DNA of 33,742 nt. Source: Actinomycetota bacterium (lineage in GTDB: Bacteria; Actinomycetota; Thermoleophilia; Solirubrobacterales; 70-9). This document shows, one piece after another, positions 1 to 33,742 of this stretch. A program made the position numbers and the translations under genes. Within the stretch, counting starts at the first letter, position 1. Each line of letters starts with the position of its first letter. The notes below the pieces were generated by a model. That model saw only the letters and a program-made list of their open reading frames with translations. It did not search any database and had not been told where the DNA came from. The DNA lies in NCBI GenBank assembly GCA_018268675.1, contig JAFDWB010000052.1, forward strand, positions 1 to 33,742, read 5' to 3'.

Positions 1-26
1 AGAGCGGCGTTAGCGTGAACCTTCAT
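1..26 (-). CDS. IS481-family transposase, N-terminal fragment (cut by window edge)
   Basis: The start codon ATG lies at 26-24 on the minus strand and the first residues read MKVHANAAL before the window ends. The MKxHANA start matches the MKxHANAxLxPKGR opening of actinobacterial IS481-family DDE transposases, and also the partial gene at 33700. A GGAGG ribosome-binding site (37-33) lies 6 nt upstream and is inside a hairpin. The catalytic domain is not in view, so the call rests on the N-terminus and the IS end context. Confidence 0.7.
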
Positions 27-83
27 CCGGGTCCTCCTTGCTTGGGGCGTAGACACCACCAAGCCTCTGGGAGGGCCCGGATG
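24..83 (-). promoter_or_regulatory. Leader hairpin sequestering transposase RBS and start
   Basis: Bases 24-37 pair with 70-83 (CATCCGGG/CCCGGATG plus CTCC/GGAG, with one G-U), and inner arms 40-45 and 59-64 (GCTTGG/CCAAGC) also pair. In the transcript the RBS and ATG are in the 3' arm. Such a fold would block translation when transcription enters from outside the element, as known for IS10 and IS50. The same fold occurs in the right-hand IS copy. Confidence 0.6.
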
Positions 84-104
84 CTTCTCAGGCGTTCACA
101 ACGT

Positions 105-257
105 GTGTGGGCGGGTCAGCTAGCGATCACCCTCTTGCTCGGCCACGACGACGACCCCCGGTACGGGAAGGCGGCCCGTCGCTTCCTGGACCGGGCACCA
201 ACTATTCGGTGCCCCTGGTGCAAAGAAGCAGGACCCAGCGAACCTCTACGGGCCTAA
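105..257 (+). pseudogene. Gene remnant beside the IS481 end
   Basis: An open frame starts immediately after the presumed IS terminus and reads VWAGQLAITLLLGHDDDPRY followed by GKAARRFLDRA, then loses protein-like character and stops at 255-257. It has no start codon of its own, so it looks like the 3' part of a gene interrupted by the insertion or truncated earlier. I do not recognise the family. The call rests on amino-acid composition and position only. Confidence 0.3.
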
Positions 258-285
258 TGGCGTCTTCCAAGACTAAGTTGGGATG

Positions 286-772
286 ATGTTGCGTCGAGCG
301 TACTGGTGTTCGGTCGGACTTCTCGGCTTCACCTTGTTGGTGTCTGGCTGTGGGGGGTCAGCCAGCGGGGACAGCTCAACTCACGTTCTCGGAACCGACG
401 AAGCCAAGTAGCTGCTCCTGCGGCTTCCTTACCACTTTGATTTTCGTCATACTCCCCTTCCGGAAGGGGGCGACCGGGGCGCTGTCGGGGAGGGTAACTA
501 GCCGCCGCGGTGTAAGCATCAATTTTGGAGTGGCGCTGGGTCGGTATCCGAAGGGCGTCCCGGTTCCAAACGCGGGCGCGGGTGAAGCTTACGGCTACCC
601 AAAGGGCGGGTTCGTCTATACGGATGATTTGCGCGTCCCAGACGGGGAGGGGAAGTGGAAGTTGAATCCGAGATTTCATACCACGTCTGAATGGCATGAA
701 GCCGCTGACATGAACATCGGGATCGAGGAGAAGCTGTGCAGGGCAGCCACCAGCGAACCGTGCCCGCCGTAG
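286..772 (+). pseudogene. Lipoprotein gene, apparently frameshifted
   Basis: ATG at 286 (ATG at 283 is also possible) begins MLRRAYWCSVGLLGFTLL followed by VSGCGG, a classic lipoprotein signal peptide with lipobox VSGC, then a Ser/Gly/Asp linker. The frame stops at 409-411 after about 41 codons. A second frame, open until TAG at 770-772, contains a protein-like stretch (about 585-770, including FVYTDDLRVPDGEGKWKLNP and EWHEAADMNIGIEEKLC). I read the two as one exported lipoprotein broken by an indel between about 400 and 500. Alternatively the first part is a genuine 41-residue lipoprotein. TAAGTT lies 6 nt before ATG 286, matching the leaderless pattern elsewhere in the window. The mature domain is unknown. 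Confidence 0.4.
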
Positions 773-1051
773 GATGCGCTAGCGACTCGAGTAGGACGAA
801 CGTCGAAGCCAGAGTTCCCGCAATCGCGTCGTAGGGGATAGGCCTGTGCGAACGTCTAGCCGACAGGGTCGCGGGGACGCCGTGGACGAGCGCCCTGCTG
901 CATCACCTTGTACTCAGGCCATGACTCCTCGGCAAGTTCGGACTCAAGGTCACGGCTAAAGGGTGCTTAACCCGAGGTCGCGGAGCCTACGGTGTCGGCG
1001 TACGTGCTCATCAGGGCAACGTCAGCGGGCTTGGCCGAGCGGCGCCGCGGC

Positions 1052-1465
1052 CTACCCCACCACAGAATCGGAAGCAGGTACGACGTCGGCGAATCTCACC
1101 GTGTCCACGAATTGACGAAAGCGCACAATCTTCCCGTCCCGGATGTCCCAGATGTGCACAACCGGCAGGTCCAGCGGCTTGCCGGAGACCTTGCCGGTGC
1201 CGGTGTATCTGACGACCACGGCCACGGTGTCGCCTGCCTCCATGAATTCCTCAGGGGTCACCGCAAAGGCTTCGACATCCTGAGACAGGGGACCGAAAAC
1301 GTTTTGCACGACCGCCTCGCCACCGAGGTGTACTCCGCCATACGGCATTCCCTCAGCCTCGTGCCATTCGATGTCCTCGGCGAAGGTCCCGAGAACTGCG
1401 GGTACATCGCCCTCTGCGAAGGCGGCATATGCTCCCTTGACGACATCGACGCTCTGCTCGCTCAT
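1052..1465 (-). CDS. SnoaL/NTF2-like (ketosteroid isomerase-like) protein
   Basis: The 137-residue protein opens MSEQSVDVVKGAYAAFAEGD and carries the pattern of the SnoaL-like NTF2 superfamily: an N-terminal helix, 'AEDIEWHE', the 'GGEAVVQNVF' region, 'EEFMEAGDTVAVVVRYTGTG' and a final 'VVHIWDIRDGKIVRFRQFVDT' strand pair. The length is normal for a single cone-shaped alpha+beta domain. Members act as isomerases, hydrolases or ligand-binding proteins, so the substrate cannot be inferred. A strong GAAGGAG site lies about 5 nt before the ATG at 1465, which fixes the start. It is intact although its neighbours on both sides are broken genes, and no operon partner is visible. Confidence 0.85.
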   Translation of the reverse strand: MSEQSVDVVKGAYAAFAEGDVPAVLGTFAEDIEWHEAEGMPYGGVHLGGEAVVQNVFGPLSQDVEAFAVTPEEFMEAGDTVAVVVRYTGTGKVSGKPLDLPVVHIWDIRDGKIVRFRQFVDTVRFADVVPASDSVVG

Positions 1466-1637
1466 GACTCTCCTTCGTTTGCGACCCGGGTCCGAGGCAC
1501 GAACCTACCCCACGGGGAGCAGGTGCGCGCGCATTTTGGAGTGCCGAGTCGATCGACCGACGGCGGGCTGAAGGAGGCGGCTCAGCAGGCCCTCCCTGCG
1601 ATCCGCCCAGATTTCACATCGGCGGCGCCACGGCGCG

Positions 1638-2261
1638 TGCTCACAGATTCCCCTACAACGACTACGAGTCCACCTCCGCAATCGACTCAAGCTGGCCTTC
1701 GGAGACTTGAAGCCGCGCCAGATCACCAGGGCGAAGATCGAGGCCTACCTCGCCGAGCGTGACGCCGCGGACAAGCTCAGCGGGAAGACGCTGAACGACA
1801 GCCTGATCCCGCTACGTCAGATTCTTGGTGCGGCGGTCCGGGGGGCGTCCTCGCCACGAACCCGGCGAAGGGCGACCACCCGCGGACCGTGCATGTCGCC
1901 CCGTACCTCCTCGAGGTCCTTCGGGAGCACCCGAAGGGGCAGGCCGCCAACGGCGGCCTCGACAAGCTCGTGTTCCGCAGCCCCGGAGGCTTCATGCCGA
2001 ACCCCACAACGTCCGGCGACGGGGCCACGACGCCGCGCTCAAGGACGTGGCCTGCCGCCTCGCGTTCGGCTCCACGACCTTCGCGACACCGCGGCAGCGC
2101 TCTGGCCGGCCGCCGGCGAGTCCATTTACTTCGTCCAGCAGCAACTCGGCCACGCCGACATCCAGACGACGATCGACCAATACGGGCACCCGGACCGGAA
2201 GGCGCACAGCGAAGCGGCTGCCCGTGCTGTTGCCTGGTGGCGAGAGCCCGCCTCCGAATAG
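1638..2261 (+). pseudogene. Tyrosine recombinase (phage-type integrase), degraded
   Basis: Fragments of one integrase lie in successive frames. The N-terminal core-binding part reads RLKLAFGDLKPRQITRAKIE and LNDSLIPLRQILGAAVR (frame of 1707). The middle part has TVHVAPYLLEVLREHP and LVFRSPGGFMPN (about 1880-2000). The C-terminal catalytic part has HDLRDTAAALW, QQLGHADIQTT and DQYGH (about 2075-2200). His and Arg of box II and the nucleophile Tyr are present, but the segment that should carry the first catalytic Arg is missing between about 1850 and 1885, where a deletion and frameshift occur. At least three frame changes make it non-functional. It probably mediated integration of the surrounding island. 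Confidence 0.8.
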
Positions 2262-2516
2262 CTCGTGGTACCGCGCCTGGCACCCAATCGCCGCGGAGCC
2301 ACCCGCCGTGAGCGGTCGCCTTGGCTTCCGAAGCGCCTTCGCCGCCCGTCGGACCGGCTGCGTGACCACTCGGGAACTCACCGAATGCAGCCTTCAGCCG
2401 GTCGAGCAACGTGGGATGCCCACCGGGCGACCCCTCATTTGCGGCCCAAGTGCGAGAGGCCGTTCCGAGCCTGCGGGCCGCACGCTTCATCGTCGTTGCG
2501 CCGCCGCCCGTGTAAC

Positions 2517-2522
2517 TAGATT
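2517..2522 (+). promoter_or_regulatory. Candidate leaderless -10 box (TAGATT)
   Basis: TAGATT ends 6 nt before ATG 2529, so transcription would begin at or next to the start codon. There is no Shine-Dalgarno sequence in between. The same spacing recurs at several other genes in this window. Confidence 0.45.
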
Positions 2523-2528
2523 GACGTC

Positions 2529-3290
2529 ATGGGCGTGCAACTCGGTCCCACGATAGATCCAGAGGTTGAGGAGCTGCTCGTCCGGTTCGCCGACGCCGCG
2601 ATGACGGTTGCGCGCCCGCAACGGCAGTTCTTCGTCTCAAGAACCTTCGGGGCGGGTGTGACCGTCCAGGGCGCTGGGATCGAAGGCGAAATCGAAGTCG
2701 CCCCGCAAGATCTGTCGGAACTCGATCGCTCCAACCTAATCAAGATCACGAATCTCAACGTCCGTGGCACCTACGAGTTCTTCATCACCTCGGATGGGTA
2801 TAGCCACGTCCAGCGCATCAAGGGCCGCGTCGATCCCATCACGGCGATCGGCCAGACCGCGGTCGACTACATCGATAGCGCTGATTTCGCAACTCGCCAC
2901 CCGACCGCCCGTGAAAAGTTCAGGGTCGCGACTCGATATGCCTCCGAGGATCCTGAGGGCCACGCGACGAGGATTGGCCATGACTGCCGGGAGGCATTGC
3001 ACGCCTTTGCCGAAGACTTCGTCCGCGAACGCGGGCTCACGCCTGACAAGGCTGGAACGTTCGCAGCGATTGACGCCGCCATCGACCACCACAAAGAGGA
3101 CCTCGGCAGCCGCAAGGCAGAACTCCTTCATGCGCTGGCTCAACTCTGGCGGGCGGCGAGCGGGCTTGCACAGCGTCAGGAGCATGGCGATAGCAAAGAG
3201 CAGCCGCTGGACGCGGAGGACGCGCGTCGCGTCACCTGGTACGTAGGACTGGTCATGTACGAGCTGGACCGGACTCTGCCGCGCATCTAA
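2529..3290 (+). CDS. Two-domain HEPN/Abi-like protein of unknown function
   Basis: This 253-residue cytosolic protein has no signal peptide or membrane segment. Residues 1-105 form a mixed alpha/beta region ending 'YEFFITSDGYSHVQRIKG', with the look of a winged-helix or sensor domain. Residues about 115-253 are a helical domain: 'GHDCREALHAFAEDFV', 'HHKEDLGSRKAELLHAL', 'WRAASGLAQRQEHGD' and 'RRVTWYVGLVMYELDRTL'. That arrangement resembles the C-terminal HEPN/Abi-like domains of defence-island proteins, although a strict R-x4-6-H motif is absent. The family link is by pattern, not by search. It lies in the island between the integrase remnant and the membrane protein at 3550-4554, and it is convergent with the latter. 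No known gene name applies. Confidence 0.7.
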   Translation: MGVQLGPTIDPEVEELLVRFADAAMTVARPQRQFFVSRTFGAGVTVQGAGIEGEIEVAPQDLSELDRSNLIKITNLNVRGTYEFFITSDGYSHVQRIKGRVDPITAIGQTAVDYIDSADFATRHPTAREKFRVATRYASEDPEGHATRIGHDCREALHAFAEDFVRERGLTPDKAGTFAAIDAAIDHHKEDLGSRKAELLHALAQLWRAASGLAQRQEHGDSKEQPLDAEDARRVTWYVGLVMYELDRTLPRI

Positions 3291-3549
3291 CGCCTGGGGT
3301 CAAAGTGAGTGGTTGAGGGCGCCGACACCACAGACCACGAATGCCTCTCGGTGCCCTCACATTGACCAGCCGAGCGCAGCCCTTGGACGGGGTCGCGGGG
3401 CGGCGGGGACGCGCTGTAGCCGACTGCTGATCAAGGGGACCGAGTGCAACCTTCCGCTGGGGACGCGGGGCCGCCGGGGAGCACAACTACCGACCCCCTA
3501 GGAACGAACAGAGAGCAGCGCCTCGGCTCCTCCAGTTCCCACGGTCAGA

Positions 3550-4554
3550 TCACGACTTCTGCGGCTGGTCGGTCGGGGCCCCGCGGGCGGCGAGATCAGC
3601 GAGGATTCCCCTAGAACGTTCCTCGCTCGGTGGTTCCTGGCGCAAAAAGGCTTCAAGGACAAGACGACCCATGTCGTGTTTGAAGCGCTCCTTCTCTTGG
3701 TCATTCGCGATCTGCTCGCTGTACGCAAACATGGTGATGAGGGCCACGGAAAGGTCGCGGTTGCGCTGGCGGTTGCGATCCCTGCTACGAGCCCGTGCGA
3801 GGAACACACCGGACACTGCCGCGAAGGCAACTGCTACCGCGAGGTGGGCAGAAACGTTGCTTTGGCCTTCTAACGCGTGATGCTGAGGATTGACATAGTT
3901 GAGAATGAGCGGCAGGACGGCAACACACGAAGCAGCGATCAGAATGATGAGCCCGGCCGTCCAGAAGAATTTGCTTTCCTTCTCGTAGTCTTCAGCCTGC
4001 TTTTGAAACTCGACCTCTGCCGCGACATTGGTGAGGTCATCGAGAAACTTCGTGAGGGTGCTCTCTCGAGTCTCGAACCCTTCCCTGACCCGCTCAAGCT
4101 GCTCGGAGGCTGCCTGATAGGCCTCGTGCTTTTCGTCAATCTGTCGTTCGACATCTTCAAGACGTTTCACTAGCCCGCCGGCGGCGGAATTTGCATCATC
4201 TGGCGGAAGCTGTCCCGCCATCACCTGGGCGGTCCCAGTCAACAGACGGTCGGCCGAGCCGATGAGATCCCCGCCGCCCGAATCAACGGCCGCCCGGATG
4301 GCATCTCGGGCCTGCACCGACGCATCCGCCAACTCAGCCGCTGCATCCAACCGCGTGATCGTGGGGTCGATGAGGGGCAACAGCTTCCGAGCATGCTTGG
4401 TCGCACTCTCCAACCGATATACGTTCGACCACTGGGATCGATGATCGGCAGTGGTTTCCTCGGCGAAGATGCATTCGGCTTCCGACAGACTCTCTTTCGC
4501 CTCTTTGAGGCGCGCCTCGGTTTCGAGACTGGTGGCATCTCCGGAGTCCGGCAT
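3550..4554 (-). CDS. Coiled-coil protein with two transmembrane helices
   Basis: The predicted 334-residue product starts MPDSGDATSLETEARLKEAK. Its first 200 or so residues are charged and heptad-like (coiled coil, for example 'LEDVERQIDEKHEAYQAA' and 'LERVREGFETRESTL'). Two transmembrane helices follow ('FFWTAGLIILIAASCVAVLP' and 'AHLAVAVAFAAVSGVFLARA'), separated by a short loop, then a cytosolic C-terminal helical region ('RNRDLSVALITMFAYSEQ' and 'ERFKHDMGRLVLEAFL'). This topology is common among membrane proteins of defence and island loci, but no enzymatic domain is visible. The GTG at 4596 would add 14 basic residues. I prefer ATG 4554 because TACCTT lies 8 nt upstream, but neither start has an RBS. 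It is divergent from the Ntn hydrolase gene. Confidence 0.7.
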   Translation of the reverse strand: MPDSGDATSLETEARLKEAKESLSEAECIFAEETTADHRSQWSNVYRLESATKHARKLLPLIDPTITRLDAAAELADASVQARDAIRAAVDSGGGDLIGSADRLLTGTAQVMAGQLPPDDANSAAGGLVKRLEDVERQIDEKHEAYQAASEQLERVREGFETRESTLTKFLDDLTNVAAEVEFQKQAEDYEKESKFFWTAGLIILIAASCVAVLPLILNYVNPQHHALEGQSNVSAHLAVAVAFAAVSGVFLARARSRDRNRQRNRDLSVALITMFAYSEQIANDQEKERFKHDMGRLVLEAFLRQEPPSEERSRGILADLAARGAPTDQPQKS

Positions 4555-4596
4555 CAGGCGGCAAGGTAATCGTGCATTCGGACATCGTCGCGGCAC

Positions 4597-5120
4597 TCAG
4601 CTGAGCGCCGAAACGTTCGGGCTTCGCTGACGTTCTAGCACTTGCTCAGAAGACGTGGCCACGTTGACCCTCCGAAAAGCCGGCGATAGAACGCAAGATC
4701 GACGGAACGCGGAGGACCGACCTCCCATGGGTCAACCGAGTGCGGGTCGGGAGTGGTCGCGGGGACGCAGGGGACGCCACCCGCTCCAACTCCCTGGCAA
4801 GCGCCAGCCGTAGGCGTGGGTTAGTCGCTAGCAGGAGATTGGTAGGTCGAGAAAACCTGGTCGACCGCTGCTTCCAGAACGCACCTTCGTCAGGCACGTC
4901 AGGCCACTGCGCTTCGCGAGTTCATAGAGCCGGGGCTAGGAATGCCTTTATGTGGTCCTCCCGCGTTGACCACCACCGCAGACGGGAGGACTTCCTTCTC
5001 CTTAAGGCCCAGGACGAAATCTCGCAGAGGATGTCGGTCAAGAACTGGCTGTTGGGCGTCGCGCTCGATTCCATGGCCGCCAGGCTGGATTCTGGCGGCG
5101 ATCTGAAGGAGAATCGCCGC
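4597..5120. other. Intergenic region between divergent island genes
   Basis: No credible gene is visible here. The open frame continuing upstream of the GTG at 5121 has poor protein character. A short inverted repeat GGTCGA/TCGACC (about 4845-4866) is present, and the last 20 bases contain the RBS of the next gene. The region presumably holds the promoters of both divergent genes, but I cannot place them with confidence. Confidence 0.4.
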
Positions 5121-6038
5121 GTGACCCTAATAATCCTCGCCATCAACGAAGACCAAGCCATCTCCACGGCAGACCGACGCCTGACCTTCAACGGGAAAAT
5201 GAAAGACTTGGGGGAAGGTAAGGAGAGTTCTACCGAGAAGGGCTTCGCTGTCTTCAGCGAATTTGGCCGTTTCATCGTCGCGTTCACCGGTCTCGCCCAG
5301 GCTGGTTCCTTCTCGACTCGGAAATGGCTTATGGAGACGATTGTGGCGATGAGTGGTCTGACCCCATGGCAGATCGCTGAGCGGGTCAGAGATGAGGCTA
5401 CGAAGACGATCGAAGGCCTGGCGCTCCCGTGGGAGCTGCGCAAACTCTCGAGTGCGATCGCCGGATACTCGTTCCACGATGATCCGCTTCCACTTCGGGT
5501 AAGCCTGCTCGCTCACATTTCGAATCACGCTCAGGTTCAGGTTCCAGGCGTTCCACCACCACATGGCTCTTCTCCTCCCGCGCTCGGAGAAGGGTTCAAG
5601 GCCGAACTTCTGAGACCACCTCAAGGTTCCGAAAACGCCTTCATTGTCGTTGCGGTCGGGGCGACTAAACATCTTCCAGCCGCCGAGCTAGAAGCGATTG
5701 AACAACTAACCCTCGAACGCAAGAGCGCTAAGGCCATCATTGGCAGATCGGTTCACGCCATCCGGGCGGCGAACGATAAGTGCGAGCTGGTGGGCCGAGA
5801 ATGCATGGGCCTTGTACTCCCCGAGGATCCGGCGAACCCGTGGGAAAGTGGATATTACTCCGACGATGATCGGGCCATTGTGGTCCATCAGTTCGGGTAC
5901 GTGGAAATGCAAAACGGCATCGCGATGATTCACGACGAACCAAAGATGTGGTCGACCAAAGAAGACGGAACTCCGATTGCGGTCGGTGGTAAGCGACACG
6001 GGTCAAAGAATCAGAGAACAGCCGTTGAGATTCGGTGA
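5121..6038 (+). CDS. Proteasome-like Ntn-hydrolase family protein
   Basis: The GTG start at 5121 is fixed by a strong AAGGAGA site 8 nt upstream, giving 305 residues. After removal of Met the protein begins with Thr (TLIILAINEDQAISTADRRL). Counting that Thr as 1, Asp is at 17 and Lys at 33, exactly the catalytic spacing of proteasome beta subunits and HslV; a second lysine at 39 ('EKGF') is an alternative catalytic Lys. The next segment, 'FAVFSEFGRFIVAFTGLAQAG', matches the beta-strand and Gly-rich turn that follow in Ntn peptidases. The fold and Thr nucleophile are inferred from these motifs. The roughly 200-residue C-terminal part, about one-third longer than a proteasome beta subunit overall, is unassigned. 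No signal peptide is present, so it would act in the cytosol. Its substrate is unknown. It lies in the island beside HEPN-like and membrane proteins. Confidence 0.75.
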   Translation: MTLIILAINEDQAISTADRRLTFNGKMKDLGEGKESSTEKGFAVFSEFGRFIVAFTGLAQAGSFSTRKWLMETIVAMSGLTPWQIAERVRDEATKTIEGLALPWELRKLSSAIAGYSFHDDPLPLRVSLLAHISNHAQVQVPGVPPPHGSSPPALGEGFKAELLRPPQGSENAFIVVAVGATKHLPAAELEAIEQLTLERKSAKAIIGRSVHAIRAANDKCELVGRECMGLVLPEDPANPWESGYYSDDDRAIVVHQFGYVEMQNGIAMIHDEPKMWSTKEDGTPIAVGGKRHGSKNQRTAVEIR

Positions 6039-6309
6039 CGTCCTGTAGTTGATCTTTCTATTCGACGAGTTGGTTTCCGGTCCTTCGAGATCGCAGAGCG
6101 CTCTTACCGCCTGCGGCAAACCCGAGGATCGCCAGCCACGCGGCCGGCGCCAGCCCTGCGACATCTAGCTCAGCGAACATCTCTAAGTCGTCCCAGGAGC
6201 AGTCATAAGGGCGAACTTGGTACCACGAGCGGTACCACGGGGATGCCCAAACCCCCACGTGACCGCCTGAACGAGGCGCGAGCCCGCCTCCCAAGCCGGC
6301 TCTGCGATA

Positions 6310-6383
6310 TCGGGGAGACAGGATTTGAACCTGCGACCGCTCGGCCCCCAGCCGAGTGCGCTACCAGACTGCGCCACTCCCCG
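6310..6383 (-). tRNA. tRNA-Pro (anticodon GGG)
   Basis: On the minus strand a complete cloverleaf is readable: acceptor CGGGGAG/CTCCCCG, D-arm GCGC/GCGC, anticodon stem CTCGG/CCGAG with loop CTGGGGG (U33, anticodon GGG), T-arm GCAGG/CCTGT with TTCAAAT loop, and discriminator A. The CCA is not encoded. It is 74 nt long. Its 3' end faces the accessory region, which is the usual side for integration by tyrosine recombinases. Confidence 0.95.
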
Positions 6384-6699
6384 TTGGGGTGATCCAGATC
6401 ATTCTGACGGATTGGCGAGGCGTCGGCCAGCCGGGGGCCGCAGGCGCGCCGTCGGCTCGATGATAGAGCGCCAGACGAGTGATCCGGCCTGTGGCTTGGG
6501 GGTGCGCGCATGGCGCTCTATGGCCAGGATGTCGTGCGTCTCCGCGTCAAACCCCGTGCCCACGGGACGCGACGAGACCGGTCGGCCCGACGGCCGATCG
6601 AGCTCACTTCCCTCGTTCCCCCAGTAGATGTGCCTCGCCGAGGGCCGAGCCTTCCTGAGCGCGCGAGTGTTCTCGGTGCATGGCGGGTATCGGGGGGAC
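6384..6699. other. Intergenic region upstream of tRNA-Pro and a pseudogene
   Basis: I see no gene that can be supported. A minus-strand frame reads protein-like for about 60 residues ('SRPVGTGFDAETHDILAIE') but has no start signal or family resemblance. The tRNA promoter must lie here but has no clear -35/-10 pair. Confidence 0.35.
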
Positions 6700-9046
6700 A
6701 TGACCGGCGGGTGGGGGATGGCATCGCGGGTCGCGGCGATCGTCTTGGGCGCGGTCGTGGTCGGGATGGGCGTCGTACTTGGGGCCGGCGCGGCCGCTGG
6801 TGCGGGTGCGTAGTTGCGCGGTCTCGACCCGAGCTTCGGCGAAGGGGGCGGGTCGCCGTGTCGCTGCCGCCCGCCGACGGCGAAGGATCGTTCGCCGGGA
6901 TCGCCGCCGGAGCCGACGGGCATCTCTACGTCAGCTATGTCGTGAAGCCCAAGGAACGGGCCTGGTTCGGTGAGATCGGGCGCCGCGAAGCAAATGGGGC
7001 ACCCGATCCGACCTTTGGCGAAGGGGGCTGGGTCAGGGCGGGTAATGGGGTCGGCGCTTTCGCGGTCGATTCGGCGGGCGGGGTCGTCTACGCAGAAGGC
7101 GGGACCCTAGGTCGACTCGAGCCCGATGACCTCGGGACGACGCCTTCGACGTCCACGCCGCTCCTCTCCCGGCGTATCTGGAAATCGAAAGCATCGCCTT
7201 CCATGCGCAGGGCAGGATCCTGGTCAGTGGCACCAACCCTGAGGGTCCTCGCTTTCACTCCCACGCGGGCGAAATCGGGCTCATGCGCCTCGGTCCTGGC
7301 GGCACGCCCGACGGCGCGTTCGGTTCGAAGGGCGTCGTCTACCTGGGTCGGCGGGAAGTCCCGAGCCAGGTCGACGACCTGCCAGACGGCTCGCTTCTCG
7401 TCGGCGGCGTGAGCAAGCTGAGGCACGTCACGGCCGACGGGACAGTGGTCCCGAGCCTCGAAGCCGCGGGGGAAAATCTCGCCGTGTTCCCGGACGGGAG
7501 CTTCGCCGTCGCGCGAGGCCCTACCGAGAACCCGGCTGCACGGTCACCCGTATGAGGCGAACGGCTCCCTCGACCGCAGCTCGCCCAGGACGGCGTCTTC
7601 AGCGACCCCCGGCTCTCCCAATGCGGACTGACGGTCGCACCCGGATTCGGCCTGCTCATCCATGGGCTGATCGGAACGGAATGGAAGGGACCTTCGCGAC
7701 TGGTCCTTCTCACCGCCGCGGGCGCTCCCGCTCCCGGCTTCGGCAACGGCGGCTCGACCATCGTCTCCGTGCCGACGAATCCGACCGCCTCCGCGCCGCT
7801 GGAGGCGGAAGGTGTCGTCGTGGCGCCCGACGGCCGCATCGTCGTCGCCGGTGGTGACGGTGATGCGGTCCTGGCCGGGCTCGCCGCGAACGGCGCCGTC
7901 GATCCCAGCTTCGGCACCGGGGGAGCCGTCGTCGAACCGGGCCTGCTGCCGAGCTGGAGCCGTCCCCGGGCGATGGCCGTCGAGACGAACGGCGAAATAG
8001 TCGTCACCGGGTCGACCGACTCCGGCACCACCGAATTCCGGCCCTTCTGGATGCGCTTCGGCGCCGACGGCGCGCTTCTGCCGACCGCGGCCGGGGCCCC
8101 GTTCGCGCCCGCCGCCGTACTCGGCACCCAGTTGAGCCCGGCCGGCCGGCGCTACCTCTATTCCTTGGTTGACGAAGACGGACGCCCGGATCGCCAGGCT
8201 CAGACGCGACGGGTCGCTCGTCCGTGGCTTCGGCAGGGGTGGACTGGCGCAACCGCCGCATGGGTTCACCGTGTTCTCCTTTGTCGTCGACGCGGACGGC
8301 GGGGTGACGCTGCTCGGCTCGGTCGGGGGAGGCCGACGGATGGCGGCCTACCAGATGACCCCGACGGGTCGGCCCGACCGCGGTTTCGGGCGCGACGGGC
8401 TAGCCACGGTGCGGGTAGGCGGCGCGACCTCCGTCAAGGCGTTGGCGGGTGCGCTCCGACTGGGCGGCGACATCGTGCTCGCCGGAGCGGCGGACAAACG
8501 CCTGCGCTGGCGGAGCTCGGGTCGGACGGGCGTCTGCAGCGCGGCTTCGGCCACCGAGGGATCTTCAGATGCGGCTGCGGCGGCGCCCGTCCGAACCTGA
8601 TCGATGTCGCCGTCCGTGGCGACCGCATCCATCTGCTCGATCGAAGGGAAACCTTCACTCACGAGGCGGTCGAGTTGGTCGCGGTGAATGGCGGCGGGCG
8701 ACTTGCACTCTCCTTCGCCGGCCGCGGCTACCGTCCGGCGGGGGTCGGCGCCCCGATCGGACTTTTCGTCCGTGGCGATCGTCTCCTCGTCGTCGGCCAG
8801 AAGCGGCCCTATTTCCAGGGGCCGTCCCAGGTGCGCGGCTTCCGCCTCGACGGGCGGGTCGATTCCGCGATCGGGACGAGCGCAGCCGTGGTCGCTGGGG
8901 TGTTCGTCCAGTCAGGGTCACTTACCGCGGCGCTGCAACCGAATGGCCGACTTGTGATCGCGGGCGAACAGCCCGGGGCGCCGGAGGCCGATCCGAAGCC
9001 GCTCGAACTGCTCGGAATGCGCTTCGACCGGCCGGGGCGCGGCTAG
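6700..9046 (+). pseudogene. Exported delta-60-repeat beta-propeller protein, multiply frameshifted
   Basis: A signal-peptide-like N-terminus (MTGGWGMASRVAAIVLGAVV, then VVGMGVVLGAGAAAGAGA) is followed by repeated delta-60 motifs such as LDPSFGEGG, PDPTFGEGG, PDGAFGSKG, VDPSFGTGG, PDRGFGRDG and LQRGFGHRG. Each heads a roughly 50-60-residue unit with 'PDGRIVVAGG'-like strands, typical of beta-propeller surface proteins. The coding sequence jumps between frames at about 6852, 7136, 7550, 8155 and 8510 and contains in-frame stops at 6811-6813 and 7553-7555, so no full-length product can be made. The last frame ends at 9046, overlapping the stop of the convergent gene by 4 nt. Adjacent genes are intact, which argues for a true pseudogene rather than general sequence error. 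Confidence 0.8.
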
Positions 9047-10671
9047 ACGGGCCGGACCGGGATGGTCAGCTTGCGCGTCGCCTTGCCGCCTTCGGCGGTG
9101 GCGTAGGTGGCGGTGACAAAGATCTTGGCGCGGGCGGTGGGGTTGGCTTCGAGGTAGGCGCGGACGCGGTGCTGGAGGGCGGGGCTGACCCGGAGCTTGA
9201 TCGCGCCCTGCTTGCCCGCCTGCCAGTGGCTCGGCGTCTTCGGGCCGGGAAGGGTGCCGAGGAGCTTGGCCCCGACCTTCACCTGGCCTTCGACCGAGAC
9301 GTTGCAGGCGACGGCCGGCCCGCAGCCGGTGGAAAGTTTGATCGAGGAGCGGTCGAGCAGCGGCTGGCCTTTGGGCGCACCGCTGTTGCTCTGCTTGAAG
9401 CGCAGGATGGGGGAGAGCTTCCCGGGCGGCGGCGACACCGTGGGTGGTGCCGGCGCGGGCGGCGGGATCGGTGACGGCGGCGTGTTGTCGAAGGTCGCGT
9501 CCGGCGTCGTCGTGACGCCGCCGTCGCTCGACGCGACGACCGAGTAGTGCGTGATGGAGTTCGGCGGCAGGCCGGTGAGTTCGACCTGGACGTTGGCGGG
9601 GGTGGTGGCCGCGGGCAGGACGAAGGTCGGGGTCGAGCTGCCGTACGCCGCGCTCGGCCCATATTCGAAGTGGTAGTAGGTCTGCCCGGAGTTCGGGTTG
9701 ATCGCGGCGCTCAGGCTCACACTCGTGGGCGAGATTCGGGTGGCCGATGGGGTGCCGGCCGAAGGCGGCTCCGGGACGAACTCGTAGGCGCCCAGGTCGG
9801 TCTTGGCACCGATCTTGCGCAGGTTCCCGTTCAGGTCGAGTTCGCCGGGTTCCACGGTGGTCGCGCCGGCGTCGATCGAGGGCGAGTTGGCGGCCTCGCG
9901 GTAGTCCCACGCCCCCGGGTTGAGGAAGATCGGTTCCTGGGTCAGCGGTTCGACCTGGCTCAGGGGCGTTCCCGACTGATGCAGGGCATAGGTCTGGAGC
10001 AAGTTCGTCGCGCCCGAGCCCAAGGAGGCGTCTTCGCCCGAGCTCGCGTTCCTCATCGCGATCGAGTCCGAGATCGAGACCACGCCCGCGGCACCCGAAT
10101 AGAACCCGATGTGCCCGATCATGGTGACGTTGCGGACGGTCATCGGGCCCGAGCCGCCTCTTTCTTGCGTCGAGAGGCCGCTGAAGAAATTGCTTTCGGT
10201 CGCGCACACCGAGTTGGCGATTCTGCCGCCGCTGGATTCGATCTGACAGCCGTCCACTTTCTTGGCGACTGACATCACCCGGTTGGCGGAAGCCCGTTCG
10301 CCGAGCCTGAGCGCCTGCGGGATGCCGCCGGAGTAGATCTCGACGTCGCTGATCCGGGTGGCGGCACCGGTCAGGACGAAGTTGCCGGTGACGACCGGCC
10401 GCCCGGTCCCGATCACCGCGCCCTCGATGGTCAGGCTCTTGCCTTCGTTGCTGTAGGTCGCTTCCGGTTCGTAGGTCCCGGCGCCGATCACGACCGTGTC
10501 GCCGCTGACCGCCGTGCTCAGGGCGTGCGAGAGGCCACACGGCGATTCGGCGGCGCAGGTGGCGCCGAGCGCGGGGCTCGGAGTCGTGTAGAGGTCCTGG
10601 GCGGTCGCGGCCGCGGGAGCCACGGCGAGCCCGAGCGCCACCAGGAGAGTCACGACGAGACCTCGACCCAT
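9043..10671 (-). CDS. Exported right-handed beta-helix protein with Fn3-like domain
   Basis: The 542-residue protein starts at ATG 10671, with a signal peptide (GLVVTLLVALGLAVAPAA, cleavage near ATAQD). Residues about 30-260 form a parallel beta-helix of the pectin-lyase type: 'CGLSHALSTAVSGDTVVIGA', then 'TVRNVTMIGHIGFYSG'. This ends in a choice-of-anchor-Q-like segment ('SPSIDAGA', 'DLNGNLRKIG', 'DLGAYEF'). An Fn3-like module follows ('SVSLSAAINPNSGQTYYHFE', 'YGPSAAYG'), then a Pro-rich linker (PPSPIPPPAPAPP) and a C-terminal beta-sandwich with conserved 'LSTGCGPAVACNVSVEGQ'. No catalytic residues are identifiable, so it may bind carbohydrate or serve on the surface. TAGGAT lies 6 nt before the ATG, suggesting a leaderless mRNA. 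It is divergent from the small gene at 10720. Confidence 0.8.
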   Translation of the reverse strand: MGRGLVVTLLVALGLAVAPAAATAQDLYTTPSPALGATCAAESPCGLSHALSTAVSGDTVVIGAGTYEPEATYSNEGKSLTIEGAVIGTGRPVVTGNFVLTGAATRISDVEIYSGGIPQALRLGERASANRVMSVAKKVDGCQIESSGGRIANSVCATESNFFSGLSTQERGGSGPMTVRNVTMIGHIGFYSGAAGVVSISDSIAMRNASSGEDASLGSGATNLLQTYALHQSGTPLSQVEPLTQEPIFLNPGAWDYREAANSPSIDAGATTVEPGELDLNGNLRKIGAKTDLGAYEFVPEPPSAGTPSATRISPTSVSLSAAINPNSGQTYYHFEYGPSAAYGSSTPTFVLPAATTPANVQVELTGLPPNSITHYSVVASSDGGVTTTPDATFDNTPPSPIPPPAPAPPTVSPPPGKLSPILRFKQSNSGAPKGQPLLDRSSIKLSTGCGPAVACNVSVEGQVKVGAKLLGTLPGPKTPSHWQAGKQGAIKLRVSPALQHRVRAYLEANPTARAKIFVTATYATAEGGKATRKLTIPVRPV

Positions 10672-10677
10672 CAAGCG

Positions 10678-10713
10678 ATCCTATCCTTTGGGTCCGGCGA
10701 GGCGCGCTACCGT
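10678..10713. promoter_or_regulatory. Back-to-back leaderless -10 boxes
   Basis: The 48-bp gap between divergent starts holds TAGGAT (minus strand, 10683-10678), 6 nt before ATG 10671, and TACCGT (plus strand, 10708-10713), 6 nt before ATG 10720. Neither gene has a Shine-Dalgarno site. The -35 regions are not recognisable. Confidence 0.4.
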
Positions 10714-10719
10714 TCGACC

Positions 10720-11055
10720 ATGTTCGGTCGGGACTGGAAGCACGGGCTGGCCACGGTGGTCGCCGTGAACATCCCGAGCCGCGGTCGGATCACCCCGCAC
10801 CTGGTCGCGGACATCGAGCCGGAAGATGGCTCCCCGAGATTTCGGGCGAAATTCTCGGTGAGCTTCCTGAACGACGGGGACATGGTCGCGTTGACTCCCG
10901 ACGTCGGGCAGCGGGTGCCGGTCCGGTTCACCGATGCCGACCACGTCAAGCTCGACATCAAGGCGATGAAGGCGGAGGACCAGCAGGCCCGGAAGGCCGA
11001 TCTCGAGGCGCTCGACGCGCTCGCCGAGATGCCGGTGGACTCACCGCCCGGGTGA
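10720..11055 (+). CDS. Small conserved actinobacterial protein, unknown function
   Basis: The 111-residue cytosolic protein begins MFGRDWKHGLATVVAVNIPS and continues with strands 'HLVADIEPEDGSPRFRAKF' and 'PDVGQRVPVRFTDADHVKLD', ending in an acidic/basic helix. The FGRDW...GxATVVA opening followed by a VGxxVxVxxDxxxxKVxxD-like segment is familiar from small beta-rich proteins of actinobacteria, but I know of no assigned function. No membrane segment or metal motif is present. It ends 37 nt before the hydrolase-cyclase gene, which has its own -10 box, so co-transcription is possible but not required. Confidence 0.65.
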   Translation: MFGRDWKHGLATVVAVNIPSRGRITPHLVADIEPEDGSPRFRAKFSVSFLNDGDMVALTPDVGQRVPVRFTDADHVKLDIKAMKAEDQQARKADLEALDALAEMPVDSPPG

Positions 11056-11080
11056 GGCCCATAGGCCCGCTTGACGCCGC

Positions 11081-11086
11081 TACGCT
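11081..11086 (+). promoter_or_regulatory. Candidate leaderless -10 box (TACGCT)
   Basis: TACGCT ends 6 nt before ATG 11093, and no RBS lies between them. The -35 is not clear. Confidence 0.4.
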
Positions 11087-11092
11087 GGCGCC

Positions 11093-12424
11093 ATGGCCGA
11101 GATGCCGCAGACGCGGTACGCGGGCAGCGGTGACATCAGCATCGCCTACCAGGTGTTGGGCGAGGTCCCGCGGGACATCGTCCTCGCGCTCCCTTGGGTC
11201 TCGAACCTCGACCTGCAGTGGGAGAGCCCGCTGCTCGCCCACTTCTTCCGCCGGCTCGGTGCCTTCGCCCGGGTGATCGTCTTCGACCGCCGCGGCGTCG
11301 GCCTCTCCGACCCGGTCGACGGGGTCGCGACGCTCGAGGAGCGGATGGACGACATCCGCGCGGTGATGGACGCGGCCGGGTCCGAGCGGGCGGCGCTGCT
11401 CGGCATGTCGGAGGGCGCGACGGCCTGCATGCTGTTCGCCGCGACCTACCCGGAGCGGACCTCTGCACTGCTCCTCTGGGGCGCGATGGCGCGCTCGACC
11501 GAGGACGACGACTACCCCTGGGCGGCGTCAAAGGAGGCGCTGATCGAGGCCGGGGTGGAGCTGATCGGCCCGATGTGGGGACAGGGGGCGACGATCGACA
11601 TCTTCTCGCCGAGCCTCGCCGAGGACGAGGGGGCGCGCCGCTACACCGCCCGGATCGAGCGCGGCGCCGGCAGCCCGCTGCGGGTCTGGCAGATCCTGAA
11701 GATGTTCCTCGAAACCGACGTGCGCGACGCGCTGCCGTTGATCCAGGCGCCGACGCTGGTGATGCACCGCCGCCACGACCACGCGGTCAATGTCCGCGCC
11801 TCGCGCTGGCTCGCCACGCAGATCGCCGGCAGCCGCTACGTCGAGTTCGAGGGGGTCGATCACTTCCCCTGGGTCGGCGACGCCGAGGAGCCGCTGGCGA
11901 CGATCGAGGAGTTCCTCACCGGCGTGCGTCCCGCGGTGCGGCCCGAGCGGGTGCTGGCGACGGTCGTCTTCACCGACATCGTCGGCTCGACCGAGCGCGC
12001 CACCGAGGTCGGCGACCAGCGCTGGCGCGAGCTGCTCGATCGCCAACAGGCGCTGGTCCGCGAGCGGATCGCCCGCCACGAGGGTCGCGAGATCAAGACC
12101 ACCGGCGACGGCTTCCTCGTCACCTTCGACGGCCCGAGCCGCGCCGCGCGCTTCGCCCGCTCGGTGGTGCTCGACGCGCCGACGATCGGGATCGAGATCC
12201 GGGCCGGCGCCCACACCGGCGAGGTCGAGCTGATCGGCGAGGACATCGGCGGCATCGCCGTCCACGTCGCCTCGCGCATCTGCGGTCTCGCGGGCGGCGG
12301 CCAGGTGCTCGTCTCGCGGACCGTGCAGGACCTGACCGTCGGCTCGGGCCTCCCCTTCGAGCCCTGGGGCAGGCGCGAGCTGAAGGGCGTCGACGGCGAG
12401 TGGGAGCTCTACGAGGTTCGCTGA
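11093..12424 (+). CDS. Alpha/beta hydrolase-class III adenylate cyclase fusion
   Basis: The 443-residue protein joins an alpha/beta hydrolase (residues about 1-280) to a class III nucleotidyl cyclase domain (about 288-443). This is the same architecture as mycobacterial Rv1900c. The hydrolase has the oxyanion/strand region 'VFDRRGVGLSDP', nucleophile Ser106 in GMSEG, acid Asp in 'HRRHDHAV' and His257 in 'GVDHFPW', so it looks catalytically complete. The cyclase has metal-binding Asp295 (VVFTDIVGST) and Asp339 (TTGDG), Lys335 and Arg395, but the canonical transition-state Asn is His391 ('AVHVASRI'). Activity may therefore be altered, or specificity may be relaxed. No membrane segment is present, so it is cytosolic. 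The hydrolase may sense a small ester or act on its own substrate; this is inference. Confidence 0.9.
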   Translation: MAEMPQTRYAGSGDISIAYQVLGEVPRDIVLALPWVSNLDLQWESPLLAHFFRRLGAFARVIVFDRRGVGLSDPVDGVATLEERMDDIRAVMDAAGSERAALLGMSEGATACMLFAATYPERTSALLLWGAMARSTEDDDYPWAASKEALIEAGVELIGPMWGQGATIDIFSPSLAEDEGARRYTARIERGAGSPLRVWQILKMFLETDVRDALPLIQAPTLVMHRRHDHAVNVRASRWLATQIAGSRYVEFEGVDHFPWVGDAEEPLATIEEFLTGVRPAVRPERVLATVVFTDIVGSTERATEVGDQRWRELLDRQQALVRERIARHEGREIKTTGDGFLVTFDGPSRAARFARSVVLDAPTIGIEIRAGAHTGEVELIGEDIGGIAVHVASRICGLAGGGQVLVSRTVQDLTVGSGLPFEPWGRRELKGVDGEWELYEVR

Positions 12425-12468
12425 GCGTCGGATGCTTCGGCCGGTCGACCTGGCGACGGCCGCTCAGC
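12420..12468. terminator. Bidirectional terminator-like hairpin between convergent genes
   Basis: GCTGAGCG (12420-12427) and CGCTCAGC (12461-12468) are perfect inverted repeats. An inner GGCCGGTCG/CGACGGCC pairing gives a long stem. The stop codons of both convergent genes lie inside the arms. No T-run follows on either strand. Confidence 0.5.
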
Positions 12469-14146
12469 CGCGCATCGCCGGGCCGGGAATCCTGAAACCA
12501 GGACCCGGGATCCACTTGTGTTGGTACTCGTCGTAGAAGTCGATTTCGCCCGACCAGAGTTCGGCCAGTGGGTCTTCGGACTTGACGTCGAGCTCGTGCT
12601 CGACCCGCCGCAGCGCCGCGTCGACGAGGCTCTTTGCTTTCTCCCGGCTGGCCGCGAAGAGCTGCTCGATCACCCGCCGCGGGTCGCCGGTCGGCGTCGC
12701 CAGCACTTCCTTCATCGCCCCGCCGTGGCCACTGTGCGGGGTGCCGTTGCCGAGCCCCTCGTGCTCGCGGACCGCTTTCACGAACCCGGCGACGTCCCGC
12801 CCGGCGGCGAGGTTGTGCTGGTAGAACGCGCTGCCGGGCAGGATCGAGGGATTGATCAGGGCCGCGCGCTTGACCGTGATCGCGGGGGAGACGACGTAGA
12901 AGTCGCCGTCGAAGGGACCGTTGGGATCGTTCACCCGATCCAGTTCGTAGCCGCTCCCGAGCCAGCTGTTGCTCCCTTTTTCGAGCAGCGGGCAGAGGAT
13001 TTCCGCACTGGCCGATTCGCGGCCGCAGTCGGAGACGTTGAGCCCGCCGAAGAGCGAGAAGGCGAATTCGCCGCCGCCGAGGGCGGTGGCGCTCGGCGGG
13101 TTCGTCGGCGTCCGCGGGTCGCCCTTCACTTCGCGTTGGGAGAACGGCGTGCGCCAGGTCTTGCCGCCGCGTGGGCGGACTTCGACGGTTGTGCTCGCCG
13201 TGTCGCGTTCACCGTTCTTCGCCACCACGGTCAGCGTCGCCTTGACCCCGCAGAGGGCGACGATGCTGGTCGTCTTCCCTTCCTTGTGGGCCGCATCGCC
13301 GGAGACGCCGGCGGGGCAGTCCGCGGCGATCGGCTTGAAGCTCCACTTGTACTTCTCGATCTTCGCTTTCGGCGTCGAGCCGGAGCCGTCGAGCTTCACC
13401 TTCCCGGCCCGCCGCACCGAGTAGGGACCGCCGGGGACCGCCCGCAGTTCGCCTCCGTTCGCCTTCACCGTCATCGTCACGTCGTAGCTGACGGTGATCG
13501 AGGCGGGCCGGCCGAGGTTGTCGCTTGCGAGCATCGTTTCGCCGGCGACCGTCAGCGTCACCGGTTTGCCGCTGAGGAGCTGGTCGGCGGGGACCGTGCT
13601 CGAGGGTTCGACGACGTTGGCGGAGATCGGCCCGCCGCAGAGTCCGGTGGTGACATCGCCGACTTCCGGTGGGCCGATCGCGGTCGAGATCTTCACCGTT
13701 TCGGGGTCCGCGGTCGCCGCCAGGAGCATCACGATGGAGCCGCCGTTCACGGCGGTGGTCCCGTAGTCGTAATGGCATGGTTCGCAGGAATTGTTGATGT
13801 AGCTGCTGGAAAACTGCCCGGAGGTCGGCGAGGTCTGGCTGGTCGAGTTGCGGGTGCTGATCGAGCCTTCGCCTCCCGGCCGCGCGACGAACATGTTGCC
13901 TTCGTCTTTCGGCACCGCGCCGGTGGTCGACTCGGTGAAGGTGCGTTGGCCGGAGACGCACCCCTCGCTCGCGGTCACGGTGTAGCTCTCGGAGGCCGAG
14001 ATCACTTCGAAGGTGCGGGCGTTCGACGGCGGTCCGCCGAGCGGCGGCAGGCCGGGAATTTCGGGCAGGCGCGCCGACGCCGGCACCGACGCCGCGAGGA
14101 GCGCCAGGCAGGCCAGAGAGGCGAGGACGAGCACTCGACCCTTCAT
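12464..14146 (-). CDS. Exported PKD-domain protein
   Basis: The 560-residue protein has a clear signal peptide (LVLASLACLALLAASVPASA). The first half is a beta-rich region with Cys pairs ('EGCVSGQ', 'NNSCEPCHYDYG', 'GLCGGPIS'). Residues about 235-325 form a PKD domain, 'VPGGPYSVRRAGKVKLDGSG', 'KIEKYKWSF' and then 'STTVEV'. The C-terminal third ('SFYVVSP'-like strands, 'HNLAAGRDVAGFVKAVREHE' and helices) ends 'GPGFRIPGPAMRG'. It probably functions at or outside the cell surface. No enzymatic motif is recognised. TAGGCT lies 6 nt before ATG 14146 and no RBS is visible, so the mRNA is probably leaderless. It is convergent with the cyclase fusion, sharing the hairpin with it. Confidence 0.75.
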   Translation of the reverse strand: MKGRVLVLASLACLALLAASVPASARLPEIPGLPPLGGPPSNARTFEVISASESYTVTASEGCVSGQRTFTESTTGAVPKDEGNMFVARPGGEGSISTRNSTSQTSPTSGQFSSSYINNSCEPCHYDYGTTAVNGGSIVMLLAATADPETVKISTAIGPPEVGDVTTGLCGGPISANVVEPSSTVPADQLLSGKPVTLTVAGETMLASDNLGRPASITVSYDVTMTVKANGGELRAVPGGPYSVRRAGKVKLDGSGSTPKAKIEKYKWSFKPIAADCPAGVSGDAAHKEGKTTSIVALCGVKATLTVVAKNGERDTASTTVEVRPRGGKTWRTPFSQREVKGDPRTPTNPPSATALGGGEFAFSLFGGLNVSDCGRESASAEILCPLLEKGSNSWLGSGYELDRVNDPNGPFDGDFYVVSPAITVKRAALINPSILPGSAFYQHNLAAGRDVAGFVKAVREHEGLGNGTPHSGHGGAMKEVLATPTGDPRRVIEQLFAASREKAKSLVDAALRRVEHELDVKSEDPLAELWSGEIDFYDEYQHKWIPGPGFRIPGPAMRG

Positions 14147-14271
14147 GGGCGGAGCCTAGCCGCGCCGGAGGTGCTTGGAAAGGGAAACCGGGAGTAGGAA
14201 AATCCCGACCTTGGCTCGCGGTCCGGAGGTCCAGGATGGCGGGTAGCCAGTACACAACCAAGGAGGTCGTC

Positions 14272-14643
14272 GTGTCCGACACAGCGGTGAAGCACCGAGA
14301 CGATTTCGAGACGATGGCCGGGAGCGGCGGCTGCACGTGGATGCTCGCCCGCAAGGCCTTGGGCACCACGGAGTTCGGGTTCAATCTGGTCGAGATCCAA
14401 CCCGATGGGGCGCTGCCCGAGCACGACGAGGAGGGAAGCGGGCAGGTCGAGCTGTACGTCGTGCTCGAGGGGGATGCGGTGATCTCCATCGACGGCGCCG
14501 AGCGTCCCGCCCCCGCCGGGACCTTCGCCTCGATCGACCCCGCCGATCGCCGCACCCTGCTGAACCGCTCCACCGCACCGGTCACCGCCCTGCTGATCGG
14601 TGTCCTCCCCGGCGAAGGGTACGAGCCTCCGTCCTGGGCCTAG
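14272..14643 (+). CDS. Cupin-domain protein
   Basis: The start is GTG 14272, set by AAGGAGG five nt upstream, giving 123 residues. The single cupin domain has motif 1 around 'IQPDGALPEHDEEGSGQVELYV', split here as 'GALPEHDEEGSGQ' plus 'VELYVVLEGDAVISIDG', and motif 2 around 'APAGTFASIDPADRRTL'. The metal ligands differ from the classical HxH...E...H set: His in 'PEHDEE' is present, while motif 2 lacks the usual His. The metal or ligand is therefore uncertain. Small cupins of this type often bind small molecules or act as accessory enzymes. It precedes the gene at 14733 by 89 bp on the same strand, possibly in one operon. Confidence 0.75.
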   Translation: MSDTAVKHRDDFETMAGSGGCTWMLARKALGTTEFGFNLVEIQPDGALPEHDEEGSGQVELYVVLEGDAVISIDGAERPAPAGTFASIDPADRRTLLNRSTAPVTALLIGVLPGEGYEPPSWA

Positions 14644-14732
14644 GCGACGAAGAGGTCGGGAACACGCCCCGGCCTGACCCTTGACAGCGAAGGGAACGGT
14701 GAGACGCTGGGTTCCCGACTGTAGGAGGAGAG

Positions 14733-15041
14733 ATGAAATACCTCGTCGCCGCGACGCCCGGTCCGCTTCCGCCCAGTCCCGAGGTGTTCGATGCCGCGCT
14801 CGACTGGCTTGACGCCAAGGAGGCCGACGGCACCTTCGACTGCCTCTACGGATTCGTCGAGGGCGGCGGCTTCAGCGTCGTCAACGTGGAGTCCCACGCC
14901 GCCTTGCTCGAGCTGATGGCCGAGTACCCGCTCTACGGGATGGTTGTCTGGGATGTCAAGCCGCTACTCGCGTTCCGCGAAGGAGTCGACACGGTTCGCG
15001 CCAAGCTGGTCGAGGCGCAGGCGGCGATGGGAGGAGGGTAG
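14733..15041 (+). CDS. Small ferredoxin-like (dimeric alpha/beta barrel) protein
   Basis: The 102-residue protein, MKYLVAATPGPLPPSPEVFD onward, shows the beta-alpha-beta-beta-alpha-beta order of muconolactone-isomerase/YCII-like proteins: a first strand, a helix with 'LDWLDAKEADGTF', a strand 'CLYGFVEGGGFSVVNVES', a helix 'AALLELMAEYPLYG' and a strand 'MVVWDVKPLL'. A strong AGGAGGAG site precedes the ATG. Such proteins are cytosolic dimers with diverse roles, and the catalytic His/Asp pair of YCII is not obvious. It could be co-transcribed with the upstream cupin gene. Confidence 0.7.
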   Translation: MKYLVAATPGPLPPSPEVFDAALDWLDAKEADGTFDCLYGFVEGGGFSVVNVESHAALLELMAEYPLYGMVVWDVKPLLAFREGVDTVRAKLVEAQAAMGGG

Positions 15042-15131
15042 CGCCGGAACGGGCTCCGGCCTGAGTCAAGCCTCGCCGGGGGGAGTGGGGTCCAACGGTT
15101 TGCCTACCGCCTCTTTGGACAGTAGAGTTTT

Positions 15132-15157
15132 GGCTACTCAATCGCATACGAGTAACC
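15132..15157. promoter_or_regulatory. Inverted repeat, candidate operator of the downstream regulator
   Basis: GGCTACTC (15132-15139) and GAGTAACC (15150-15157) form an inverted repeat with one mismatch and a 10-bp spacer. It lies about 110 bp upstream of the winged-helix regulator gene, in an AT-richer stretch. Autoregulation is plausible but inferred. Confidence 0.4.
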
Positions 15158-15269
15158 TTGGGACAACCTCGTCCCTTTGATGTGTAACCGCCACCGTTGG
15201 CGAACCAGTGTGTGTTTAACCCAGCAGGCTTGACCGTGCCACGGTGGCTCGACCCGAAAGAGGAGGCGG

Positions 15270-16259
15270 GTGGAGGATGGGCAAGGCGGTACCGGGAGCC
15301 CCATGACCCCTCCCGCGCAGCCGATTCAGGGGCCGGGAGGAGCGGTACTGCTCCTGCTCAGCTACCGGCCGGTTGCGACCGTGTTGCCCGAGCTGGCGCG
15401 TCGTCGGCGTCGGCCGAGTCACATCGAACGCGAGCACCAGGTTGCCTCGACCACCTTTCACGCCCGCGCCGGTGAGCTCCTCCAGATCGGCGCGATCACC
15501 CGAGGGGTGGAAACAGGGCCGCCACGCCAGGTCGTGTACGAACTGGGCCCGACGGGCATGGAGCTCTGCGAGTTGATCGGCGGTTGGCTGATGCTGCTGA
15601 GCCAGACTACGGGCGGCGCGGTCGACTGGCGGACGCCACGCCGCTGCGCCGAAGCGTGGGCCGCGGGCGTGATCCCGGCGCTGCTGGATGGCCCGCGCCC
15701 GTTGTCGGAGGTCGAATTCGCGGTCCGCTCGGCCAATCCCCGCCTCACGGCACATCAGATCAAGCGCCTGGTGGACAACCTGCTCGTCTCGGGCATGGCG
15801 GAGCGCAGCGACGCGGGGATCTCGATCACCGACCTCGGCCGCCTGGCGATCGGCGAGCTGGCGGCAAGCGCGCGCTTCGAGCGCCGCCACATGGCCGATG
15901 TGGCCGCGCCGATCGCACCCGAGGATGGCGCCAACGCCCTGCGCGGCACGCTCCCCCTGATCGCCCTCCCCGAACATCCCGGCGGCATCTGCGAGTTCGT
16001 GGTCAAGGCGGCCGACAAGGAAGGCGCCGCCCTGGCGATGACCTGGGCCGACGTGCGGGAAGGCCGCGTGGTCGCGACCGGCCTCGGCCCGGCGCCCGCC
16101 TCGGCCACCACCTGGGCGCAAGGCACGATCGACGACTGGCTCGATGCGGTCATCGACCACCGCCCTCGAGTCCTCCGCGCCGCCGGCGAGCCCCGCTTGA
16201 GCCGAAAGATGATCGACCACCTCCACACCCGTCTCTACGACCGCGACGGAGGAAGCTGA
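15270..16259 (+). CDS. Tandem winged-helix (HxlR-like) transcriptional regulator
   Basis: GTG 15270 has an AAGAGGAGG site upstream and gives 329 residues; ATG 15303 is an alternative. Two winged-helix regions are visible. The first (about 30-105) includes 'PSHIEREHQVASTTFHARAG' and 'QVVYELGPTGMEL'. The second (about 120-200) has 'VIPALLDGPRPLSEVE', 'LTAHQIKRLVDNLLVSGM' and 'ISITDLGRLAIGEL'. The pattern of ending each with '(E/T)LG..G..L' is typical of HxlR-type DNA-binding proteins. A C-terminal domain (about 215-329) with 'ALPEHPGGICEFVVKAAD' may bind a ligand. Duplicated HxlR-like regulators of this size are seen in Thermoleophilia. The target genes are unknown, but the inverted repeat at 15132 suggests autoregulation. 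Confidence 0.7.
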   Translation: MEDGQGGTGSPMTPPAQPIQGPGGAVLLLLSYRPVATVLPELARRRRRPSHIEREHQVASTTFHARAGELLQIGAITRGVETGPPRQVVYELGPTGMELCELIGGWLMLLSQTTGGAVDWRTPRRCAEAWAAGVIPALLDGPRPLSEVEFAVRSANPRLTAHQIKRLVDNLLVSGMAERSDAGISITDLGRLAIGELAASARFERRHMADVAAPIAPEDGANALRGTLPLIALPEHPGGICEFVVKAADKEGAALAMTWADVREGRVVATGLGPAPASATTWAQGTIDDWLDAVIDHRPRVLRAAGEPRLSRKMIDHLHTRLYDRDGGS

Positions 16260-16632
16260 CCCGCACCCTCCCGCCGCCCCTCAGTAATCCCGCCGGGAGT
16301 TCGACGCAGACGGGAGTACTGGACGCAGAGCCATTTTCCACCCCCATTTCACCCTGTCGGTCGTTCGTATCCCGAACCCGACTTTCCCGCACCCGTAGAC
16401 CTCCACACTCACAGGTGCTAGAGGTAGTCAGGAAAGTCGATGTGGATGCCGGGAGAGCGCCACCGCAGCGGAACCCAAGGCGTTCGGCCGCCATCCCCAT
16501 CGGGCCGCACCGGGAGCCTCGTGTACCGGACTCACCGACGGCAAAAACCGGGACGCCTCCGGTGAGAGGCATCCCGGTAATACAAACCGGCGGCCCACTG
16601 GTGGGACGCCACAGACAAGAAGAGGTTAGAAA
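16260..16632. other. Long leader/intergenic region of the small exported protein
   Basis: No gene is supported. A pair of imperfect repeats, GGGAGT-N-GACGCAG (about 16296-16330), and a strong hairpin at 16547-16578 are the only structures noted. The latter is described separately. Confidence 0.4.
16547..16578. terminator. Strong 13-bp hairpin upstream of 16633
   Basis: ACCGGGACGCCTC (16547-16559) pairs with GAGGCATCCCGGT (16566-16578) with a single C-A mismatch and a 6-nt loop. On the minus strand it is followed by TTTTT, so it is shaped like a rho-independent terminator in that direction. No minus-strand gene ends here. On the plus strand it would sit in the 5' UTR of the next gene. Confidence 0.5.
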
Positions 16633-17322
16633 GTGAATACGAGAAAGTCAATCGGGCTTCTGGCCCTGGTGGCGGCGTTGGGGGCGCTCGCGGTCTCTGC
16701 GGCGAGCGCGTCGGCAACGGTCGTCACGCCCGCCGCGACGGCCGTCACGATCACCCAGAAGGGCCAGTCACCGGGATTCGTGACGGAAAACGCCTTCGCG
16801 ACCACCTCGGTGCAGTGCAAGAAAGCATCGGCGACGTTCACGACGCCGTCGGCCACCAACCCGCCGGCGAACAACAAGAACCAGGTCGGCGTAGGGACGC
16901 AATCCACCGCCAACGGTTCGGTGACGTGGGACTCTGGCAAACCCGCATTCGAAGAATGCGCGGTCTACTCGTTTGCCGGAGGAAAATGGACTGAAACCGC
17001 ACAGAAAGCGGTTGTGGCTACGAACGAAACCAGTGGCAAATGGACTGTCTCGGCGACCAACGGCTACGCGGGATCGGGTGCGTTCTTCATCACGATCCCG
17101 CCGAAAGGCGCGACGATCGAACTCACCGGGACCGGCTGCACCATCACGGTCTCGGAAGGAAGACCGACGGCAGTTGGTGGGATCTACCTCAACCTGACCA
17201 AAGAACTGCAGGTCGATGGGCAGGTTCCGTTCACGAGCACGTCGCCGATCGGTTGCGGTGGAGTCAGCCCGGCGCAATTCGAGGCGCAGTTCACCGCAAA
17301 CAGCGGGTTTGAAATCAACTAG
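16633..17322 (+). CDS. Small exported protein of unknown function
   Basis: GTG 16633 (MNTRKSIGLLALVAALGALA) starts a 229-residue protein with a signal peptide cleaved near SAASASA. The mature part is rich in Thr, Ser and Gly, lacks membrane segments, and contains five Cys residues, at 'VQCKK', 'EECAV', 'TGCTITV', 'SPIGCGG' and nearby, that could form disulfides. A beta-sandwich is likely. It looks like a secreted structural protein of Thermoleophilia. I recognise no enzyme motif. A purine-rich AGAAGAGG site lies close upstream. It is followed by a strong terminator hairpin. Confidence 0.75.
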   Translation: MNTRKSIGLLALVAALGALAVSAASASATVVTPAATAVTITQKGQSPGFVTENAFATTSVQCKKASATFTTPSATNPPANNKNQVGVGTQSTANGSVTWDSGKPAFEECAVYSFAGGKWTETAQKAVVATNETSGKWTVSATNGYAGSGAFFITIPPKGATIELTGTGCTITVSEGRPTAVGGIYLNLTKELQVDGQVPFTSTSPIGCGGVSPAQFEAQFTANSGFEIN

Positions 17323-17343
17323 ACGCACAGGTGCGCATCAGGT

Positions 17344-17380
17344 CAGGGACCGGTTGACAGCCGGTCCCTGCCTGTCTTGA
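17344..17380 (+). terminator. Rho-independent-like terminator
   Basis: CAGGGACCGG (17344-17353) and CCGGTCCCTG (17361-17370) are perfect 10-bp arms around a 7-nt loop, followed by CCTGTCTTGA. It sits 21 bp after the stop of the small exported protein and before the next RBS. Confidence 0.75.
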
Positions 17381-17399
17381 AGACTAGGAGGGAGCGACC

Positions 17400-18320
17400 G
17401 TGTTAGTTGCCGATGGCTCGGTCCGATCGACTTTGAAATCGCTGGAGACGCTCAACATCCGTCGATATCGGACGACGGTACGTTGTGTGGCGATGTTGGC
17501 GTTGCTGGGGTCGCTGCTGGGCGGCTGCGGCGCGTCCTCGAGCGCAACGCAAGGCGGGACTGCGACGCGAGGAGGAACCTCGCACTCAAGCACGAGCGCC
17601 GGCGCTGTGGAAGGGGCAGGCGTGTCCTGGTGGGTTCCCGCTCATCCGATCAAGGGCCTCGGACAGCGAATCGTCGGACACGGTGCCCGGGCGGCGGTGC
17701 TGTTGTGGCGGGAAGGTGCGCCGCCGCCAAAGAAGGCCGTCGTCTTCCTCCACGGTTGGGAAGCCCGCCCGCCCTGGACCTATGCGAGCTGGCTTCGCCA
17801 CCTGGCGACGGAGGGCAACGCGATCGTCTATCCGGTCTACCAGCAACCCGGTGAGCAAACGGGTGAATTCCTACCTAGTGCGCTCGCAGGCATTCGTCTC
17901 GGACTTCACGCAGACCACGCGAACCCCCGTTCGGTGGTCGCGATCGGTCACACCACCGGCGGTGCTCTCGCCTTCGACTACGCCGCTTCCGCCGCCGCGC
18001 ACGGTCTTGAACCTCCACGCGGGGTCCTTGCCGTCTATCCCGGCAGGAACCCTCCGGAAACTGTGATCCCAGCGGCGGACCTTTCCAGCATTCCGGCGTC
18101 GACCTGGTTGGCGGTGATCGCGGGCCCCGGCGACCGGATCCCCGATGGCAACCAGCAGGCGAAGGAAATGCTGCGCGACGCCGCGCGCGTTCCGCCCGGC
18201 CAACGTCGATTTCTGCGTGCGGATCCGACTTCTTCGGGTCCTATCGCAGCCACCGGGGAACCAAGCCGCGAAATGTGGGGTTGGGCGGATCGCCTGATCG
18301 CCGAGGCCAGAGGAAACTGA
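17400..18320 (+). CDS. Lipoprotein with degenerate alpha/beta-hydrolase fold
   Basis: GTG 17400 follows an AGGAGGGAG site. The 306-residue protein has a type II signal peptide ending at lipobox LLGGC (Cys43), then a Ser/Thr/Gly-rich linker. From residue 73 on it reads as an alpha/beta-hydrolase: 'KAVVFLHGWEARPPWTY', 'VVAIGHTTGGALAFDYAA' and 'PASTWLAVIAGPGDRIPD'. The nucleophile motif G-x-S-x-G is GHTTG, so Ser is replaced by Thr. The C-terminal strand where the catalytic His would be expected reads 'RFLRADPTSSGPIAA', with no His. It may be a non-catalytic binding protein on the outer face of the membrane; the fold is inferred from motif order. The N-terminal n-region is long, and a start near 17487 or 17493 is possible. 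Confidence 0.75.
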   Translation: MLVADGSVRSTLKSLETLNIRRYRTTVRCVAMLALLGSLLGGCGASSSATQGGTATRGGTSHSSTSAGAVEGAGVSWWVPAHPIKGLGQRIVGHGARAAVLLWREGAPPPKKAVVFLHGWEARPPWTYASWLRHLATEGNAIVYPVYQQPGEQTGEFLPSALAGIRLGLHADHANPRSVVAIGHTTGGALAFDYAASAAAHGLEPPRGVLAVYPGRNPPETVIPAADLSSIPASTWLAVIAGPGDRIPDGNQQAKEMLRDAARVPPGQRRFLRADPTSSGPIAATGEPSREMWGWADRLIAEARGN

Positions 18321-18418
18321 GGTGCGGTTCCGCGTTCGGCCGCCGGAGTCAATTGGTGCGAGCAGAGATCGATTCGAGGCAGCGCGGTGGACGACCTCCT
18401 CGATCCAGAAAGCGCGTA

Positions 18419-18447
18419 TTGCCGATCCACCTATCCGAATCTAGCCT
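18419..18447 (+). promoter_or_regulatory. Promoter with -35 TTGCCG and -10 TAGCCT
   Basis: TTGCCG (18419-18424), a 17-bp spacer and TAGCCT (18442-18447) are followed 7 nt later by ATG 18455. This would yield a leaderless transcript for the giant exported protein. Confidence 0.5.
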
Positions 18448-18454
18448 GACCACG

Positions 18455-21400
18455 ATGATGCCGTCTCGGCCCTCCTGCCTGATGCCTCACCGGGTCGTTG
18501 GCCTGGTAGCGACCGTGGTCGTGGTGTTCCTGGTCATCGTGCCTGTGGCGCGGGCTGAACTCACCGTCAACGTCGGCATCACCGGAACCGGCCACGGTAC
18601 GGTCACGAACACCGGCGAAGCCGAAGGGGCGATCGGCTGCAGTGGACCACCCGCGACGCCGAACCCGCCTGGCGCCTGTTCTGCCGCGTTCGGATTCGGT
18701 TCTACCTTCCACGCCGGCCCTGACCCTGGCTCGAACTTCAACGGATGGACCGTGATCCGTAACGGAGAACCCCAACCCGAAACCTGTGCCAACGCCGCGG
18801 AACCCTGCACTGTCTTCGCGTTCTCAAACGCGAGTTACGAAATCACTGCGGCCTTCGTGGTGCTCCTGCCTGCCCCCACGGTCACGATCCAAGGGCCGAC
18901 CGGCATCGGCTCCGAAGGGGCAACTTTCCAGGGCGCCGTCAACGCCAACGGAAACGACGCCAGATGGCGCTTCGAATACCGTCCGACCGGTTCTTCGTCC
19001 TGGGAGAAGGCACCGATCCCCGACGGCGATGCCGGAGCCGGCGAAGCGGCCGAACCGGTCGAAGCGACGGTGCAGGGGCTCGAACCGAACACCGAATACG
19101 AAGTTCGCCTCTGGTCCGGCAACGGGACCTCGTCCGCGACTTCCGCCATCGAAACCTTCAGCACCCATGCGCTACCGCCCGGTGTGAGCACCGGGGGCGC
19201 CTTCTCGATCTCCGATACGACCGCGACCCTGACCGCCACGGTCGACCCCCATCACGCCACGCTGACCGATTGCCACTTCGAGTATGGAACCGGCGAGGGC
19301 TACGGCCAGATCGCGTCCTGTTCGCCTGGCCCGGCGGGCATCACGAACCCGGACGAGGTCCAGCAGATCGCGGTCCGGGCGACGCACGGGACCTTCGCCC
19401 TGTCATTTCTCGGGGTCCAGACCGGCCCGATGCCCTTCAATGCCCCGGCGTCCACCGTCCAGGCCGAACTGCGCACGCTTTCCTCGATAGGCGCTGCGGG
19501 CGTCAGCGTGATCGGCGGGCCAGGCGACACCAGCGGCTCCCATCCCTACCTGGTGACCTTTGAAGGAGCGCTTGGCGACCGCAACGTCGAGGCACTGGTG
19601 GCGAGCGAAGAACATATGACCACCGGCGAAACCGTCGTTGTCAGCACCGTCTCGCCCGGTGGCTTTCCGGTCCAGGTGACCGCCGACGTCTCCGGGCTGA
19701 GCCCGGAAAGCGTCTACCACTACCGGGTCGTCACCGCAAATGCGTGCGGCGGGGGATGCGGCGGCACCGTGGGGGCGGATCGGTCGTTCGAAACCCGGCC
19801 CCCTGTCCGATTCCCCGCGCGCCATTACGAGCTGGTCAGTGCTGCTGACACCAACGGTGAAGAAGCCATCCCCAATCTGTCCTCCGTCGACGGCGAACGC
19901 TTCTCGTACTCAAGCTTCTTGCCAAGCCCGCCCGACCCGGTCAGCGGGTTCTTCTCCACCTACGTAGCCTCGCGCAATCCTGATGGCTCATGGACGCAGA
20001 AGGGGGTTGAAGCACCTCCCGGCCCCGGTGAACAGGACCTTGGCACCGCCAGCATCTTTTTCTCCGCGGACCTGAGCAAGGCCGCGGTCAGCACCGACAA
20101 CGCACTCGATCCTGCCGATCGCAACGGTGCCTACGACACCTACTATCTGGACCGGCCGGAAGGTCGACACTTTGCCTGGGTGTCGCGAAACACCGCGATC
20201 GAGGGACCGCAGACCGAAGGTGGGGACGCCAAACCGGTATATGTCACCCCCGACGGGGCCGATGTCCTCCTCGAATCCCGACGCGCCTTGCTGCCGTCCG
20301 CGACCGCCGGTGTCAAGGAACTCTACGAGTGGGAAAGCGATACGCATGCGCTCGCTCTTGTCAGCCGCGTTCCTCCGCCGGGCTCCCGACGCTGCGACGA
20401 CACCACCGATATGCCCGCCTGCCTTCCCTCCGCGGCCGAATCGGTCCTGGGGTCCGGTGTCGAAGCTGGTGGGGCAGGAAGCGTTCTCGCCCCCGGGACC
20501 AACTATGGAGCGGTCTCCCCGGACGGGCGCCGTGTCGTGTTCGAGGTCGTCGGCTCCCAACCAGGCGCTCGGCGCATCTTCGAGCGTATCGACGGTGAAC
20601 GGACCGTGGAGGTCTCCGCCGGCCAGGGGGTCACCCCGCCGATCGCGGAACCTCAGAATGTGAACTATGCGGGTACGGCCGAAGGCGGCGCGGTCGTGTT
20701 TTTCACCAGCTCGTCGGCGTTGACGCCGGACTCGTCGGCGGAAACCGGCGGCGGAACGTCGGCGGGATGTGGGCCTGGCGAATCCAGCAGTTGCGACCTC
20801 TATGGGTACGGGCTTGAAGGCGACACGCTGGTGGATCTGACGCCTTCGTCGGGGGGCGGCGGTGTCGAGCGTGTCTACGCCATCTCGAACGACGGCACCC
20901 GTGTCTACTTCAGCTCGAGCAAGCGCCTCGATCAGACCGGTCACCTGACCGAAGAAGGGAGTGGGCTCCAGGGGTCCCCCGGGGGGCCCAACCTCTACCT
21001 CGCCGAAGTTCACGGATCGAGCGCCGTCCTCACCTTCATCGCGACGATCGACCCGACCGAGTCCAGTCCGGCCTGGAACGCCGGCCTCTATCGTCCGCAA
21101 GCGCAGCGCGAGGTTGCTGCGACCCCCGACGGCTCGCTGCTCGCCTTCCGTGACCGGCTCGCGGCGGTTCCCGGTCGCTCCACGGGCGGGCGCCCACAGG
21201 TCTTCGTCTACGACGCTCTACGCAAGGAATTGAGCTGTGCCTCCTGCCTTGGCGGAGGCTCGCTGCCCGCTGCGGCCAACCTCGTCGCCGCGAAAGGCTA
21301 TGGCGAAGTAGAACCAGGCGAGGGCCTGGCGGGAGACAAGGCCACCGAAGGCGCCGGCCCCCATCCCCGCAGTGTCAGCACGGACGGTGCCGTCTTCTTC

Positions 21401-21874
21401 CAGACCAAGACGCCGCTGCTGCCCACCGACACCAACGGCAGGATCGACGTCTACGAATGGCGCGGCAACAAGGTTGCCCTGATCTCGACTGGTCTGGGTG
21501 TCCAACCCTCAACCTTCGCGAGTGCGTCGGCCGACGGCTCCACGGTCTTCTTCCAGTCGGCAGACTCGCTCGTCGCAGGAGCCCAGGCGGGCATTCTGCA
21601 CATCTACGCCGCCAGGGTTGGTCCCGCCCTGGAATCGCCCACCCCGGGGCCTCCTTGCGTCGGTGCCGACTGTCGGGGCCCGTCGAGCTCACCCGCCGCG
21701 GGCGCCGGCCCGGGGAGCGCGGTGTTCCAGGGTCCGGGCAATCCGGCGGCCAAGCGCGGCGGCGCGAAGCGGTGCGCCAAGGGCAAGGTTCGTAAGGGTG
21801 AGCGCTGTGTCCCCAAGAAGCGGCTGCACGATCGGGGCCACAAGCGAACCGGTGGCCGCAAGGGGGCCCGATGA
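18455..21874 (+). CDS. Giant exported Fn3/beta-propeller protein
   Basis: ATG 18455 gives a 1139-residue protein with a signal peptide (HRVVGLVATVVVVFLVIVPV, cleaved near ARA). Residues about 40-110 form a small domain with two Cys. Two Fn3-like modules follow ('GPTGIGSEGATFQGAVNANG' and 'ISDTTATLTATVDPHHATL', then 'HFEYGTGEGYG'). The central and C-terminal 650 residues are a repeated WD40/TolB-like propeller, with units such as 'SPDGRRVVFEV', 'SNDGTRVYFSS', 'TPDGSLLAFRD' and 'SADGSTVFFQS'. A Ser/Gly/Pro linker leads to a basic tail 'KRCAKGKVRKGERCVPKK'. The function is unknown; surface or matrix location is likely. Glu is mostly encoded by GAA, unlike nearby cytosolic genes. It overlaps the next gene by 4 nt (ATGA), so the two are translationally coupled. 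Confidence 0.8.
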   Translation: MMPSRPSCLMPHRVVGLVATVVVVFLVIVPVARAELTVNVGITGTGHGTVTNTGEAEGAIGCSGPPATPNPPGACSAAFGFGSTFHAGPDPGSNFNGWTVIRNGEPQPETCANAAEPCTVFAFSNASYEITAAFVVLLPAPTVTIQGPTGIGSEGATFQGAVNANGNDARWRFEYRPTGSSSWEKAPIPDGDAGAGEAAEPVEATVQGLEPNTEYEVRLWSGNGTSSATSAIETFSTHALPPGVSTGGAFSISDTTATLTATVDPHHATLTDCHFEYGTGEGYGQIASCSPGPAGITNPDEVQQIAVRATHGTFALSFLGVQTGPMPFNAPASTVQAELRTLSSIGAAGVSVIGGPGDTSGSHPYLVTFEGALGDRNVEALVASEEHMTTGETVVVSTVSPGGFPVQVTADVSGLSPESVYHYRVVTANACGGGCGGTVGADRSFETRPPVRFPARHYELVSAADTNGEEAIPNLSSVDGERFSYSSFLPSPPDPVSGFFSTYVASRNPDGSWTQKGVEAPPGPGEQDLGTASIFFSADLSKAAVSTDNALDPADRNGAYDTYYLDRPEGRHFAWVSRNTAIEGPQTEGGDAKPVYVTPDGADVLLESRRALLPSATAGVKELYEWESDTHALALVSRVPPPGSRRCDDTTDMPACLPSAAESVLGSGVEAGGAGSVLAPGTNYGAVSPDGRRVVFEVVGSQPGARRIFERIDGERTVEVSAGQGVTPPIAEPQNVNYAGTAEGGAVVFFTSSSALTPDSSAETGGGTSAGCGPGESSSCDLYGYGLEGDTLVDLTPSSGGGGVERVYAISNDGTRVYFSSSKRLDQTGHLTEEGSGLQGSPGGPNLYLAEVHGSSAVLTFIATIDPTESSPAWNAGLYRPQAQREVAATPDGSLLAFRDRLAAVPGRSTGGRPQVFVYDALRKELSCASCLGGGSLPAAANLVAAKGYGEVEPGEGLAGDKATEGAGPHPRSVSTDGAVFFQTKTPLLPTDTNGRIDVYEWRGNKVALISTGLGVQPSTFASASADGSTVFFQSADSLVAGAQAGILHIYAARVGPALESPTPGPPCVGADCRGPSSSPAAGAGPGSAVFQGPGNPAAKRGGAKRCAKGKVRKGERCVPKKRLHDRGHKRTGGRKGAR

Positions 21875-24774
21875 GACGCCTGCTCGGCACGGCCTCCGCC
21901 GTCGCAGCCCTGAGTCTCACTTTCTTCACGGGTGCCGCGCGGGCCGACTTCGGCCTCGAAGCGGGGAGTTTCTTCGCCAAGAGCCACCCGACCGTCCCCC
22001 TGCTCACCATTCCGCAAAGGCTCGGCTATTACGAACAACGGGAAGTCGACCGTGCCTCCATCCAGGCTGCCTCGCCGATGACCCAGGCAGGAGCCCACCC
22101 CGATGCCAGCGCAGGCTTCGTCTTCAACCAGGCTGGAATAGACCCCGAAGGCAACGTCAAGGATGTCGTGGTCGGCCTGCCGGCAGGCTTCCTCGGCGAC
22201 CCCGAAGCGGTGCCGCCGTGCAGCCGCCCCGCCTTCGTCGAAACTCTTTTCGAAGGCCCCGAAGCATGCCCGCCCGCTTCGCAGGTCGGCGTCGTCACCC
22301 TCCATGTACAGGGGAACCTTCCCCTCGCTACCGTCCCCGTCTACAGGCTCACCACCGCCTTCGGGCGCCCGGCATCCTTCGGCTTTCCGGTCCTTGGCAA
22401 GGGGATCCTTCTGCAGACCCAGTTGCGCAGCGACGGCGACTACGGTCTCAATGTCGTCTCCCCCGACGTTTCCGACTTCTACCCGCTGCGCGACGCGACC
22501 GTCACCTTCTGGGGAGTCCCCGCCGACCCGATCCACGACCCCGAACGGCTCAATCCCCGTGGGATTTCAGGAGGTGCGGAATGGGGTGCCGGCTCGGAAG
22601 CGACGCAGAAGCCGTTCCTCTCCAGTCCAACCTGGTGTGATTCGGGGCCGCTCGATACGACGATCAGTGTGCGCTCCTGGCAGGAACCGGGTACCTGGTT
22701 GCCGACCGTCCCCACCGATCCCGGCTACAACTTCGCCGCGCCGACCCCGAGCGGCTGTGCCGCGCTGCGCTTCGGCGGCTCGGCGGCGCCGACCTCGTTC
22801 ACCTTTCAGCCGGTTCTCCACGCCGCCGACACCCTTTCTGCCTATTCCGCGACTCTCACTCTTCCCTACAACGAAAACCCGAACGGGCTTGCCAACCCGA
22901 CCCTGCGCGACACCACCGTCACGCTTCCCGAAGGCGTGGTTGCGAACGCGTCCTCGGCCAACGGGCTGGCCGCCTGCACGACGCAGCAGATCGGCTATCT
23001 GGGTAACGAATTCCCGCTCCCCAACCCGATCCGCTTCGACGAAGAAGAACCGCGCTGCCCCGACGCCTCGAAGATCGGGACGGTGACGATCCACACGCCG
23101 CTGCTGGAAAAGGCTCTTGAAGGGTCGGTCTACCTGGCGAAGCAGGGAGACAATCCCTTCGGCTCGCTGTTGGCGATCTACCTCGCGGTCGACGACCCCC
23201 AGACCGGGATCGTCGTGAAGCTCGCGGGCAAGGTGACGCCGGACCCCCAGACCGGGCGGCTCACCGCCACCTTCGAAGACAACCCGCAGCTGCCGTTCAC
23301 CGAACTGGAGCTCTCCTTCTTCGGCGGGCCAGGGGCCTCGCTCGCCAATCCGCCCACCTGCGGTACCAAGACGACGACCTCCGTCGTCACTCCCTGGTCG
23401 GCCCCGTACACGCCCGCGGTCACCTCGACCGACTCCTTCCAGGTCACCTCCGGCCCCGCGGGCGCCCCTTGCGTGACGAGCGAAGGCGAGATGCCGAACC
23501 GGCCGAGCCTCGAAGCCGGCACCGTCAGCCCGCTCGCCGGCACCTACAGTCCCTTCGTCCTGCGGCTCTCGCGCGAAGACGGCAGCCAGCGGCTGGCCGG
23601 GCTCGACCTGACGCTGCCGCCGGGGCTCACGGGGAGGCTGGCGGGCGTCCCGTACTGCCCGGAGTCGGGGATCACGCAGGCGGCGTCGCGCGACAAACCC
23701 GGCGAAGGGGCGCTCGAGCAGGCGAGCCCGAGCTGTCCGGCGGCGAGCCAGGTCGGGACCGTCTCGGTGGCCGCCGGCGCCGGGTCCCAGCCCGTCCACG
23801 TCCAGGGCAAGGCCTACCTCGGCGGTCCCTACAAGGGGGCGCCGCTCTCCCTGGTCGCGATCACCCCGGCGGTGGCCGGGCCGTTCGACCTCGGCGTGGT
23901 GGTCGTGCGGACGGCGCTCCAGGTCAACCCGCAGACCGCCCGGATCAGCGCCCGGACCGATCCCCTGCCGACGATCCTCGAAGGCATCCCGCTCGACATC
24001 CGCCAGATCGCGATCGAACTGGACCGCCCCGGGTTCACCCTCAACCCGACCAGCTGCGAAGCGATGTCGGTGACCGGGCAGGCGATCTCGACCACCGGCG
24101 CCGTGGCGCCGCTCTCCAACCGCTTCCAGGTCGGCGGCTGCAAGGGCCTCGACTTCTCCCCGAAGCTCGCCCTGCGCGTCTTCGGCAAGACCGGCCGCAA
24201 CGCCAAACCGCGCCTACGCGCCGTCGTCCAGATGAAGGAAGGGGAAGCGAACATCGCGCGGGCGCAGGTGAACCTGCCGCACTCGGAGTTCCTCGAACAG
24301 AACCACCTGGACAAGACCTGTACGAGGCCGGTGCTGACGGAAGGGAAGTGTCCGGCCTCGAGTGTCTACGGCAGGGCGAAGGCGTGGACGCCGCTGCTCG
24401 AAAAGCCGCTGGAAGGGAACGTCTACCTGGTCGGTGGGTACGGGTACAAGCTGCCGGCGCTGGTCGCCGACCTGAACGGGCAAATCCGTGTGACGCTGGT
24501 GGGGAAAGTCGACGCGGGGCCCAACCAGGGGATCAGGAACACCTTCGAAGTGGTGCCCGACGCGCCCGTCTCCAAGTTCATGCTCGAACTCAAGGGCGGC
24601 AGGAAGGGCCTCCTCGTAAACTCCGAAGATCTCTGTGCGAAGGGGGCGAAGACGGAGGCGATCGCGCGCTTCACCGGCCAGAACGGGGCGGTGCGCTCGT
24701 TCAAGCCGAAGGTGGCGAACGACTGCGCGTCCGGCGTGAAGGGAAAGGGCGCGAAGAAGAAGTCCAAACGGTAG
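21871..24774 (+). CDS. Giant exported repeat protein, coupled to the upstream gene
   Basis: ATG 21871 overlaps the previous stop (ATGA). The 967-residue product has a signal peptide (RRLLGTASAVAALSLTFFTG, cleaved near AARA) followed by 'DFGLEAGSFFAKSHP'. It contains four copies of a module starting CPxAS(Q/K)(V/I)G: about 22258 (CPPASQVGVVTL), 23057 (CPDASKIGTVTI), 23735 (CPAASQVGTVSV) and 24349 (CPASSVYGRAKA). Each is followed by a strand with '(L/P)LEGxVYL' or 'VHVQGKAYLGG' and a beta-rich body. A basic KGKGAKKKSKR tail ends the protein. No catalytic motif is seen. Similar large proteins are common in Solirubrobacterales genomes and are probably cell-surface or exported structural proteins. 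GAA dominates Glu codons in the first two thirds. Confidence 0.8.
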   Translation: MRRLLGTASAVAALSLTFFTGAARADFGLEAGSFFAKSHPTVPLLTIPQRLGYYEQREVDRASIQAASPMTQAGAHPDASAGFVFNQAGIDPEGNVKDVVVGLPAGFLGDPEAVPPCSRPAFVETLFEGPEACPPASQVGVVTLHVQGNLPLATVPVYRLTTAFGRPASFGFPVLGKGILLQTQLRSDGDYGLNVVSPDVSDFYPLRDATVTFWGVPADPIHDPERLNPRGISGGAEWGAGSEATQKPFLSSPTWCDSGPLDTTISVRSWQEPGTWLPTVPTDPGYNFAAPTPSGCAALRFGGSAAPTSFTFQPVLHAADTLSAYSATLTLPYNENPNGLANPTLRDTTVTLPEGVVANASSANGLAACTTQQIGYLGNEFPLPNPIRFDEEEPRCPDASKIGTVTIHTPLLEKALEGSVYLAKQGDNPFGSLLAIYLAVDDPQTGIVVKLAGKVTPDPQTGRLTATFEDNPQLPFTELELSFFGGPGASLANPPTCGTKTTTSVVTPWSAPYTPAVTSTDSFQVTSGPAGAPCVTSEGEMPNRPSLEAGTVSPLAGTYSPFVLRLSREDGSQRLAGLDLTLPPGLTGRLAGVPYCPESGITQAASRDKPGEGALEQASPSCPAASQVGTVSVAAGAGSQPVHVQGKAYLGGPYKGAPLSLVAITPAVAGPFDLGVVVVRTALQVNPQTARISARTDPLPTILEGIPLDIRQIAIELDRPGFTLNPTSCEAMSVTGQAISTTGAVAPLSNRFQVGGCKGLDFSPKLALRVFGKTGRNAKPRLRAVVQMKEGEANIARAQVNLPHSEFLEQNHLDKTCTRPVLTEGKCPASSVYGRAKAWTPLLEKPLEGNVYLVGGYGYKLPALVADLNGQIRVTLVGKVDAGPNQGIRNTFEVVPDAPVSKFMLELKGGRKGLLVNSEDLCAKGAKTEAIARFTGQNGAVRSFKPKVANDCASGVKGKGAKKKSKR

Positions 24775-24809
24775 GAGCTTCCTCAGACTGCCGACGGCCT
24801 GTTTTCCCT

Positions 24810-24836
24810 GGCGGGCCACGGCACGACCGTCCCGCC
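24810..24836. terminator. Hairpin between convergent genes
   Basis: GGCGGG-ACGG pairs with CCGT-CCCGCC (24810-24836), with a 2-nt bulge and a 5-nt loop. It lies between the end of the giant protein gene and the end of the convergent TetR gene. No T-run follows. Confidence 0.45.
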
Positions 24837-24949
24837 TGCTCCCGCGGGGCGTCTGGTCATGGAGGTACGGGCGGCGGCGGGTTCCCTGTGCCCGCCCCGC
24901 CCGGCTTCCGTCCCGCCGGGGCGCCGGGCGAGGATCCGGGCCGCCCGCC

Positions 24950-26308
24950 TCAGCTTCGGCCGTGGCCGACGACCGGGGCGGCCGGTGCCAACTCGGCGGC
25001 AATCGCGTCGAGAGCGCGCTCGGCACCCACGATCGGCGCCAGCGCCAGGTAGGACGCGTAGCCGGCGAGCGACGGCAGGACGCGGGCGCGGTGGTGGAGC
25101 ACGTGGCAGTGGGCGATGCTCCAAACCGACCCGACGATCGCCTCGGCGACGACCGCACTGGGCTTGGCGCCCTCCGGCGCCTGGCGGATCAGGATCGCGG
25201 CGAAGGCGCGCATGAGCTCGGCTCGCCGAGGCGTGCCGGAGGGGCCGATGGAGTAGACCGCGACGAAGGCGGCGCGGGCGAAGACGGGATCCTCGGCGAT
25301 ATGGCAGAGCATCGCCTGGATCGAGCGACACACGGTCGCCGGCCAGTCGGCGGCGCCCTCGCCCGTGCGCATGGCGCGGGCGAGGGATTCGGTGCCCATC
25401 AGCTCGAGGGAGGAGAAGAAGCAGTCGGCGACGTCCTCGAAGTGACGGGAGAACGCGGAGGCCTCGAGCCCGGCACGCTGGGCGATCTGGCCGGGGACCA
25501 GGCCGGGCAGCCCGCCCGTCGCGGCGAGCTCGGCCACCGCACGCAGCATCGCGGTCCGCTCGTCGACAGGTCGACGGGGGAGGGCAGGGCGGGTCGGGAC
25601 CGGTGCCGGCACCTGGCGCGTGAGCTTCTCGACGGCCGGGTGTCGATAGGCCAGCATCCACCGGAACAGCTCCTGACCGGACTCGAGGACGGTCGAGGGG
25701 CGGCCTTGGAGCAGGCGGCTGCGGGTGACGAACCAGACGCCGCCGACGAGACTGCGGAGGAGGAGCAGCGGCATCGCCACCTCGTCGGGTGCCTGGGCAA
25801 AGCTCTGGGCGAGCATCTGGGCGAAGACCCGTTCGGCGAGTTCGGCGCGCTCGTGGCCATTCGGTCCGGCCGCGAGTATCTCGAGCAGCGCGAGGCGCGA
25901 GGGCTTGGGGCGCTCGATGATCTCTGCCGCGAATACCTCGAACGCGCGGCAGAGCCCGGCGTTCCAATCGCGCTCATCGCCTTGCCCGGCGCGATAGGCG
26001 GCCGAGATCCGACTCATGCCTTCCTCGACCACCCGGTCGTACGTGGCGAGGAAGTACTCCTCCTTGTTGGGGAAGAGGTCGTAGATCGTCTTCTGGCTGA
26101 CTCCGGCGATGGCGGACAGACGGCGGACGGTGACGGCCGCATAGCCATGCTCGGCCACCGCCTCGACCATCGCCCCGTGCAGGCGCGCCCGCTGGTTGGC
26201 GCGGACCTCCTCCCGGCGGGCGCCAGGCCGCGCCTTCAGCTTCGGGTAGAGCGGCCCCTGGCCCCTCGTCGGCCCCGCGTCAGCGTTCCCCCGATTCCCT
26301 CTGCTCAT
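24950..26308 (-). CDS. Double TetR-family transcriptional regulator
   Basis: The 452-residue protein carries two TetR units. The first (residues about 35-230) has a textbook HTH, 'VTVRRLSAIAGVSQKTIYDL' then 'FPNKEEYFLATYDRV', followed by a ligand-binding helical domain. The second (about 250-445) has a weaker HTH, 'VPGQIAQRAGLEASAFSRHF', then another helical domain. This duplicates the roughly 200-residue TetR family in one chain, so a monomer could resemble the usual dimer. It is divergent from a methyltransferase gene, and the gap holds a tandem palindrome (26425-26444) that is the natural candidate operator. The effector is unknown; the family often senses hydrophobic compounds. ATG 26308 is the first usable start. 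Confidence 0.85.
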   Translation of the reverse strand: MSRGNRGNADAGPTRGQGPLYPKLKARPGARREEVRANQRARLHGAMVEAVAEHGYAAVTVRRLSAIAGVSQKTIYDLFPNKEEYFLATYDRVVEEGMSRISAAYRAGQGDERDWNAGLCRAFEVFAAEIIERPKPSRLALLEILAAGPNGHERAELAERVFAQMLAQSFAQAPDEVAMPLLLLRSLVGGVWFVTRSRLLQGRPSTVLESGQELFRWMLAYRHPAVEKLTRQVPAPVPTRPALPRRPVDERTAMLRAVAELAATGGLPGLVPGQIAQRAGLEASAFSRHFEDVADCFFSSLELMGTESLARAMRTGEGAADWPATVCRSIQAMLCHIAEDPVFARAAFVAVYSIGPSGTPRRAELMRAFAAILIRQAPEGAKPSAVVAEAIVGSVWSIAHCHVLHHRARVLPSLAGYASYLALAPIVGAERALDAIAAELAPAAPVVGHGRS

Positions 26309-26363
26309 CCCATTGCCCCTGGTTGCTCGTTCCCGGCAAGCGACCGCATGGTAATCGTCAAAT

Positions 26364-26375
26364 ACAATGTTTTGT
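26364..26375. promoter_or_regulatory. AT-rich palindrome/-10 region in divergent gap
   Basis: ACAATGTTTTGT (ACAA-N4-TTGT) is a small palindrome overlapping TACAAT (26363-26368), a good -10 for the plus-strand methyltransferase. It may be a second regulator site. No clear -35 is seen. Confidence 0.35.
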
Positions 26376-26424
26376 CTGAGTGTGGGGAGGTACCTGTGCC
26401 ACTGCTGATCGATCGAGAAACCGC

Positions 26425-26444
26425 ACCGTTCGGTACCGTCCGGT
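26425..26444. promoter_or_regulatory. Tandem ACCGNNCGGT palindromes, candidate TetR operator
   Basis: ACCGTTCGGT (26425-26434) is followed directly by ACCGTCCGGT (26435-26444), both of form ACCGNNCGGT. The site ends 10 nt before the methyltransferase ATG and lies between it and the divergent double-TetR gene. Two abutting half-sites suit a regulator with two DNA-binding domains. Confidence 0.5.
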
Positions 26445-26454
26445 CGAGGCGAGC

Positions 26455-27321
26455 ATGACCACGGACCCCGAGGCGATCGATCCGGCCGACTTCCGCGCGG
26501 CGCAGCACCGGAACTGGGACTCGGCCGCGGTGGGGTGGATGGAGTGGAGTGAGTTCAACGACCGGGCGGACCGGCACATCAGCCGGCGGCTGGTGGAGCT
26601 TGCCGGGGTGCGGCCGGGGAGCCGCGTGCTGGACGTCGCCGCGGGGTACGGGGAGCCATCGCTGACGGCCGCGCGCAAGGCCGGACCGGCGGGCCGCGTC
26701 GTCGCCACCGACATCTCCGCCGAGATGCTCGCGTTCGGGCGCGAGCGCGCCGCGGCGGCCGGCCTCGGCAACCTCGAGTTCGTCCAGGCCGACGCCGCGG
26801 GCCTCGATTTCCCGGCCGCGAGCTTCGACGCCGCCGTCTCGCGCTGGGGGATCATCTTCGAGCCGGACGCGGAGGCCGCTGCGGCGCGCGTGCGCGGCTT
26901 CCTCGAGCCTGGCGCGCGGATGGCGATCAGCTCGTGGGGCGAGCCCGACGAGGTCCCCTTCCTCTCGATCCCGATGCGGACGACGATCGAGCGGCTGGGT
27001 TTGTCGCCGGTCCCGGCCGGGACGCCGGGGCCGCTTTCACGACCCACCGCGGCCGCGATCGGCGGACTGCTCGACGGCGGCGGGTTCTCCGACATCGCCG
27101 TGGAGCGGGCCGAGGTCACCTTCGAGTTCGACTCCGCCGCGCACTTCACCGCCTACGTCAGGGCGATCGCCGCCCCGATCCGGGCGCTGATCGCGCGCCA
27201 CGCGGGCGACTCCCAAGAGGAGGCCTGGGGCGCGATCACGCGGGCCGCCGAGGAGGCCACCGGCGGCTCGACCCCGCTGCGCCTCTCGAATGTGGTGCTG
27301 CTCGCCGTCGGAACCGCGTAG
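26455..27321 (+). CDS. SAM-dependent methyltransferase
   Basis: ATG 26455 gives 288 residues. The class I methyltransferase fold is clear: motif I 'VLDVAAGYGEPSLTAARKAG' (SAM-binding VLDVAAGxGxP), motif II 'VVATDISAEMLAFGRER', then 'LEFVQADAAGLDFP' with the acidic adenine-binding loop, and motif IV 'SFDAAVSRWGIIF'. The C-terminal lid, 'AISSWGEPDEVPFLSIPMRT' and on, is typical of UbiE/small-molecule methyltransferases. The cytosolic substrate is unknown. A GAGG element lies near the start. It is divergent from the double-TetR gene and probably under its control through the tandem palindrome. Confidence 0.85.
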   Translation: MTTDPEAIDPADFRAAQHRNWDSAAVGWMEWSEFNDRADRHISRRLVELAGVRPGSRVLDVAAGYGEPSLTAARKAGPAGRVVATDISAEMLAFGRERAAAAGLGNLEFVQADAAGLDFPAASFDAAVSRWGIIFEPDAEAAAARVRGFLEPGARMAISSWGEPDEVPFLSIPMRTTIERLGLSPVPAGTPGPLSRPTAAAIGGLLDGGGFSDIAVERAEVTFEFDSAAHFTAYVRAIAAPIRALIARHAGDSQEEAWGAITRAAEEATGGSTPLRLSNVVLLAVGTA

Positions 27322-27368
27322 CGGATCGCCGCGCATCGGTTAGGTTCGTCACTGTGTGTCTCGAGGAG

Positions 27369-27374
27369 TAGCCT
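27369..27374 (+). promoter_or_regulatory. Candidate leaderless -10 box TAGCCT before cyclase
   Basis: TAGCCT ends 7 nt before CTG 27382. That CTG is in frame with the adenylate cyclase and begins LTTIGSLPSDSAELRLRK. This is the same spacing as at ATG/GTG genes in the window. Confidence 0.35.
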
Positions 27375-27444
27375 CGCGCGGCTGACGACCATCGGCAGCC
27401 TGCCCAGCGACTCGGCGGAGCTGCGACTGCGCAAGTCGGTCCTG

Positions 27445-28587
27445 GTGCTGTCGTCGAGCCTGATGGCGACGCTGGCGTTCGCCTGGGTCGGGACCTACGC
27501 GGTGCTCGGGCTCTGGCTCCCGGCGGCGATCCCGTTCTTCTACCAACTGGCATCCGCGGCGAGCCTCTACACCTTCGCCCGCACGCACCGCTACCGCCTG
27601 TTCCGGACCAGTCAGCTGCTGATGAGTCTGGTGCTGCCCTTCGCCCTGCAGTGGAGCCTCGGGGGCTTCGCCGCCTCCTCTGCGGTCTCGCTCTGGGCCC
27701 TCACCTGCCCGGTCGGCGCGCTGCTGTTCGTCGGCGCCCGCCAGGCCGTGCCTTGGTTCGCCGCCTTCGCCGCCCTGATGGCGATCTCGGGAGTGATCGA
27801 CCCACTCATCTCCGGCAGCGCCGCGAGCCTCCCCGAAGGTGTGGTGGTGTCGTTCTTCGTCCTCAATCTGCTCGGGGTCTCCGGCACCGCCTACTTCCTG
27901 CTCCAGTACTTCGTCCGCGACCGCGAGCGCGCCCTCGCCGAACTCGAGGTCGAGCGGGCGAAATCCGAGCGCCTGCTGCTGAACGTCCTGCCCGGCTCGG
28001 TGGCGGCCCGGCTGAAGGAATCCGACGCGGTGATCGCCGACGGCTTCGGCGCCGCCACTGTCCTCTTCGCCGACATCGTCGGCTTCACCCCACTCGCCCA
28101 GGCCCTGCCGCCTGCCGACACCGTCGCCCTGCTCGACCGTGTCTTCGCGGCCTGGGACGCCCTTGCCGACCGCCACGGGGTCGAGAAGATCAAGACGATC
28201 GGCGACGCCTACATGGCGGCCGGCGGGCTGCCCGCCCCGCGCGCGGACCACGCCGAGGCGATCGCCGACCTCGCCCTCGCGATGGGCGCCGAGCTGGAGC
28301 GCTGCGCGATCGCCGGCGGAGCTCCGCTGGAGGTCCGGATCGGCATCGACAGCGGCCCGGTGGTCGCCGGCGTGATCGGCCGCGCCAAGTTCAGCTACGA
28401 CCTCTGGGGCGACACGGTGAACACCGCGAGCCGGATGGAGTCCCACGGCCTCCCCGGAGCGATCCAGGTCACCGAGCGAACCTACGAACGCCTGCGTCCC
28501 CGCTTCGACCTCCGCCGCCGCGGCGCGATCGAGGTGAAGGGGAAGGGGACGATGACCACCTACCTGCTCCTCGGCCGCCGGCCGTGA
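27445..28587 (+). CDS. Membrane-bound class III adenylate cyclase
   Basis: The annotated GTG at 27445 gives 380 residues. Five or six transmembrane helices (residues about 5-155) are followed by a short coiled-coil linker ('RDRERALAELEVERAKSERL') with the conserved 'LLNVLPGSVAARLKE' signalling segment. The cyclase domain (about 205-380) carries metal Asp in 'VLFADIVGFTPL', 'KIKTIGDAYMAAGG' (adenine-binding Lys and second metal Asp), 'FSYDLWGDTVNTASRM' (adenine-binding Asp, transition-state Asn and Arg). All canonical residues are present, so it should make cAMP at the inner face of the membrane. In-frame protein-like sequence extends upstream (about 27382) but has no ATG/GTG/TTG there; see findings. 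It is convergent with the gene at 28721. Confidence 0.85.
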   Translation: MLSSSLMATLAFAWVGTYAVLGLWLPAAIPFFYQLASAASLYTFARTHRYRLFRTSQLLMSLVLPFALQWSLGGFAASSAVSLWALTCPVGALLFVGARQAVPWFAAFAALMAISGVIDPLISGSAASLPEGVVVSFFVLNLLGVSGTAYFLLQYFVRDRERALAELEVERAKSERLLLNVLPGSVAARLKESDAVIADGFGAATVLFADIVGFTPLAQALPPADTVALLDRVFAAWDALADRHGVEKIKTIGDAYMAAGGLPAPRADHAEAIADLALAMGAELERCAIAGGAPLEVRIGIDSGPVVAGVIGRAKFSYDLWGDTVNTASRMESHGLPGAIQVTERTYERLRPRFDLRRRGAIEVKGKGTMTTYLLLGRRP

Positions 28588-28651
28588 CGGCGCGACCCAG
28601 GTCTGCGACGGTCGCGGATCCTGTGTCGACCCGCGCACGGATCGTTCCCCA

Positions 28652-28697
28652 CGCTCGTTCGCCTGAGGCGCCGATGACCGGCTCAAGTGAACGAGCG
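28652..28697. terminator. Hairpin between convergent genes
   Basis: CGCTCGTTC (28652-28660) and GAACGAGCG (28689-28697) are perfect 9-bp arms, with a further TGAG/CTCA pairing inside. It lies between the cyclase stop and the stop of the convergent SHOCT gene, and could serve both. No T-run follows. Confidence 0.5.
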
Positions 28698-28720
28698 CCG
28701 TTCCGCCGCCGGCGAAACCC

Positions 28721-29119
28721 CTACGAAGCCGCCAACAGCTTCTCCTTCGCCCGGTCGTACTCGGCCTGGGTGAGGGCGCCCTTTTCGACGAGTTCGTGGA
28801 GTTTGTGGAGTTCGTCGGCGGGCGAGGTGTGGGCGGTGGCGCGGATGTATTGGTCGGTGGCGTGTTTGGCTTCGGCCTGGGCGCGGAGACCGCGTTCGCG
28901 CATCTCGGATCCGTAGACGATCAGGTAGACCAGCGCGGTGATGTAGGGGATGAAGACGAGGAGGAGGATCCAGAGGGCCTTCAGCCAGCCCGACATCTCG
29001 TGGTTGCGGAAGAGGTCGGTGATGATCGTGAAGAGGATCCAGATCCAGACCACGAAGAGGAAGATCTCGAAGACCGTCAGGAGGATGTCCCCGAAGGTGA
29101 CGTTGGCGAGGGGCAGCAA
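28721..29119 (-). CDS. SHOCT-domain membrane protein (PLDc_N-like)
   Basis: TTG 29119 is preceded by an AAAGGAA site about 5 nt away and gives 132 residues. Two transmembrane helices ('ILLTVFEIFLFVVWIWILFT' and 'WILLLVFIPYITALVYLIVY') match the phospholipase-D-nuclease N-terminal-like membrane module. A basic linker leads to a C-terminal SHOCT domain ('ADELHKLHELVEKGALTQAE', 'YDRAKEKLL'). SHOCT is a short helical domain found at the ends of many bacterial membrane proteins and is thought to mediate oligomerisation. The product is an inner-membrane protein of unknown role. It follows the 84-residue gene by 15 bp and is likely co-transcribed with it. Confidence 0.85.
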   Translation of the reverse strand: MLPLANVTFGDILLTVFEIFLFVVWIWILFTIITDLFRNHEMSGWLKALWILLLVFIPYITALVYLIVYGSEMRERGLRAQAEAKHATDQYIRATAHTSPADELHKLHELVEKGALTQAEYDRAKEKLLAAS

Positions 29120-29134
29120 CGTGGTTCCTTTCTG

Positions 29135-29389
29135 TCAGGTAGACCGGAGCTCGTCGAGCGAGACGACCTCGAGGTCGAACGGCTCGTCGGCCGCCCGGCG
29201 GCGGCGGTAAGGGGACACGGTGACGCGGTGGACCTCACCGCAGGAGCACGGGATCTCGATCGGGCTCGTGTCGGAGGCGGGATCGGTGTCGACCTTCAGG
29301 CGTTTGAGCTCGCCGGTCTCTTTGCACCCGAACGAGATCACCCACCCGTAGTCGGGGCGCTCGGCGCGACGCGGACGGGACGGGCTCAT
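29135..29389 (-). CDS. Small Cys-containing protein of unknown function
   Basis: ATG 29389 is preceded by GGGAGGA with a 7-nt spacer and gives 84 residues: MSPSRPRRAERPDYGWVISF onward. It contains 'FGCKETGELKRLKVDTDP' and 'IEIPCSCGEVHRVTV', so three Cys and a His could form a zinc site. It has no signal peptide or membrane segment. Small, beta-rich, zinc-ribbon-like proteins of this kind are often uncharacterised. Its RBS lies inside a perfect palindrome (29394-29419). It is immediately upstream of the SHOCT membrane protein gene. Confidence 0.65.
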   Translation of the reverse strand: MSPSRPRRAERPDYGWVISFGCKETGELKRLKVDTDPASDTSPIEIPCSCGEVHRVTVSPYRRRRAADEPFDLEVVSLDELRST

Positions 29390-29393
29390 GCGC

Positions 29394-29419
29394 GCATCCT
29401 CCCACGTACGGGAGGATGC
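29394..29419. promoter_or_regulatory. 26-bp perfect palindrome overlapping an RBS
   Basis: GCATCCTCCC (29394-29403) and GGGAGGATGC (29410-29419) are perfect 10-bp arms around ACGTAC. On the minus strand the second arm contains the GGAGGA RBS of the 84-residue gene. It may also terminate the upstream M23 gene, or serve as a DNA-binding site. Confidence 0.55.
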
Positions 29420-29429
29420 CGGCGCGGAT

Positions 29430-30716
29430 TCACGGGCCGAGGCCGACGATCTGCAGGTTGAGCGGCAGCTCCGCGTGCCGCGGGCCGCGCGGCGACCCCG
29501 CCAGTCGCGCCGCCGCCCCGCCGACGAAGAACTGCGGGAAGTCGGCGAGCGTCCCTTCGGCGGTGAAGGACGAGAAGCGGTACGGGATCCCTTCCGACCC
29601 GAGCGGCGAGGGGCCGTCCATGAGCTGGAAGTGGAGGTGGGGCGCGTTCGAGTTGCCGGAGTTGCCGAGCAGGCCGAGCACCTGGCCCGGACGCACGCGC
29701 TCGCCCACCTTGACCCGGACGCTCCCCGGCACCAGGTGCGCGTAGAACGCATACCGTCCGCCGCCCATCGCGACCACCACGTGGTTGCCGCCCGCGTCGC
29801 CCGCGGTGATCGGCGGCAGGGCGAAGTTGATCGGTCCGTCGGGCAGCCGGTCGACCACCCCGACCACCTTGCCCGCGGTCGCCGAGAGCACTTCGTCGCC
29901 GTAGAACGGGTAGCTCGCGAGTTGGTCGGCCGGCCCTTCGGTCAGCTGCCCGGCAGGCGTCATCTGGACGAAGTCGATCGCGTAGCGCTCGCCGGCGTGG
30001 AGGCCGCCGTCGATCGCCAGCAGACTGCGCCGGTGCGACGTGTTTTGTGCGCAGCAGCCGTTGATCACGACCCAGCCGGGGCCGCGCAGCGGCGGCGCGA
30101 CGATCACCGCCGGGCGCTTGCGGACCGCGGTCGGCGCCGCCGTGAACCGGCTCAGTTCGACCGCGGCGGGCGGCCCGGGGGAGAGGACGATCTCGTGGTC
30201 GAGCCTGCGGGGGATCGGGGCCCCGGCCGGGTAGCTGACGTCCATCAGCACCTTGGCGGTGCCGCCGGGCTGGATCGTCGTCCGCGGCGTCCGTTCGTTG
30301 ACGACGCCGAACGGTTCCATCATTTCTTCGAGCTCCGCCCCGGCGAGCGTCTCGACCGGCTTCCCGGCCGCCCTGGCGATGATCCGACGCACCGTCACCG
30401 GGCCCGGGGGAAAGGCCGAGTCGTTGGCGAGCACGAGCTCGTAGGCGAGGTGCATCCGCCCGTCGCCGCCCCGCACCGGTTCGGGGGCGTGCAGCACGCG
30501 GGCGCTGAGCGGCGTGAAGTGGTCGGCGGCGATGGCCCTCCCCGGCGCCGCGATCAGCGCGAGCGCCAGCAACGCCGCCCCAAGGATCGAGATCTTTGAG
30601 CGGTGGACGATGGCGGCATCGTAGAGGCGCGTGGAGCGGTCCGGACGAGCGTCCGGCCCGCTCCCTGGACGATCGGCCGAGGCCGCCGGCAGGCATGCGC
30701 AAGAATGAGGCCGCAT
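29430..30716 (-). CDS. Exported M23-type (LytM-like) peptidase-fold protein
   Basis: The conventional ATG is at 30716, but the signal peptide reads ISILGAALLALALIAAPGRA, beginning near 30611, so the true start is probably there (see findings). Residues after cleavage include a beta-rich N-terminal domain ('HLAYELVLANDSAFPPGPVT'). The M23/LytM domain follows: 'ERYAIDFVQ' (metal Asp), 'GNHVVVAMGGGRYAFYAHLV' (His), 'VGERVRPGQVLGLLGNSGNS' and 'APHLHFQLM' (HxH). The first His of the usual HxGxD motif is replaced by Arg, as in a divergent M23 subgroup, so the metal site may differ. Such proteins cut or bind peptidoglycan outside the membrane. The divergent PPOX gene starts at 30715. Confidence 0.75.
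   Translation of the reverse strand: MRPHSCACLPAASADRPGSGPDARPDRSTRLYDAAIVHRSKISILGAALLALALIAAPGRAIAADHFTPLSARVLHAPEPVRGGDGRMHLAYELVLANDSAFPPGPVTVRRIIARAAGKPVETLAGAELEEMMEPFGVVNERTPRTTIQPGGTAKVLMDVSYPAGAPIPRRLDHEIVLSPGPPAAVELSRFTAAPTAVRKRPAVIVAPPLRGPGWVVINGCCAQNTSHRRSLLAIDGGLHAGERYAIDFVQMTPAGQLTEGPADQLASYPFYGDEVLSATAGKVVGVVDRLPDGPINFALPPITAGDAGGNHVVVAMGGGRYAFYAHLVPGSVRVKVGERVRPGQVLGLLGNSGNSNAPHLHFQLMDGPSPLGSEGIPYRFSSFTAEGTLADFPQFFVGGAAARLAGSPRGPRHAELPLNLQIVGLGP
30618..30623 (-). promoter_or_regulatory. Candidate leaderless -10 box TACGAT before M23 gene
   Basis: On the minus strand TACGAT (30623-30618) is followed by 6 nt and then ATC at 30611-30609. That ATC is in frame with the exported peptidase-like protein and just before its signal peptide. 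Confidence 0.35.
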
Positions 30717-31113
30717 GAGCACCGAGTTCCCCGCCTCCCACCGCGACCTGCTCGACGCGAAGTTCGCGACGCTGGCGACGCTCGGGAAGGACGGCGGGCC
30801 GCAGCTGACCGAGGTCTGGTTCCTCTTCGAGGACGGCGAGTTGAAGGTCTCGCTGAACGACTCGCGGCTGAAGACCAAGAACCTGGTGGCGCGGCCGCAG
30901 TGCAGCCTCTTCATCCTCGACCTGGAGAACCCGTTCCGCTACCTGGACGTACGGGGGACCGCCCGGATCGAGCCCGACGACGACTACGCGTTCGCGGACC
31001 GCGTCGGTGCCAGGTACGGCGCCGATCTGCGCGATCACGACGGCCCTGGCGTCAAGCGGGTCGTGCTGACGATCGAGCCGACCAACGTCTTCGCCGTCGA
31101 CATGGGCGCCTGA
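30715..31113 (+). CDS. PPOX-class F420/flavin-dependent oxidoreductase
   Basis: ATG 30715 gives 132 residues with the split-barrel fold of pyridoxamine 5'-phosphate oxidase-like proteins: 'KFATLATLGKDGGPQLTEVW' (first two strands), 'LKVSLNDSRLKTKNLVARPQ' (cofactor-binding Arg/Lys-Asn loop), 'CSLFILDLENPFRYLDVRGT' and 'VVLTIEPTNVFAVD'. The single-domain length and RxKxxNL loop fit the F420-dependent TIGR03618-like subfamily, though FMN cannot be excluded. It would act in the cytosol on small organic substrates as a dimer. It is followed 8 bp later by the exported hydrolase gene, probably one transcript. Confidence 0.85.
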   Translation: MSTEFPASHRDLLDAKFATLATLGKDGGPQLTEVWFLFEDGELKVSLNDSRLKTKNLVARPQCSLFILDLENPFRYLDVRGTARIEPDDDYAFADRVGARYGADLRDHDGPGVKRVVLTIEPTNVFAVDMGA

Positions 31114-31121
31114 ACCGACGC

Positions 31122-32090
31122 ATGAGGCCGCGGCGCGCCCTCCTCGTCCTGGTGGCGGCCGCGATCCTGGCGTTCCCCGCGGGCGCCGCCGCGACGCCCC
31201 GCGGCGACGTCGTCGGGCAGGGCGCGCCGAGGCTCGTGCCCCACTCGGTGCTGCCGGGCGCGGGCGCGTTCGAGGGGCCGGTGCACCAGATCGCCGCCGA
31301 CGGGATCGAGATCGGCTACCGCCAGTTCGGCAGCGGCCCGGACCTGGTCATGGTCCAGGGCGACACCGCCCCGATGAGCCTCTGGATGCCCTACCTGCTG
31401 CGCCCGCTGGCGCGCCACTTCCGGGTGACGATCTTCGACAACCGCGGGGTGGGGTACACGACCGACGACCTCTCGCGGGCGATCACGGTGCCGCTGATGG
31501 CGCGCGACACCGGCGCGCTGATCGAAGCGCTCGGGCTGGTGAAGCCGACGCTGGTCGGCTGGTCGATGGGCGGCGAGATCGGCCTCACGCTGGCCGAGCG
31601 CAAGCCCGCCCTGCTGGGCGCCCTGATCACCACCGGCGGCGACGCCGGCGGCCCGCACACCGTGCCGCCGCCGCCCGGGTTGATCCGCAAGCTGGCCGAC
31701 CCGCACGCGGGCGTGGACGTCTTCCTCGAGCTCCTCTTCCCGCCGACCAGGGCGGGCGGCGCGGCGACGGCCCGCTTCGTCCACGGTTTCGAGTCGATCC
31801 CGCAGGAGAAGGTGTCGCCGCGCACGCTGGCGCGCCAGGAACGCGCCGAGGAAGGGTTCCTCCGCTACACCGGCACCTGGCGCGGCCTGCCCGCGATCAC
31901 CACGCCGACGCTGATCACCAACGGTGCCCTCGACCGGGGCGTGCCGCCGGTCAACGCGCGCCGTCTGCATGCCCGGATCCCCGGCTCGGCGCTCTCCATA
32001 TATGCGGGCGCCGCCCACGGGATGCTCTTCCAGGACGCCGGGCGCTTCGCCGCCGAAGTCGCCAGGTTCGCGGCCACCGGGCACCGGTGA
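31122..32090 (+). CDS. Exported alpha/beta hydrolase
   Basis: ATG 31122 gives 322 residues with a signal peptide (RRALLVLVAAAILAFPAGAA). The alpha/beta-hydrolase core begins near residue 55 and has 'VTIFDNRGVGYTTDDL', nucleophile Ser148 in GWSMGG, acid Asp in 'NGALDRGVPP' and His in 'GAAHGMLF', so the triad is complete. Family members hydrolyse esters, lactones or haloalkanes; the substrate is unknown. The product should be exported or at the cell surface. It starts 8 bp after the PPOX gene stop, so translation coupling is likely. A short GGCTC/GAGCC inverted repeat follows the stop (about 32104-32122). Confidence 0.85.
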   Translation: MRPRRALLVLVAAAILAFPAGAAATPRGDVVGQGAPRLVPHSVLPGAGAFEGPVHQIAADGIEIGYRQFGSGPDLVMVQGDTAPMSLWMPYLLRPLARHFRVTIFDNRGVGYTTDDLSRAITVPLMARDTGALIEALGLVKPTLVGWSMGGEIGLTLAERKPALLGALITTGGDAGGPHTVPPPPGLIRKLADPHAGVDVFLELLFPPTRAGGAATARFVHGFESIPQEKVSPRTLARQERAEEGFLRYTGTWRGLPAITTPTLITNGALDRGVPPVNARRLHARIPGSALSIYAGAAHGMLFQDAGRFAAEVARFAATGHR

Positions 32091-32141
32091 TCTGACGCTC
32101 GCACGGCTCTGAGCTCTCGAGCCAAGTCCGTTCTTCGGACG

Positions 32142-32170
32142 TTGCAAATCGATTATCGGCTGATTAGCAT
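32142..32170 (+). promoter_or_regulatory. Leaderless promoter of aldehyde dehydrogenase
   Basis: TTGCAA (32142-32147), a 17-bp spacer and TAGCAT (32165-32170) are followed 7 nt later by GTG 32178. Transcription should start at the GTG, so this promoter also decides the start codon. Confidence 0.65.
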
Positions 32171-32177
32171 CGCGAGC

Positions 32178-33617
32178 GTGGTTGCTCACGATCGCTTCTT
32201 CATCGACGGAGATTGGCGAATCGCCGACGATCCCGGGCGCACGATCGATGTGATCGAGAGCCGCAACGGGCGGCCGATGGCGACCGTGGCGGCGGCCAAC
32301 CACGCCGATGTCGCCGCCGCCGTCGAGGCCGCCGCGCGGGCCTTCCCCGCCTGGGTCGGGACGCCGGTGGCCGAGCGGGCCGCGATCCTCGCCCGGCTCG
32401 GAGACGCGCTCGCCCGCCGGGCCGAGGAGCTCGCCGCGCTCGAGGCGCGCGAGATCGGGACCCCGCTGACCGCGAACCGGCGCTTCCACGTCGACGCGAC
32501 CGCCGACTACTTCCGTCGGCTCGGCGCCTACGCGGACGCCGTGGAGTGGGAGATGCGGCTCCCGGAGTCGCGCAGCATCCGGGTTCCGCTCGGCCCGGTC
32601 GGCCTGATCACTCCCTGGAACAACCCGCTGCTGATCACCGCGATGAAGGCGGGGTCGGCGCTGGTCGCCGGCTCGACGGCGGTGATGAAGATCAGCGAGC
32701 TCGCCCCGCTCGGGCTCTTCCACCTCGCCGACGCGGCGAACGAGGCCGGGCTGCCTCCCGGCGCGCTCAACGTCCTCTCCGGACACGGCGCCGAGGCGGG
32801 CGAGGCGCTCGTCGCCCACCCCGCGATCGCCGCCGTCTCCTTCACCGGGTCGATCGCCGCCGCGCGCCGCGTCGCCTCGCTCGCCGGCGAGCGAATCAAG
32901 CCGGTCACGCTCGAGCTGGGGGGGAAGTCGGCGAGCATCCTGCTCGACGATGCCGATTTCCACCCGGCGATCGAGCGATCGGTCGAAAGCGCGTTCCACC
33001 ACAACGGTCAGTACTGCCTTGCCACCACGCGGGTGCTCGTCCCCCGCAGCCGCCTCGCCGAGGCCGAGGAGCTGGCGGCGGCCGTTGTCGAGGAGTGGCA
33101 GCCGGGCGACCCGCTGGACGGGTCGACCCGCCTCGGGCCCGTGGTCTCGGCGCGGCACCGCGACCGGGTCGTCGCCTACATCGAGGCCGGCATCGCGGAA
33201 GGCGCGCGGCTCGTGGTCGGTGGGTCCGACCGACCGGCGGGATTCGAGCAGGGGTTCTACGTCCGGCCGACCGTCTTCTCCGAAGTCGACAACGGGATGG
33301 TGGTCGCGCGGGAGGAGCTGTTCGGGCCGATCCAGGTCCTGATCCCCTACCCGGACGGCGACGACGACGCCGCGATCGCGATCGCCAACGACTCCGAGTA
33401 CGGCCTCGGCGGCGCCGTCTGGTCGGCGGATCAGGCGCGGGCCGAACGGGTGGCCGGCGCCATGCACACCGGCAGCATCGAGATCAACGGCGCGATGCTC
33501 GGTCTGGACGCCCCCTGTGGGGGATTCAAGAACTCCGGTTTCGGGCGCGAGAGCGGCCGGGTGGGGGTCGAGGATTTCCTGACCTGGAAGGCTCTGCACG
33601 GGGCCGTGCATGCCTAG
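32178..33617 (+). CDS. NAD(P)-dependent aldehyde dehydrogenase
   Basis: GTG 32178 gives 479 residues, normal for the family. The Rossmann domain and catalytic site are clear: 'VGLITPWNNPLLITAMKAGS' (Asn148 in the oxyanion pocket), 'VSFTGSIAAARRVA' (nucleotide-binding), catalytic base Glu246 in LELGGK, nucleophile Cys280 in 'NGQYCLATTRVL', and 'REELFGPIQVLIPYP' then 'CGGFKNSGFGRESGR' near the end. The Glu-Cys spacing of 34 matches ALDH2. It oxidises an aldehyde to a carboxylate in the cytosol. TTG 32142 would be an alternative start, but it lies within the -35 box. No RBS precedes GTG, consistent with a leaderless mRNA. The IS481 element begins just after the stop. Confidence 0.95.
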   Translation: MVAHDRFFIDGDWRIADDPGRTIDVIESRNGRPMATVAAANHADVAAAVEAAARAFPAWVGTPVAERAAILARLGDALARRAEELAALEAREIGTPLTANRRFHVDATADYFRRLGAYADAVEWEMRLPESRSIRVPLGPVGLITPWNNPLLITAMKAGSALVAGSTAVMKISELAPLGLFHLADAANEAGLPPGALNVLSGHGAEAGEALVAHPAIAAVSFTGSIAAARRVASLAGERIKPVTLELGGKSASILLDDADFHPAIERSVESAFHHNGQYCLATTRVLVPRSRLAEAEELAAAVVEEWQPGDPLDGSTRLGPVVSARHRDRVVAYIEAGIAEGARLVVGGSDRPAGFEQGFYVRPTVFSEVDNGMVVAREELFGPIQVLIPYPDGDDDAAIAIANDSEYGLGGAVWSADQARAERVAGAMHTGSIEINGAMLGLDAPCGGFKNSGFGRESGRVGVEDFLTWKALHGAVHA

Positions 33618-33638
33618 GTGTAATTCCTGACCACGTTG

Positions 33639-33704
33639 TTCATCCGGGTCTCCTTGGAGGCTGGGGGTGTCGATCCACCCAGCACCAAGGAGAACCCGGA
33701 TGAA
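33639..33704 (+). promoter_or_regulatory. Leader hairpin sequestering transposase RBS and start
   Basis: TTCATCCGGGT-CTCCTTGG (33639-33657) pairs with the 3' arm CCAAGGAG-AACCCGGATGAA (33685-33704) with a single bulge, and inner GCTGGG/CCCAGC arms extend the stem. The AAGGAG RBS (33687-33692) and ATG (33700) are both buried. Confidence 0.65.
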
Positions 33705-33742
33705 GATTCACGCTAATGCCCCCTTCGGTCCGAAGGGGCGAC
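33700..33742 (+). CDS. IS481-family transposase, N-terminal fragment (cut by window edge)
   Basis: ATG 33700 follows AAGGAG by 7 nt, and the first residues read MKIHANAPFGPKGR before the window ends. The PKGR element is the typical opening of actinobacterial IS481 transposases, leading to their helix-turn-helix domain. The catalytic DDE domain is outside the window. Confidence 0.8.
   Translation, partial: MKIHANAPFGPKGR

What the first reader, a model, noticed from the sequence alone, without database searches (positions are those of the whole stretch)
30603..30630. Possible leaderless AUC start for the exported M23-like protein
No ATG, GTG or TTG occurs in frame between ATG 30716 and the signal peptide. 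TACGAT followed by 6 nt and an in-frame ATC (30611) sits just before the signal peptide. The same geometry precedes normal starts in this window.
Basis: partly seen in the sequence, partly recalled or inferred. Interest (0 to 1): 0.5.

Follow-up and report, generated by a model that had tools for sequence, protein, structure and literature searches.

The report
Conserved AUC start on leaderless gene
An exported protein gene in an uncultured actinobacterium appears to begin translation at the very first three letters of its message with AUC instead of AUG, and close relatives keep this odd start, which published reporter tests on such leaderless messages say should not work.

Summary
On the minus strand, TACGAT, 6 nt and an in-frame ATC (30611-30609) precede the signal peptide, and no ATG/GTG/TTG lies between ATG 30716 and the hydrophobic core. 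The three closest orthologues (69-77% identity, separate MAGs) all keep TA[CG]GAT-GCCGC[CG]-ATC. In two of them the TAG of the -10 is an in-frame stop, so nothing upstream can be the start. The genome uses this geometry widely with ATG and GTG. A whole-genome census of TANNNT-N6-AT[AC], followed by orthologue checks, found two further genes with conserved non-canonical starts: an ECF sigma factor (TA[AG]GTT-N6-ATC, 10 of 10 with an N-terminus, in-frame stop) and a PotA-like ABC ATPase (TAAC[GT]T-N6/7-ATA in 7 of 8, GTA in the eighth; ATA is 0.6% of Ile codons). An upstream start and a base error are excluded; a start inside the signal peptide is unlikely. Leaderless AUC/AUA is rare here: only ATG and GTG are enriched. 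Non-canonical starts are known on Shine-Dalgarno-led genes (infC, Streptomyces sigR), but mycobacterial work reports that only ATG/GTG start leaderless mRNA. Transcript 5' end, protein N-terminus and IF3 control are untested.

The parts
30618..30623 (-). -10-like hexamer TACGAT (TAGGAT in two orthologues, where TAG is an in-frame stop)
   Evidence: TANNNT enriched 6-9 nt before ATG/GTG in this genome
30612..30617 (-). six-base spacer GCCGCC between the -10 and the start; predicted not transcribed
30609..30611 (-). proposed start codon ATC, also the predicted transcription start (A, 7 nt after the -10)
   Evidence: 4 of 4 orthologues of the clade
30525..30611 (-). signal peptide IVHRSKISILGAALLALALIAAPGRAIAA (n-region HRSK, hydrophobic core, AIAA end); boundaries by eye
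   Evidence: translation; no signal-peptide program was available
29430..30611 (-). coding sequence of the exported M23-like protein, 393 codons plus stop
   Evidence: Pfam PF01551 Peptidase_M23, E 2.5e-14; dN/dS 0.34-0.67 between orthologues
30714..30716 (-). upstream in-frame ATG, rejected as the start
   Evidence: frame closed by a stop in L004 and L005; overlaps the start of the divergent gene
30715..31113 (+). divergent gene, PNPOx_N family
   Evidence: Pfam PF01243, E 1.4e-15; its start is also upstream in L006

Best explanation
The gene is transcribed from a promoter whose -10 (TACGAT) ends 6 nt before ATC, so the mRNA begins with AUC and has no leader. Translation starts at this 5'-terminal AUC, presumably with fMet-tRNA pairing at the first two bases only, and gives an exported protein with a normal signal peptide. 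The weak codon probably throttles synthesis, perhaps through IF3 discrimination. Shown here: the sequence, its conservation, closed upstream frames in orthologues, absence of a Shine-Dalgarno site, and a genome-wide habit of leaderless ATG/GTG starts. Inferred: the transcript 5' end, use of fMet, low rate, IF3 control.
For: ATC with TA[CG]GAT-N6 in 4 of 4 members of the orthologue clade, in-frame TAG in 2 of them; the clade has 100/99 support and its sister L007 has a GTG. More distant members of the family in another genus have TAGGCT-N6-ATG in the same place (L010, L012, L013, L023). Leaderless geometry is enriched for ATG and GTG. An ECF sigma gene keeps TA[AG]GTT-N6-ATC with an in-frame stop in 10 of 10 loci that include the N-terminus. 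A PotA-like gene keeps ATA in 7 of 8 genus loci, though ATA is 53 of 9,564 Ile codons. Anti-SD pairing upstream is not unusual: 0.3 to -5.6 kcal/mol for the four M23 loci, against a median of -2.8 for random 20-mers and -10.2 for clpX.
Against: No RNA or protein data. Genome-wide, ATC and ATA are not enriched at the leaderless position, and TARNNT-N6-ATM is rarer than its reversed control (35 against 70 sites). Shell et al. 2015 (PMC4633059, passages read) state that in M. smegmatis no codon other than ATG/GTG starts leaderless translation and used ATC as presumed negative control. The review PMC4611024 (passages) says GUG, UUG or CUG cannot replace AUG on leaderless mRNA in E. coli. In the M23 orthologues, codons 7 and 9 are also ATC in all four, so a slightly later AUC is not strictly excluded.
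Confidence: 0.74

Rival explanations
1. The start is the upstream ATG 30716 and the protein has a 35-residue N-terminal extension before the signal peptide.
For: The frame is open from 30938 in the window and an in-frame ATG exists.
Against: L004 and L005 have an in-frame TAG 4 codons before ATC. The extension overlaps the start of the divergent PNPOx gene, has coding score -6 over 30 codons and would bury the signal peptide.
Confidence: 0.03
2. Translation starts at a standard codon inside the signal peptide (TTG at codon 14 in the window) and the product is not exported, or exported by a truncated signal.
For: TTG is a standard start codon.
Against: The first standard codons differ in type and place between orthologues (codon 14 TTG; 12 TTG; 19 TTG; 18 GTG) and would remove the conserved HR.K n-region. 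No Shine-Dalgarno site was tested in front of these, so this point rests on position and n-region alone.
Confidence: 0.08
3. The mRNA starts upstream or at ATC, but initiation is at another non-canonical codon, such as the AUC at codon 7 or 9, with a short untranslated leader.
For: These ATC codons are conserved at DNA level in all four; the first 27 nt are 22-27 of 27 identical while the whole CDS is 76-80%.
Against: It removes every positive charge of the n-region, has no Shine-Dalgarno site, and breaks the geometry that fits ATG and GTG genes.
Confidence: 0.08
4. Base error or decaying gene: the true codon is ATG or the gene is dead.
For: A decayed copy exists in G039 (L060/L018: signal peptide missing, broken frame).
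Against: ATC in 4 separate assemblies; intact frames of 392-397 codons and dN/dS 0.34-0.67.
Confidence: 0.02
5. Translation starts at the out-of-frame ATG that overlaps the -10 (TACG-ATG-CC) and shifts frame.
For: The ATG is present in all four because the -10 ends in GAT and is followed by G.
Against: It lies upstream of the predicted RNA start, its frame soon ends in the window and in L004, and no slippery heptamer was seen by eye. The sigma and ABC genes have no such ATG at this place.
Confidence: 0.03

Closest known systems
Leaderless ATG/GTG genes of actinobacteria, best studied in mycobacteria (PMC4633059, passages read)
   Same: -10 directly before the reading frame, no Shine-Dalgarno site, 5'-terminal start codon.
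   Different: Start codon is AUC (or AUA, GUA in the sister cases); the paper reports that only ATG and GTG work on leaderless mRNA in M. smegmatis.
Streptomyces sigR with GTC start, repressed by IF3 (PMC5472188, abstract and passages read)
   Same: Conserved non-canonical start in an actinobacterium; one of the genes found here is also an ECF-type sigma factor.
   Different: sigR has a long Shine-Dalgarno site (AGGAGGTG) and a leader; the genes here have neither. IF3 control is untested here.
infC (IF3) with AUU in E. coli, ATC in Streptomyces (as stated in PMC5472188)
   Same: Conserved AUN start codon that lowers translation.
   Different: Leadered, with autoregulation; here leaderless and unrelated to IF3 by sequence.
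Deinococcus -10 motif adjacent to ORFs (PMC12340547, passages read) and the D. deserti report on non-canonical start codons (title phrase seen in a search listing; content recalled, paper not held)
   Same: -10 placed 6-7 bp before the ORF; D. deserti is recalled to have non-canonical starts by proteomics.
   Different: Other phylum; whether any D. deserti case is both leaderless and AUC could not be checked.

Membership tests
Leaderless gene | -10 element ending 6-7 nt before the start codon | tested here: met
   TACGAT-N6-ATC; same in 3 of 3 closest orthologues
Leaderless gene | No Shine-Dalgarno site before the start | tested here: met
   anti-SD pairing 0.3 to -5.6 kcal/mol in four loci, not conserved; random 5% level -7.9
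Leaderless gene | Transcript 5' end at the start codon | not testable with these tools
   no RNA data
Leaderless gene, mycobacterial rule | Start codon ATG or GTG | tested here: not met
   ATC in 4 of 4
IF3-repressed non-canonical start (infC, sigR) | Conserved start codon other than ATG/GTG/TTG | tested here: met
IF3-repressed non-canonical start (infC, sigR) | Leader with Shine-Dalgarno site, as in sigR | tested here: not met
IF3-repressed non-canonical start (infC, sigR) | Higher expression when IF3 is impaired or the codon is made ATG | not testable with these tools
   needs genetics
Peptidase family M23 | Match to PF01551 over the gathering score | tested here: met
   53.7 bits against 28.7
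Peptidase family M23 | Zinc ligands HxxxD and HxH (motif recalled) | tested here: inconclusive
   HLH is present; the first His is not evident by eye in the translation; not aligned to a solved structure

The most novel reading that the evidence does not exclude
In this genus a small, conserved set of unrelated genes (exported M23-like protein, ECF sigma factor, PotA-like ATPase) begins translation on leaderless mRNA at a 5'-terminal AUC, AUA or GUA. The bad codon is kept by selection as a throttle, possibly read by IF3, in a pathway where mycobacteria and E. coli are reported to accept only AUG or RUG.
Probability: 0.4. Interest if true: 0.78.

Novelty: new variant of a known kind. Interest (0 to 1): 0.6.

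Why it matters
Reporter and selection work in M. smegmatis says that no codon other than ATG or GTG starts leaderless translation, and E. coli is stricter still. Conserved AUC and AUA at the 5' end of predicted leaderless genes would show that the rule is not general in actinobacteria. It would also give a direct test of how the 70S or leaderless pathway inspects the third codon base, and whether IF3 acts there. In practice, gene callers that accept only ATG/GTG/TTG will misplace or drop such genes, including a sigma factor.

Tried and rejected
Upstream ATG 30716: rejected by in-frame stops in two orthologues. Base error: rejected by four assemblies. Shine-Dalgarno-led AUC: rejected.

General use of ATC, ATA or CTG at leaderless positions: not supported. 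In 968 kb, counts at N6 were ATC 2 of 878, ATA 2 of 70, CTG 3 of 1100, and the stricter scan gave 0-3 events for every non-RTG codon against 35 for ATG and 21 for GTG. Whole-genome census of N6 sites: 35 TARNNT (control 70) and 44 TAYNNT (control 43). Among these 79 sites, those with a coding frame and no plausible standard start were the ABC ATPase, the sigma factor, the window gene and an APH-like kinase at C87:72010. The APH-like kinase had no orthologue in 11 genus genomes, so it is untested and not counted.

Other near-cognate leads that did not hold: cyclase at window 27382 (TAGCCT-N7-CTG) has standard codons in frame upstream in both orthologues (L148 TTG, L149 GTG); acyl-CoA ligase at C82:33572 (ATA, N8) is not conserved in three homologues. 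Rows left out of the ABC count: L143 and L144 (other genus), which do not show the motif; L143 has ACC at the aligned place. Row left out of the sigma count: L266, cut by a contig end. In the sigma set L263 and L264 have an in-frame TTG one codon before ATC, 3 nt after the -10, and L260 and L263 have ATG or GTG at codon 9. IF3 gene: a motif search in the sample found no infC. Initiator tRNA: of the 30 tRNA loci scanned of 51 found, three read CAT, as expected.

Full report
What was checked. The gene lies on the minus strand. Read in that direction the sequence is TACGAT-GCCGCC-ATC-GTC-CAC-CGC-TCA-AAG-ATC-TCG-ATC, with ATC at 30611-30609. The frame gives IVHRSKISILGAALLALALIAAPGRAIAADHF, a typical signal peptide by eye, followed by a protein with a Peptidase_M23 match. 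The nearest in-frame standard codon upstream is ATG 30716 and the nearest downstream is TTG at codon 14, inside the hydrophobic core.

Is it chance? TANGAT-N6-ATC occurs 4 times in the 4.2-Mb genome and only this one stands before a coding frame that lacks a nearby standard start. The genome makes broad use of the geometry. In 434 kb, and then in 968 kb with 828 genes called by a simple codon scorer, TANNNT is strongly concentrated 6-9 nt before ATG (45, 32, 17, 22 of 742) and 6-8 nt before GTG (29, 18, 12 of 774), while all other sense codons stay at 1.7-3.9 per 1000 at these distances. TTG shows nothing (1 and 2 of 211 at N6 and N7). So the lineage follows the actinobacterial leaderless ATG/GTG rule.

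Orthologues. In the genus 4 intact genes form one clade with 100/99 support: the window gene, L004 (77%), L005 (74%), L006 (69%). All four have TA[CG]GAT-GCCGC[CG]-ATC-G[TC]C-CAC-CG. L004 and L005 have TAGGAT, and since 12 nt separate TAG from ATC the TAG is an in-frame stop; no upstream codon can be the start. The first standard codons downstream are at codons 14, 12, 19 and 18 and do not correspond. The sister gene L007 has a GTG start with a purine-rich stretch before it. Paralogues of the second group have ATG (L008, L019, L020, L021, L022) or TTG (L002), and genes in another genus of the family have TAGGCT-N6-ATG (L010, L012, L013, L023). AUC thus arose once, in a place where relatives have ordinary starts, and was kept. 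dN/dS is 0.34-0.67, so the gene is maintained, though not tightly. A copy in G039 is decayed.

More than one gene. A census of N6 sites in the whole genome asked for TARNNT-N6-AT[AC] (35 sites, in-frame stop by construction) and TAYNNT-N6-AT[AC] (44 sites). Most are outside coding frames or have a standard start nearby. Two new cases stood out. First, an ECF-type sigma factor (TIGR02937 97.6 bits; Sigma70 regions 2 and 4): TAAGTT-CGTCAC-ATC, frame closed by the TAA. Orthologues were found in 10 of the 11 other genus genomes. All 10 loci that include the N-terminus, own one counted, have TA[AG]GTT-N6-ATC with the in-frame stop, although the six spacer bases and most of codons 2-12 vary. Second, a PotA-like ABC ATPase at C82:75153: TAACTT-CGCGGG-ATA, frame closed by TAA. 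Of 8 genus loci, 7 have ATA, 6 have the in-frame TAA, and two (L140, L142) have the -10 one base further away; the eighth (L141) has GTA after TAACTT-N6. ATA is 53 of 9,564 Ile codons in sampled genes, so its conservation at this place is not codon usage. An alternative for this gene is the AUC or AUU at codon 8; either way the start is not a standard codon. A fourth lead, an APH-like gene, has no orthologue in the genus and was not counted.

Against my reading. AUC and AUA are not enriched at leaderless positions as a class, and the TAR pattern with ATM is rarer than its reversed control (35 against 70); this fits a few selected exceptions, not a rule. No transcript or protein data exist for this uncultured genus. 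In the M23 gene the whole stretch from -10 to codon 9 is conserved at DNA level (first 27 nt 22-27 of 27 identical, against 76-80% over the CDS); it holds the near-palindrome AAGATCTCGATCCTT, which could be an operator, so some conservation may have another cause. In the sigma set, ATG stands directly before the in-frame stop in 8 of 10 loci; a start at this ATG with stop readthrough is possible in principle but the ATG is missing in L259 and L261, and TAA and TAG alternate.

Mechanism. Shown: promoter geometry, conserved codon, closed upstream frame, no conserved Shine-Dalgarno site, normal CAT-anticodon tRNAs among those scanned. Inferred: RNA polymerase starts at the A of AUC; the ribosome binds the 5' end with fMet-tRNA, which pairs with A and U only; the third-base mismatch slows start-complex formation and limits output. 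IF3 is known to discriminate against such codons (PMC5472188 and PMC4611024, passages; PMC10158994, abstract). For sigR in Streptomyces, such repression keeps the sigma factor below its antisigma factor; an analogous role for the ECF gene here is a guess.

What is known. Non-canonical starts with a Shine-Dalgarno leader are established: infC, and sigR with GTC (PMC5472188). In M. smegmatis, leaderless ATG and GTG work and Shell et al. [quoted passage not shown] ATC served as presumed negative control (PMC4633059, passages). A Deinococcus deserti report on non-canonical starts exists (title phrase seen) but was not held, so overlap cannot be excluded. My full-text searches listed no paper describing a conserved leaderless AUC or AUA start in bacteria; the listings, not all papers, were read.

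Verdict. New variant of a known kind; interest 0.6.

Noticed in passing
window 27382 (+): Guanylate-cyclase gene with TAGCCT-N7-CTG and no ATG/GTG/TTG for 21 codons; orthologues L148 and L149 keep CTG ACG but have TTG or GTG in frame upstream.
   Followed up: partly
G000:C91 about 64,730 (+), in L206: clpX has no ATG/GTG/TTG near its start; GGAGG, 8 nt, CTG GCA CGT looks like a Shine-Dalgarno-led CTG start.
   Followed up: partly
L227 and L257-L265, just before the sigma gene: ATG directly followed by the in-frame stop TAA/TAG (ATG-TAR-GTT) in 8 of 10 loci; and a shared CGTATTCCG stretch further upstream in several.
   Followed up: no
window 30585-30611 (-): First 27 nt of the M23-like gene nearly invariant between species, with near-palindrome AAGATCTCGATCCTT; possible operator.
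   Followed up: no
L060 2990-3250: Copy of the M23-like gene in G039 lacks the signal peptide and has a broken frame, next to the same divergent PNPOx gene.
   Followed up: partly
G000:C82 about 199,570 (+), in L125: Hemerythrin-like gene seems split between two frames.
   Followed up: no
G000:C71 and C93:about 20,200 (-): galT-like and mobA-like genes also lack a standard start near the coding start (names by eye).
   Followed up: no
window 29433-30611 (-): M23 match keeps HLH but the first zinc-binding His is not evident by eye, so the protein may be a non-catalytic relative.
   Followed up: no
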